Virus record (IMG/VR): IMGVR_UViG_3300027973_000139
Location: 1 to 33,573 of that record
Source of the DNA: a virus
Direction: 5' to 3' (one strand)
DNA length: 33,573 nt
In this document: positions 1 to 33,573 of the stretch, one piece after another
How the letters are laid out: the number at the start of each line of letters is the position of its first letter
How positions within the stretch are numbered: the stretch's first letter is position 1
Translations under genes and position numbers: made by a program
The notes under the pieces: generated by a model
What the model was told of the DNA's origin: nothing
Database searches by the model: none
The model's input: the letters and a program-made list of their open reading frames with translations, nothing else

Positions 1-150
1 GGCTTTACCGGCACGCCCTCTATGAGCTCCGCATGCTCCTTCTTCACCGCTTGACTGGCACTCTCAGAAAGATCCTCATCATCGGCAGGCGCAGCTTTCG
101 GCACTCGGTTTTCATTCCCGATCTGGGCCGCGTGGTAGCGTTCCCGTGTC
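1..150. repeat. Terminal overlap, left copy
   Basis: Bases 31-150 are identical to 33454-33573, and bases 1-30 match 33424-33453 with four mismatches (positions 6, 15, 21 and 24). The same minus-strand reading frame crosses both copies, so joining the ends restores one intact gene. The simplest explanation is a circular or circularly permuted molecule whose assembled contig overlaps itself, giving a unit length of about 33,423 bp. All four mismatches are third-position synonymous changes, so they look like strain variation rather than sequencing error. Confidence 0.9.
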
Positions 151-710
151 ACCCGCTTCTTCGCAAACCACAGCTCCGTCATCTGCTCATAGTCACAGGA
201 GCGCAGCTGACCTTTTTCGACCATTTGGCGCACCGTCTTATCCATCGCCGCACACACCGCGGACCGCTGATTGCGTGCCTTCAGACCCCACAGGGCACCA
301 ATGGCTTCAAAGGATGGCAGCACACTGCGCACCCCATCACCACGTTCAAAGGCATAAGCCAGCAGACTCACACGGCGTCCCACACGGCGCGGCTCACGTT
401 CACCGCCCAGCACCAGCTCCGCCACGTGCTGCCGCTCCTCCAGAGACACCTCACCCAGACCCACCCCATGCAGAGCCGTGCCTGATTCTAAGCACACCCG
501 CCGCAGCTCCCGCCGACCCACATCCACCTGCACACCAGGCACGATGCGGCCAATGAGAAACAATGCCCTAATCCCCATATCTATCAGCGCAGGCCGACCC
601 GTCACACAGGCCACCAGCACCTGAGACAGCAGCGTCACCCGCCCAGAGCGCGGCCCCGCACCATCCGTGCGGTTCGTGCGTAGGGCAGCCAGATCGGAGA
701 AGTCGTTCAT
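1..710 (-). CDS. Early hypothetical protein, spans the circular junction (N-terminal part)
   Basis: I do not recognise this protein. It starts at ATG 710 (MNDFSDLAALRTNR) and stays open to the left edge. Across the terminal overlap it continues at 33423 and stops at 33336, giving 265 residues in all. The middle is helical and basic, with a segment near residues 140-200 (EAIGALWGLKARNQRSAVCA, then QMVEKGQLRSCDYEQMTELW) that could be a small DNA-binding fold. The C-terminal third is acidic and charged (PADDEDLSESASQAVKKEH), ending in a leucine-rich helix. It is the last gene of the leftward early operon before the ParB-like gene. No clear Shine-Dalgarno sequence precedes ATG 710. A role in DNA metabolism or early regulation is only inferred from position. 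Confidence 0.8.
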   Translation of the reverse strand, partial: MNDFSDLAALRTNRTDGAGPRSGRVTLLSQVLVACVTGRPALIDMGIRALFLIGRIVPGVQVDVGRRELRRVCLESGTALHGVGLGEVSLEERQHVAELVLGGEREPRRVGRRVSLLAYAFERGDGVRSVLPSFEAIGALWGLKARNQRSAVCAAMDKTVRQMVEKGQLRSCDYEQMTELWFAKKRVTRERYHAAQIGNENRVPKAAPADDEDLSESASQAVKKEHAELIEGVPVK

Positions 711-713
711 AAT

Positions 714-992
714 CTAAAAAGACACATCCCCCGCAATGCGTGCCCAGAGCTCTAAGCACGGTTGAAGCTTCTCACGTTGCTTGGCCGCTTCCTTCCGCTT
801 GTTCAGGCCTACCGTGATCCACACCGCACTGAGTTTGATTTCCAGCATCAGAGCCTCCTGCTCTTCGATCGTCAGACCAGGCTTCAGCAAAGCCGCCGAC
901 CACTGCGTCAGCAGGGCCGAAGTCGTCTCGTTCAAATGCTTCGCCTCAGCTTCCAGAGCCTCCGGCGTCAGCTTATAGAGAAGCTCACTCAT
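714..992 (-). CDS. Small early hypothetical protein, 92 aa
   Basis: The product is 92 residues, highly helical and charged (MSELLYKLTPEALEAEAKHL at the N-terminus). ATG 992 is chosen because it overlaps the stop of the upstream gene by four bases (ATGA) and has an AGGAGGTG Shine-Dalgarno sequence just upstream. The pattern of helices separated by EEQEALMLEIK and KRKEAAKQREKL suggests a small coiled or helical-bundle protein. I recognise no family. It sits in the leftward early operon between a winged-helix-like protein and the junction-spanning gene, so it is probably an accessory early protein. Confidence 0.75.
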   Translation of the reverse strand: MSELLYKLTPEALEAEAKHLNETTSALLTQWSAALLKPGLTIEEQEALMLEIKLSAVWITVGLNKRKEAAKQREKLQPCLELWARIAGDVSF

Positions 993-1360
993 GCCGCCAC
1001 CTCCTGGGCAAATTGGTTGATGCGTGCCCGGCATTGCAGAGCCGACTCCGTCAGGCCCTTTGCCTGCAGCTGCTCATGATACTCCACACCCGCAGGTGTC
1101 AGAGAATAGCTTTTGCTTGCCACATCAAAGCGCGCCAAGCCCATCTGAATGATCGTGCCCATTGAATGCACTGGGCTCGAACTGCCTCGCTGCGAGTTCT
1201 TCACAGCCACCACCGGCCCACGGGCCAGAATGACCAGACCCTCAACAGCACTTATGCACACCTTCGCACGCTTCAGCCCCGCCGCCTCCAGCTCAGCGCG
1301 GAACTGATTCGCCTGCACTGATTGAAACGAGCACACTTTCACAGATCGCTTGCTGCTCAT
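989..1360 (-). CDS. Possible winged-helix early protein, 123 aa
   Basis: This 123-residue protein starts at ATG 1360 (MSSKRSVKVC). The start overlaps the upstream stop by one base (TGATG) and follows an AAGGAGGG ribosome site. Its C-terminal half, GTIIQMGLARFDVASKSYSLTPAGVEYHEQLQ, has the usual end of a winged-helix domain: a recognition-type helix, a beta hairpin, then LTPAG and a final helix. The 2420-2746 gene ends with a comparable ITPAGNEVVRNL. I infer a DNA-binding early regulator but cannot name a family. Confidence 0.75.
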   Translation of the reverse strand: MSSKRSVKVCSFQSVQANQFRAELEAAGLKRAKVCISAVEGLVILARGPVVAVKNSQRGSSSPVHSMGTIIQMGLARFDVASKSYSLTPAGVEYHEQLQAKGLTESALQCRARINQFAQEVAA

Positions 1361-1671
1361 CACGCCGCCCTCCTTCTGCGTTGAGTTTTGCCGGACGCAT
1401 AAGCCTCCGCCGCGATCACGTCCGCCACCATGTAAGTCGCATGGATGCCCCGCGTGTCACGCATTCTGGCTAGGCCACGCTTCTTGCAAATGATGTTTAG
1501 ATTTTCCAGCCGATCCTGCTGCGTGGCACCCGCGACAGCCCACCGGATCATGAGTTCACCCGCCGTAATCGGACGTGATCGCGCAGCCGGTTGCAGCACC
1601 TTCGCCACAGCCTCCAGCAGCGTCTTGAGACCCCGCACCTCTTCAGCCAAAGTTTCAATCGTCGCACTCAT
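1360..1671 (-). CDS. MerR/excisionase-like small DNA-binding protein candidate, 103 aa
   Basis: The first 30 residues form a coiled-coil-like helix (ETLAEEVRGLKTLLEAVAKVL). A segment follows with the look of a small helix-turn-helix: ITAGELMIRWAVAGATQQDRL, then CKKRGLARMRDTRGIHATYM, ending in VADVIAAEAYA. This order (a rigid N-terminal helix, a short arginine-rich wing and a final helix starting near an aspartate) resembles excisionase or MerR-type phage proteins. The C-terminus is very basic (KTQRRRRAA). ATG 1671 overlaps the previous stop as TGATG and is preceded by GGGAGGG. Excisionase is a reasonable guess for a phage with an integrase, but it is not shown. Confidence 0.7.
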   Translation of the reverse strand: MSATIETLAEEVRGLKTLLEAVAKVLQPAARSRPITAGELMIRWAVAGATQQDRLENLNIICKKRGLARMRDTRGIHATYMVADVIAAEAYASGKTQRRRRAA

Positions 1672-2123
1672 CACGCCGCCCTCCCTTCTTCCCAGATCTC
1701 CTCAGCGCGCAGCACCGCCTCACGCAGAGGCATCAGCTTCGACAACAGGGTGAGGATAATGTCATCACGTTCCTCTTCACTGATCGACTGGTGACAGCTC
1801 AGCACCAGGTGCTCGATCTCGCGGAAGGCAGACCTGAAATAGGATCGCGGCCTGCGCTGCTCTGCCTCCAACTCCGCCACCTCCTCCTCACTTGCCATCA
1901 TCGGACCAGGCGCATCATGCTGATCACTCCCGGCAGCAGACCAGTCAGCACACAGCTTTTTATACTGGGCGTATTCATCCAGCCGCATGTAGCAGGGACC
2001 GCCCACACCATCCACCAGGTAATACTCAGGATTCTGAGCCTTTTCAATGAGGACACTGTCAGCCGCTGCCAACTGAAACTGTCGTTTTGCCGATCGTGTC
2101 GGAATAATTTGAGTCGTATTCAT
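1671..2123 (-). CDS. Early hypothetical protein, 150 aa
   Basis: The product is 150 residues from ATG 2123 (MNTTQIIPTRSAKRQF). I preferred this start over the longer open frame because it overlaps the stop of the 48-aa membrane gene as ATGA. Residues around AAADSVLIEKAQNPEYYLVDGVGGPCYMRLDEYAQYKKL look like one small folded unit. The second half is acidic and helical (EEEVAELEAEQRRPRSYF). I recognise no family. It is one of the chain of translationally coupled early genes. Confidence 0.7.
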   Translation of the reverse strand: MNTTQIIPTRSAKRQFQLAAADSVLIEKAQNPEYYLVDGVGGPCYMRLDEYAQYKKLCADWSAAGSDQHDAPGPMMASEEEVAELEAEQRRPRSYFRSAFREIEHLVLSCHQSISEEERDDIILTLLSKLMPLREAVLRAEEIWEEGRAA

Positions 2124-2266
2124 AGATTGGAAAAAAGGTAAAAATAAATCAGCCCCACCATCCCAAGCCCGAGGCCTAACAAAAAGGCCACCAATCGCAG
2201 CACCGATCGGGAGACCGCAGGCTTGCGCTTCGGCGCACATTTAATGACTGTGAAAGCGATGCTCAT
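2120..2266 (-). CDS. Small membrane protein, 48 aa
   Basis: This short frame starts at ATG 2266 (MSIAFTVIKCAPKRKPAVSR) and stops at TGA 2122-2120, overlapping the next start by four bases. A strong AAGGAGG lies eight bases upstream of the start. After a basic N-terminus comes one hydrophobic span (VLRLVAFLLGLGLGMVGLIY), so the protein is probably a single-pass membrane protein with the basic end in the cytoplasm. The operon spacing on both sides supports it as real. Its function is unknown. Confidence 0.65.
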   Translation of the reverse strand: MSIAFTVIKCAPKRKPAVSRSVLRLVAFLLGLGLGMVGLIYFYLFSNL

Positions 2267-2430
2267 GCTCGTGCCCTCCTTTGCTTCTGGGGAGCTTTCA
2301 GCACTGCCGCTTTAGCGCGCATCAGCAGTTTCAGCCGTTCCGCCTCAGGGGCCACAGGCCACACCACCGCCACCGCTTCCGCCGTAGGCTCCACGCCCTC
2401 ATCCTTCATCCTTCTAGCTTCATCCTTCAT
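2263..2430 (-). CDS. Small early protein with repeat-derived N-terminus, 55 aa
   Basis: The frame runs from ATG 2430 to TGA 2265-2263. It overlaps the upstream gene by 11 bases and the downstream start by four. The first 12 residues (MKDEARRMKDEG) are encoded by the GAAGGATGAAG-type repeat, which also supplies the start codon. The rest (VEPTAEAVAVVWPVAPEAER, then a basic helix) is a normal-looking small protein. A host-like repeat may have been recruited as a translation start. An alternative start at the in-frame second methionine is possible. Confidence 0.55.
   Translation of the reverse strand: MKDEARRMKDEGVEPTAEAVAVVWPVAPEAERLKLLMRAKAAVLKAPQKQRRARA
2399..2430. repeat. Host-type TTCATCCTTC short repeat
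   Basis: The plus strand reads a run of CATCCTTCATCCTTC-type units broken by CTAGC. Related runs occur at 2789-2821 (degenerate) and 9320-9354. Such runs translate as FILHPS(S/A)F and are, from my knowledge, common in Verrucomicrobiota genomes. Here the repeat lies over the start of a small early gene. Confidence 0.7.
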
Positions 2431-2746
2431 GGCCTTGCCCTCCCAGCTGAAAAAAGGTTACCAAGTTGCGCACCACCTCATTGCCCGCAGGCGTGATGCT
2501 GATCACCACCTTCGTGGTCGCAGACTGCTGCAGATCCACCCAGCCCAGATCATGCATGATCTGCATGTCTTGCAGAGTCACCCCGCATTTAGCCACTTGG
2601 GCCGTCAGCTTATGCCAGGGCAGGCGATCCGCCTCCGTGACGCTGAAATAAACCAGCATGTAAAGAGCAGGTGATGCCAGCATCCCCTGTCCTGATTTAT
2701 CGACCCGACGTTGCGCCAGAGTTGTGTTCATGTTCGCGTAGCTCAT
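2420..2746 (-). CDS. Winged-helix-like early protein, 108 aa
   Basis: The product is 108 residues from ATG 2746 (MSYANMNTTLAQRRVDKSGQ), with a GGAGGAA ribosome site at 2751-2759 on the minus strand. The segment SVTEADRLPWHKLTAQVAKCGVTLQDMQIMHDLGWVDL followed by ATTKVVISITPAGNEVVRNL fits a winged-helix domain: helix, turn, recognition helix, beta wing, then ITPAG and a closing helix. A second start (MNTTL, six codons in) is possible. It is probably a small transcription factor or DNA-binding early protein. The relationship to the 989-1360 gene is judged by eye only. Confidence 0.75.
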   Translation of the reverse strand: MSYANMNTTLAQRRVDKSGQGMLASPALYMLVYFSVTEADRLPWHKLTAQVAKCGVTLQDMQIMHDLGWVDLQQSATTKVVISITPAGNEVVRNLVTFFQLGGQGHEG

Positions 2747-2788
2747 CGTGTTCCTCCGATTTTGGTTTGTTTTCCTTAGCCCTTTGCG

Positions 2789-2821
2789 GCCTTCATTCTT
2801 CAGCCTTCAAAATTCATCCTT
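2789..2821. repeat. Degenerate host-type repeat in an early intergenic gap
   Basis: The 77-base gap between the 70-aa and 108-aa early genes contains a decayed copy of the GAAGGCTGAAGAATGAAGG-type repeat. No gene is apparent in it apart from two mini-frames of five or six codons. It separates otherwise overlapping genes, so it may be a recent insertion or a spacer. Confidence 0.5.
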
Positions 2822-2823
2822 GC

Positions 2824-3036
2824 TCAAGCTGCCTCAGCCAGAGCCAGCAGCTCAGTGAGCGCATTGCGCAGGTCGCAGAGCCGATCCAAAGCCCGTCTTT
2901 GCTCCAGAGTCAGATCCTTGCATGCCACATCTGAGATCACCTGAATCTGCTCACGAGCGATTCGACGGACCTCGATAAAAGCAGCCACTTTAGTTGGAGC
3001 CAGTGCCACCCCTTGAGTATTTTGAGACTTGCTCAT
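2824..3036 (-). CDS. Small helical early protein, 70 aa
   Basis: This 70-residue protein from ATG 3036 (MSKSQNTQGVALAPTKVAAF) overlaps the previous stop as ATGA. It is mostly amphipathic helix (FIEVRRIAREQIQVISDVAC, then LTLEQRRALDRLCDLRNALT and LLALAEAA), which suggests a small helical bundle or coiled-coil dimer. No family is recognised. It is the fourth gene of the leftward early operon. Confidence 0.7.
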   Translation of the reverse strand: MSKSQNTQGVALAPTKVAAFIEVRRIAREQIQVISDVACKDLTLEQRRALDRLCDLRNALTELLALAEAA

Positions 3037-3170
3037 AGACAGGCAAAAAGGATAAAGATTGCGATCATCATCAGCCCACCGAGGATCATGCTCGCCGCCT
3101 CATGCAGCGTGGCCATCCGAAGCTCATGCTCTGCCCGCAGGCGGCGTTGTCTTGGAGTCGTGTGATTCAC
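3033..3170 (-). CDS. Small membrane protein with GTG start, 45 aa
   Basis: GTG 3170 (VNHTTPRQRRLRAEHELR) is chosen because it follows a long GAGGAGGAGG ribosome site and overlaps the stop of the first early gene. The 45-residue product has a basic N-terminal half and a C-terminal hydrophobic span (MILGGLMMIAIFILFACL), so it is probably a tail-anchored inner-membrane protein. The longer upstream extension of this frame lies on top of the 56-aa gene and is unlikely to be used. Its function is unknown. Confidence 0.65.
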   Translation of the reverse strand: MNHTTPRQRRLRAEHELRMATLHEAASMILGGLMMIAIFILFACL

Positions 3171-3337
3171 GCTGCCTCCTCCTCTGATTTGGTTGATGGG
3201 GAGTAAATTGCCTTTCTTATAGCCATTGCCGCCCACTTGTCCGGCGTCTGACCATCAGCCTCAGCCAGTTCACACATCACCGCAAAATCTTGCTCAGTGA
3301 GTGTATTATCGGGAGTAATTTCGAGAGCGATTTTCAT
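3167..3337 (-). CDS. First gene of the leftward early operon, 56 aa
   Basis: ATG 3337 (MKIALEITPDNTLTEQDFAV) begins a 56-residue frame that stops at TGA 3169-3167, overlapping the GTG of the next gene. It lies directly downstream of the leftward promoter and operator O1, so it is the first gene expressed when repression is lifted. The leader would be only about 20 bases and lacks a Shine-Dalgarno sequence. The protein has a short strand then helices (LAEADGQTPDKWAAMAIRKA) and resembles small ribbon-helix-helix or antirepressor-sized proteins, but I cannot assign it. Confidence 0.65.
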   Translation of the reverse strand: MKIALEITPDNTLTEQDFAVMCELAEADGQTPDKWAAMAIRKAIYSPSTKSEEEAA

Positions 3338-3344
3338 TTTGTAA

Positions 3345-3361
3345 AGTTGCAGATTGCGACT
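3345..3361. promoter_or_regulatory. Operator O1 (imperfect palindrome)
   Basis: The sequence AGTTGCAGATTGCGACT is an imperfect copy of the perfect palindrome O2. It sits at the expected leftward transcription start, just after the -10 candidate, and ends eight bases before the first early start codon. Repressor bound here would block early transcription. It also overlaps a possible -35 (TTGCGA, 3354-3359) of a rightward repressor promoter. Confidence 0.7.
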
Positions 3362-3363
3362 CC

Positions 3364-3391
3364 ATAATGGGGTAATATGCTACATCGTCAA
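3364..3391 (-). promoter_or_regulatory. Leftward early promoter candidate
   Basis: On the minus strand TTGACG (3391-3386) is followed by a 16-base spacer and CATTAT (3369-3364), five of six and four of six matches to the sigma-70 consensus. O1 lies at the predicted start point and O2 just upstream of the -35. A weaker rightward promoter for the repressor may be TTGCGA (3354-3359), 16 bases, TATGCT (3376-3381). Confidence 0.5.
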
Positions 3392-3396
3392 ATTAA

Positions 3397-3417
3397 AAAG
3401 TTGCAAATTGCAACTTT
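3397..3417. promoter_or_regulatory. Operator O2 (perfect palindrome)
   Basis: A perfect 21-bp palindrome whose 17-bp core is AGTTGCAAATTGCAACT, centred at 3407. Its centre is 54 bp from that of O1. It lies in the presumed leader of the repressor gene, 19 bases before the start codon, so it could mediate autoregulation as well as cooperate with O1. Confidence 0.75.
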
Positions 3418-3436
3418 GGCCCGATTTTAACTAGTT

Positions 3437-3886
3437 ATGAAAACCCCCACCCCTCAGCAAATCAATCAGTGGCTAGAGCATACCGGCCGAAGTCGAGCCG
3501 ATCTCGCCAAAGACCTCAACGTCAGTGCAGAAACCGTCAAAGGCTGGCTTTCATCCAAGCGACCCATCACGGGTGCAGCCTTACAGCTACTGCAAATACT
3601 CATGAAACCCACACCTGTGATCAATCCAGAATTCAGTCTTGAAGAATGGAATAAAATCCAAGCCCTCGCTGAAGAAAAAGGCATCAGCACCAGGGAATGG
3701 ATAAACAGTGTGCTCAAATGTGAGATCAGCACAAACGCACCGTTAAAGCCTCAAGCCCCAACCGTGAAAGCGGGGCCAAACAAAATCCACATCGCAAACG
3801 ACTTGGTCACAGACACCAGCGACCAGCCTCCAACGGCACTAGCGCGCTTAAAACCTGTGATGAGCCAAGACAAAAAAGAAGCCTAA
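3437..3886 (+). CDS. HTH repressor (lysogeny control candidate)
   Basis: This is the one convincing plus-strand gene, 149 residues. Residues 5-50 form a Cro/cI- or YiaG-type helix-turn-helix (QINQWLEHTGRSRADLAKDL, then NVSAETVKGWLSSKRPITGA). A second short unit at about 66-93 (FSLEEWNKIQALAEEKGIST, then REWINSVL) reads like a ribbon-helix-helix or a compact helical DNA-binding or dimer motif. The C-terminal 55 residues look unstructured. There is no S24/LexA-type peptidase domain, so RecA-stimulated self-cleavage is not expected and induction must work another way. The gene is divergent from the early operon, with two TTGC/GCAA palindromes between them, and has its own terminator. This is the usual arrangement of a lysogeny repressor. 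Confidence 0.8.
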   Translation: MKTPTPQQINQWLEHTGRSRADLAKDLNVSAETVKGWLSSKRPITGAALQLLQILMKPTPVINPEFSLEEWNKIQALAEEKGISTREWINSVLKCEISTNAPLKPQAPTVKAGPNKIHIANDLVTDTSDQPPTALARLKPVMSQDKKEA

Positions 3887-3915
3887 CCCCAAGCATCTCA
3901 ACCAAAATCATTCAA

Positions 3916-3943
3916 GGCCCGTGGTAGCACGGGCCTTTTTTTT
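3916..3943 (+). terminator. Intrinsic terminator of the repressor gene
   Basis: An 8-bp perfect stem GGCCCGTG / CACGGGCC with a four-base GTAG loop (3916-3935) is followed by eight T residues (3936-3943). It lies 30 bases after the repressor stop and before the converging membrane-protein gene. Confidence 0.95.
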
Positions 3944-3950
3944 ATACCCA

Positions 3951-4484
3951 TTACTTTGGGGCCAGACCATTGACGATCATCAAGCCAATGCAAAAGAAGA
4001 TCACCGCATAAAGCATCCACCAAAAGATCTTCGTCATCTTCTGATGAGTGGTTTCAGGTTTATCTTCAAGATCACAATGGCAGGTCGGGCACAGGCCACT
4101 CGTCGCCGCCACATCATTCCCACAGGACCCGCAAAAAAACTGTGTCACGTAACGAGTCTGCAAAAGTCCAGCCGCCAAAATAAAAGCCAAGCCTATCAAA
4201 AATAACGGACTAATCAGCATGCATAAACCAATCAAAAAAACCACAGCCGCCAAGCATGAACTACCACCTGCCCGCACACGGCGATTTTCACGATAAATCC
4301 GACTAGTCGGTTTTCTAATCAACGGCATCACCTTATTCCACGATTTTTGTCCATGCTCACAAACCAAAGCCTCATCCGTGATCCCACCTACGTCAGCCAT
4401 CGCCCGCAGTTGAGCCAACGTAAACGGCCCCTCAGTCGCAGATCCCTGCGCACGGCACAGCCAGTAAGTCGTCGGTGAATTCAT
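3951..4484 (-). CDS. GYF_2-like / zinc-ribbon membrane protein, possible lysogenic conversion gene
   Basis: The 177-residue product has an N-terminal GYF_2 (DUF4339)-like unit at residues 6-57 (YWLCRAQGSATEGPFTLAQL, with a conserved-looking W near 49). A hydrophobic double span follows at 76-108, then a zinc-ribbon-like CGSC (118-121) and CPTC (132-135), and a last membrane span at 153-172. GYF_2 proteins are usually bacterial membrane proteins of unclear role. Here it lies between integrase and repressor, converges with the repressor, and is not needed for virion building. A lysogen-expressed surface or superinfection-exclusion function is therefore plausible. This is inference from position; no catalytic motif is visible. 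Confidence 0.75.
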   Translation of the reverse strand: MNSPTTYWLCRAQGSATEGPFTLAQLRAMADVGGITDEALVCEHGQKSWNKVMPLIRKPTSRIYRENRRVRAGGSSCLAAVVFLIGLCMLISPLFLIGLAFILAAGLLQTRYVTQFFCGSCGNDVAATSGLCPTCHCDLEDKPETTHQKMTKIFWWMLYAVIFFCIGLMIVNGLAPK

Positions 4485-4506
4485 CCATCATCCTTCACCT
4501 TCCGTC

Positions 4507-5667
4507 CTAGGGTTTCAACTCCCAAAACTTCGCCGCCTCCGCCCGAGTCTTAATCGCTCGATAATGCCGGTGCAGCATCGCAGCCGACTCATGGCCCATC
4601 TGCACCTGCAGAGCCGCCTCATTTTGATGATGCGCATAGTGCATCGAGGCAAACGTATGCCGCAGCGCATTGTGAGGCCACTCACCATGCACAGGCTTAA
4701 CTTGAGCGCGCTTGACTCGCTTTTCACCCGCGCCCACAGCATAACCCAGAGCATGGCGGAATAACCGCCACCGCGCATCCCACCACGGGCCACAGATCTT
4801 GCCACTCATCTCGACGCCACCGGCCCGAATCCATGCCACCGCATTTGAGCATAGATCCACGACCCGCCGCCGACGCGTCTTCGCCTGGCTGCCAGCCACA
4901 ATCACCGTGCCAGCGTCAAGATCCACCGAACTCCAGTCCAGCCTCGCAATCTCCGCCGGTCGCAATCCTCCAAACATCCCCAGCACCACAAAGCCCATCA
5001 TGTCCGGCTGCGCGACCGCAGCCCGCAGCAGCTGCTCACACTGGCTCAGCGTCAGCGTGCCGATCTCGCCCTCGGCGGTCTTTTGGCGATCGATCTCCAC
5101 CACCGGATTGATCCGCACATAACCCTCCTTGAGTGCCCAGCTAAACATCGCGCTCACATCCCCCGCATACCCATTCCGCGTGCGACCCGCCCACGATCCC
5201 GAGTGCAGCCAGCCTTCCACATCCTCACGCTTCACCTCGTGAGCCATTGCCGCAGGCAAATGCCGCGCCAAAGATCCCAGCGATACCCCAAGCTGCCGAT
5301 AATATCGCTCCGAGCATCCCGCCTTATCCTTCGCATCACGAAACGTCTCCACCAGGTCAGCCAAGAGCATTGGCTTAGTCATTGTCTTCGCGTGCGCCAG
5401 ATAAAAATCCACCGCCTGCCCAATGGTCGCCCCAGTCACCAGCAATCGTTCCCGTGCCAGCACAATCTCCGCCATCTCTCGACCCGTCATCGAGCTTGCC
5501 AAAGCCCCATGCCGAGCCTGAGCCTCCTGCGCATTTTTCACCGCTTTTTTAGCCTCATCCTCTGTCGGATAAGATCTTTGCACACGTTTCCCCTCGATTT
5601 CACCCAGATCGACCTGCCAACCCACCTTTCCCGAAGCATAAATCCGACGCCGTATTTTCACGGCCAC
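4507..5667 (-). CDS. int: Tyrosine-recombinase integrase
   Basis: The 386-residue protein carries out site-specific recombination between attP and a host attB. An N-terminal arm-binding-type region (RIYASGKVGWQVDLGEIEGK) is followed by a SAM-like core-binding domain at about 82-180 and the catalytic domain at 200-386. Visible catalytic residues are Arg236 (GGLRPAEIARL), a Lys near 263 (QAKTRRRR), His332 and Arg336 (HNALRHTF), His359 (MGHES) and nucleophile Tyr369 (LHRHYR). The start is GTG 5667, since an in-frame stop lies just upstream. attP lies immediately upstream of the gene. The 386-residue length is normal for lambda-type phage integrases. Confidence 0.95.
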   Translation of the reverse strand: MAVKIRRRIYASGKVGWQVDLGEIEGKRVQRSYPTEDEAKKAVKNAQEAQARHGALASSMTGREMAEIVLARERLLVTGATIGQAVDFYLAHAKTMTKPMLLADLVETFRDAKDKAGCSERYYRQLGVSLGSLARHLPAAMAHEVKREDVEGWLHSGSWAGRTRNGYAGDVSAMFSWALKEGYVRINPVVEIDRQKTAEGEIGTLTLSQCEQLLRAAVAQPDMMGFVVLGMFGGLRPAEIARLDWSSVDLDAGTVIVAGSQAKTRRRRVVDLCSNAVAWIRAGGVEMSGKICGPWWDARWRLFRHALGYAVGAGEKRVKRAQVKPVHGEWPHNALRHTFASMHYAHHQNEAALQVQMGHESAAMLHRHYRAIKTRAEAAKFWELKP

Positions 5668-5680
5668 AGCCTATGACCAC

Positions 5681-5739
5681 GTCACGCCCAAGTCACGCTA
5701 AAAAACACGATTCAACCCGATTCAGTCGGTTTTAAAGGG
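5681..5739. promoter_or_regulatory. Probable integrase arm-type repeats next to attP
   Basis: Between int and the core are paired direct repeats spaced about one helical turn: GTCACGC at 5681-5687 and 5692-5698, and CGATTCA at 5708-5714 and 5718-5724. TTTAAAGGG at 5731-5739 recurs at 5810-5818 on the other side of the core. This matches the layout of arm-binding sites around a phage core site, but no binding specificity is known. Confidence 0.45.
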
Positions 5740-5768
5740 TATCCTCTCCCTGTAGCCCCCTGCTACAG

Positions 5769-5791
5769 TGGTGCCTGAGACAGGACTCGAA
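5769..5791 (-). other. attP core matching a tRNA 3' end
   Basis: On the minus strand the sequence reads TTCGAGT (T-loop), CCTGT (T-stem), CTCAGGC (acceptor), A (discriminator), CCA, exactly the last 23 positions of a tRNA. The 5' T-stem partner (ACAGG) is absent, so this is not a tRNA gene but the segment that regenerates a host tRNA 3' end on integration. It lies 101 bp from the integrase start. A 7-bp inverted repeat, CTGTAGC / GCTACAG (5750-5768), abuts the CCA side. Confidence 0.8.
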
Positions 5792-5859
5792 GCGTGCTAG
5801 GGCATCGCATTTAAAGGGGATGGAGGAGGCGCGTTGCGGATGCGTCACGGCTGGGACGG

Positions 5860-6291
5860 CTATCTGCGGACGTGAGTGATTCGGGTGAGGGGGAAGGGGG
5901 CGATGGTGACGGCGTCACTTTGATTGCCGCCTAGGCAGAATGCCTTGGTTCCTTGGATGCGGTCAAGGAGACAGACGTGGTTGCCGCCGGGGCGGGTCAT
6001 GACGATGGTGTCACCACGTTGCCAGAGGAGGGGCTCGGTGATGTCGATGGGGCTACCCCATTTAGCCCAGGCGGCGGCGCGGTAGTGCTCAGGGGGACAG
6101 CCGGTGGCGGTCTCGATGGCGAGGTGACCTCGGAAGGCTCCGCACCAGGGGGTTTTACTGTCGTCTTTGTCGAGCCATGTGGCAGCTTGTTTGATCCAGC
6201 GGGTGATAGTGGGATTTGTGGCCGCTCCAGGGGTTTCTTTGGTGCCGAGGTAGGGCAGGGCGGCGGCGTAGATCTTGGCAGAGGTGGACAT
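5860..6291 (-). CDS. Endolysin, CHAP/NlpC-like peptidoglycan hydrolase (TIGR02594-like)
   Basis: The 143-residue protein resembles the TIGR02594/CHAP family of small phage and bacterial cell-wall amidases or endopeptidases. It opens with a short helix and YLGTKETPGAATNPTITRWI, then TPWCGAF with the nucleophile Cys50, GDTIVMTRPGGNHVCLL with His105, and LGGNQSD with Asn123 as a probable third catalytic residue. It has no signal peptide, so release would depend on the upstream holin. It ends the lysis cassette next to attP. A TTGACA element lies 13 bases before ATG 6291, and an intrinsic terminator separates it from the holin gene. Confidence 0.85.
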   Translation of the reverse strand: MSTSAKIYAAALPYLGTKETPGAATNPTITRWIKQAATWLDKDDSKTPWCGAFRGHLAIETATGCPPEHYRAAAWAKWGSPIDITEPLLWQRGDTIVMTRPGGNHVCLLDRIQGTKAFCLGGNQSDAVTIAPFPLTRITHVRR

Positions 6292-6304
6292 GACTTGAGA
6301 CGAT

Positions 6305-6310
6305 TGTCAA
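6305..6310 (-). promoter_or_regulatory. TTGACA element, 13 nt before the endolysin start
   Basis: TTGACA begins just inside the T-tract of the upstream terminator, and exactly 13 bases separate it from ATG 6291. The same spacing occurs before five other late genes. No -10 box can follow at normal spacing without lying inside the gene. Confidence 0.6.
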
Positions 6311-6344
6311 AAAAAAGGCCGCTGCCTGGTGTGCAGGTAGCGGC
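6309..6344 (-). terminator. Intrinsic terminator between holin and endolysin
   Basis: On the minus strand a stem GCCGCT-A-CCTG / CAGG-C-AGCGGC (6344-6318) with one A:C mismatch and a five-base loop is followed by eight T residues (6316-6309). It should cut readthrough from holin into endolysin, so endolysin expression may rely on leaky readthrough or antitermination. Confidence 0.85.
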
Positions 6345-6379
6345 TGGGAGTGGGAGCGGGTGATGCTGGATCAAAAGGA

Positions 6380-6637
6380 CTATTTGCGGATGCCGCTTTG
6401 CTGGCTGGATTTGTCGGCATCGCGCGCAAAGATGAAGCCGACGCCACCGAGGATCTCGGCTTTGGCGAGCATGAGCTGCTCAGGGCTGAGTTCGGCGGTG
6501 CCGTTGGCGATGCCGACGGTCTGATCGACGATGACCAGTGAGGCATGCAGGATCATGGCGAGGCCTGCGAGGGTGGTCTTGTAATTGGCAAGGGCTGGGT
6601 GGAGGTAACGAGTGGCAAATTTGATGAGCGTTTTCAT
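6380..6637 (-). CDS. Holin
   Basis: The 85-residue protein has a basic amphipathic N-terminus (MKTLIKFATRYLHPALANYK), a hydrophobic span (TTLAGLAMILHASLVIVDQT), a short polar segment, a second moderately hydrophobic stretch (AEILGGVGFIFARD) and a charged end (ADKSSQQSGIRK). The G-x-GF-x-ARDADKSSQ ending is typical of small phage holins of several proteobacterial phages. The position directly before the endolysin supports the call. It would form the inner-membrane lesion that releases the endolysin. Confidence 0.8.
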   Translation of the reverse strand: MKTLIKFATRYLHPALANYKTTLAGLAMILHASLVIVDQTVGIANGTAELSPEQLMLAKAEILGGVGFIFARDADKSSQQSGIRK

Positions 6638-6650
6638 GGCTGGGAGACTT

Positions 6651-6678
6651 CTTGGTGCGTGGTGCTTGGTGCTTGGTT
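6651..6678. repeat. GGTGCTT host-type tandem repeat
   Basis: About four GGTGC(T/G)T units run through the gap between the lipoprotein and holin genes. On the minus strand they read as CACCAAGCACCAAGCACC. A shorter copy is at 9386-9404. Such runs translate as KHQAPSTKHQ and seem to be dispersed in Verrucomicrobiota genomes (from memory, not checked). Confidence 0.7.
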
Positions 6679-6925
6679 ACTTGCTCGGCAGCTCGGGAGC
6701 TGGAGGCGTGTTGGCAGATTTGGTGCGCTGATAATCACGATACCATTGGGTAATGAGGCCTAGGGTCTGGGTGAGGCTGATGCCGGTGGTGGTCTCGTAT
6801 TTGGCGTTGGCCTGGTCGAGCTTGGCCTGCGTGCTGGTCGAAAGGCTTGAGCAGCTGGTGACGGCGGCGAGCATGAAGCCGATGATGGCCAAGAGCAGGA
6901 TGAGGGCGATGGGGCGGGTTTTCAT
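6677..6925 (-). CDS. Small lipoprotein, possible outer-membrane spanin
   Basis: The 82-residue protein has a lipoprotein signal (MKTRPIALILLLAIIGFMLA, then AVTSC) with lipid-attachment Cys25 in the lipobox VTSC. The mature part is a short helix (TQAKLDQANAKYETTTGISL) followed by a polar segment and a proline-rich end (NTPPAPELPSK). Within a lysis cassette next to holin this fits an Rz1-like o-spanin that joins the outer membrane to an inner-membrane partner, for which the 127-aa upstream protein is the candidate. The lipobox is clear; the spanin role is inferred. Confidence 0.7.
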   Translation of the reverse strand: MKTRPIALILLLAIIGFMLAAVTSCSSLSTSTQAKLDQANAKYETTTGISLTQTLGLITQWYRDYQRTKSANTPPAPELPSK

Positions 6926-6980
6926 GACAATCCGGTCAGGATGTCAAACCTCCTAGGCTCTGCGAGCTTCAAAGGTCAGG

Positions 6981-7364
6981 TCAGTGAGGCTTCATTTTTT
7001 CATCGACGGCAGACTTTACGAAGGCGCGGAAATGTTCGACCTGCTCCTGGCTGATCTCACAGAGTTTTTCTAAGGAGACGGTTTGCTTGGTCATCGCCTC
7101 GGCCATGCGTTCTTCACGTTTCAGGGACTCGGTTTTGTGCAGGTCCCAGGTCTCTTTCATCTCGGCTTTGTGCTCGCGCTGGGCTGACAAAAAGAGTCGG
7201 CCGATGTAATAGACGGCAAAGAGCAGTATCCCCTTGAGACCGATCTCTTCCCAGCCTTTGACGTTGGGATCTCCACTGGCATCAGCTAGCCAGGCACTGA
7301 AGCCGAGCAAGGCGGCGAGGGTGAGCTTGATCTCGGTGGCATGAGTGGCGAGATGGGTGAGCAT
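6981..7364 (-). CDS. Membrane coiled-coil protein of the lysis cassette, possible i-spanin or second holin
   Basis: The 127-residue product has two hydrophobic segments (about 13-28, KLTLAALLGFSAWLAD, and 46-61, ILLFAVYYIGRLFLSA) and a long charged coiled-coil-like C-terminus (QREHKAEMKETWDLHKTESL onward). The coiled coil fits an inner-membrane spanin, but two membrane spans are unusual for one and could also fit a holin or antiholin. It sits between a secreted protein and the lipoprotein. Confidence in it being a lysis-module membrane protein is good; the exact role is open. Confidence 0.65.
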   Translation of the reverse strand: MLTHLATHATEIKLTLAALLGFSAWLADASGDPNVKGWEEIGLKGILLFAVYYIGRLFLSAQREHKAEMKETWDLHKTESLKREERMAEAMTKQTVSLEKLCEISQEQVEHFRAFVKSAVDEKMKPH

Positions 7365-7378
7365 GACCGAGAGTGGTA

Positions 7379-7792
7379 TCAGGGATTGGTCACTGTAACG
7401 CGGCCATCTTGATGAAATGTGATGGCAAGTTTGGGGGTGAGGTATTTGGCATCACCGAGTAGGATGGCTGGCGTGGTGCCTGCCAGCGTGGCGATGCTTT
7501 CAAGGTCGGTGCGGGCGAGGGCGGCGGCGCGGAAGACTTTGCTGGCATTGGTGCCGAGGGCCGCGAGGATCTGGGCGGGCGTGGCGCGTTCATTTTCCCA
7601 GAGGGTTTCCCAGAGGTTTTTGATGCGGCTGACGCGGTCAGTCAGGGCCGCATTGCATCCCTGCGCGATGGCCTCAGCCACGACGTGCGCCGGGTCTTGA
7701 GTGGACTCGGTCACGGGGATGATTTGCGCGTGAGAGACCACCAGCATGACTAGCGTGACGGTGACAGCGAGGAGAGAAGGCAGGAGTTTCAT
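7379..7792 (-). CDS. Exported hypothetical protein
   Basis: The 137-residue protein begins with a clear Sec-type signal (MKLLPSLLAVTVTLVMLVVS, cleavage likely after SHA). The mature part is helical (AHVVAEAIAQGCNAALTDRV, then NLWETLWENERATPAQILAA) and ends with a short beta hairpin (LAITFHQDGRVTVTNP). I do not recognise a family. It lies between the large tail fibre and the lysis genes, so it may be a periplasmic lysis factor or a fibre-associated protein. GACATC directly precedes ATG 7792, as it does before the 258-aa tail gene. Confidence 0.7.
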   Translation of the reverse strand: MKLLPSLLAVTVTLVMLVVSHAQIIPVTESTQDPAHVVAEAIAQGCNAALTDRVSRIKNLWETLWENERATPAQILAALGTNASKVFRAAALARTDLESIATLAGTTPAILLGDAKYLTPKLAITFHQDGRVTVTNP

Positions 7793-7806
7793 GATGTCTT
7801 AGTTTG

Positions 7807-9381
7807 TTAAGGGACGACTTTCAGCACGTTGCCATTGGCAGAGTCTCGCCAGAGAGCACCACTGGTGGCAGGGGCTGTGGTGGGAAGAGCAGGCAGCACG
7901 ACATTGCCGTCGGTATCAAATCGCATCTCGATTGCGTCCCCCATGATGAAATGAACCGCGCGGTTGCTGCCGCCGCCGCTGCCTTTGGAGGAGCCGATGC
8001 GCAGGGTGTTTGTGGTCGTGCGCCAGTCTAGCACACCATACTCATTGTTAGTGGCTGAGGTATATGTGTTGGCCACGCGAAAGGTGTTGGCGTTAACTCC
8101 GTTGCGTTGGGCAACCGTATAATCGCCGTCTCGTGAAATTCGAGTTACAGCATCAGATCCGAAAGGTGTCGATGAAGACCAGCCGAATGAACCTGATGAA
8201 TCCGCGACCATGTTTTTGCTCGATCCGTAAATTTTAAAGGCAAAAACATCATTCGATTTAAACAAAATGTCACTAGAATGAAGATTGATAATTGACCCAG
8301 CCGTTCCCGCCTGAAACCGTAAATCGCCAACGTTTGCTGCCGTCATAGTTGTCACTCCCGTCATGGTTGGTGCTATGGATCTGACCACAGAGCCTGTGCC
8401 TGTAGTGCTAGAAATTCCATCGGGTGGCAGGCCTGTGGCGTTGGTCAAAGTGGCTGAGCTTGGGGTGCCGAGAGCACCACCAGAAACGAGATTGCCGCTA
8501 GCCGTGCCTGTCAACGCGCCCACAAACGAGGTGCTCGTCACACTGGTGAGGCCCGTGATCGTTGCAGGTAGCGATAGTGTCGGCGTGGTGGTGCCGGTGA
8601 CGGTGATCTGGTTGGCGGTGCCGGTGATGCTGGTGACGCCGCCTGCCGCTCCATTGCTGGCGGCAGTGATGCGACCGTCAGCGTCAACGGTGAGGTTCGT
8701 GGATGTGTAGCTGCCTGCGGTCACGGCGGTGCTGGCTAGCTGTGTCGGACCCACGACGCCGGTGGCGATGGTGGTGGCGACGGCACCCGCTGTGGTGGTG
8801 ATGTCACCGGTTAGAGCTGGCATTCTAGCGGTGGCGATGGTGCCGGTGAGATTATCGGCGGGCAGGCTGCTGTTGGTATTGAGCAGGGTGCCGCCCACGC
8901 TGGGCCAAGTGACGGTGATATTGCCAGCCAAAGACACCGGTGGCACCACTGAAAGGATGTTTAATGAGCCTTGGTTTTCCATTTCTAACACGCCAGAAGA
9001 AAGGGTGCTGACATAGGTGCCTCCAGTCTGAATGGCTCTGTAACGAGTGGCTAAAAGCCCACCTGATTCATCGCGCAGAGCGACGGTGTCAGGGGTTCCA
9101 TTTTCATCGAAGGTGGGCTTGCCGGTGATGTCTGCCCAGGCACCTCCTGCCGAGTTAAGGGTGGTGCCCGTGAGGCTCAGCCCGGTGCCTAACGTGATGC
9201 CTGACAGGGTGCCTGCGGCGGTGCGGCCGATGACTTGGCTATTGCCGAGCGTGAAGGCCTCACGGGTGAAGCCGGAGGTGGCGTTCTTTTTATCGATGAC
9301 GGATTGGCCGGAGGTCTGACTGAAGGCTGAAGGGTGAAGGATGAAGGCTGAAAAGAGGCAGAGCAGAAATACTTTGTTCAT
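7807..9381 (-). CDS. Tail fibre-like beta-repeat protein with signal-like N-terminus
   Basis: The start is ATG 9381 (MNKVFLLCLFSAFILHPSAF), giving 524 residues; the longer frame upstream only translates a CACCAAG repeat. The body is low-complexity and rich in T, G, S and A, with many short beta units (GTGLSLTGTTLNSAGG, TGDITTTAGAVATTIATGVV, VTSITGTANQITVTGTTTPT). This is typical of trimeric phage fibre shafts. The end (RFDTDGNVVLPALPTTAPAT, then SGALWRDSANGNVLKVVP) is a common fibre C-terminus. The odd part is a Sec-signal-like leader, part of which (FILHPSAF) is encoded by a host-type repeat. It is probably a receptor-binding or side fibre. Confidence 0.8.
   Translation of the reverse strand: MNKVFLLCLFSAFILHPSAFSQTSGQSVIDKKNATSGFTREAFTLGNSQVIGRTAAGTLSGITLGTGLSLTGTTLNSAGGAWADITGKPTFDENGTPDTVALRDESGGLLATRYRAIQTGGTYVSTLSSGVLEMENQGSLNILSVVPPVSLAGNITVTWPSVGGTLLNTNSSLPADNLTGTIATARMPALTGDITTTAGAVATTIATGVVGPTQLASTAVTAGSYTSTNLTVDADGRITAASNGAAGGVTSITGTANQITVTGTTTPTLSLPATITGLTSVTSTSFVGALTGTASGNLVSGGALGTPSSATLTNATGLPPDGISSTTGTGSVVRSIAPTMTGVTTMTAANVGDLRFQAGTAGSIINLHSSDILFKSNDVFAFKIYGSSKNMVADSSGSFGWSSSTPFGSDAVTRISRDGDYTVAQRNGVNANTFRVANTYTSATNNEYGVLDWRTTTNTLRIGSSKGSGGGSNRAVHFIMGDAIEMRFDTDGNVVLPALPTTAPATSGALWRDSANGNVLKVVP
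9320..9354. repeat. Host-type GAAGGATGAAGG repeat inside the fibre leader
   Basis: Five GAAGG-type units run over the fibre signal-like N-terminus and encode FILHPSAF. It belongs to the same repeat family as 2399-2430. Confidence 0.7.
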
Positions 9382-9385
9382 GGTT

Positions 9386-9404
9386 CTTGGTGCTTGGTGC
9401 TTAG
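9386..9404. repeat. CTTGGTG host-type tandem repeat
   Basis: CTTGGTGCTTGGTGCTTAG is a short copy of the repeat at 6651-6678. It provides the TAA stop of the 184-aa gene and the leader of the fibre gene, which has no Shine-Dalgarno sequence. Confidence 0.65.
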
Positions 9405-9955
9405 TTGGGGGCACGGCCTGTGTTCAGGGCAAAGTTAACCCACGTGAGGTCGGCTAGCTGAAATTCAAAGTAGCCACCAGCGGTGACTTTGGCGGCGAGC
9501 TGCTGATTGAACCAGACGATGCTGGCCGCTGCGACGGGATCGGGCGCGGCGTCGTCAGGACGTGCCCAGGCATTGGTGACGGTGACAGGGAAATGCACGC
9601 GCTCACGGCGGCTGCTGAGGGTCCACTCGATCTCACCGACGACGTCAATGGTGGGCTGATCACCGATGAGGGTGCGCAGGGCGGTGCTATCGACGCTACT
9701 GAAGTCGGCGGTGTAAACGGCCCCTGAATTGGTGAGGCTGCTGCTAAAGATCAGCGGGCTGCTGGTGGGGGTCTCTTTAAGGGCAAAGCGGAAGGTGGCA
9801 CCACTGAGGGCAGCGGCGGCGGAGCCGGGCACAAAAAAGGAGAAGCTGACCTGCCACTCAGCGAGCAGGGTGCAATCAACGGTCGGAGCAGCAACCCCTG
9901 TGATAGCTGCGTGAGCGGTGTATTTGGAGAGGTTGACGAAGATCGCGGATTCCAC
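9401..9955 (-). CDS. Tail/baseplate-like protein, 184 aa
   Basis: GTG 9955 (VESAIFVNLSKYTAHAAITG) opens a 184-residue beta-rich protein. Segments such as QVSFSFFVPGSAAAALSGAT and FRFALKETPTSSPLIFSSSL resemble phage upper-baseplate proteins that attach fibres (BppU-like N-terminal domains), though I cannot prove the family. It immediately precedes the main fibre gene. A TTGACA element is exactly 13 bases before the GTG, which supports this start, as does an in-frame stop just upstream. Confidence 0.7.
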   Translation of the reverse strand: MESAIFVNLSKYTAHAAITGVAAPTVDCTLLAEWQVSFSFFVPGSAAAALSGATFRFALKETPTSSPLIFSSSLTNSGAVYTADFSSVDSTALRTLIGDQPTIDVVGEIEWTLSSRRERVHFPVTVTNAWARPDDAAPDPVAAASIVWFNQQLAAKVTAGGYFEFQLADLTWVNFALNTGRAPN

Positions 9956-10128
9956 GATCTGGGGGCGGTGTCAAAATGGAAGGAGCCGTTGGCGGTGGTT
10001 GGCTGTTGTTTGCGATTGTTCGGCTTAGAGTCCATCGCGTGCAAGACATCAAAGATGATGCACACGCCAGCAATAAAACAGGCCGCTAGAATCACAGCGG
10101 CAATGATGTGCAAAATGCGCTCTTTCAT
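9751..10128 (-). CDS. Small single-span membrane protein; C-terminal half overlaps the next gene
   Basis: ATG 10128 follows the preceding stop directly (TAAATG). Residues 1-30 form a membrane span (RILHIIAAVILAACFIAGVC), then a polar region to about residue 58. From there the frame overlaps the 184-aa gene by about 205 bases and its sequence (SSSTSPNTPLTQLSQGLLL) looks like a shadow. Either the gene really overlaps that far, or a one-base error or shift near the G/C run at 9961-9965 hides an earlier stop. Only the first half is trusted. Confidence 0.45.
   Translation of the reverse strand: MKERILHIIAAVILAACFIAGVCIIFDVLHAMDSKPNNRKQQPTTANGSFHFDTAPRSWNPRSSSTSPNTPLTQLSQGLLLRPLIAPCSLSGRSASPFLCPAPPPLPSVVPPSALPLKRPPPAAR
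9969..9974 (-). promoter_or_regulatory. TTGACA element, 13 nt before the 184-aa tail gene
   Basis: TTGACA at 9974-9969 on the minus strand is exactly 13 bases from GTG 9955, matching the spacing seen before five other late genes. Confidence 0.6.
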
Positions 10129-10332
10129 TTAAGCAGAACAATTCAGCAAAGAGAGAGCTTTAATAAAGGCAGGGATTTCATCGTTGCCCATGGAAAAGAC
10201 CGCTTTGCCGTCCTGCCAAAAGGTGACGGGGCAGTCTCGCTGGCTGCCGTCCATGCTGAGCATGAGGCTGGCCGGATGGTTTCCGTCTCCATCCTCAGAG
10301 TAGAGGGTGAGTTTTTCGGTGATGATGGTCAT
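10129..10332 (-). CDS. Hypothetical protein, 67 aa
   Basis: The 67-residue protein is mostly beta at first (MTIITEKLTLYSEDGDGNHP, then ASLMLSMDGSQRDCPVTFWQ) and ends in a helix (IPAFIKALSLLNCSA). I do not recognise it. It lies 18 bases after the hydroxylase gene and directly before the small membrane gene, in the fibre part of the tail module. It could be a small fibre chaperone or accessory, but nothing in the sequence shows this. Confidence 0.65.
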   Translation of the reverse strand: MTIITEKLTLYSEDGDGNHPASLMLSMDGSQRDCPVTFWQDGKAVFSMGNDEIPAFIKALSLLNCSA

Positions 10333-10350
10333 GATCTTATTGGTTAGCGG

Positions 10351-10920
10351 TTACCGTCTCGGGCCTTTGATCCAGCTGACGAGGCTGTAGCGTTTGCCTT
10401 GGGTGACTTCGGTGGCACGGTGCCAGAGGGCACTTCTAAAAAAGAGGAGATCACCAGCATTTTTAAAATGGGTTTCAGGTAGAGGATCACCTTTGAGTTC
10501 AAAGGTGCCTCCCTCGTATTTGGCGGGGTCGGTGAGCTGGAGCACAAGGGTGAGCTTACGCTCAAAGGGATCTTTGCAGAGCTCGCTGCTGTCCTGGTGC
10601 CAGTCGTAGAGTTGGCGGTCGGCACTGTCGTATTCTGTAAGCTGCCACTCGGTGCTGCTGTGCTGGAGATCATAGCCAAAGGTGGCATTGGCGCGGAGGA
10701 TCTCGCCCTCGATGCGGCGGAAGAACCAGAAGAGATCCAGATCATCGTAGCGCAGCCAGCGCACGGTGGAGCGGCGCAGGGTGGCATCGACACGGCTTTG
10801 ACCGCCATGGCCGACGACGGCTGGCTTGGCCGGGTAGTGTTTCACGGCATGCTTGATGAGCATGGTGCATTCTTTCGGGGTCAGAAAGGCTGGGCTGTGA
10901 TACCAGTGATTACGAGTCAT
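10351..10920 (-). CDS. 2-oxoglutarate/Fe(II) dioxygenase, prolyl-4-hydroxylase/PKHD-type
   Basis: The 189-residue enzyme has the double-stranded beta-helix signature of the P4Hc/PKHD family. Iron ligands are His108 and Asp110 (YDWHQDSS) and His167 (ALWHRATEV); Arg177 ([10 protein letters not shown]) is placed to bind 2-oxoglutarate. [20 protein letters not shown] at 121-140 is the family core strand. Related enzymes use Fe(II), O2 and 2-oxoglutarate to hydroxylate protein side chains, classically collagen proline. The start overlaps the stop of the third collagen-like gene as ATGA, so the enzyme is translationally coupled to three collagen-like proteins. The obvious inferred substrate is proline (or lysine) in their Gly-X-Y repeats. 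Other phage 2OG enzymes act on nucleic acids or unknown targets, so the substrate remains unproven. Confidence 0.9.
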
Positions 10921-11912
10921 GAGGCGATGAGGGCAGACGCCCAGAAGGCGGCGTTTTGGTTTTGTTGGTTTGCGGTGAATTCAGGGAATCGCCGTGATGC
11001 GTGACCTTTAGCAATGCCTGATAAAGTTACGGTGCCTGTCATACCGCGCGGGCAGATGACCTGCACGCGGTCATGGTGCAGGATGGCACGCGTGGCGGCT
11101 GGCCGTGCTGTGACCAGGCCGATGACGGTGAGGCTGTCAGGCTCACAGGCAGCGAGTAAACGGGGATCTAAGGCCAGATCACCAGCAGATGAAAAAGGCA
11201 GGATCTCCATGAAGCGAAACTCGGGAGCCTCCAGCACATGCAGGCCGACGATCTGATCACAGGACTGCACGATGGCGAGCTTGGAACCAGGCAGGCCGGG
11301 AGGGCCGGGACTACCTGCATAACCAGGCAGGCCAAAGGAGATGCCGTAATCAGTCCCGCGTGGCCCTTTAGGGCCTGCCTCTGCCTCTATGCCAGGATTT
11401 CCAGGCGGTCCGGGAGGCCCAGGCGGGCCCGGTGTGGTGCTAGGACCAGCCGGAGGCCCCACAGGTCCAGGCGGACCAGTAGGACCTGCGACCGTTTGAG
11501 GTGGGCCGGGTGGCCCGAGGGCTCCTTTATTGCCAGGCGTCAGTGAGCCGGGATCACCTGCATCCCCTGGGTCACCTTTATCCCCCTGATCACCAGGTGG
11601 CCCAGGACTGCCACCGGCGGTGCCGGGGATGCCGGGGATTCCGGGGGCTCCCGGTGTGCCTGCACTTCCCGCAGGCCCCGCACCGCCAGTTGGCCCTGTG
11701 GGTCCCGCAGGGCCTTCAGGTCCGGTGGTGGCTGCAGCGGGATCAAAGTAGACATGAAAGCCATCATGCCTCTCAGTGATTTTGATCACATTCGGGCTGG
11801 CGATGGACTGCTGCAGCCGTGCGAGCACAAAGCTGACAAAGTCCCGAAAGTCCGAGACGTAAGCAAAGCCAGTGCTGCGTTTGAAGCGATAGGTTGTTTT
11901 TTGGCTAACCAT
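10917..11912 (-). CDS. Collagen-like fibre protein C (third of three)
   Basis: The 331-residue protein has an N-terminal domain (1-63, [20 protein letters not shown] onward) that probably attaches it to the tail. A Gly-X-Y collagen region of about 147 residues (64-210) follows, then a C-terminal globular head (211-331, [20 protein letters not shown] onward). Many Y positions are proline ([26 protein letters not shown]), the classic site of 4-hydroxylation; some are lysine (GPK, GDK). The repeat is broken near 100, 123, 139, 158, 175 and 188. The head domain aligns by eye with those of the two preceding genes. It overlaps collagen B by 8 bases and the hydroxylase by 4. The likely role is a trimeric tail-tip or side fibre. 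Confidence 0.9.
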
Positions 11913-12915
11913 AAGCGGCGGAATAAAAGGCGTTGTTACGGGCTAGCTGATCAGCCGTGAAGCTTTTGAAATGCCAGTCACTAAAGCCACGCCGCAGCCC
12001 TGCCACTGTGATCACGCCGGTGATGCTGGAGAGGCGGAATGGGCTGGCCGTGATGCGCAGGCTGTCACCGATGATCTGGGCACCGATGGCCGATGCGCTG
12101 GTCTGAATGACGCAGAGGCTAGAAGGCTCGATGCTGCCGATAAAAAGCGCATCGATGGGCAGGGTGACCACACTGCGCCAGAAAGGGACACGAAAGGTGA
12201 TCTCATCTAGAAACCACGGCCGTGAGGCCTCTGTGGCATGCAGGCCCACGTGCCGCCCGTCAGGGATCGTGACGATGGCAAATTTATCACCCGCTTCTCC
12301 AGGCGTGCCGGGTGGGCCGGGATCACCCGGCAGACCGTTACTGCTAAAACCATCTGTGCCGGGATCTCCAGGATCTCCGGGGCTGCCGGGTTCAAAGGCA
12401 GGCGTGCCCGGTGGGCCGGGTGGGCCGGGTGGCCCGTCTGGTCCAGGGGTTGTGTTTGGCTCACCTATTTCTCCGGGTGGTCCGGCTGGTCCCGCTAGGT
12501 CATCACCAGGCGGACCGGGATCTCCCTTGGGGCCTTTGGGCCCCGGTTCAGTTTCTGCTGGCCCCTTGGGCCCCTGATCTCCCATCTCACCGGGATCACC
12601 GTCTGGGCCGATGGGGGCCACTGGGCTGGCCCCATTGCCGCCGGGGGCTCCAGGCATGCCATTGCTACCGGCTGAGCCCGGTGGCCCGGTTGGGCCGCTT
12701 GGCCCGTCAGGTCCCTTTGGCCCGGGGCCACCCTCGCCACCTGCGCCCTTGATGTAGATGCTGCCATCAGCGCGCACCTGAGATGTTGCCCCATCAAAAT
12801 GCACATTGAAATTCAAAGCTTTGCCCATGAACATCACGAAGTCATTGAGTGACTCCACCTTCAGCACCCCTTTCGGCGGCAGGCGATATTTGAGCGGTTT
12901 TCGACGGGCTTCCAT
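11905..12915 (-). CDS. Collagen-like fibre protein B (second of three)
   Basis: The 336-residue protein has an N-terminal domain of about 57 residues ([20 protein letters not shown] onward), a Gly-X-Y region at 58-210 with breaks near 97, 120, 139, 154, 173 and 190, and a C-terminal head at 211-336 ([20 protein letters not shown] onward). The end of the head ([20 protein letters not shown], then [12 protein letters not shown]) matches collagen A ([20 protein letters not shown]). The N-terminus of A and C shares a short helix with B ([10 protein letters not shown] in [11 protein letters not shown] in [11 protein letters not shown] in C). The start shares one base with the stop of A (TGATG). 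Break positions are close to those of C, which suggests matched chains. Confidence 0.9.
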
Positions 12916-13928
12916 CAGCGGTGAGCCCTCCGGTAAAAGTCGGCATTGGCCTGCATTTGGTCAGTGGTAAAAGTGGGGAAACGCGCGTCTAAAAAACCAC
13001 GGCGCACGCCTGAGACCACGATGGTGGCCACGGCAGGGCACTGAGCAGAAACGTGCAGACGCCAGCCCTTCAGCTGCAAGGTCACCGGGCTGGTGCTGAT
13101 GATGGAGACGATGCGCAGAGACTCAGGCTCGATGCTGCCAAGAAAGCGCGCATCGATGACATGCATCATCGTGCGCTTTCTTAGCACCACCTTGATCTGC
13201 TCACGGAAGCGCGCCTCAGGCATCTCCACGGCCGCCATGCCAAAGATGCCCAGCGGCGTGTTTAAGATAGCTGTCTTGGTAGGGTCACCATCAGCCCCGT
13301 CAGGGCCGGGAGGCCCAGGACTACCTGGCGGGCCTAGGCCACCTGGAGGCGCAGCTGTGCCAGGCGTGCCGGGTGGCCCCGGTGGCCCTGCAGGTCCCGG
13401 TGAACCGTTTGGCCCCGGTGCCCCAGGGGGTCCCGGTTCACCCTCATAATAAATACTGCCCGGCGGCCCCGCAGGCCCCGGTGCGCCCGGAATAGAATTT
13501 CCCACAGGCCCCGGATCTCCGCGATCTCCGCGCTCACCGGCTGGCCCCGCATCTCCGCGCTCACCCACGCCACCCTTGCTGCCTTTGGGGCCTTTTCTAC
13601 CCTTCGGGCCCACAGGTGGTGCGGGTGTGCCTGGTGTGCCCGCTGCGCCTGGTGTGCCTGGAGTTCCCGCACTTCCCGGTGGGCCATCACTGCCTGGCGG
13701 CCCCGGATCTCCAGGCGGACCCGCAGGACCGCCACTGCCACCGGCTAAATGATGATCCACACTCGTGAGGTTAGACGTGTTTTCGGAGCGGCCGCGCTCA
13801 CCAGCAAAATGAATGTCGAAAGGCGCGCTCAGCCTCGGCCCTAACCACGCAGCAAAGTCACGCATCATGCGCAGCGTAGCGATGCCACGCTCAGCTCTTA
13901 GGCGATAGACTGGCCGCTTCTGGATCAT
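12915..13928 (-). CDS. Collagen-like fibre protein A (first of three)
   Basis: The 337-residue protein has an N-terminal tail-attachment-like domain (1-66, [20 protein letters not shown] onward), a Gly-X-Y region at 67-216, and a C-terminal head at 219-337. The first half of the helix is charged ([20 protein letters not shown]), as in collagens stabilised by salt bridges. The second half is proline-rich ([20 protein letters not shown]). Breaks near 102, 144, 158 and 191 roughly match those in B and C relative to the start of the repeat. The start overlaps the upstream stop by four bases. Homotrimers or A-B-C heterotrimers are both possible; the near-equal lengths favour testing the latter. 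Confidence 0.9.
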
Positions 13929-14797
13929 TCAGGGAGGATCTTCTGCTGCGCCTCATAGGTGATGGTGACAAACCAGACCTGCTTACCTGGCAGCTGCTCC
14001 GAATTGATCGAGGCCCGACGCCAGCCATGCGGCCAGTGGTAGCGGTAGCCGCCCGTCGTCCAGAAAGTGAACTCGGTAAAATCTGGCGCATCCGCCGGAA
14101 TCGCATTGCCCGGAATACCGCCAAACGGCGGCTCTGTGATCGTCACAAATGAATCACTCACCACCAGCTTCGGGATGCTTAATTCAGCAGGCTGTGAGCC
14201 TTCGGAGGGCCAGCCATAAACCGTCTCACCCAGCGCATTCGTCTGATTAGCCATGGCCCAATTGACGGATGGCGAAAACGTCTGTGCTGCTGCATTCACG
14301 CGGCGCGTGTAGGGTTTACTACCGATCTGGCCGCGCAGCTGCAAAGCCAGCAGCGTGTAGCCTGCGATCTCCGTCGGCTCCTTCGCCACATCCATGATAT
14401 ACATCTGCGAATGCGCCCCAGCTAAAGGGGAAAGCTCACCACGGGCAAAGATCGGATCGTCAGGCGTGCGCGTGGCGATGGACAGGCTGATCGAGTCAAA
14501 GCCCTCACTCGGCGTGTTCTCAGACTGCTGAAACAGCCGCCACGTTTCTGATGCAGTCTTGAAGCCCTTGTATTCCGCATCAAAGACCCACACATCACCC
14601 AATTGATTGGCCGCCACATCCACAGCCTTCATGATCGGGTAGCCCGGCATGGATGCGCCTGGGCTCACAAAGGCTTCATTGGTGGAATCCACAGAGTAAA
14701 AGCAGGAGTCGAAATCATTCGGCCGCACCCGCCAGCGCAGGCCACCGATCTGCTCTTCCAGAGCACCGAAAGAAATCACTTGGGGAGGTAAAGGCAT
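13925..14797 (-). CDS. Tail-tip protein of unknown family, 290 aa
   Basis: The 290-residue protein is beta-rich and acidic ([20 protein letters not shown] at the start, [20 protein letters not shown] later, [17 protein letters not shown] at the end). Position directly after the tape measure and before the fibre genes suggests a distal-tail or tail-tip protein, to which the collagen fibres may attach. The start immediately follows the tape-measure stop, and the end overlaps collagen A by four bases. I do not recognise a family by motif. Confidence 0.75.
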
Positions 14798-14798
14798 A

Positions 14799-16637
14799 CT
14801 AGGTCAGGGCACGTTCAAAAATTTCTGTTGTCTTAGTAGCGAAAGCGTCAAAGGCCGAGGTCAGCTCAGTCATGCCGCCATCCTTAGCCGTCTCCGCCGC
14901 AGGCGTCCGGCCACCGGCTGGCAGGCCTCGGGTAGTGCTTGGATCTGGCATATTACGACCGCCAAAATTCTCATCTAAAGAAGATCTGATCTTGCTATCC
15001 ATCAGGCTGAAATTGCCGAAATGTTTGTTGATAGACTCATCATACATTTGACGAGATGTGTTCGTTCGTTTCTGAGCACGATCACGCGCATCATTCATTC
15101 CGCCTTGATCTTGGGAATAGCCTTGGATTGTGCTGCGGTTATTGTCATCTTTACCGCCACGCTGCTTTTCAGTCTTAGCTTTAGCATTCACCAGCTGCTC
15201 AGCTTTGCGGTTCGCCTCTTCATAGCTCAGGCCTAGATCATTCACCAAGCGCGCTGTGGTCTCGATGATGTCAGCTTCACGCTGTAGCTTCTCAGCCTTG
15301 CGGTCTTGACCTCGGGCCTGTGCCTCCAGAATATCCAGCTCCAAATCAAACAAAGCCAGATTCCTGATCTGTTGAGATTCCTGCTTGGTTTTTTCAGACG
15401 TCAGTTTTTGGCTTTGCTCAGCTGTTTGGGCTTCAGCATCCCTGATGCGTTCTTCTAAAGTCAGGATGCTTTGCTTCTTCTTTTCTCTTTCGATACCCAG
15501 CTGAGCCGTCAGCGACTCGCCACCCTTCTGGCCTTTCACGGCCGCCAGTTGCCGCTCGATGTCAGCCAGATCAGCTTTGGCAAGCTCTAGCTTCTCAAGG
15601 TCGATTAACTGCAGATCCAGTGTTCGGGTCTGTTCACCCTTCAGCGTGGCTTGCAGCTTTGTTAAAGCCTCATTGGCTTTAGTGGCTTCTTCGCCGCCCT
15701 TTTTGATTTCTTTGTTAGCGTCTGCCTGAGCTTCCTCATAAGCTTCACATTCAGCGGCCAGTTGCTCGTATTCAGCATTGAGCGCATCGGCCTCACGCTG
15801 CGCATCACGGCTGACTTCATTAGCGTCAGCTTGTTCTTTAGCAGCACCCGCGATAGCAGCTTGCAGCTTTGCCACACGTTCAGTGTAGGTGCCATATTCA
15901 GGCCCATAAGTGAAAGCACCGATCAGGCTTTTCACATCGCGGATCGTGCCTGAAATAGTCGCCGCTCCAAAATCTTTCAGGGCTTTCGTGGCGATGTCGA
16001 TGACGTCATTAGCCTCAGCAATGCTGATGAGCTGCTCCTCACTGATGACTGGAGCTTCGGCGATTTCCTGCAGCGTCTCTTTGCTAGTCCTTAGCAGTGG
16101 CAAAAGATCACCAAATTTCTTGCCCATCAGGTCAAAGACCTCCGTGAATCCCTGGCCATTCTTCTGAGCGTTTTGGAAGCCTTCAGCCAGTTCAGCCAGT
16201 TGGCGTTCTGGAGACAGACGCACAAACGCAGCCGCATCAATGCCCAAAACTTTCAAAGCTTGATTCCCATCACTGTCCGCACCCTTACGGATCTCCAGAT
16301 TCATTTTTTGAAGAGCCTTAAAAACCGTCTCCAAATCACTGCCGGTCAGTTTGGCTTGCAGACCGATACGCTGCAAGCTTTCCGGGCTTTCATTGAGTTG
16401 CTGAGCGCGGTCATAAAGGTTGTCATATTCATCGGCCAGATTCTTAATGGCTCCCACCGTCACCGCCGCAGCGGCACCAGTTAAGCCGCCAGAAATCCAT
16501 GCAGGCGTAGGAATAGAGCCAATCTTGCCAAGAGCAGACTGCATGTCTTTTGAAGCTCTATCGACAATCGAAGCTGCACCTTTAGCTCCTGATTCGAGCT
16601 TACCATTGTTCCAGCCTAATTGAATTTCTGCAGCCAT
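14799..16637 (-). CDS. Tape measure protein
   Basis: The 612-residue protein sets tail length in a siphovirus-like tail. It has a short N-terminus, a hydrophobic Ala/Gly span at 46-67 (AWISGGLTGAAAAVTVGAIK), then long helical and coiled-coil segments to about 480 (ADANEVSRDAQREADALNAE, EALTKLQATLKGEQTRTLDL, ILTLEERIRDAEAQTAEQSQ). A Gly/Ser/Pro-rich tail region with a final helix follows. At the usual ratio of about 0.15 nm per residue the tail would be near 90 nm. It follows the chaperone pair, which is the normal order. An ATGACA element inside a 15-bp palindrome lies 13 bases before ATG 16637. Confidence 0.85.
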   Translation of the reverse strand: MAAEIQLGWNNGKLESGAKGAASIVDRASKDMQSALGKIGSIPTPAWISGGLTGAAAAVTVGAIKNLADEYDNLYDRAQQLNESPESLQRIGLQAKLTGSDLETVFKALQKMNLEIRKGADSDGNQALKVLGIDAAAFVRLSPERQLAELAEGFQNAQKNGQGFTEVFDLMGKKFGDLLPLLRTSKETLQEIAEAPVISEEQLISIAEANDVIDIATKALKDFGAATISGTIRDVKSLIGAFTYGPEYGTYTERVAKLQAAIAGAAKEQADANEVSRDAQREADALNAEYEQLAAECEAYEEAQADANKEIKKGGEEATKANEALTKLQATLKGEQTRTLDLQLIDLEKLELAKADLADIERQLAAVKGQKGGESLTAQLGIEREKKKQSILTLEERIRDAEAQTAEQSQKLTSEKTKQESQQIRNLALFDLELDILEAQARGQDRKAEKLQREADIIETTARLVNDLGLSYEEANRKAEQLVNAKAKTEKQRGGKDDNNRSTIQGYSQDQGGMNDARDRAQKRTNTSRQMYDESINKHFGNFSLMDSKIRSSLDENFGGRNMPDPSTTRGLPAGGRTPAAETAKDGGMTELTSAFDAFATKTTEIFERALT

Positions 16638-16648
16638 ACATAATGGCC

Positions 16649-16663
16649 CGTGTCATTGACACG
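16649..16663. promoter_or_regulatory. Palindrome with ATGACA before the tape measure gene
   Basis: CGTGTCATTGACACG is a perfect 7-1-7 palindrome. On the minus strand it contains ATGACA (16656-16651), 13 bases before ATG 16637. It is the only palindromic member of the TTGACA-N13-start group and could be a protein-binding site or an mRNA hairpin. Confidence 0.55.
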
Positions 16664-16674
16664 ATTCAGCCGTC

Positions 16675-16920
16675 TCAGCCTTTGAAAGTCTCAAGCCACC
16701 GCTGATGCGCTTCCCGCACCTTCTCACGATTCTGCGCACGGCCCGTAGCCACGATGGCCTCCAGCAGCTCCTCCGTGCAGGCATTTTCCGGCAGTGAGAT
16801 CACCACATCCTGCGTGGCAGTCTTTGCCAGATAAACCCAGTTTTCCCGCTGCTTTTTATCAGGGCCAACAAACTCAAAGCCAAAGGCCTCTAAAATGTAA
16901 AAGGCTTCTGATGTGATCAT
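16675..16920 (-). CDS. Small tail-module protein, 81 aa
   Basis: ATG 16920 (MITSEAFYILEAFGFEFVGP) is chosen because it overlaps the stop of the frameshift extension as ATGA. The GTG further upstream lies inside that extension. The product has a beta-alpha pattern (NWVYLAKTATQDVVISLPEN) and ends in a basic helix (KVREAHQRWLETFKG). It has the size of a small tail chaperone or accessory protein; no family recognised. It lies between the chaperone pair and the tape measure. Confidence 0.65.
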   Translation of the reverse strand: MITSEAFYILEAFGFEFVGPDKKQRENWVYLAKTATQDVVISLPENACTEELLEAIVATGRAQNREKVREAHQRWLETFKG

Positions 16921-17141
16921 GATTTCAAACTTTTGAGGATTCTTTGCCACCAGCGGCCTTCGGCGTTGTCTTGACTCTGCGGCCAGCGCATGTCGCCGCC
17001 TTGTGATAGGAGATACTCATGGATGTAGGCCCAGCCGCGTTCTTGCGGTAAGTGATAACGGATGAAGTCTTCATTGGTGAGAGAAGGACAGGCCCTGGAC
17101 ACAAGTGACACGTAGGTGGCACTCAGGCAGGGCCGAGCTAT
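16917..17141 (-). CDS. Tail-chaperone frameshift extension (T part)
   Basis: This frame has no convincing start of its own. It is reached by a -1 shift on A8 at 17141-17148, after which it reads IARPCLSATYVSLVSRACPS and continues to TGA 16919-16917, adding 74 residues. The fused product would be 272 residues. G/GT-type chaperones of siphoviruses are made in exactly this way and wrap the tape measure during tail assembly. The GTG at 17111 could instead be an independent start. Confidence 0.75.
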   Translation of the reverse strand: MARPCLSATYVSLVSRACPSLTNEDFIRYHLPQERGWAYIHEYLLSQGGDMRWPQSQDNAEGRWWQRILKSLKS

Positions 17142-17734
17142 TTTTTTTCGCGTGAGGCATCGTGCTGAGCGTTTGGCCGTGACGTGGCGCGGGTGGATTG
17201 GGCGCGCTGGTAGATGTCGTAAAATAAGCTCACCACCAGGGCTTGCTCAGAATTATCAATATTCTCCCGAGACCAGGCGCGGATGGTTTCCTCAAGATTC
17301 AGAGCTTTTTCTTTTGGAGTCAGTCGCTTCCAGTTGCCTTCACTGTCTTGGATCATGCCTGGCATAGACAGCCATTCCCGAGGCTCATGAGCACAGAACC
17401 AAATCACCCGCAGGGCGTCCGGTAACAAAGCAAACGGATGGCGGATCAGATCTTTCAAAGGCCCATCCTCCAAGGCTTCACGGTGCCGATTCCAATCTCC
17501 TTCACGATCGATGGCAAACGGAGCCAGCTCACGTCCCTTCCAGAAAAAGGGCAAGGCTCCAAAATCAGCATCTAAATTCGTTTTTTTACTGGAGGCATCA
17601 GATTCATCATCATCATCCATCATGATCGGCGCAGAGGCAGGCACGCTAAAGCCGTTCGACTCAAGGTTGAGATGGGCAGCTTCTTCGACCTCGATGGAGT
17701 CGCAGGGGTGCAGGGGGATTTCTTCGGTGTTCAT
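17138..17734 (-). CDS. Tail assembly chaperone (G part)
   Basis: The 198-residue protein starts at ATG 17734, overlapping the previous stop by four bases. It has an acidic N-terminus (MNTEEIPLHPCDSIEVEEAA), a middle domain with hydrophobic helices (PLKDLIRHPFALLPDALRVI) and a charged C-terminal helix (LNLEETIRAWSRENIDNSEQ) that ends at the slippery GAA-AAA-AAA-TAG. Two products are expected: the 198-residue form and a smaller amount of 272-residue fusion. The position before the tape measure is the conserved one. Confidence 0.75.
   Translation of the reverse strand: MNTEEIPLHPCDSIEVEEAAHLNLESNGFSVPASAPIMMDDDDESDASSKKTNLDADFGALPFFWKGRELAPFAIDREGDWNRHREALEDGPLKDLIRHPFALLPDALRVIWFCAHEPREWLSMPGMIQDSEGNWKRLTPKEKALNLEETIRAWSRENIDNSEQALVVSLFYDIYQRAQSTRATSRPNAQHDASREKK
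17141..17148 (-). promoter_or_regulatory. Programmed -1 ribosomal frameshift site
   Basis: The minus strand reads GAA AAA AAA TAG, holding the canonical slippery heptamer A-AAA-AAA within an A8 run directly before the zero-frame stop. Slipping back one base enters the frame ATA-GCT-CGG and continues for 74 codons. No clear downstream stem was sought in detail. Confidence 0.8.
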
Positions 17735-18507
17735 GGGATTTGCAGGTGGCGTTTCACGCGGTCCATCGTCTTACCTTTGGCATTGCTGGAGACTAGGCTC
17801 GCGCGGCCTGTATTAGGTGCGCGGATCAGAATCAGCGGCTGACGGCTCCGCAGCATGTCACGGATGGCCTCACGATTACTTAGAGCCTGCATCATCCACA
17901 GCAGCGGATGCTCAGGGGATTCCGCCGCCAAGCTGCCGTTTCGGTAAGCCGTGCGCAGGATCTGCGGAGATTCAGCTGGGAGAAATAAAGCCTGCCCAAA
18001 GACAAAGAGCACCTCAGGCGCGGAGCCCTCCAGCCGCAGCAGCTGAAAGCCCAGGACAAGGAGAGAAGCCGCTAGCTTAATGTCACGCGTGCCCAGCAGA
18101 CCCGGCATGCTGCTCATGCTGGGTGGTAACTGGCCATCAGCCAGCAGCCATCGCTGTGCGCCCTTGACTTTCATTTGGCGGTGCGGCTCTGCCTTACGAG
18201 TCCACTCGATGAGCGTATCTGCCGCCTTACAGGCTCGCAGAGCATCCAGCACCGGATGATGCGGATCGGCATCTTGCAGTTGCCCAGTCTGCACCATAGA
18301 CATCACCAGCTTCGTCTGATGGCTGGGCAATTGCTCGCCCTGCGGATCTGGCAGCGTGTCTAGACTCACCAGCAGGCTTTCCCAGCGTTTACCACTCACG
18401 CGGTCCTCACTGAGATCAGGCTTCACCTGCACCCCTATAACGGACAAAGCCGCAGCCAGCTCCACGCTGGTGGTGCGTGTGTAAGCCGGTGCGGCAGTGT
18501 TCTTCAT
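17731..18507 (-). CDS. Tail-module hypothetical protein, 258 aa
   Basis: The 258-residue protein begins MKNTAAPAYTRTTSVELAAA and is largely helical with a few strands (PEVLFVFGQALFLPAESPQI). It is followed by a basic C-terminus (NAKGKTMDRVKRHLQIP). I recognise no domain. It lies between the tube candidate and the chaperone pair, where some phages carry additional tail-assembly proteins. GACATC lies directly before ATG 18507, as before the 137-aa exported protein, and may be a related translation signal. Confidence 0.7.
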   Translation of the reverse strand: MKNTAAPAYTRTTSVELAAALSVIGVQVKPDLSEDRVSGKRWESLLVSLDTLPDPQGEQLPSHQTKLVMSMVQTGQLQDADPHHPVLDALRACKAADTLIEWTRKAEPHRQMKVKGAQRWLLADGQLPPSMSSMPGLLGTRDIKLAASLLVLGFQLLRLEGSAPEVLFVFGQALFLPAESPQILRTAYRNGSLAAESPEHPLLWMMQALSNREAIRDMLRSRQPLILIRAPNTGRASLVSSNAKGKTMDRVKRHLQIP

Positions 18508-18525
18508 GATGTCTAAGCGGGAGTT

Positions 18526-18921
18526 TTACGCAGTCACCACAAACGGTGCGTGCGTGATATTCATCGAAGTCTTCAGATCTTCCGTGAGCGTGTAGCTGTC
18601 CTCAGCGTCATCGAGCATCATGGTGCCGACAGCTGGATCAAAGCCGCGTTTCTCCACAGCAAAATTAGCCAGAGAGATCACACGTGTGCCGGGATGCTGA
18701 GCCGCGAGGCCTGCAGCCGTCACCACGAAAGCCGTGAAGCTGATGGCCGTCATCGGATTAAAATACTCGCGGCGGCGCAGGTTACCAAAGCGGTTCGTGC
18801 GGTCACGTGTCTGGCGGCTGAATTTGATTTTAAAATCTTCAACGTCGAGGTTTTCCTCATCGAGCAAGTCGTTGAGAGAGTCAGCCGAACCGTGAATGAT
18901 GAGAGGAGTGGGAGCAGGCAT
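18526..18921 (-). CDS. Major tail (tube) protein candidate, 131 aa
   Basis: The 131-residue protein has a basic charged segment (FKIKFSRQTRDRTNRFGNLR) and beta-rich hydrophobic parts (PMTAISFTAFVVTAAGLAAQ, TRVISLANFAVEKRGFDPAV). Its end (DSYTLTEDLKTSMNITHAPF) looks like a closing beta hairpin. By order (after the terminator candidate, before the chaperones) it is the best candidate for the tail-tube subunit, although it is small for that role. Confidence in the gene is good; the tube role is inferred. Confidence 0.6.
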   Translation of the reverse strand: MPAPTPLIIHGSADSLNDLLDEENLDVEDFKIKFSRQTRDRTNRFGNLRRREYFNPMTAISFTAFVVTAAGLAAQHPGTRVISLANFAVEKRGFDPAVGTMMLDDAEDSYTLTEDLKTSMNITHAPFVVTA

Positions 18922-18950
18922 AAGAGGAGTGAGGGATGAGTGGGGATGTT

Positions 18951-19127
18951 TTAGACTTCAGTGATCGTGACGGTGTAATCTTTACCAACCACAAAGGTAG
19001 CCAGCCAGTCAGCCGAGCGCACAGCCACGTCGATGTATTGGCCCGAATCAGCCTGCAGGCGCACACTGCCAGAGACTGGCGTGGTGTCGTGAGTCGTGAT
19101 GGATTTACAGCGGCCGGTGAAATTCAT
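18951..19127 (-). CDS. Small tail-module protein, 58 aa
   Basis: ATG 19127 (MNFTGRCKSITTHDTTPVSG) is the likely start, because the longer frame overlaps the preceding gene. The product is a small beta-rich protein (SVRLQADSGQYIDVAVRSAD, then WLATFVVGKDYTVTITEV). No family recognised. It could be a decoration or tail accessory protein encoded between two larger structural genes. Confidence 0.6.
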   Translation of the reverse strand: MNFTGRCKSITTHDTTPVSGSVRLQADSGQYIDVAVRSADWLATFVVGKDYTVTITEV

Positions 19128-19146
19128 GGAGGTCAAAGATGAGCGT

Positions 19147-19635
19147 TTAGTTAGCAGCACTAGAAACCAGACCAGGCGCGCGGAAATAAACGGTCGTGGC
19201 GTTCTTCACCACGGCCACCGCGTGCAGGAACCAGCCCGTGGTCAGATCAGCCACTGGGGCGATGCCACCAGCAGTGCCCGAGCTGATCAGCACCATGTTC
19301 GTCGTCAGACCGGAAGCCGCGATCACCAAGGCCGGATCATGAGAAACGTAAGAGATGCGCTGACCGGAGGAAGCCGAGTTCACCGCGATGCCTTCGACCA
19401 CCCGCAAAGCCACAGCTCCATTGGCATCAGAAAGCTTGGCCTTGCCAAAGTTATTCACATCCACATCAGCTGCATCCAGATAGATCAGCTGACCTGCGGC
19501 GATGGTGGCACCAGCGGTGGCATAGCGCACCACGGCATTGTTGGAGGGCACCACATTGGCAGCGGTGATGGTGAGGTCAGCCGCGTGGGAAACGACGGCA
19601 AAAGCGGACAGCAGAAGAAGGGTAAGTTTGCGCAT
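19147..19635 (-). CDS. DUF2190-like decoration/fibre protein with a signal-like N-terminus
   Basis: ATG 19635 (MRKLTLLLLSAFAVVSHAAD) gives 162 residues. The N-terminus looks like a Sec signal with cleavage after SHA. The mature part (LTITAANVVPSNNAVVRYAT, AGATIAAGQLIYLDAADVDV, GTAGGIAPVADLTTGWFLHA) resembles DUF2190/head-decoration proteins, which are Ala/Gly/Thr-rich with AGATIxAGQ and GGIAP motifs. Known decoration proteins do not carry signal peptides, so this is odd for a virion protein. It may be exported before lysis, or the hydrophobic start may be a membrane or trimer-forming element. Confidence 0.7.
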   Translation of the reverse strand: MRKLTLLLLSAFAVVSHAADLTITAANVVPSNNAVVRYATAGATIAAGQLIYLDAADVDVNNFGKAKLSDANGAVALRVVEGIAVNSASSGQRISYVSHDPALVIAASGLTTNMVLISSGTAGGIAPVADLTTGWFLHAVAVVKNATTVYFRAPGLVSSAAN

Positions 19636-19652
19636 ACAGAATTCCCAAGATG

Positions 19653-20114
19653 TCAATCTGGAGCCAGCTCATCTGAGCGCACCGTGACGATCACGTCCGT
19701 GCTGCGCGTGCGTGTGGCTGAGTCCGTGATCAGGCTCAGATCACTCTCACCCAGCCGATAGCCGATCATGTTCCAGCCAGTGCGCTGCGCCAAAGTCAGC
19801 CCGCGCAGATACGTGCTAAATGCCTGCACATCTGCTAGAATGTAGCGGATGCCGGCCGTCCATGTATTCTCCTGCACCGGATCACTTTTCTCGTGATTTT
19901 GTAACTCCACCAGGATCGTTAGCTTGAAGCGTTTCGGGTGCATCATCTCCACCGTTGAGGTCAGGAAGATGACCCGTGGATAGGTGGCCTCAGCTGTCGT
20001 CGGACCCACCACAAACGGCAGCAGCGTGGAGGAAGGCAGACTCAGATCAGCGCGCCGTGAATGCACGTAATTGGCCAGCAATTGAGGGATGAGGGATTCA
20101 GTATTGGGAGGCAT
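19653..20114 (-). CDS. Tail terminator/completion-like protein
   Basis: The 153-residue protein starts MPPNTESLIPQLLANYVHSR and has a ferredoxin-like pattern: helix, strand (LLPFVVGPTTAEATYPRVIF), then ILVELQNHEK and a helix (ILADVQAFSTYLRGLTLAQR), ending in a strand (STDVIVTVRSDELAPD). This order fits tail-terminator or minor tail U-like proteins. It lies after the gp10-like gene, which is normal. No Shine-Dalgarno sequence is seen; a T-rich run precedes ATG 20114. Confidence 0.65.
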   Translation of the reverse strand: MPPNTESLIPQLLANYVHSRRADLSLPSSTLLPFVVGPTTAEATYPRVIFLTSTVEMMHPKRFKLTILVELQNHEKSDPVQENTWTAGIRYILADVQAFSTYLRGLTLAQRTGWNMIGYRLGESDLSLITDSATRTRSTDVIVTVRSDELAPD

Positions 20115-20121
20115 AAAAAAA

Positions 20122-20931
20122 TCAGGTTAAACCAGCAGCCAGTTTTTTTTCTAAACTACGGGCAAGGAAAGGCAGCTGCCGCTGAATGGCTGCCACGCGA
20201 TACTTCAGCACGTAATTAAACCGCCGCTGCATGTCAGAGATCGCCCGGCTAGTGATGCCGATCTTCACCACTCGTCCCGCACTGGTTTTTTGGTCACGCA
20301 CATAGCCACCTGGGGCACTGTGACGCTTCACCCAGGCAGGCACACCACGCAGCGCACCGAAGCGGCCGCTGTAAGCCGAAGGCACCGCAGAGGCCAGCAT
20401 ACCCACGTTCTTCATCTTGCGGCGTCGATACGCTTTTAGCGCAGCCGGATCAGTCACCACAAAGGAAGGCTTAATGCCATTCACGCGGCCATTCCGGCCT
20501 CGACGTTTGCCATGCTCAGAGCCGCCATCAAAGCTGCGATGCCTTTTGAATTGAGACGGCAGACTCGGCACAGAATCGGCGATGCGTTGCATCTTAGAGA
20601 CATCCTTCACCTTCCACGCCGCCCAATAAGCTGCAGCAGGCCCGTCAGCCCCTATCGACTTCATCGCAGCATACACCGTGCCCGGGTTAGCATACACGCG
20701 GCTCAGATCACGCATCACCGCGCCCTCACCCTGCTTCTTGGCAGCCGTGCCACTCACACCCTGAGAATGCGGCGGAATGATCTGCACCAGCCCTGGCACA
20801 TTGCCCGAGGAGCTAATCAGCAGCCGCACATTGTCATTGAGCAGCTTGTTTTGCTCAGCCGCCGTTTGAGAGGGAAACTGTGCCAAAACTTTCAGCAGCC
20901 GTGAGGCGTCAATTTTGGCCGTGATGATCAT
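20122..20931 (-). CDS. HK97 gp10-like minor head/tail-joining protein, long version
   Basis: The protein is 269 residues, longer than usual for the HK97-gp10 family (about 130-150). The N-terminal helix (IDASRLLKVLAQFPSQTAAE) and the basic middle (FKRHRSFDGGSEHGKRRGRN, YRRRKMKNVGMLASAVPSAY) fit a head-tail joining protein. The end has amphipathic helices (RFNYVLKYRVAAIQRQLPFL). Stop and start overlap the neighbour as ATGA. Assignment rests on order and general character. Confidence 0.6.
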   Translation of the reverse strand: MIITAKIDASRLLKVLAQFPSQTAAEQNKLLNDNVRLLISSSGNVPGLVQIIPPHSQGVSGTAAKKQGEGAVMRDLSRVYANPGTVYAAMKSIGADGPAAAYWAAWKVKDVSKMQRIADSVPSLPSQFKRHRSFDGGSEHGKRRGRNGRVNGIKPSFVVTDPAALKAYRRRKMKNVGMLASAVPSAYSGRFGALRGVPAWVKRHSAPGGYVRDQKTSAGRVVKIGITSRAISDMQRRFNYVLKYRVAAIQRQLPFLARSLEKKLAAGLT

Positions 20932-21260
20932 GAGCTTTGAGAAAACTGCGTGGCCGTGATGCGCCAGTTGAGATCGCCCGAGTCGTAGCCATCCACGCCA
21001 TCCACGCGCCAGGACTGAGCATTGATCGTCAGGATACCGCCATCAGGTGGGGCAGTGGTTAACCAAGTTTTCTTCACCGAGATCGTCAGCGTCTGCACCA
21101 GGCGAAAGCCAGACCCGTCTGCCATAGCCACCTGCGAGGCAGACCCCCGAGTGATCGCCGCTGGATAGGTAATGCCAGCCCAGCGGAAGCTGCCAGAATA
21201 GCAGGTTTCTTTGATTTTTTGCTGCAAGGCCATCGCAGCTTGAATGGCTTTGAGGCTCAT
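20928..21260 (-). CDS. Head-tail connector (stopper-like) protein, 110 aa
   Basis: The 110-residue protein has an N-terminal helix (MSLKAIQAAMALQQKIKETC) and a beta-barrel-like remainder (RLVQTLTISVKKTWLTTAPP, GGILTINAQSWRVDGVDGYD). This resembles small connector or stopper proteins that close the portal before tail joining. It overlaps both neighbours by four bases, forming a coupled trio with the 84-aa and 269-aa genes. Confidence 0.65.
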   Translation of the reverse strand: MSLKAIQAAMALQQKIKETCYSGSFRWAGITYPAAITRGSASQVAMADGSGFRLVQTLTISVKKTWLTTAPPDGGILTINAQSWRVDGVDGYDSGDLNWRITATQFSQSS

Positions 21261-21511
21261 AAGCTTTGGAGGCGGGGGCTGGTCGTCGCAGCGGCGGAAA
21301 GTTGATTGAGTGCGTAGATCAGCTGCTGGTTATTCACCACCTGATTGCTGTGGCTGAATCCATCCACTGGGTGGATCTCACCGTCACAGGATTCACGGGC
21401 CATCTGGCGCAGCTGCACGATGATTTGGCGGTCACCCTCCTCGATCACAAAGCGGCGGATGCCGTTGAGCGTTTCATCGGGGTGAGATTCTTCTTTGACG
21501 GTGGCCATCAT
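21257..21511 (-). CDS. Head-completion-region small protein, 84 aa
   Basis: The 84-residue protein (start ATG 21511, or the second ATG 21508) is acidic then helical (MATVKEESHPDETLNGIRRF, ending NNQQLIYALNQLSAAATTSP). It could be a small head-tail adaptor, but I recognise no family. It begins a new translational unit after the coat-protein terminator and has TTGACA exactly 13 bases before its start. Confidence 0.65.
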   Translation of the reverse strand: MMATVKEESHPDETLNGIRRFVIEEGDRQIIVQLRQMARESCDGEIHPVDGFSHSNQVVNNQQLIYALNQLSAAATTSPRLQSL

Positions 21512-21524
21512 ACCGTCAGAGCAG

Positions 21525-21530
21525 TGTCAA
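21525..21530 (-). promoter_or_regulatory. TTGACA element, 13 nt before the 84-aa gene
   Basis: TTGACA lies at the end of the terminator T-run and exactly 13 bases before ATG 21511, sharing the layout seen before the endolysin gene. Confidence 0.6.
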
Positions 21531-21565
21531 AAAAGAAGATGCCGCCCCAAACCAAAAGGGCGGCA
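21531..21565 (-). terminator. Intrinsic terminator after the coat protein gene
   Basis: On the minus strand the stem TGCCGCCC / GGGCGGCA (21565-21558 and 21547-21540), with a ten-base loop, is followed by TCTTCTTTTTT. It lies 41 bases after the coat stop. A strong terminator here would keep coat mRNA abundant relative to downstream connector genes. Confidence 0.9.
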
Positions 21566-21605
21566 CCTATGTTTTCAACAAACCTGAAGACACTCAGGAG
21601 AGAGA

Positions 21606-22772
21606 TTAACCGAGCAGCGTGGCGATGAACTCAGGCTTCCAGCATTTGACGCCGTAGAATGCCATGAGCTTGATCTGGTTCATGCCGTAGCCTTTGTAGA
21701 GGCGGGCAGAGAAGGACAGGCCAGTCTTTTCATCGACCAGCACCGCGATCTCCTCACCGACGTCACCGCCGGGTGGCTGTGCGGGTGGGCGCATGGCAAG
21801 CTCGATGGCGGACTTGTGGAAGCCCACGTTGGCCGTGTAGCTGTTGCCCACCGTGATCGCCGCATTGTCAGCCGCAGCGATGCGCAGACCAGGGTAGTTG
21901 ATCACGATGTCACCGGAGGTGGCGGTGCTGCCAGTCTTCACCACGTATTTGTTCGTGGTGTCGGAGGCGTGAGTGATGATGTCACCAGCTTTGATGCCGG
22001 TGCTGTTCACCGTGCCGGTATCAAAGGTCAGAGAGGTCTGGCCGATGGCCTCAGCACCATTGATCAAGTAGCCAGTGCCAGCACCCTTGGTGTGGCTCTG
22101 CACACCTGCAGAGGTGCGGATGCTGAAGCCGGAGACGTTCAGCAATTCACCACGGCGGAGCATAGCGTCACCACCAGCTTCATTGACCTTGGTCAATTGG
22201 CTGAGGTTGCGCAGATTGGTGCCAGCGACGCTGTTGATGATGAGTGAGAGCTCACCGTCATCAAGGGTGCAGCCGTTGTCCTCAAGGATCTGGCGGAGCT
22301 CATTGATGGAATTGAAGTTGCTGCCAAACGGCGTGGTGCCAGCGGTGCCAGTGGCGCGGGATGCACCCTGATAGGCGGCAGTGCCGATGGAGCTTTCCAT
22401 CTGGTTGATCATCTTGCGGATGCCTTGCTTGTAGAGCTGCTGGAGGGCAAGCTCAGCACCGACGGTGGCGGCCAGCTGGGCGAACTGCTCACCTTTGAGC
22501 GGGATGCTCACGCCTGCATACAGACTCAGAGAGAGCGTGTCAGCGATGGTGGTGATGTCAGCCGCGTCAGGAGGCGTCATGGCTGGAGTGTAGCTCGTTT
22601 CAAGCGTTGGCTCTGTGGTGCGCAGGGATGTGACGGTGCCGCCAGCAGAGACGCCTTCAGAGCCGCCGTTGACGATGACGCCCTGGGCGAAGCCACTCGG
22701 CTCGCGTGCGACGATGTCGCGGGCTGCATAAAGGATTTCAGTGAGACCTGTGAGGGAGATGTCGTTAGCCAT
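21606..22772 (-). CDS. Major capsid protein (P22 coat-like HK97 fold)
   Basis: The 388-residue protein starts MANDISLTGLTEILYAARDI. Segments that point to a coat protein are the early helix region, a long spine-like helix (QFAQLAATVGAELALQQLYK), an insertion-like beta region (GIKAGDIITHASDTTNKYVV) and the end (SFSARLYKGYGMNQIKLMAF, then YGVKCWKPEFIATLLG). VGFHKSAIELAMRPPAQPPG resembles the P22-type coat pattern in which a His-Lys-Ser helix precedes a Pro-rich turn. It follows protease and portal and is followed by a terminator, as expected for an abundant product. Confidence 0.85.
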   Translation of the reverse strand: MANDISLTGLTEILYAARDIVAREPSGFAQGVIVNGGSEGVSAGGTVTSLRTTEPTLETSYTPAMTPPDAADITTIADTLSLSLYAGVSIPLKGEQFAQLAATVGAELALQQLYKQGIRKMINQMESSIGTAAYQGASRATGTAGTTPFGSNFNSINELRQILEDNGCTLDDGELSLIINSVAGTNLRNLSQLTKVNEAGGDAMLRRGELLNVSGFSIRTSAGVQSHTKGAGTGYLINGAEAIGQTSLTFDTGTVNSTGIKAGDIITHASDTTNKYVVKTGSTATSGDIVINYPGLRIAAADNAAITVGNSYTANVGFHKSAIELAMRPPAQPPGGDVGEEIAVLVDEKTGLSFSARLYKGYGMNQIKLMAFYGVKCWKPEFIATLLG

Positions 22773-22816
22773 AATAGTAGTTTTCTAGAGGAGTGTGGGG
22801 TGTTGCTGTTTGAGGA

Positions 22817-23839
22817 TTAGTCGTTGGAAAGTTTTCCATTCGTGGCCATGAAGGCATTGCGCTCAGCATGGGAGAGTGCGTTGAAGGCCTTGCGGCTCAT
22901 GGTGGGAGCCTCAGGAGCTGGAGCACCAGCAGTGACTGGAGCACCGGCACCAGCAGCACCAGCGGCACCGTTCTTGATGAGGGCGGTGAGATTGGTCACT
23001 TCAGTTTTCAGGCTGGCAGTGGCTTCATCGACGAGCTTCTGGAAATGGGCCTTGGTTTCAGGGTCTTCGACATTCAGCTCCATTTTCGGTGGAGTCGGCT
23101 TGTGGGCCGCGATGGCGGCACAGAGTTGGTCTTCGGTCTCGTCGCCGTTGAGCGAGAGGCCGACGAGGGAGGCGAGGGCAAGGAGGGCTTTCATGTTTTT
23201 AGGAGAGTGAGCGGTGGGCTTCGCGTTTGTTGGCATGTCAAACAAAGCCACAGGCAGCATCGTGAAATTCTTCATCCAGTTCGGCTGAAAGGCCTTGGCC
23301 TGCACACCAGGCGTGACCTCATCCGCAAAGCCTGCATCCACGGCCTCCTGACCAAAGAACCACGTGCCGATCTCAGCCTTCATCAGGTCGCGGATGGTCG
23401 TCTCATCTTTGCCCGTGCGGGCCATGTAGATTTCAATGATGCGATCCTCAAACTGCTTCATCACAGCGGCCGCAGCCGCCACGTCATCAGGATTCCCCAC
23501 CACACCACCGGAGACGCGGTGAATCATCACGCGGCCATTTTCAGCGATGGTGATTTTATCAGCTGCCAGCATGATCACGCTAGCCATGCTGGCAGCGGTG
23601 CCGGTGACATTGGACGTGACCGGCACGCCCAAAGCCTTGATCGCATCATAGATGGTCAGGCCGTCATCGACTGAACCACCAGGGCTGTCGATGTTGAGGG
23701 TCAGACTCGTCAGGCCCGTGGTCAGGCGTAGCTGATTCACAAAATCTTTGGCACTAATGCCGAAATATCCGATCTCGTCAAAAATATCAATGACAGCGGA
23801 ACCTGCGGCGGAGTTGGTAATGTTGAACCATTTGGACAT
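22817..23839 (-). CDS. ClpP/S49-type head protease with C-terminal scaffold region
   Basis: The 340-residue protein has an N-terminal ClpP-like serine protease (about 1-180). DSPGGSV (51-57) is the oxyanion region, Ser84 the nucleophile (GTAASMASVIMLAA), His107 (MIHRVSG) the base, and an Asp near 151-173 completes the triad. The C-terminal part (about 215-340, MKALLALASLVGLSLNGDET onward) is Ala/Gly/Pro-rich and helical like a lambda Nu3-type scaffold. ATG 23194 could give it a separate 125-residue product. The protease probably trims scaffold and portal during head maturation. A perfect hairpin covers the start codon, and TTGACA lies 13 bases before it. Confidence 0.85.
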   Translation of the reverse strand: MSKWFNITNSAAGSAVIDIFDEIGYFGISAKDFVNQLRLTTGLTSLTLNIDSPGGSVDDGLTIYDAIKALGVPVTSNVTGTAASMASVIMLAADKITIAENGRVMIHRVSGGVVGNPDDVAAAAAVMKQFEDRIIEIYMARTGKDETTIRDLMKAEIGTWFFGQEAVDAGFADEVTPGVQAKAFQPNWMKNFTMLPVALFDMPTNAKPTAHSPKNMKALLALASLVGLSLNGDETEDQLCAAIAAHKPTPPKMELNVEDPETKAHFQKLVDEATASLKTEVTNLTALIKNGAAGAAGAGAPVTAGAPAPEAPTMSRKAFNALSHAERNAFMATNGKLSND

Positions 23840-23856
23840 GCCGGAGACGGCATGTC
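23835..23856 (-). promoter_or_regulatory. Hairpin over the protease start codon
   Basis: GACATGCCG-TCTC-CGGCATGTC is a perfect 9-bp stem with a four-base loop. The ATG start (23839-23837) lies within the right arm and part of the TTGACA element within the left arm. In mRNA it would hide the start codon unless opened by ribosomes finishing the portal gene five bases upstream, giving coupled translation. Confidence 0.65.
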
Positions 23857-23858
23857 AA
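23853..23858 (-). promoter_or_regulatory. TTGACA element, 13 nt before the protease gene
   Basis: TTGACA follows the portal stop (TGA-TT-TTGACA) and is exactly 13 bases from ATG 23839. Confidence 0.6.
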
Positions 23859-23860
23859 AA

Positions 23861-25477
23861 TCAAGCCTGTGATCTCGGTGGATCGATCTGCTCCAGATCG
23901 GCGGCGATGGACTCTGGGGCCAGTGTCGATGCCAGACCACTCATGGCCTGCAGCTGCATCGGATCGATGGCTAGCAAGGTGGCGATGCTGGCAGGCACCG
24001 TGATCTGATCCATCGGCAGGCCGGTGGCGATGCTGATGGCAAATTTCACATCGTCGATCTTCTCGGTGATGCGCGCTTTGCGGACCTCCACACCACTGCC
24101 GCCAGTGCGCGCTTCGATGTAGTCTTCCATGGTGCCCGCATTGGCGCGCAGCCGCTCCATGTCGGCCGTATGGTTTCGGCCGAGATCCACCGACGGATCG
24201 GGATCGGTGACAAAGTCGATCTCTGACCAATCTTCCACCGTGGCAAACGCAGCCAGTGCGCCACCAGGCATCATGGCATCAGCGATGACCCATTCCCAAG
24301 TCCATTGAAGGAACGGGTAGAGCATGGCGCGCATGTTCTCATGAGCGCGGCGGACTTTTTGAATCACCCCACGGAAGGCCGTGCCACCGAGGGAACCCAT
24401 GCCAAAGATCCACTCGACAGGATAACCCAGACCAAAGACAAAGGGATGCGTCAGCTCCTCCAAGATCTGCTTGAACGGGATCGCCTCGCCGCCTTGGAAA
24501 AATGACATTGTCTCGCCATCAGCCAGCGGAATCATCACGGCACCTTCGGCGATCTCGACAAAGCGTTTGCCAGTATCCACCGAGGGGTTCCCCTCACGCT
24601 CAGCGGCCATCACGGCCTGCATGGCGTTGGGTGCTTTACCGTCACGCGTGGTGGTGGCACCAAGCAGAGCCGAGCGGATCTTGGCCGAGTGCTTGCGGAT
24701 CGCTTTGAGATCCAGCACATCGAGCAGATCCTCATTGGACCGGAAGATGAACGGCGTGCCGTGGTATTGATTGAAGCGGATGCTTTCTTTCAGGTGAAAG
24801 ACATTGCTGGCAGCTAGATCGATCGTTTTTGGGATGCCGCTGTTGATGTTGTCGCCGGTGATCACCCGCAGCGTGATCAGCTGGTCCAGAGCATTGTATT
24901 GCAGACCCTCGATCCAGCGGGAATCTTTCTGCTCATTGCGTGTCAGGCCCATCGAGGTCATCTGATCACGCAGGAGCGTTTGCAGCTGCAGGCGGCGTTT
25001 GGCTTTGTCAGCCAGTGACCACTGCATCGATGCCGGTGAGGTGTCGCTGACCTTCTGCACAAAGGCCTCGCCATCGCCAATGATGGCCGACAGCCAGCGT
25101 GCCTGCAGTTCGTAAAAGGTCCCTTCCTTGCGAAGGTCTACCGCCCTTGAGTCTGCCCACGCTTTGTAGTAACGCGTGGCCGCAGCTTTGAACTCAGGAT
25201 TGCTGGAAATGCTCTTCAGGCCGATGCCCTTACCGATGGCTTCTTTCGGCAGGGCCTGAGTGCAGTAACCCAGCACCGGAATCTTCTCCTGGAGAAAACG
25301 GGAGATCTGGACCTGATCACGCGACTTCGACAGCTGCTCAAGCTGCTTTGAGCTCCACGGCTGGTAAGTCGGCAGACTGCGATAGCTGCCCTTGCTCGTA
25401 GGCAAGGCAGCATTGGTGATCGGTGTCATCAATGACACCGACTTCGGTGATTTGCGTGTTGGTTTTTTCGTAAACAT
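23861..25477 (-). CDS. Portal protein, lambda B-like family
   Basis: The 538-residue protein begins MFTKKPTRKSPKSVSLMTPI and carries lambda-family portal features: ALPKEAIGKGIGLKSISSNP, then LSAIIGDGEAFVQ, the wing-to-stem region (VFHLKESIRFNQYHGTPFIF), and the long helix LLDVLDLKAIRKHSAKIRSA followed by LLGATTTRDG. FGLGYPVEWIFGMGSLGGTA is another typical segment. It forms the dodecameric portal through which the terminase packages DNA. Its position after TerL and the small joining gene matches lambda A-W-B-C order. Confidence 0.9.
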   Translation of the reverse strand: MFTKKPTRKSPKSVSLMTPITNAALPTSKGSYRSLPTYQPWSSKQLEQLSKSRDQVQISRFLQEKIPVLGYCTQALPKEAIGKGIGLKSISSNPEFKAAATRYYKAWADSRAVDLRKEGTFYELQARWLSAIIGDGEAFVQKVSDTSPASMQWSLADKAKRRLQLQTLLRDQMTSMGLTRNEQKDSRWIEGLQYNALDQLITLRVITGDNINSGIPKTIDLAASNVFHLKESIRFNQYHGTPFIFRSNEDLLDVLDLKAIRKHSAKIRSALLGATTTRDGKAPNAMQAVMAAEREGNPSVDTGKRFVEIAEGAVMIPLADGETMSFFQGGEAIPFKQILEELTHPFVFGLGYPVEWIFGMGSLGGTAFRGVIQKVRRAHENMRAMLYPFLQWTWEWVIADAMMPGGALAAFATVEDWSEIDFVTDPDPSVDLGRNHTADMERLRANAGTMEDYIEARTGGSGVEVRKARITEKIDDVKFAISIATGLPMDQITVPASIATLLAIDPMQLQAMSGLASTLAPESIAADLEQIDPPRSQA

Positions 25478-25485
25478 TGGAAGGT

Positions 25486-25815
25486 CTAACCAAGGATGTT
25501 AAAGGCACCACCAGGGCGGAAACCAAACGGCTTGGCAAATTGGGAAGCCACACTGCCAGCAATCGTGGCCTCGACTTCTTCGATGGCTTTTCTCAGAGCG
25601 TTCCGCCGTTCCTCAGGATTCGATGCGCGGAACTGGGCCGCGTGTGAGCTGCCCACATAAGACAGATTGGTCACCTCAGCCCCAGAGCGGTCATCAGCCT
25701 CAGCCAGATACTGGTCACTAAGCCATAACTTTTGACTCTCCGCACTCGCAGGATAAAGCATCCTCGCGTGGAAAAGGTAGTCACTGGTAAGATCAGAAAT
25801 GGAGACGGCAGCCAT
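25486..25815 (-). CDS. Small head-joining protein, gpW-like by position
   Basis: The 109-residue protein begins MAAVSISDLTSDYLFHARML and is helical and charged (NPEERRNALRKAIEEVEATI). It lies between TerL and portal, the exact place of lambda W, which completes the head and provides the tail attachment site. The sequence is longer than W (68 aa) and I see no W signature, so the call rests on order. TTGACA lies 13 bases before ATG 25815. Confidence 0.6.
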   Translation of the reverse strand: MAAVSISDLTSDYLFHARMLYPASAESQKLWLSDQYLAEADDRSGAEVTNLSYVGSSHAAQFRASNPEERRNALRKAIEEVEATIAGSVASQFAKPFGFRPGGAFNILG

Positions 25816-25828
25816 CGTGGTGGCCGGG

Positions 25829-25834
25829 TGTCAA
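25829..25834 (-). promoter_or_regulatory. TTGACA element, 13 nt before the gpW-position gene
   Basis: TTGACA follows the terminase stop after four bases and is exactly 13 bases before ATG 25815. Confidence 0.6.
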
Positions 25835-25838
25835 TACC

Positions 25839-27629
25839 TCACATGAAGCCAGGCACGGTGCGTGCAATCCATAAGCCCATGAGGGCGAGCTTTGAGCAGT
25901 CGCCGTAATGGTCAGCAGGGACTTTTTTCCAGAGGTTCGTGCTCTTGTCTTTCATCTGCCCTGCATGGCCAAGGATGACATCGGCATCGGCATCACTCGG
26001 CAGGTGGAAGCCAGGCGTGGTGTGGCGTGAGATGCGCGCACCGTAGAGCTCGTCCTTGGCCTGCGTGTCAGAATACGTGTAGAGTTTCAAGTTAGGCCGA
26101 GAGGCTGCACGAGTCTCATTGATGGCTCCGTGCTTGGCGTCGGAACCTTTGGTGGGCCAATAGAACCCACCGGATGCCTGACAAATATCATACTGGGTTT
26201 CCGTCAAATAACCTGAGTCGATGTAACCGACTTGTGGCACGATCTTTTCCCCGGTGCCTGGCACAGTGTAAAGCCGATGCCGCAGGAACTCAGCCGAGAT
26301 TAATTCACGAGAAGAAAGCAGCGTGCCCCAGTCGATGACAAACAGACCGCCGTTTGCATCCACCGCCGTGACTTCCCAATGCGTGAGACGTTCACCAGGG
26401 TCAGCCGTTATCATGAGCAGCCGCGGCTTGAACGGCAAAGCCCCGCGCCCGTAGTCACGGCTGATGCATTGCTTTACCGTTTCCTCTTTCACATTGTAGG
26501 CCAGATCACTCCAGCAGTTCGCCAGCCATGAGTTCGCGTGATTTTGATGATTGGCAAACAGGTCACTGGGCTTGATGCGATTCCATGCAATGTCGCCAAA
26601 GGTCAGGGCCGGTGAATAAAAGCTGGGCAGGCGGAAGGATCGGTTGCGATCACTCGCGCCGGGATTCAGGTCCATCTTCTCCACATCATCCAGCATCCCC
26701 AGGCGGCAGTCCTCAGGGATCGGGAACGCACAGGCCGGACAAATGAAGCGGATGGACTCACGCACCTTCTGCTCGATCCACAGCCCACGGGAATCCTTGG
26801 CCTCAGGAGACCACACCAGCGACCGATAATCTGGCCCGACCTTTTCATAGCCAGGATGACGATCGTCATGAGTTTTGTCAGGCCAATCCTCAAACGGGAA
26901 ACGATGCTGGCAGTGCGGGCAGCTCACTAGGAAGTGCGTCTGCGACCCCGCCTCATACCGAGTCCAAAACGGATGGGTGATAATGTTCGGTGAGCTCGAC
27001 TTGTAGCGGAAGGCATCGGCACCAAAGCTTTTCGCACGTTCATCGGCCAGATCCATCGGGTGGGCCTCGGGGCTGTCTTCATTGCTGTGATGCTCAAACT
27101 TGCAGCACTCGTCCTGAAAGATGTCCTGCTCAGAAGTCGAGGCCAGATTGGCGGGTGAATTCGTCCCCGTGAGGCGGATCGCACCGCCCAGCATGTCCAT
27201 TTCCATGTCCGTGAAATGGTCTTTGTTTGCGGGTTTCCTCTCCGCCAAGATCGGATTTCCATTGATCAGCGGCTGCAGTTTTTTTCTGCTCACCGCCTTC
27301 TGGGCCGTGTCCTTAGTCGGGAACACGATCAGCTTGGGTGAAGGCACGTGCACCATCCGATAGACCAGCATCATCAGCAGGCCAAAAGTTTTGAAGACCT
27401 GCGTGGCCGAGCAAGTCGTCACATCCGTGATCCCCAGCGATGGGTTCGCGCATTCGAGGATATGTTTCGCAAAGCCCTGATGCTGCAATGAAAACGGTGA
27501 CGACGATCCATGCACCCGCGCCGGTGACATCGAGCGCGGGATCGAAATGTTTTTCGTCAAAAAGTCCACCACCTCAGGCCGCTGATCGATGAGGAACTGC
27601 CTCAAGAAATGTTCACGCCGCGCACTCAT
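25839..27629 (-). CDS. terL: Terminase large subunit, GpA family
   Basis: The start is ATG 27629 (MSARREHFLRQFLIDQRPEV), giving 596 residues, because it overlaps the upstream stop as ATGA; the longer frame lies in the TerS gene. A deviant ATP-binding motif (CSATQVFKTF) is followed by the Walker B-like FQDECC. A zinc-binding pair (SCPHCQHRF, then CPACAFPIPE) and nuclease-type acidic motifs follow (ITADPGERLTHWEV, YIDSGYLTETQ). This set is typical of lambda GpA-type terminases. It cuts and pumps DNA into the head. It follows the TerS candidate and precedes the portal block. Confidence 0.9.
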   Translation of the reverse strand: MSARREHFLRQFLIDQRPEVVDFLTKNISIPRSMSPARVHGSSSPFSLQHQGFAKHILECANPSLGITDVTTCSATQVFKTFGLLMMLVYRMVHVPSPKLIVFPTKDTAQKAVSRKKLQPLINGNPILAERKPANKDHFTDMEMDMLGGAIRLTGTNSPANLASTSEQDIFQDECCKFEHHSNEDSPEAHPMDLADERAKSFGADAFRYKSSSPNIITHPFWTRYEAGSQTHFLVSCPHCQHRFPFEDWPDKTHDDRHPGYEKVGPDYRSLVWSPEAKDSRGLWIEQKVRESIRFICPACAFPIPEDCRLGMLDDVEKMDLNPGASDRNRSFRLPSFYSPALTFGDIAWNRIKPSDLFANHQNHANSWLANCWSDLAYNVKEETVKQCISRDYGRGALPFKPRLLMITADPGERLTHWEVTAVDANGGLFVIDWGTLLSSRELISAEFLRHRLYTVPGTGEKIVPQVGYIDSGYLTETQYDICQASGGFYWPTKGSDAKHGAINETRAASRPNLKLYTYSDTQAKDELYGARISRHTTPGFHLPSDADADVILGHAGQMKDKSTNLWKKVPADHYGDCSKLALMGLWIARTVPGFM

Positions 27630-28309
27630 GCCGCTAATTCTGGAAGCTCCCCATTCAAGATGAACCGTTGCACCACCGGGTTGATTCGTTTCTGAATCCA
27701 CTCTTCAAACAGATTTCGCACCCTCCCCGGATTCGTCGGATCGATCTGCGCCGCCAAGTCTGGCACCAATGACTTCCAAAGATCCGCCAGCCTCCGCGCA
27801 TCCTGGCAGAGTGCTTCATATTCCGAAACCGGCAGCAGCCGCTTGTTTTCAATATCCGCCTGCACCCGCTTCGCCCTGGCCACATGATACGACGCCAGGC
27901 ACTGGCACGCGATCCGCGCAAAGCCAGCCGCCGTGATGCTATCTGAGCGCGCCAGCCTTTCCGCCGCCGAGGAATTCTCCGTAAACATCTGCCACGCCAC
28001 CACCTCCGCATGCTCCTCCGGCGTCCTTTCTTCGATCGGCTTCCCGTAGCCCGGCGGCTTCGGTGCCTGATCTTCACCCTCCTCCACACCAGGCGGCGAT
28101 TCCTTCAGCCTTTTCGTCAGTGCCAAAATCTGCACCACCCCCGGAGTCTCCTTCGGGCTGTGAACCTTCCGCCCCTGAGTCGCCAGCCACGCGATCCACT
28201 TCGGGTTGTTCTTCTTGCAGTGGTCCTGTGCCGTGCGCTTTGTCGCACAATGCGGCAGCACCTCACGCCAGTAAGCCGTGATGAGATCTGCGTTTCTATG
28301 CTCAGACAT
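27626..28309 (-). CDS. Terminase small subunit candidate
   Basis: The protein from ATG 28309 (MSEHRNADLITAYWREVLPH) has 227 residues; ATG 28333 (MRKGAIRAM) is an alternative. The N-terminal region (TKRTAQDHCKKNNPKWIAWL) resembles a small DNA-binding unit. The rest is helical, with two helix pairs (LARSDSITAAGFARIACQCL, EYEALCQDARRLADLWKSLV) and a coupled stop into terL. Position and size fit a TerS, but no family motif is clear. The large upstream non-coding region could contain its binding site. Confidence 0.7.
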   Translation of the reverse strand: MSEHRNADLITAYWREVLPHCATKRTAQDHCKKNNPKWIAWLATQGRKVHSPKETPGVVQILALTKRLKESPPGVEEGEDQAPKPPGYGKPIEERTPEEHAEVVAWQMFTENSSAAERLARSDSITAAGFARIACQCLASYHVARAKRVQADIENKRLLPVSEYEALCQDARRLADLWKSLVPDLAAQIDPTNPGRVRNLFEEWIQKRINPVVQRFILNGELPELAA

Positions 28310-28325
28310 TGCGCGAATTGCCCCT

Positions 28326-28340
28326 TTGCGCATCTCGCAA
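28326..28340. promoter_or_regulatory. TTGCG-N5-CGCAA palindrome before the packaging operon
   Basis: A perfect 5-bp inverted repeat around five bases lies just upstream of the TerS start, with further GCGC and TTGCG copies over the next 60 bases. The half-site resembles the TTGC/GCAA arms of the O1/O2 operators but with wider spacing. A TTGACA (28341-28346) is adjacent. It could be a late-operon control site. Confidence 0.4.
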
Positions 28341-28470
28341 TGTCAAAACGCAAACCCTGCGCGGAATCATTGCGCATTCACCATAGCGCACCCACTCCCA
28401 AACACGCAAGAAGACATTAAACCTGCGGGGAGGGTGGGCTGTAAAAAAAGATTCCTTACCCGCCCCCACC

Positions 28471-28751
28471 ATGACGGGGGTGACGGGCCGTGACGGCACC
28501 GAGAAACGCCAGCCGTCACTGTGGAACAATATGTGGAACCGTTCCCTTTTTAGTTGGTGACGGCAGTGACGGAAGATTTGAATCAGATTAACTCAAAATA
28601 TAGAGAGTATAGAAAGAGACAGATTCGCGGCTTGATACGCGGGGATGCCGGAAGTTTTACCGTCACGCCGTCACGCCTAACGTTCCACGCTTATTCTTTG
28701 GGCGTTCCACTGTGACGGCATGACGTTTCAAAAGGCGTAACGAGCCGTCAC
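28471..28751. other. Probable replication origin with GTGACGG iterons
   Basis: The 490-bp stretch between the helicase and TerS genes has no gene. It contains exact GTGACGG at 28480, 28490, 28557, 28566 and 28712 and CCGTCAC at 28513, 28660, 28668 and 28745, with near copies at 28471 and 28720. GTGGAAC at 28521 and 28533 is mirrored by GTTCCAC at 28682 and 28704. Together CCGTCACTGTGGAAC (28513-28527) and GTTCCACTGTGACGG (28704-28718) form a 14/15 inverted repeat. It encloses an AT-rich stretch at about 28573-28620. Iterons plus an easily melted centre next to primase and helicase genes suggest the origin. A multi-site regulatory region is the main alternative. Confidence 0.65.
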
Positions 28752-28802
28752 ACAAGCCGATTTTCTGAGCCCGAGTAACGGGCGATCAAAGGGGCGCAGC
28801 CC

Positions 28803-30416
28803 TTAGGCTGAAGGTGGGCCGATGATCCAGCCCTTCCACTCGCGGGTATCTCCTTTGGAGATCCTTGTGTCTCTCAATGTATCCTCAGCATGCAGGCCGC
28901 TGAGCAGGCGGCTGCATTTGTTGTGCTGGAAGAGTTTCTTGGCCATGGTTGCCACGTTGCAGTGGTAACCAGACTCACCTGTCAAAAGCATCTGCAGCGT
29001 GTCGGCCTTGCCTTGCCACAGCTTCACCCTGTATCCGGTGGGCAAATAGCCCAGGTCTTTGTCACCGATGATGTCCCATAATCTGGCATCATCAGGAACG
29101 GCCGCATAGTTCTCATCACTTGGGAATGAGCCGTTGCGTTTAAACGTGGCCGAGTCGATCAGGCTCAGCAATTGAGCCGCAGGAGTATCTTCCCACAGTT
29201 CACCCTTGATCACCGGCGAGTGATATTCACGGAAGCCAAAGCGCGTGGCGTTGGTCCCCTCAGGATACTGCTTCAGGTCCTCAGGGATCTGCCACTCATT
29301 CAGCAGCCAATGAAGATACGCTGGCAGCTCACGCTCCATCGTCTCACGAAACTCCTTCTGGTTCTCGATCGTGTTCGTCGTGATGATCGGCAGAGGCTTC
29401 GAAGCACAATGAAAAATCAGCACCTTGTCACCAAAGTCATTCGTGATCAGCGGCAGACTCCTCAGCTTATCTGGGTCATCATTCACCGAGATCGTCAGTC
29501 TCCAGAAAGGGCTCACACTGCACGGCTCAGTCCTCATCAGTCGCATACGTTGCGCAGGGTTCGCCACGATCTGCTTGATCTTCTCAGCCAGGCTCGTCCG
29601 GTCCACAGTTCGCTGCGATGGCGTCGGGATCTCAGACAGCATCAGATGCTCAGCACTGAACACGTCACCATTGAACTCATCTGCCTCAAAGAGAAACTTC
29701 GCCGGATCAGCAAAGCGACCGTAGCCACCCAACAGAGGCGTGATCACCTGCTCCTGCAGACGGTTCTTCCCGCAGCCTCGTGGCCCAGTCAGGATCATCG
29801 CATGACCGGCACGCCAGTGACCAGGCTCTCCCTCGCGTATCGACTCCGCCGCCACCTTGCACCAGCTGTGAAAATAGGGCGTCTGATCCGTGCCACCGCC
29901 CTCACTGCGATCCAGCAAACCGTGAATCATCTGGCGCATATTCGCCCACTCACCGGCCACAGGTTTGACCAGCTTCGGCGCATTCTTCACCAGCACCTTC
30001 TCGCCCGAGTCCAGCTCATGCACGCGGCTCTCATAGCCCGGCAGGGAAGGGATCACATCATCGAGGGCACGATTCTGCCGCACATACAGCAGCACCTTCT
30101 TCGCCTCGCTCAGCATCTCATTCTCACGCGCCTTGATCGCAATCATCCGTCCTGGCAAAGACCGCATGCAGTCCACCGTCGCATCCTTCGTCCATCGATC
30201 CCATCTCGCCATCGACTCCGATTTCATGTAAAAATTGTCTCCGTCCCCTGACTTCCAATAAATTTTCATTTCTTCTGCGACCGTCGCAGAATCGAAAAAC
30301 AAAGGCGCAGCCGCAGCCTCGCCTGATTGGAATGACGCCGGGGCATCCGCCTCCGACTTCGCCACCTTGCCACGTCTAGGGTTAGGCAGTTTCTCTGCTT
30401 TCTTTGGTTTGCTCAC
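28803..30416 (-). CDS. D5/DUF5906-like superfamily III helicase
   Basis: The 537-residue protein starts at GTG 30416 (VSKPKKAEKLPNPRRGKVAK) and has a basic, disordered N-terminus. The ATPase core starts at about 204 (HAMILTGPRGCGKNRLQEQV), with Walker A GPRGCGKN (211-218) in which the usual Ser/Thr after Lys217 is Asn. Walker B-like and sensor parts follow (FLFEADEFNGDVFSAEHLML, then LTISVNDDPDKLRSLPLITN). This architecture is that of D5-like phage replication helicases of the DUF5906 type. It is encoded beside the CHC2 primase and the iteron region, so it is probably the replicative helicase. Confidence 0.8.
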   Translation of the reverse strand: MSKPKKAEKLPNPRRGKVAKSEADAPASFQSGEAAAAPLFFDSATVAEEMKIYWKSGDGDNFYMKSESMARWDRWTKDATVDCMRSLPGRMIAIKARENEMLSEAKKVLLYVRQNRALDDVIPSLPGYESRVHELDSGEKVLVKNAPKLVKPVAGEWANMRQMIHGLLDRSEGGGTDQTPYFHSWCKVAAESIREGEPGHWRAGHAMILTGPRGCGKNRLQEQVITPLLGGYGRFADPAKFLFEADEFNGDVFSAEHLMLSEIPTPSQRTVDRTSLAEKIKQIVANPAQRMRLMRTEPCSVSPFWRLTISVNDDPDKLRSLPLITNDFGDKVLIFHCASKPLPIITTNTIENQKEFRETMERELPAYLHWLLNEWQIPEDLKQYPEGTNATRFGFREYHSPVIKGELWEDTPAAQLLSLIDSATFKRNGSFPSDENYAAVPDDARLWDIIGDKDLGYLPTGYRVKLWQGKADTLQMLLTGESGYHCNVATMAKKLFQHNKCSRLLSGLHAEDTLRDTRISKGDTREWKGWIIGPPSA

Positions 30417-30440
30417 TTGGTTTGTTGAAAAATTGGTTTG
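30404..30440. repeat. Triple TTGGTTTG repeat at the helicase start
   Basis: TTGGTTTG occurs at 30404-30411, 30417-30424 and 30433-30440 (CAAACCAA on the minus strand). The repeats fill the gap between primase stop and helicase start, and one lies within the first helicase codons. A fourth copy occurs near 2762 before an early gene. This may be a translation or RNA-binding leader in a gap without a Shine-Dalgarno sequence. Confidence 0.45.
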
Positions 30441-31652
30441 TTAAAAGTCCCAGCAGCGGAAGGCATCTCTCACATCCGCACTGCTCAGGACATCTTGGCT
30501 ACATAGCGCCAAGTCATTCAGATCCTTCACCAGCTCGCCGTCCTTACGGTGAAAGCCAGGATGCACGATCTGCACCTCAGCCGCCGGGATCTCACCACGG
30601 CCCCACGCCGCCAGAGAGTCCGGCGCGTGGATCGGCCCCACCGCGAATGTCTCCACCGCAGCCCCAGCCTCCGTCAGTTGCTGCGTCCACTTCGCCGCCG
30701 CCTCCATGCCTGGCATCTTCCGCTTCTTCGCGTTCTCATCATCCTTCAGCGGGTCCGCATCCACCATGATCCTTACCCGCTTGCCAGCAAACAGCGGCAG
30801 GGCCTCACCTCGGATGCGGTTCCCCGCCCCCAGCATGCACACCACCGCCACCGTCTCCAGCATCCCATGCAGGCGCAGGAAATGATACCCCGCCAGCATA
30901 TCAGGCCCACCCTCCACCAGCAGCACTGCAGGTCGGCCATTCATATCAGCCGCACCCACAGGCCAGTTCTTCCCGCACGTGCTCCAGCTCTTGATCGTCC
31001 CACCATCCTGCCTCACATACTTCTCATTATCCAGACGGCGAAACTCCGCCACCTTCCGCGTCTGGTCGATCGCGCACCAGCTAGGCACCGCCCCGCAGGT
31101 GCGCTGCATCCAGTGACCATGGCGTTCATACAGCGGCCACATCGAGAAAGCCATCCGGCGGAATCGCCGCGCACACAGCCACACCGCCTCAGCATCCAGA
31201 CCACGCGCCGCCGCCACCTGGTCACACTCCTCACGGCGCAGATGCCTCAGTGGCGGCAGTGACGGCATCCGGTGCTCAGACTCCTCATCAGGCCGCATTT
31301 CCGGCTGCCTCACCCGCGGCACCTCCGGCCGCGTCCACTCGATGTTCTCCCCCATCGGCACACCCGCCTCCCTGGCAAGATCCAGCAGAGCCTGCTTAAA
31401 GTCGCAGCCCTTCAGCTCCTGCCAAAACGAAAAGATGTCCCCATCCCACCCGCAGCCAAAGCAGTGCGCCCTGTGCTCAAAGCCCTTCTTACCGCCGATG
31501 TTGAAAGAGCCACTTTTCTCCGCATGAAACGGGCAGCAAGCCACCCACACCCCCTGCCCAGATCGGCGCATCACCAGCCCGCACATCTCCGCCACCTGGC
31601 GCATGTCCAGTCGGCCGATCACGTCCGTTTTGATGTCCTCGTAGTCTCTCAT
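30441..31652 (-). CDS. DnaG-type primase (CHC2 zinc finger plus Toprim)
   Basis: The 403-residue protein makes RNA primers for phage replication. It has an N-terminal CHC2 zinc finger with Cys40, His43, Cys64 and Cys67 (ACCPFHAEKSGSFNIGGKKG, then HCFGCGWDGDIF). A linker follows, then a Toprim domain with EGGPD (247-251) and DAD (298-300) for metal binding. It lacks the large C-terminal helicase-binding domain of host DnaG; the separate D5-like helicase follows in the same operon. The start ATG 31652 is 13 bases after the preceding stop. Confidence 0.9.
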   Translation of the reverse strand: MRDYEDIKTDVIGRLDMRQVAEMCGLVMRRSGQGVWVACCPFHAEKSGSFNIGGKKGFEHRAHCFGCGWDGDIFSFWQELKGCDFKQALLDLAREAGVPMGENIEWTRPEVPRVRQPEMRPDEESEHRMPSLPPLRHLRREECDQVAAARGLDAEAVWLCARRFRRMAFSMWPLYERHGHWMQRTCGAVPSWCAIDQTRKVAEFRRLDNEKYVRQDGGTIKSWSTCGKNWPVGAADMNGRPAVLLVEGGPDMLAGYHFLRLHGMLETVAVVCMLGAGNRIRGEALPLFAGKRVRIMVDADPLKDDENAKKRKMPGMEAAAKWTQQLTEAGAAVETFAVGPIHAPDSLAAWGRGEIPAAEVQIVHPGFHRKDGELVKDLNDLALCSQDVLSSADVRDAFRCWDF

Positions 31653-31665
31653 GGGTTTTGGAAAT

Positions 31666-31899
31666 TCAATTCACCTCCACCATTTTGATTTTCCTGATCG
31701 CGTTAAAATGCCCCTCGGGCGGAGGCGGCATTGGGTGATCGATCACGCTCATGCGGCTGCGTTTGTAGCAGCGCACCTCGCAGCCGTAGAGCTCCAGCAT
31801 CGCCACCAGATCCCCCATCAGGCAGCTCTTACCGCTGCCACGTTGACCTGTGATCGTGATCGTGATGTCAGGCCCGTGTTCATTAGTTAGATAGTTCAC
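31666..31899 (-). CDS. Miniature P-loop protein, 77 aa
   Basis: The protein from GTG 31899 overlaps the ParB-like stop (GTGA). Residues 12-25 (TITITGQRGSGKSC) form a strand and a perfect Walker A (GQRGSGKS). A helix (LMGDLVAMLELYGCEVRCYK) and a short tail follow. No Walker B or second half of an ATPase fold is present, so it may be a degenerate NTPase, a nucleotide-binding accessory or a subunit that pairs with another protein. Its location between ParB-like and primase genes suggests a DNA-replication or segregation role, but this is inference. Confidence 0.65.
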   Translation of the reverse strand: MNYLTNEHGPDITITITGQRGSGKSCLMGDLVAMLELYGCEVRCYKRSRMSVIDHPMPPPPEGHFNAIRKIKMVEVN

Positions 31900-33293
31900 C
31901 AGGTCTGCCCTCCCAGAGTGTCAGCATCCAGCCCGACCTCCTGCGCCATACGTTTCAGCATGTAGCCCGGAGAGCCCACCGCATCGATCTCCGCCGCCAT
32001 GAGCAGCATCAAAGCGTGGCGGAGAGGCGCACGCTGCCGCTTGTCCTGCTTCAGCCACATCACCAGCTCATCGGTGCTGTTGATGCCAAGCCAAGCATGC
32101 AGAGCCCAGTCCATCCCCACCTCAGCTTGAAAGACCAGCCGATCCAGCACCAGCTCCCACGGCCCGCTGGTCATCACCACCGCAGGCTTCTCCTGCATAG
32201 CTTCCCAGATCGCACCCATGAACAGCTTCACCTGAGCTCGCTGCTCATCATTCAAATCAGCGTGCTTCTCCACGTCCGGCTCCTGGCATGGTATAAAATC
32301 CACATGCATTTGATCGTCATCTTGCTCAAGCGTATCTGGCACGTCAGCTGACCGATCCGCAGGCTTCACGCTTTCCGCATCACGCAGCATCTTCCAGCTC
32401 ACCAGCAGCACATACTTGTCACAGTGCAGCGGCGCAGGCACCACATACACCGGCACACCCAGCCGCTTCGCCTTCTCCTGCCAGCGTTCACCATCCGTGC
32501 CCTTCGGCATCAGACCGTCACCATATTCAAAGTCAGGATAAGGCTGACCACTCAGCCCCATCGTGTAGTCACTCATGATCTCATAGTCCACGTAGATGTA
32601 GCCATCGATCACCCGAAACCGCTTCTTCAGCTGCGTCTGCATCTCCAGCCATTGGCGTCGATACTTCGCAGGCAGAATGTAGTTTGCCTCCACCAGGTCA
32701 CGCGCCGCCTTATAGCTCAGCGGCTCGCCCATCATGTCTTCCAGCACCAGCTGAGTCGCCGCAGCACGGTCCTTCTTATCCGGCACCTGCAGCAGCACCT
32801 CCGCCACATTGACGCTGAGCAGTCCCTTAGCCAGGGCAGACCGACCCGCCTGAGACAGACCCTCACCCAGATCAAACCACAGCTGTGCCCGTTCATGCGT
32901 CACCCCCATCGCTGGGGCCAAATCAGAAATCGTCAGACCCAGCCGCACCCCGTTTTCGATCGCGCACACCTTCTCCTCATTGTTCAGCGGCTCAGTGTGC
33001 CCGTGATCCTGCAGCAGGTATTGAAACGCCTGTGCCTCATCATCAAAATGATGAATCACCTGCGCGCACTCCTCCCAGCCCAGTCGAGTCATCGCCGCGA
33101 AACGCCGGTGCCCCTTTAGCAGCAGATCCCGATCAGGACGCGGCCAGATATGGATCGCATCTTGCAGTCCCATCAGCGTCAGAGATTCCATCATCTCCTC
33201 GATCTTCACGCAGCTATTGCCACGAGGATTGACTTCCCATTCCTCCACTCGGGCCAGAGATCTGACCACCGCAATGCCATTGTTTTCGTTCAT
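31896..33293 (-). CDS. ParB/Srx-domain protein
   Basis: The 465-residue protein has an N-terminal ParB-type domain at about 10-95 (RVEEWEVNPRGNSCVKIEEM, then RDLLLKGHRRFAAMTRLGWE). A helical centre follows with a possible HTH-like part (GLTISDLAPAMGVTHERAQL). The long C-terminal region (about 200-465) is not familiar. No ParA partner is visible unless the next small P-loop gene is a relic. Phage ParB-domain proteins can act in replication, recombination or gene regulation, and some cut DNA or use CTP. The role here is inferred to be DNA metabolism or partition. Confidence 0.8.
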   Translation of the reverse strand: MNENNGIAVVRSLARVEEWEVNPRGNSCVKIEEMMESLTLMGLQDAIHIWPRPDRDLLLKGHRRFAAMTRLGWEECAQVIHHFDDEAQAFQYLLQDHGHTEPLNNEEKVCAIENGVRLGLTISDLAPAMGVTHERAQLWFDLGEGLSQAGRSALAKGLLSVNVAEVLLQVPDKKDRAAATQLVLEDMMGEPLSYKAARDLVEANYILPAKYRRQWLEMQTQLKKRFRVIDGYIYVDYEIMSDYTMGLSGQPYPDFEYGDGLMPKGTDGERWQEKAKRLGVPVYVVPAPLHCDKYVLLVSWKMLRDAESVKPADRSADVPDTLEQDDDQMHVDFIPCQEPDVEKHADLNDEQRAQVKLFMGAIWEAMQEKPAVVMTSGPWELVLDRLVFQAEVGMDWALHAWLGINSTDELVMWLKQDKRQRAPLRHALMLLMAAEIDAVGSPGYMLKRMAQEVGLDADTLGGQTW

Positions 33294-33335
33294 GCTTTTT
33301 CAGTTTTATTTTGGTTCACCACTAACAAAAAATGA

Positions 33336-33573
33336 TCACAGCCCCAGCCGCCGCAGATCAGCCGCCTCATGCAGCCGTTGCAGTCGCGCTCGCAGCTCCA
33401 GCGCGCTCAGCCCCTTAAATTCAGGCTTCACCGGCACACCCTCGATCAGCTCCGCATGCTCCTTCTTCACCGCTTGACTGGCACTCTCAGAAAGATCCTC
33501 ATCATCGGCAGGCGCAGCTTTCGGCACTCGGTTTTCATTCCCGATCTGGGCCGCGTGGTAGCGTTCCCGTGTC
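33336..33573 (-). CDS. C-terminal part of the junction-spanning early gene
   Basis: This is the right-hand copy of the last 78 codons of the gene that begins at 710 and reads through the terminal overlap. It is open at 33573 (TRERYHAAQIGNENRVPKAA) and ends at TGA 33338-33336. The unique C-terminus (EFKGLSALELRARLQRLHEA) is a leucine-rich helix. The frame matches the left copy exactly across the join. Confidence 0.8.
   Translation of the reverse strand, partial: TRERYHAAQIGNENRVPKAAPADDEDLSESASQAVKKEHAELIEGVPVKPEFKGLSALELRARLQRLHEAADLRRLGL
33424..33573. repeat. Terminal overlap, right copy
   Basis: It matches 1-150 as described for the left copy: 120 bp identical (33454-33573) and four synonymous mismatches in the first 30 bases. 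Confidence 0.9.

Follow-up and report, generated by a model that had tools for sequence, protein, structure and literature searches.

Gene order at the tail tip

Why does a phage carry an oxygenase gene directly behind three collagen-like genes, and what do the three chains and the enzyme make together? The DNA analysed here, called the window, is the whole IMG/VR virus record IMGVR_UViG_3300027973_000139 of 33,573 bases. It encodes a terminase, portal, protease, capsid, tape measure and integrase, which identifies it as a temperate tailed phage. By terminase the closest isolate is Akkermansia phage Moulinsart (35%), and this likeness suggests that the host is perhaps a member of the Verrucomicrobiota. 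The relevant genes are listed below.

14799..16637, minus strand: tape measure protein (phrog_9483, E 1e-19)
13925..14797, minus strand: tail-tip gene, Dit-like by position, directly upstream of chain A with an ATGA overlap
12915..13928, minus strand: collagen chain A, 337 amino acids (Pfam Collagen match)
11905..12915, minus strand: collagen chain B, 336 amino acids (Pfam Collagen match)
10917..11912, minus strand: collagen chain C, 331 amino acids (Pfam Collagen match)
10351..10920, minus strand: 2-oxoglutarate (2OG)-Fe(II) oxygenase E, 189 amino acids, predicted prolyl-hydroxylase-like fold (PF13640), ATGA overlap with chain C
9401..9955, minus strand: baseplate-type protein, downstream of the trio and E (homologues 48% identical in L316 and L317)

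The position of the tape measure gene places the collagen trio at the tail tip. The trio lies within the tail module, with the tape measure and tail-tip genes on one side and baseplate and fibre genes on the other, and from this order we infer that A, B and C are tail-tip fibre proteins of the virion. A family search with the tail-tip gene gave no match. Read directly from the sequence, consecutive genes overlap by 4 nt (tail-tip/A, ATGA), 1 nt (A/B, TGATG), 8 nt (B/C) and 4 nt (C/E, ATGA). The first-pass annotation, made from the sequence alone, had reported three consecutive Gly-X-Y genes followed by a 2OG-Fe(II) oxygenase; its coordinates, catalytic residues and ATGA overlap are all correct, and its gene assignments are borne out by the Pfam matches. 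Chains A, B and C belong to the collagen triple-helix proteins (PF01391) with E-values of 1e-12 to 1e-17 and scores of 47-64 bits against a cut-off of 27, and E matches PF13640 at 2e-13, above the cut-off.

Family, fold and catalytic residues of the enzyme

Four residues of E would form the iron and 2OG site:

10597..10599, minus strand: H108, iron ligand
10591..10593, minus strand: D110, iron ligand
10420..10422, minus strand: H167, iron ligand
10390..10392, minus strand: R177, binding of the 2OG carboxylate

All four are invariant across 62-69 diverse homologues; Y97, Y105, R121 and W183 are further invariant residues. The HxD...H...R residues had thus been named exactly, but their description as a signature of collagen prolyl hydroxylases is not specific, since R177 occupies the 2OG-binding position. 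PHD2- and PiuC-type enzymes typically have arginine there, whereas animal collagen prolyl 4-hydroxylases (P4H) have lysine, as does the collagen prolyl hydroxylase vCPH of virus PBCV-1, so that the motif of E is not strictly that of a collagen P4H. The animal-type enzyme is moreover an alpha2beta2 tetramer with PDI and has a peptide-binding domain, whereas E, with Arg177 instead of Lys and only 189 residues, corresponds to the catalytic domain alone.

The predicted structure of E (mean pLDDT 91.8) is closest in the PDB to the P4H of P. putida (TM 0.80), and the algal P4H with bound (Ser-Pro)5, the PBCV-1 collagen hydroxylase, PHD2 and PiuC are also among the top matches; the nearest solved folds are mostly prolyl hydroxylases. 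A PDB search with a profile of 69 phage homologues returned PiuC-type hydroxylases, the algal P4H, a chlorella-virus P4H and bacterial P4Hs. According to the model E has a prolyl-hydroxylase fold, and the PF13640 match, the invariant HxD...H triad with R177 and the fold match place it in the 2OG-Fe(II) oxygenase superfamily. Its predicted chemistry is that of an iron- and 2OG-dependent hydroxylase. No relative of E was found among 84,980 bacterial and archaeal genomes. Within the set conservation is highest for E, with 80% identity between lineages in which the collagens share 45-47% and the tail-tip gene 62% (its L002 counterpart); the dN/dS of E between these lineages is about 0.09, with dS near saturation.

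Linkage of enzyme and collagen genes in other phages

Two enzyme-based scans of IMG/VR, together with other loci, gave 86 enzyme clusters at 60% identity, and linkage was counted over 63 non-redundant enzyme loci that have 2.5 kb or more of sequence to either side. In 29 of these loci collagen is encoded no more than 4 kb from the enzyme, and six of the 29 have three such genes. The 56 collagen genes inside this distance all share the strand of the enzyme, and collagen was found in 51 of 309 side-bins at 0-2 kb vs 16 of 291 at 3-6 kb, a three-fold difference in likelihood (odds ratio 3.4, p 1e-5). On the enzyme tree the collagen label is clustered, with 14 changes vs 25 after shuffling (0 of 500 shuffles as low), and in three supported clades every member is collagen-linked. 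Clade 1 contains the window, L002, L323, L324, L326 and L327; clade 2 includes cyanophage S-PRM1 (L014); and clade 3 (L333, L335, L353, L360, L361 and L389) consists entirely of trios. Caps, gene order and neighbourhood vary in these clades, and the enzyme gene stands after, before or inside the trio.

Some loci entered by way of collagen. L324 and L327 were first found by the collagen scan and are biased and non-independent for linkage; the window's clade is still collagen-linked without them. The same bias applies to a few further loci in the linkage set, among them L101, L131, L152 and L242. One enzyme-only scan by itself had collagen in view at 27 of 78 loci. A loose count of Gly-X-Y triplets overstated the association because Gly-rich adhesins of the NPGNPG type were counted as collagen, and stricter rules were adopted instead. 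Within-locus permutation, weakly significant on short loci (p 0.02-0.2), was replaced by the distance-decay and tree tests.

As a check, a search for the same gene pair in other phages had been proposed; the pairing recurs in divergent phages and is conserved in the three clades. As judged from gene neighbourhoods, it is real, recurrent and non-random. This bears on the possibility that E stands next to collagen incidentally and serves the tail module in general or host takeover, with for instance EF-Tu, a ribosomal protein, DNA bases or another fibre as its substrate. The nearest solved fold is indeed that of the P. putida P4H with EF-Tu bound, many cyanophages have 7-10 such genes scattered over the genome (7, 10 and 7 PF13640 genes in records W01, W02 and W03), and more than half of the enzyme loci (34 of 63) have no collagen within 4 kb, many of them carrying other Gly-rich fibres, so that the enzymes may just travel with tail-fibre modules. 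We nevertheless regard an incidental adjacency as quite unlikely, given the distance decay, the complete co-orientation, the clade-wide retention of linkage despite unrelated caps, the location of the enzyme on either side of or inside trios (for example in L361 and L389), and the joint absence of trio and enzyme from close relatives.

That absence comes from a lineage comparison among nine close relatives obtained with a terminase scan. Two of these, G032 and G033 (terminase 81-83% identical), have neither a PF13640 gene nor the trio; other small genes occupy its place, and the sole collagen match is a short stretch within another fibre. In this one contrast of gene content, trio and enzyme come or go together. 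Homologues of the baseplate-type protein are retained by relatives that lack the trio.

Several other proteins at these loci deserve mention. At many enzyme loci, such as L021, L027, L045 and L259, a tail protein rich in Gly, Asn and Pro takes the place of collagen; these NPGNPG-type proteins are perhaps polyglycine-II adhesins. A phage protein of 1759 residues (L063:747-6026) contains an unbroken run of 178 GXY-type triplets with the pattern GYSGISGFSG, nearly free of proline. In the related phage L317 a protein of 136 residues (7193-7603) is encoded at the trio position; its N-terminus resembles the A-C caps by eye, and it is possibly a collagen-free ancestor.

Proline and lysine at the Y position

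In the Gly-X-Y runs of the window chains proline occupies 47-53% of the Y positions. Each chain has 4-5 lysines in these runs, every one at Y and none at X, which agrees with the many prolines and some lysines at Y noted in the first-pass annotation. For comparison, the median Y-proline content of 106 collagen ORFs that lack the enzyme in view is 1.5% (90th percentile 19%), and threonine is described as the main Y residue in bacteria in a 2022 review (PMC8968730). Clade 1, to which the window belongs, is the one with high-Y-Pro collagens, in all of its members.

A scan for Gly-Pro-Pro repeats found many high-Y-Pro collagens in phages. Among 22 such records without an adjacent enzyme, 17 have no PF13640 gene anywhere in the record; the five that do compare with 4 of 47 ordinary collagen phages. 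Y-proline was therefore rejected as a sufficient diagnostic of the enzyme, and the enzyme is not obligatory for proline at Y. In terms of sequence composition, a high Y-Pro content is compatible with hydroxylation, not diagnostic of it.

Lysine could be the relevant residue instead: E might mainly be a lysyl hydroxylase, or a maker of sugar attachment points, and alter receptor binding or stability through glycosylation and not through hydroxyproline. The confinement of lysine to Y, with 13 of 13 conserved relative to L007, fits this proposal, as do the collagens of L138, which have 50% lysine at Y beside an enzyme. The few lysines per chain in the window fit it less well; the window's clade is marked by Y-Pro, with almost no lysine in the L324 and L327 collagens, and lysine at Y is common in phage collagens without an enzyme. 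We consider a mainly lysine-directed role very unlikely; prolines are probably the main target of E.

The L138 locus (3609-7573) consists of two KGQKGEKG-rich collagen genes flanking a 2OG oxygenase gene (5794-6384) with gaps of about 10 bp. The opposite pattern occurs in a collagen ORF of L190 (3694-4896), with 41% lysine at X and 54% proline at Y.

Three chains of matched length

The collagen segments of the three chains are nearly equal in length:

13281..13730, minus strand: collagen segment of chain A, residues 67-216 (150 residues), containing a basic block (13 residues)
12283..12723, minus strand: collagen segment of chain B, residues 65-211 (147 residues), whose acidic block is in register with the basic one of A
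11280..11723, minus strand: collagen segment of chain C, residues 64-211 (148 residues), whose acidic block is in register with the basic one of A

The chains are paralogues, and their caps are only 20-37% identical to each other. Loci L002-L004 have the same three orthologues and E in identical order, with collagen segments of 59, 60 and 59 residues; all three chains thus changed length together, about 2.5-fold. Matched spans also occur in the trios of L324 (125/126/116), L327 (105/102/103), L360 (116/114/114), L333 (102/99/99) and L361 (44/41/42). The standard deviation of log collagen span averages 0.11 in enzyme-linked clusters. Random draws give 0.77, with no draw among 20,000 reaching so low a value, and 15 clusters that show no enzyme in view give 0.56 (Mann-Whitney p 0.003). 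Within the window, breaks of the Gly-X-Y repeat are in register between A, B and C (p 0.005), and the basic block of A lies opposite the acidic blocks of B and C (p 0.013). A heterotrimeric collagen is expected to have several homologous chains whose segments agree in length and register, as is seen here. Length matching is the strongest sign in the sequences that linked trios may form one three-chain helix. Paralogy by itself could align the breaks; the joint length change and the charge pattern are less easily explained so. A single-chain structure prediction of C was poor (pLDDT 41).

The first-pass annotation had spoken of three fibres. This is an assumption, since three chains of equal length could be one fibre, which the matched spans and register make probable. 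The alternative is that E hydroxylates three homotrimeric fibres, equal in length through a shared geometric constraint or through common descent. It agrees with the paralogy of A, B and C, and with the S74 chaperone domain in one chain of L333 and of L335. Such domains normally act on homotrimers. Enzyme loci with a single collagen (L323 and L326) also speak for it and imply that enzyme and heterotrimer are separable, and known prokaryotic collagens are described as homotrimers, mostly without hydroxyproline (PMC8968730). Three homotrimers appear unlikely all the same: from lineage to lineage the three lengths shift jointly, the breaks of the repeat are in register, a homotrimer of A would suffer repulsion between its basic blocks, and length matching is absent from unlinked phage collagen clusters. 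A heterotrimer of A, B and C with 1:1:1 assembly is the probable arrangement.

Chains of the linked trios in L333 (4421-7977), L335 (7931-9019) and L389 (3927-4808) have C-terminal Hint-like autoprocessing or S74 chaperone domains, which recall the cleavable ends of procollagen.

Proposed working

We propose a single collagen fibre at the tail tip, with A, B and C as its three distinct alpha chains. One translationally coupled message would provide roughly one copy of each, the caps would bring them together, and the equal Gly-X-Y segments would form a triple helix of composition A:B:C, about 43 nm long for 150 residues with a rise of 0.286 nm. E, translated last from the same message, would modify the chains before winding, with proline at Y as the likeliest target and lysine at Y as a possible one, and the hydroxylation would stabilise the helix. 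That E acts on the window collagens is highly probable. The whole reading, a heterotrimeric fibre whose chains are hydroxylated by E, is the one that we favour on balance. The earlier suggestion that this phage hydroxylates its own collagen is thus retained in part: the recurrent, co-oriented and clade-conserved pairing, the joint absence and the fold argue for it, whereas the collagen-P4H-specific signature and the three fibres are not retained.

More tentatively, with chances just short of even, the linked loci may represent a recurrent phage procollagen operon, with three chains in an obligate A:B:C heterotrimer and a dedicated hydroxylase, retained or put together in several phage groups that are related neither to each other nor in their caps, in some cases with Hint or chaperone domains at chain ends. 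Our search of open-access papers found no report of a phage oxygenase coupled to the phage's own collagen. If this reading is correct, prokaryotic viruses would here have their first heterotrimeric collagen, and also their first one hydroxylated by an enzyme, and three-chain collagen with hydroxylation would occur outside animals. A matched three-chain operon with its own hydroxylase would explain the role of common phage 'auxiliary' genes, and would allow hydroxylated heterotrimeric collagen, whose production is a known obstacle in biomaterials, to be made in a compact bacterial system. The arrangement suggests a manufacture comparable to that in animals, in which some phages assemble a collagen tail fibre from three chains and finish it chemically.

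Comparison with known systems

Among solved enzymes, the P. putida P4H and PHD2-like proteins (4iw3, 5l9b) are the best fold match and share the arginine for 2OG; their known substrates are EF-Tu and HIF, not collagen. PiuC/YbiX PKHD-type hydroxylases give the best sequence-profile match, but E scores far below the NCBIfam cut-offs (42 bits vs 143 for the equivalog) and lacks the C-terminal extension. Similar to E, the PBCV-1 enzyme vCPH (PDB 5c5t; Eriksson 1999, as cited in PMC9301287) is virus-encoded, small and without an accessory subunit, with a fold match at E 8e-10 and TM 0.67-0.70; unlike E it comes from a eukaryotic virus, and the identity is 18%. The use of viral prolyl hydroxylases has been termed cryptic (PMC9301287). 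The P4H of Bacillus anthracis is a bacterial enzyme and hydroxylates (PPG)n in vitro; in contrast to E, coupling to collagen genes is not reported for it in PMC8968730.

On the collagen side, the phage tail protein EPclA (PMC3368898) also has a Gly-X-Y segment with caps, but is a homotrimer without hydroxylase, whereas the window has three matched chains and an enzyme, known from their genes. Mimivirus (PMC9546862) differs in being a giant eukaryotic virus with a multidomain enzyme (lysyl hydroxylase/glycosyltransferase) and an unrelated gene arrangement; it encodes both collagen and a collagen-modifying enzyme, the latter being the putative role of E in the window.

Follow-up and report, generated by a model that had tools for sequence, protein, structure and literature searches.

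The window, that is, the whole stretch of DNA analysed here, is a 33,573-bp virus record (IMG/VR IMGVR_UViG_3300027973_000139) that carries the genes of a tailed temperate phage, among them those for a tyrosine integrase (4507-5667), a tape measure protein, a major head protein, a protease, a portal and a gpA-type large terminase subunit (TerL). Its two ends (1-150 and 33424-33573) are 97% identical, with 126 bp exact, which suggests that the assembly was circularly closed or permuted. The genes on the minus strand follow one another as ParB-like protein, CHC2 primase, DUF5906 helicase, an intergenic region of 469 bp, a putative small terminase subunit (terS), for which no family match was found, and TerL (Table 1). 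The gene-free stretch harbors two adjoining sites, a mirrored repeat array and a 12-base cos site, which are 56 bp apart. The end of the array lies about 50 bp from the helicase stop, a position that is the same in relatives. The original prediction had placed the repeats directly after the helicase and primase genes; they are indeed found downstream of the helicase, and they are also located directly upstream of terS, between the two.

Table 1. Genes and sequence features at the locus, ordered by position (A = GTGACGG, B = GTGGAAC)
Feature	Positions	Strand	Basis or remarks
Terminase large subunit (TerL), gpA type	25839..27701	-	
Putative terminase small subunit (terS)	27626..28333	-	Position and size; overlaps TerL
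cosB-like stretch with TGCGC repeats, terS side of cosN	28310..28411	.	Proposed from position and association with terS type
cosN, 12-nt cohesive-end sequence AGACATTAAACC	28412..28423	.	Contig ends of G006, G012, G019, L080, L157, L191, G011
Conserved AAAAAAGATTCCTTACCC element between cosN and array	28444..28461	.	cosQ position; putative function
Left arm	28480..28572	+	A(28480+) A(28490+) A(28513-) B(28521+) B(28533+) A(28557+) A(28566+)
AT-rich core	28573..28659	.	Candidate melting region; GC 0.39, with the most AT in the 40-mer 28576-28615
CGCGGCTTG element in core	28626..28634	+	Alignment; partly inverted copy of 28753-28765
Right arm, mirror of left	28660..28751	-	A(28660-) A(28668-) B(28682-) B(28704-) A(28712+) degenerate A(28735-28741) A(28745-)
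Conserved CAAGCCGATTTTC at right-arm border	28753..28765	+	Roughly 88% identical among relatives
Putative initiator helicase, 537 aa, DUF5906 AAA+/P-loop	28803..30416	-	C-terminal domain modelled winged-helix-like
Primase, DnaG-type CHC2 zinc ribbon, 403 aa	30441..31652	-	Exchanged together with helicase and array in a single block
ParB-like protein gene	31896-33293	-	Weak match to ParB families

The helicase matches DUF5906 with an E value of 1.5e-05 and 26.0 bits, under the curated Pfam cut-off of 27.6 bits, and the same family is matched by all of the aligned helicase members (11/11); placing the protein in a SaPI Rep or D5 family is tentative. A profile search of the PDB with this protein returned chance matches only and no sequence relative, and its full-length AlphaFold2 model (pLDDT 38.5) provides no reliable structure. 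The model of the C-terminal 160 residues predicts a helix-strand-helix-helix-strand-strand order, with pLDDT values of 85-92 over residues 91-130. Foldseek found nothing significant with this model in the PDB and viral libraries, and a second structure comparison listed many winged-helix DNA-binding domains, all at low Z scores (2-5, winged-helix at most 4.7), which is suggestive of a winged-helix-like C-terminal domain. As for the primase, its match at G021 1-1230 and G022 1055-2332 is split in two (query residues 1-204 and 189-403), and the pieces sit in long open frames, an insertion or a domain break being possible.

The array, the helicase and terS had no match in the phage collection searched with them. 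The closest cultured phage relative of TerL is that of Akkermansia phage Moulinsart (34.7%), and the proposal that Verrucomicrobiota are the hosts of this phage group is a guess from the host of that phage. Two scans of bacterial genome contigs, one with TerL and one with the helicase profile, revealed no prophage.

A mirrored array of two motifs

Between 28480 and 28751, GTGACGG is found in nine exact copies on both strands, against an expectation of 0.09 in the 308-bp stretch and a maximum of two in 1000 dinucleotide shuffles, while GTGGAAC occurs four times in the entire window, always within the array. Counts, shuffles and whole-window search thus confirm the numbers of both motifs originally given, and the proposed spacing of 8-10 bp between neighbouring direct copies is found at three pairs (28480/28490, 28557/28566 and 28660/28668). 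The repeats also enclose an AT-rich core, as had been noted, with a GC content of 0.39 compared to 0.55-0.59 in the arms, and the 40-mer at 28576 ranks among the lowest-GC stretches of the window. The inverted repeat reported as 15 bp with 14 matches exists, and was measured as 16 nt with 15 matches (28512-28527 / 28704-28719). The span of 28441-28755 first assigned to the array contains it, and includes in addition the separate conserved element at 28444-28461.

The array is organised as a dyad of 7+7 elements, which reads A A (A reversed) B B A A inward from 28480 and, reverse-complemented, from 28751. The offsets of the elements are 0, 10, 33, 41, 53, 77 and 86 in the left arm and 0, 10, 33, 41, 63, 77 and 85 in the right arm, and local alignment of the two halves gives a score of 56, compared to 18.1 ± 2.9 in 1000 shuffles (maximum 32). 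A third conserved pair, GCGGCTTG / CAAGCCG, partly inverted, frames the right arm (28626-28634 and 28753-28765). Elsewhere in the window there are 16 copies of GTGACGG, and a special role for them was rejected, the count being unremarkable under codon shuffling (11 observed within scored ORFs, 9.3 expected).

Conservation follows the motifs. Identity of the window bases to 12 relatives is 78% inside the motifs versus 42% between them, and none of 2000 random masks was as good as the motif mask. The right, helicase-side arm is better conserved than the left one, in which the elements at 28490 and 28533 are weakly conserved (12 relatives; 28480 not scored) and which in some relatives is devoid of GTGGAAC. 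The relatives share a mirrored plan, -A 8 +B 22 +B 13/14 +A (8 +A) on both sides, which is clearest in G019, L189 and G004, and from which the left arm of the window deviates by one helical turn, its two B elements being spaced by 12 instead of 22. The pattern CCGTCACNGTGGAAC was too permissive and was discarded. An AT-rich 40-mer is found in the relatives too, either between the two arms or along the inner border of these. In the relatives with 63% helicase identity (L200-L202), the GTGACGG copies are kept and GTGGAAC is absent.

Exchange of the array with the primase and helicase genes

This type of array is present in the window and in 20 of the 20 relative contigs that contain both a helicase 63-77% identical to that of the window and the sequence downstream of it, and it is absent from G001 and G005, neither of which has a relative of the window helicase. 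G001 is 94% identical to the window up to 28467 and 95% identical again from 31666, just outside the start codon of the primase. Between window positions 28468 and 31665, array, helicase and primase are all replaced, with sharp breakpoints, one of which falls between the cos region and the array. The helicase of G001 and G005, with 94% identity between its two copies, is another DUF5906 protein, for which neither BLASTP nor profile comparison detected any similarity to the window helicase, and the array that accompanies it is of a GTGACC type, with 8 copies in each. The iteron sequence therefore changes along with the helicase in this swap, and the primase is swapped too. Judged from this inheritance, the array belongs to the primase–helicase pair, the two members of which are not separated by a one-block swap; primase, helicase and putative origin would be exchanged as a cassette, one edge of which lies between cos and the origin.

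The genes on both sides behave differently. In G001, terS is 99% identical and the ParB-like protein 98% identical to those of the window despite the other array. Conversely, the array is kept in relatives whose terS is only 26-33% identical or undetectable, and several array-bearing relatives have a ParB-like protein that is 25-34% identical or undetected. Because both proteins are unchanged in G001 and diverged or undetected in array-bearing relatives, the array appears to be the site of neither of them, which also argues against the ParB-like protein, one of the candidate binders of the original prediction.

The adjoining cos site

Cohesive 5' ends that have been end-filled give a 12-base duplication at both ends of a sequence. 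The same 12-mer (AGACnnTAAACC-like) starts and ends three full-length relatives of 35-37 kb, G006, G012 and G019, whose terminal 12-mers are AGACATAAAACC, AGACGTTAAACC and AGACAATTAAAC, respectively. Moreover, contigs L080, L157 and L191 start exactly at the cosN base, G011 ends there, and G004 ends at most one base away. The assignment of cos from these contig termini is very secure.

On the terS side of cosN, the TGCGC repeats are replaced by TGTCGC in several relatives with a distant terS, and neither is clear in G019 and L200. On the array side, the conserved AAAAAGATTCCTTACCC element occurs next to both types of array, including that of G001 and G005, and in relatives with a distant terS, and a AAGGAATCT copy of the conserved element is also located at 316-324 of Akkermansia phage Moulinsart, upstream of the gene in the position of terS. 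The anatomy of cos in lambda is cosQ-cosN-cosB (PMC6092414), to which, by position, the TGCGC stretch would correspond as cosB and the element at 28444-28461 as cosQ. The site resembles that of lambda in its 12-nt cohesive ends, the repeats on the terS side, the short conserved element opposite and the gpA-type TerL, and differs from it in sequence and in the candidate replication origin located 56 bp from cosN. The lambda origin lies inside gene O, far from cos.

Reading of the array and its alternatives

The array (28480-28751) is very probably the replication origin of the phage, bound by the adjoining helicase. What the sequence shows is the array itself, its mirror symmetry and conservation, its co-inheritance and swapping with the primase–helicase pair, and the contig termini at cosN. 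In the account of PMC6092414, SaPI/PICI origins are located immediately 3' of rep, with two iteron sets that flank a region rich in AT, and the rep-ori segment is able to replicate on its own; the SaPI Rep protein, as described in PMC7581432, recognises its origin via its C-terminal domain. Every feature of these origins that can be tested by sequence appears in the array, given that the site lies directly 3' of the putative initiator-helicase gene and two repeat arms flank the AT-rich core. The best reading would thus be a variant of the SaPI/PICI type of origin, with two motifs in mirrored arms, that abuts cos. The iteron-type origin of the original prediction is well supported by the mirrored iterons, the AT-rich core and the co-swap with primase and helicase, although the cos site had been missed. 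The claim of an unusual layout has to be toned down, since the SaPI/PICI plan already has two iteron sets around an AT-rich region 3' of rep. The GC-skew check that had been suggested gave no clear origin signal and could give none, since nearly all genes are on one strand, which makes the skew uninformative. The skew reverses sharply at 5500-5900 of the window, where the integrase gene is located, close to where attP and the border between late and early genes are expected.

The closest likeness is to the pri-rep-ori order described for SaPI/PICI, the phage-inducible islands of Staphylococcus and of Gram-negative bacteria, in which a primase gene and an initiator-helicase gene are followed by an origin directly 3', and in which helicase and iterons change together, as observed here among the relatives. 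Unlike those elements, the window is a full cos phage and not a satellite, its repeat sets mirror each other, combine two classes of motif and keep their spacing, its helicase shows no relationship in BLASTP to the alternative one of its close relatives, and its putative origin abuts the phage's own cos. The D5-type helicase Cch2 of SCCmec also has putative origin repeats immediately downstream of its gene, and binds these iterons via its C-terminal domain (PMC7581432), but there are three iterons there versus 14 elements in two arms here, and its partner is the primase-polymerase CCPol-MP instead of a CHC2 primase. Finally, the mirrored sites would fit the head-to-head loading of the SF3 double hexamers SV40 T-antigen and papillomavirus E1, the former of which is loaded as two opposed hexamers at two origin positions (PMC9894130), although the origin-binding domain is N-terminal in these proteins (PMC7581432) and no homology is shown.

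It could also be argued that the repeats are operators of a phage regulator acting on the late (terS) promoter or on the replication genes, as mirrored repeats are a common form of operator and the array precedes the terS-TerL operon. This is quite unlikely, since the 14 sites over 270 bp with an AT-rich core are far above the usual size of an operator, the array is exchanged together with primase and helicase but independently of the adjacent terS and ParB-like genes, and no sigma-70-like promoter was found in 28300-28900, with the provision that the sigma-70 model may not be that of the host. A packaging signal (cosB/pac), whose repeats would be bound by the small terminase subunit to start packaging, is suggested by the short distance to cosN, by the intergenic region shared with the start of terS, and by lambda, whose TerS binds repeated R sites in the cosB adjoining cosN (PMC6092414). 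Such a role is very unlikely for an array that lies on the side of cosN away from terS, where the terS side has its own TGCGC set (or TGTCGC in several distant-terS relatives), that is unrelated in G001 to an array accompanying a nearly unchanged terS, and that is retained next to strongly diverged ones. Highly improbable is the proposal that the inverted repeats work as a folded single strand or RNA, such as a single-strand initiation hairpin or a structured 3' untranslated region, instead of a duplex binding array, for which the single strand folds unusually well (z -5.4), a folding that follows by construction from the mirrored copies. The covariation term is nil (+0.07, 13 sequences), for which RNA structure was rejected, and no Rfam family was matched. 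A partition site (parS/centromere) for the ParB-like protein is scarcely credible, given that, even if repeat arrays serve as centromeres and the gene weakly matches ParB families, this protein is conserved in G001, which is devoid of the array, and poorly or not conserved in several array-bearing relatives.

For the array as a replication origin, the model that we infer for protein binding, melting, helicase loading and bidirectionality proposes that the C-terminal domain of the helicase recognises the GTGACGG/GTGGAAC elements, and that each mirrored arm would seat one helicase oligomer, with the AT-rich core between the two opposed oligomers. This core would then melt and two helicase rings would be loaded in opposite orientations, so that the CHC2 primase, encoded upstream, could prime bidirectional copying of the circularised genome. 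Concatemers would be cut by the terminase at cos, 56 bp from the origin, leaving 12-nt cohesive ends. Origin and cos might further constitute one composite control element that switches the genome from copying to packaging, which we consider unlikely. According to this extension, the helicase bound to the mirrored arms, at such a distance from cosN, would keep the terminase off cos during replication, and its release once initiation stops would license packaging, with the copying/packaging switch contained in the same 450 bp.

The principle is ordinary and the detail elegant. An environmental temperate phage group, lacking close relatives in the searched phage collection, would thereby have a sharply defined, testable origin and packaging site, and the satellite-type replicon of a helicase plus downstream iterons would also serve full phages. 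The GTGACGG/GTGGAAC and GTGACC arrays, each with its own helicase, could be regarded as a natural experiment in the recognition of origins by initiator helicases. The alternative array, with GTGACC/GGTCAC on both strands, was observed at 5981-6361 of L150 (G001) and at 1-302 of L144, and the 'hypothetical protein' behind the primase of Akkermansia phage Moulinsart (L213; 28204-29805) is related to the G001-type helicase, with an identity of 29%.
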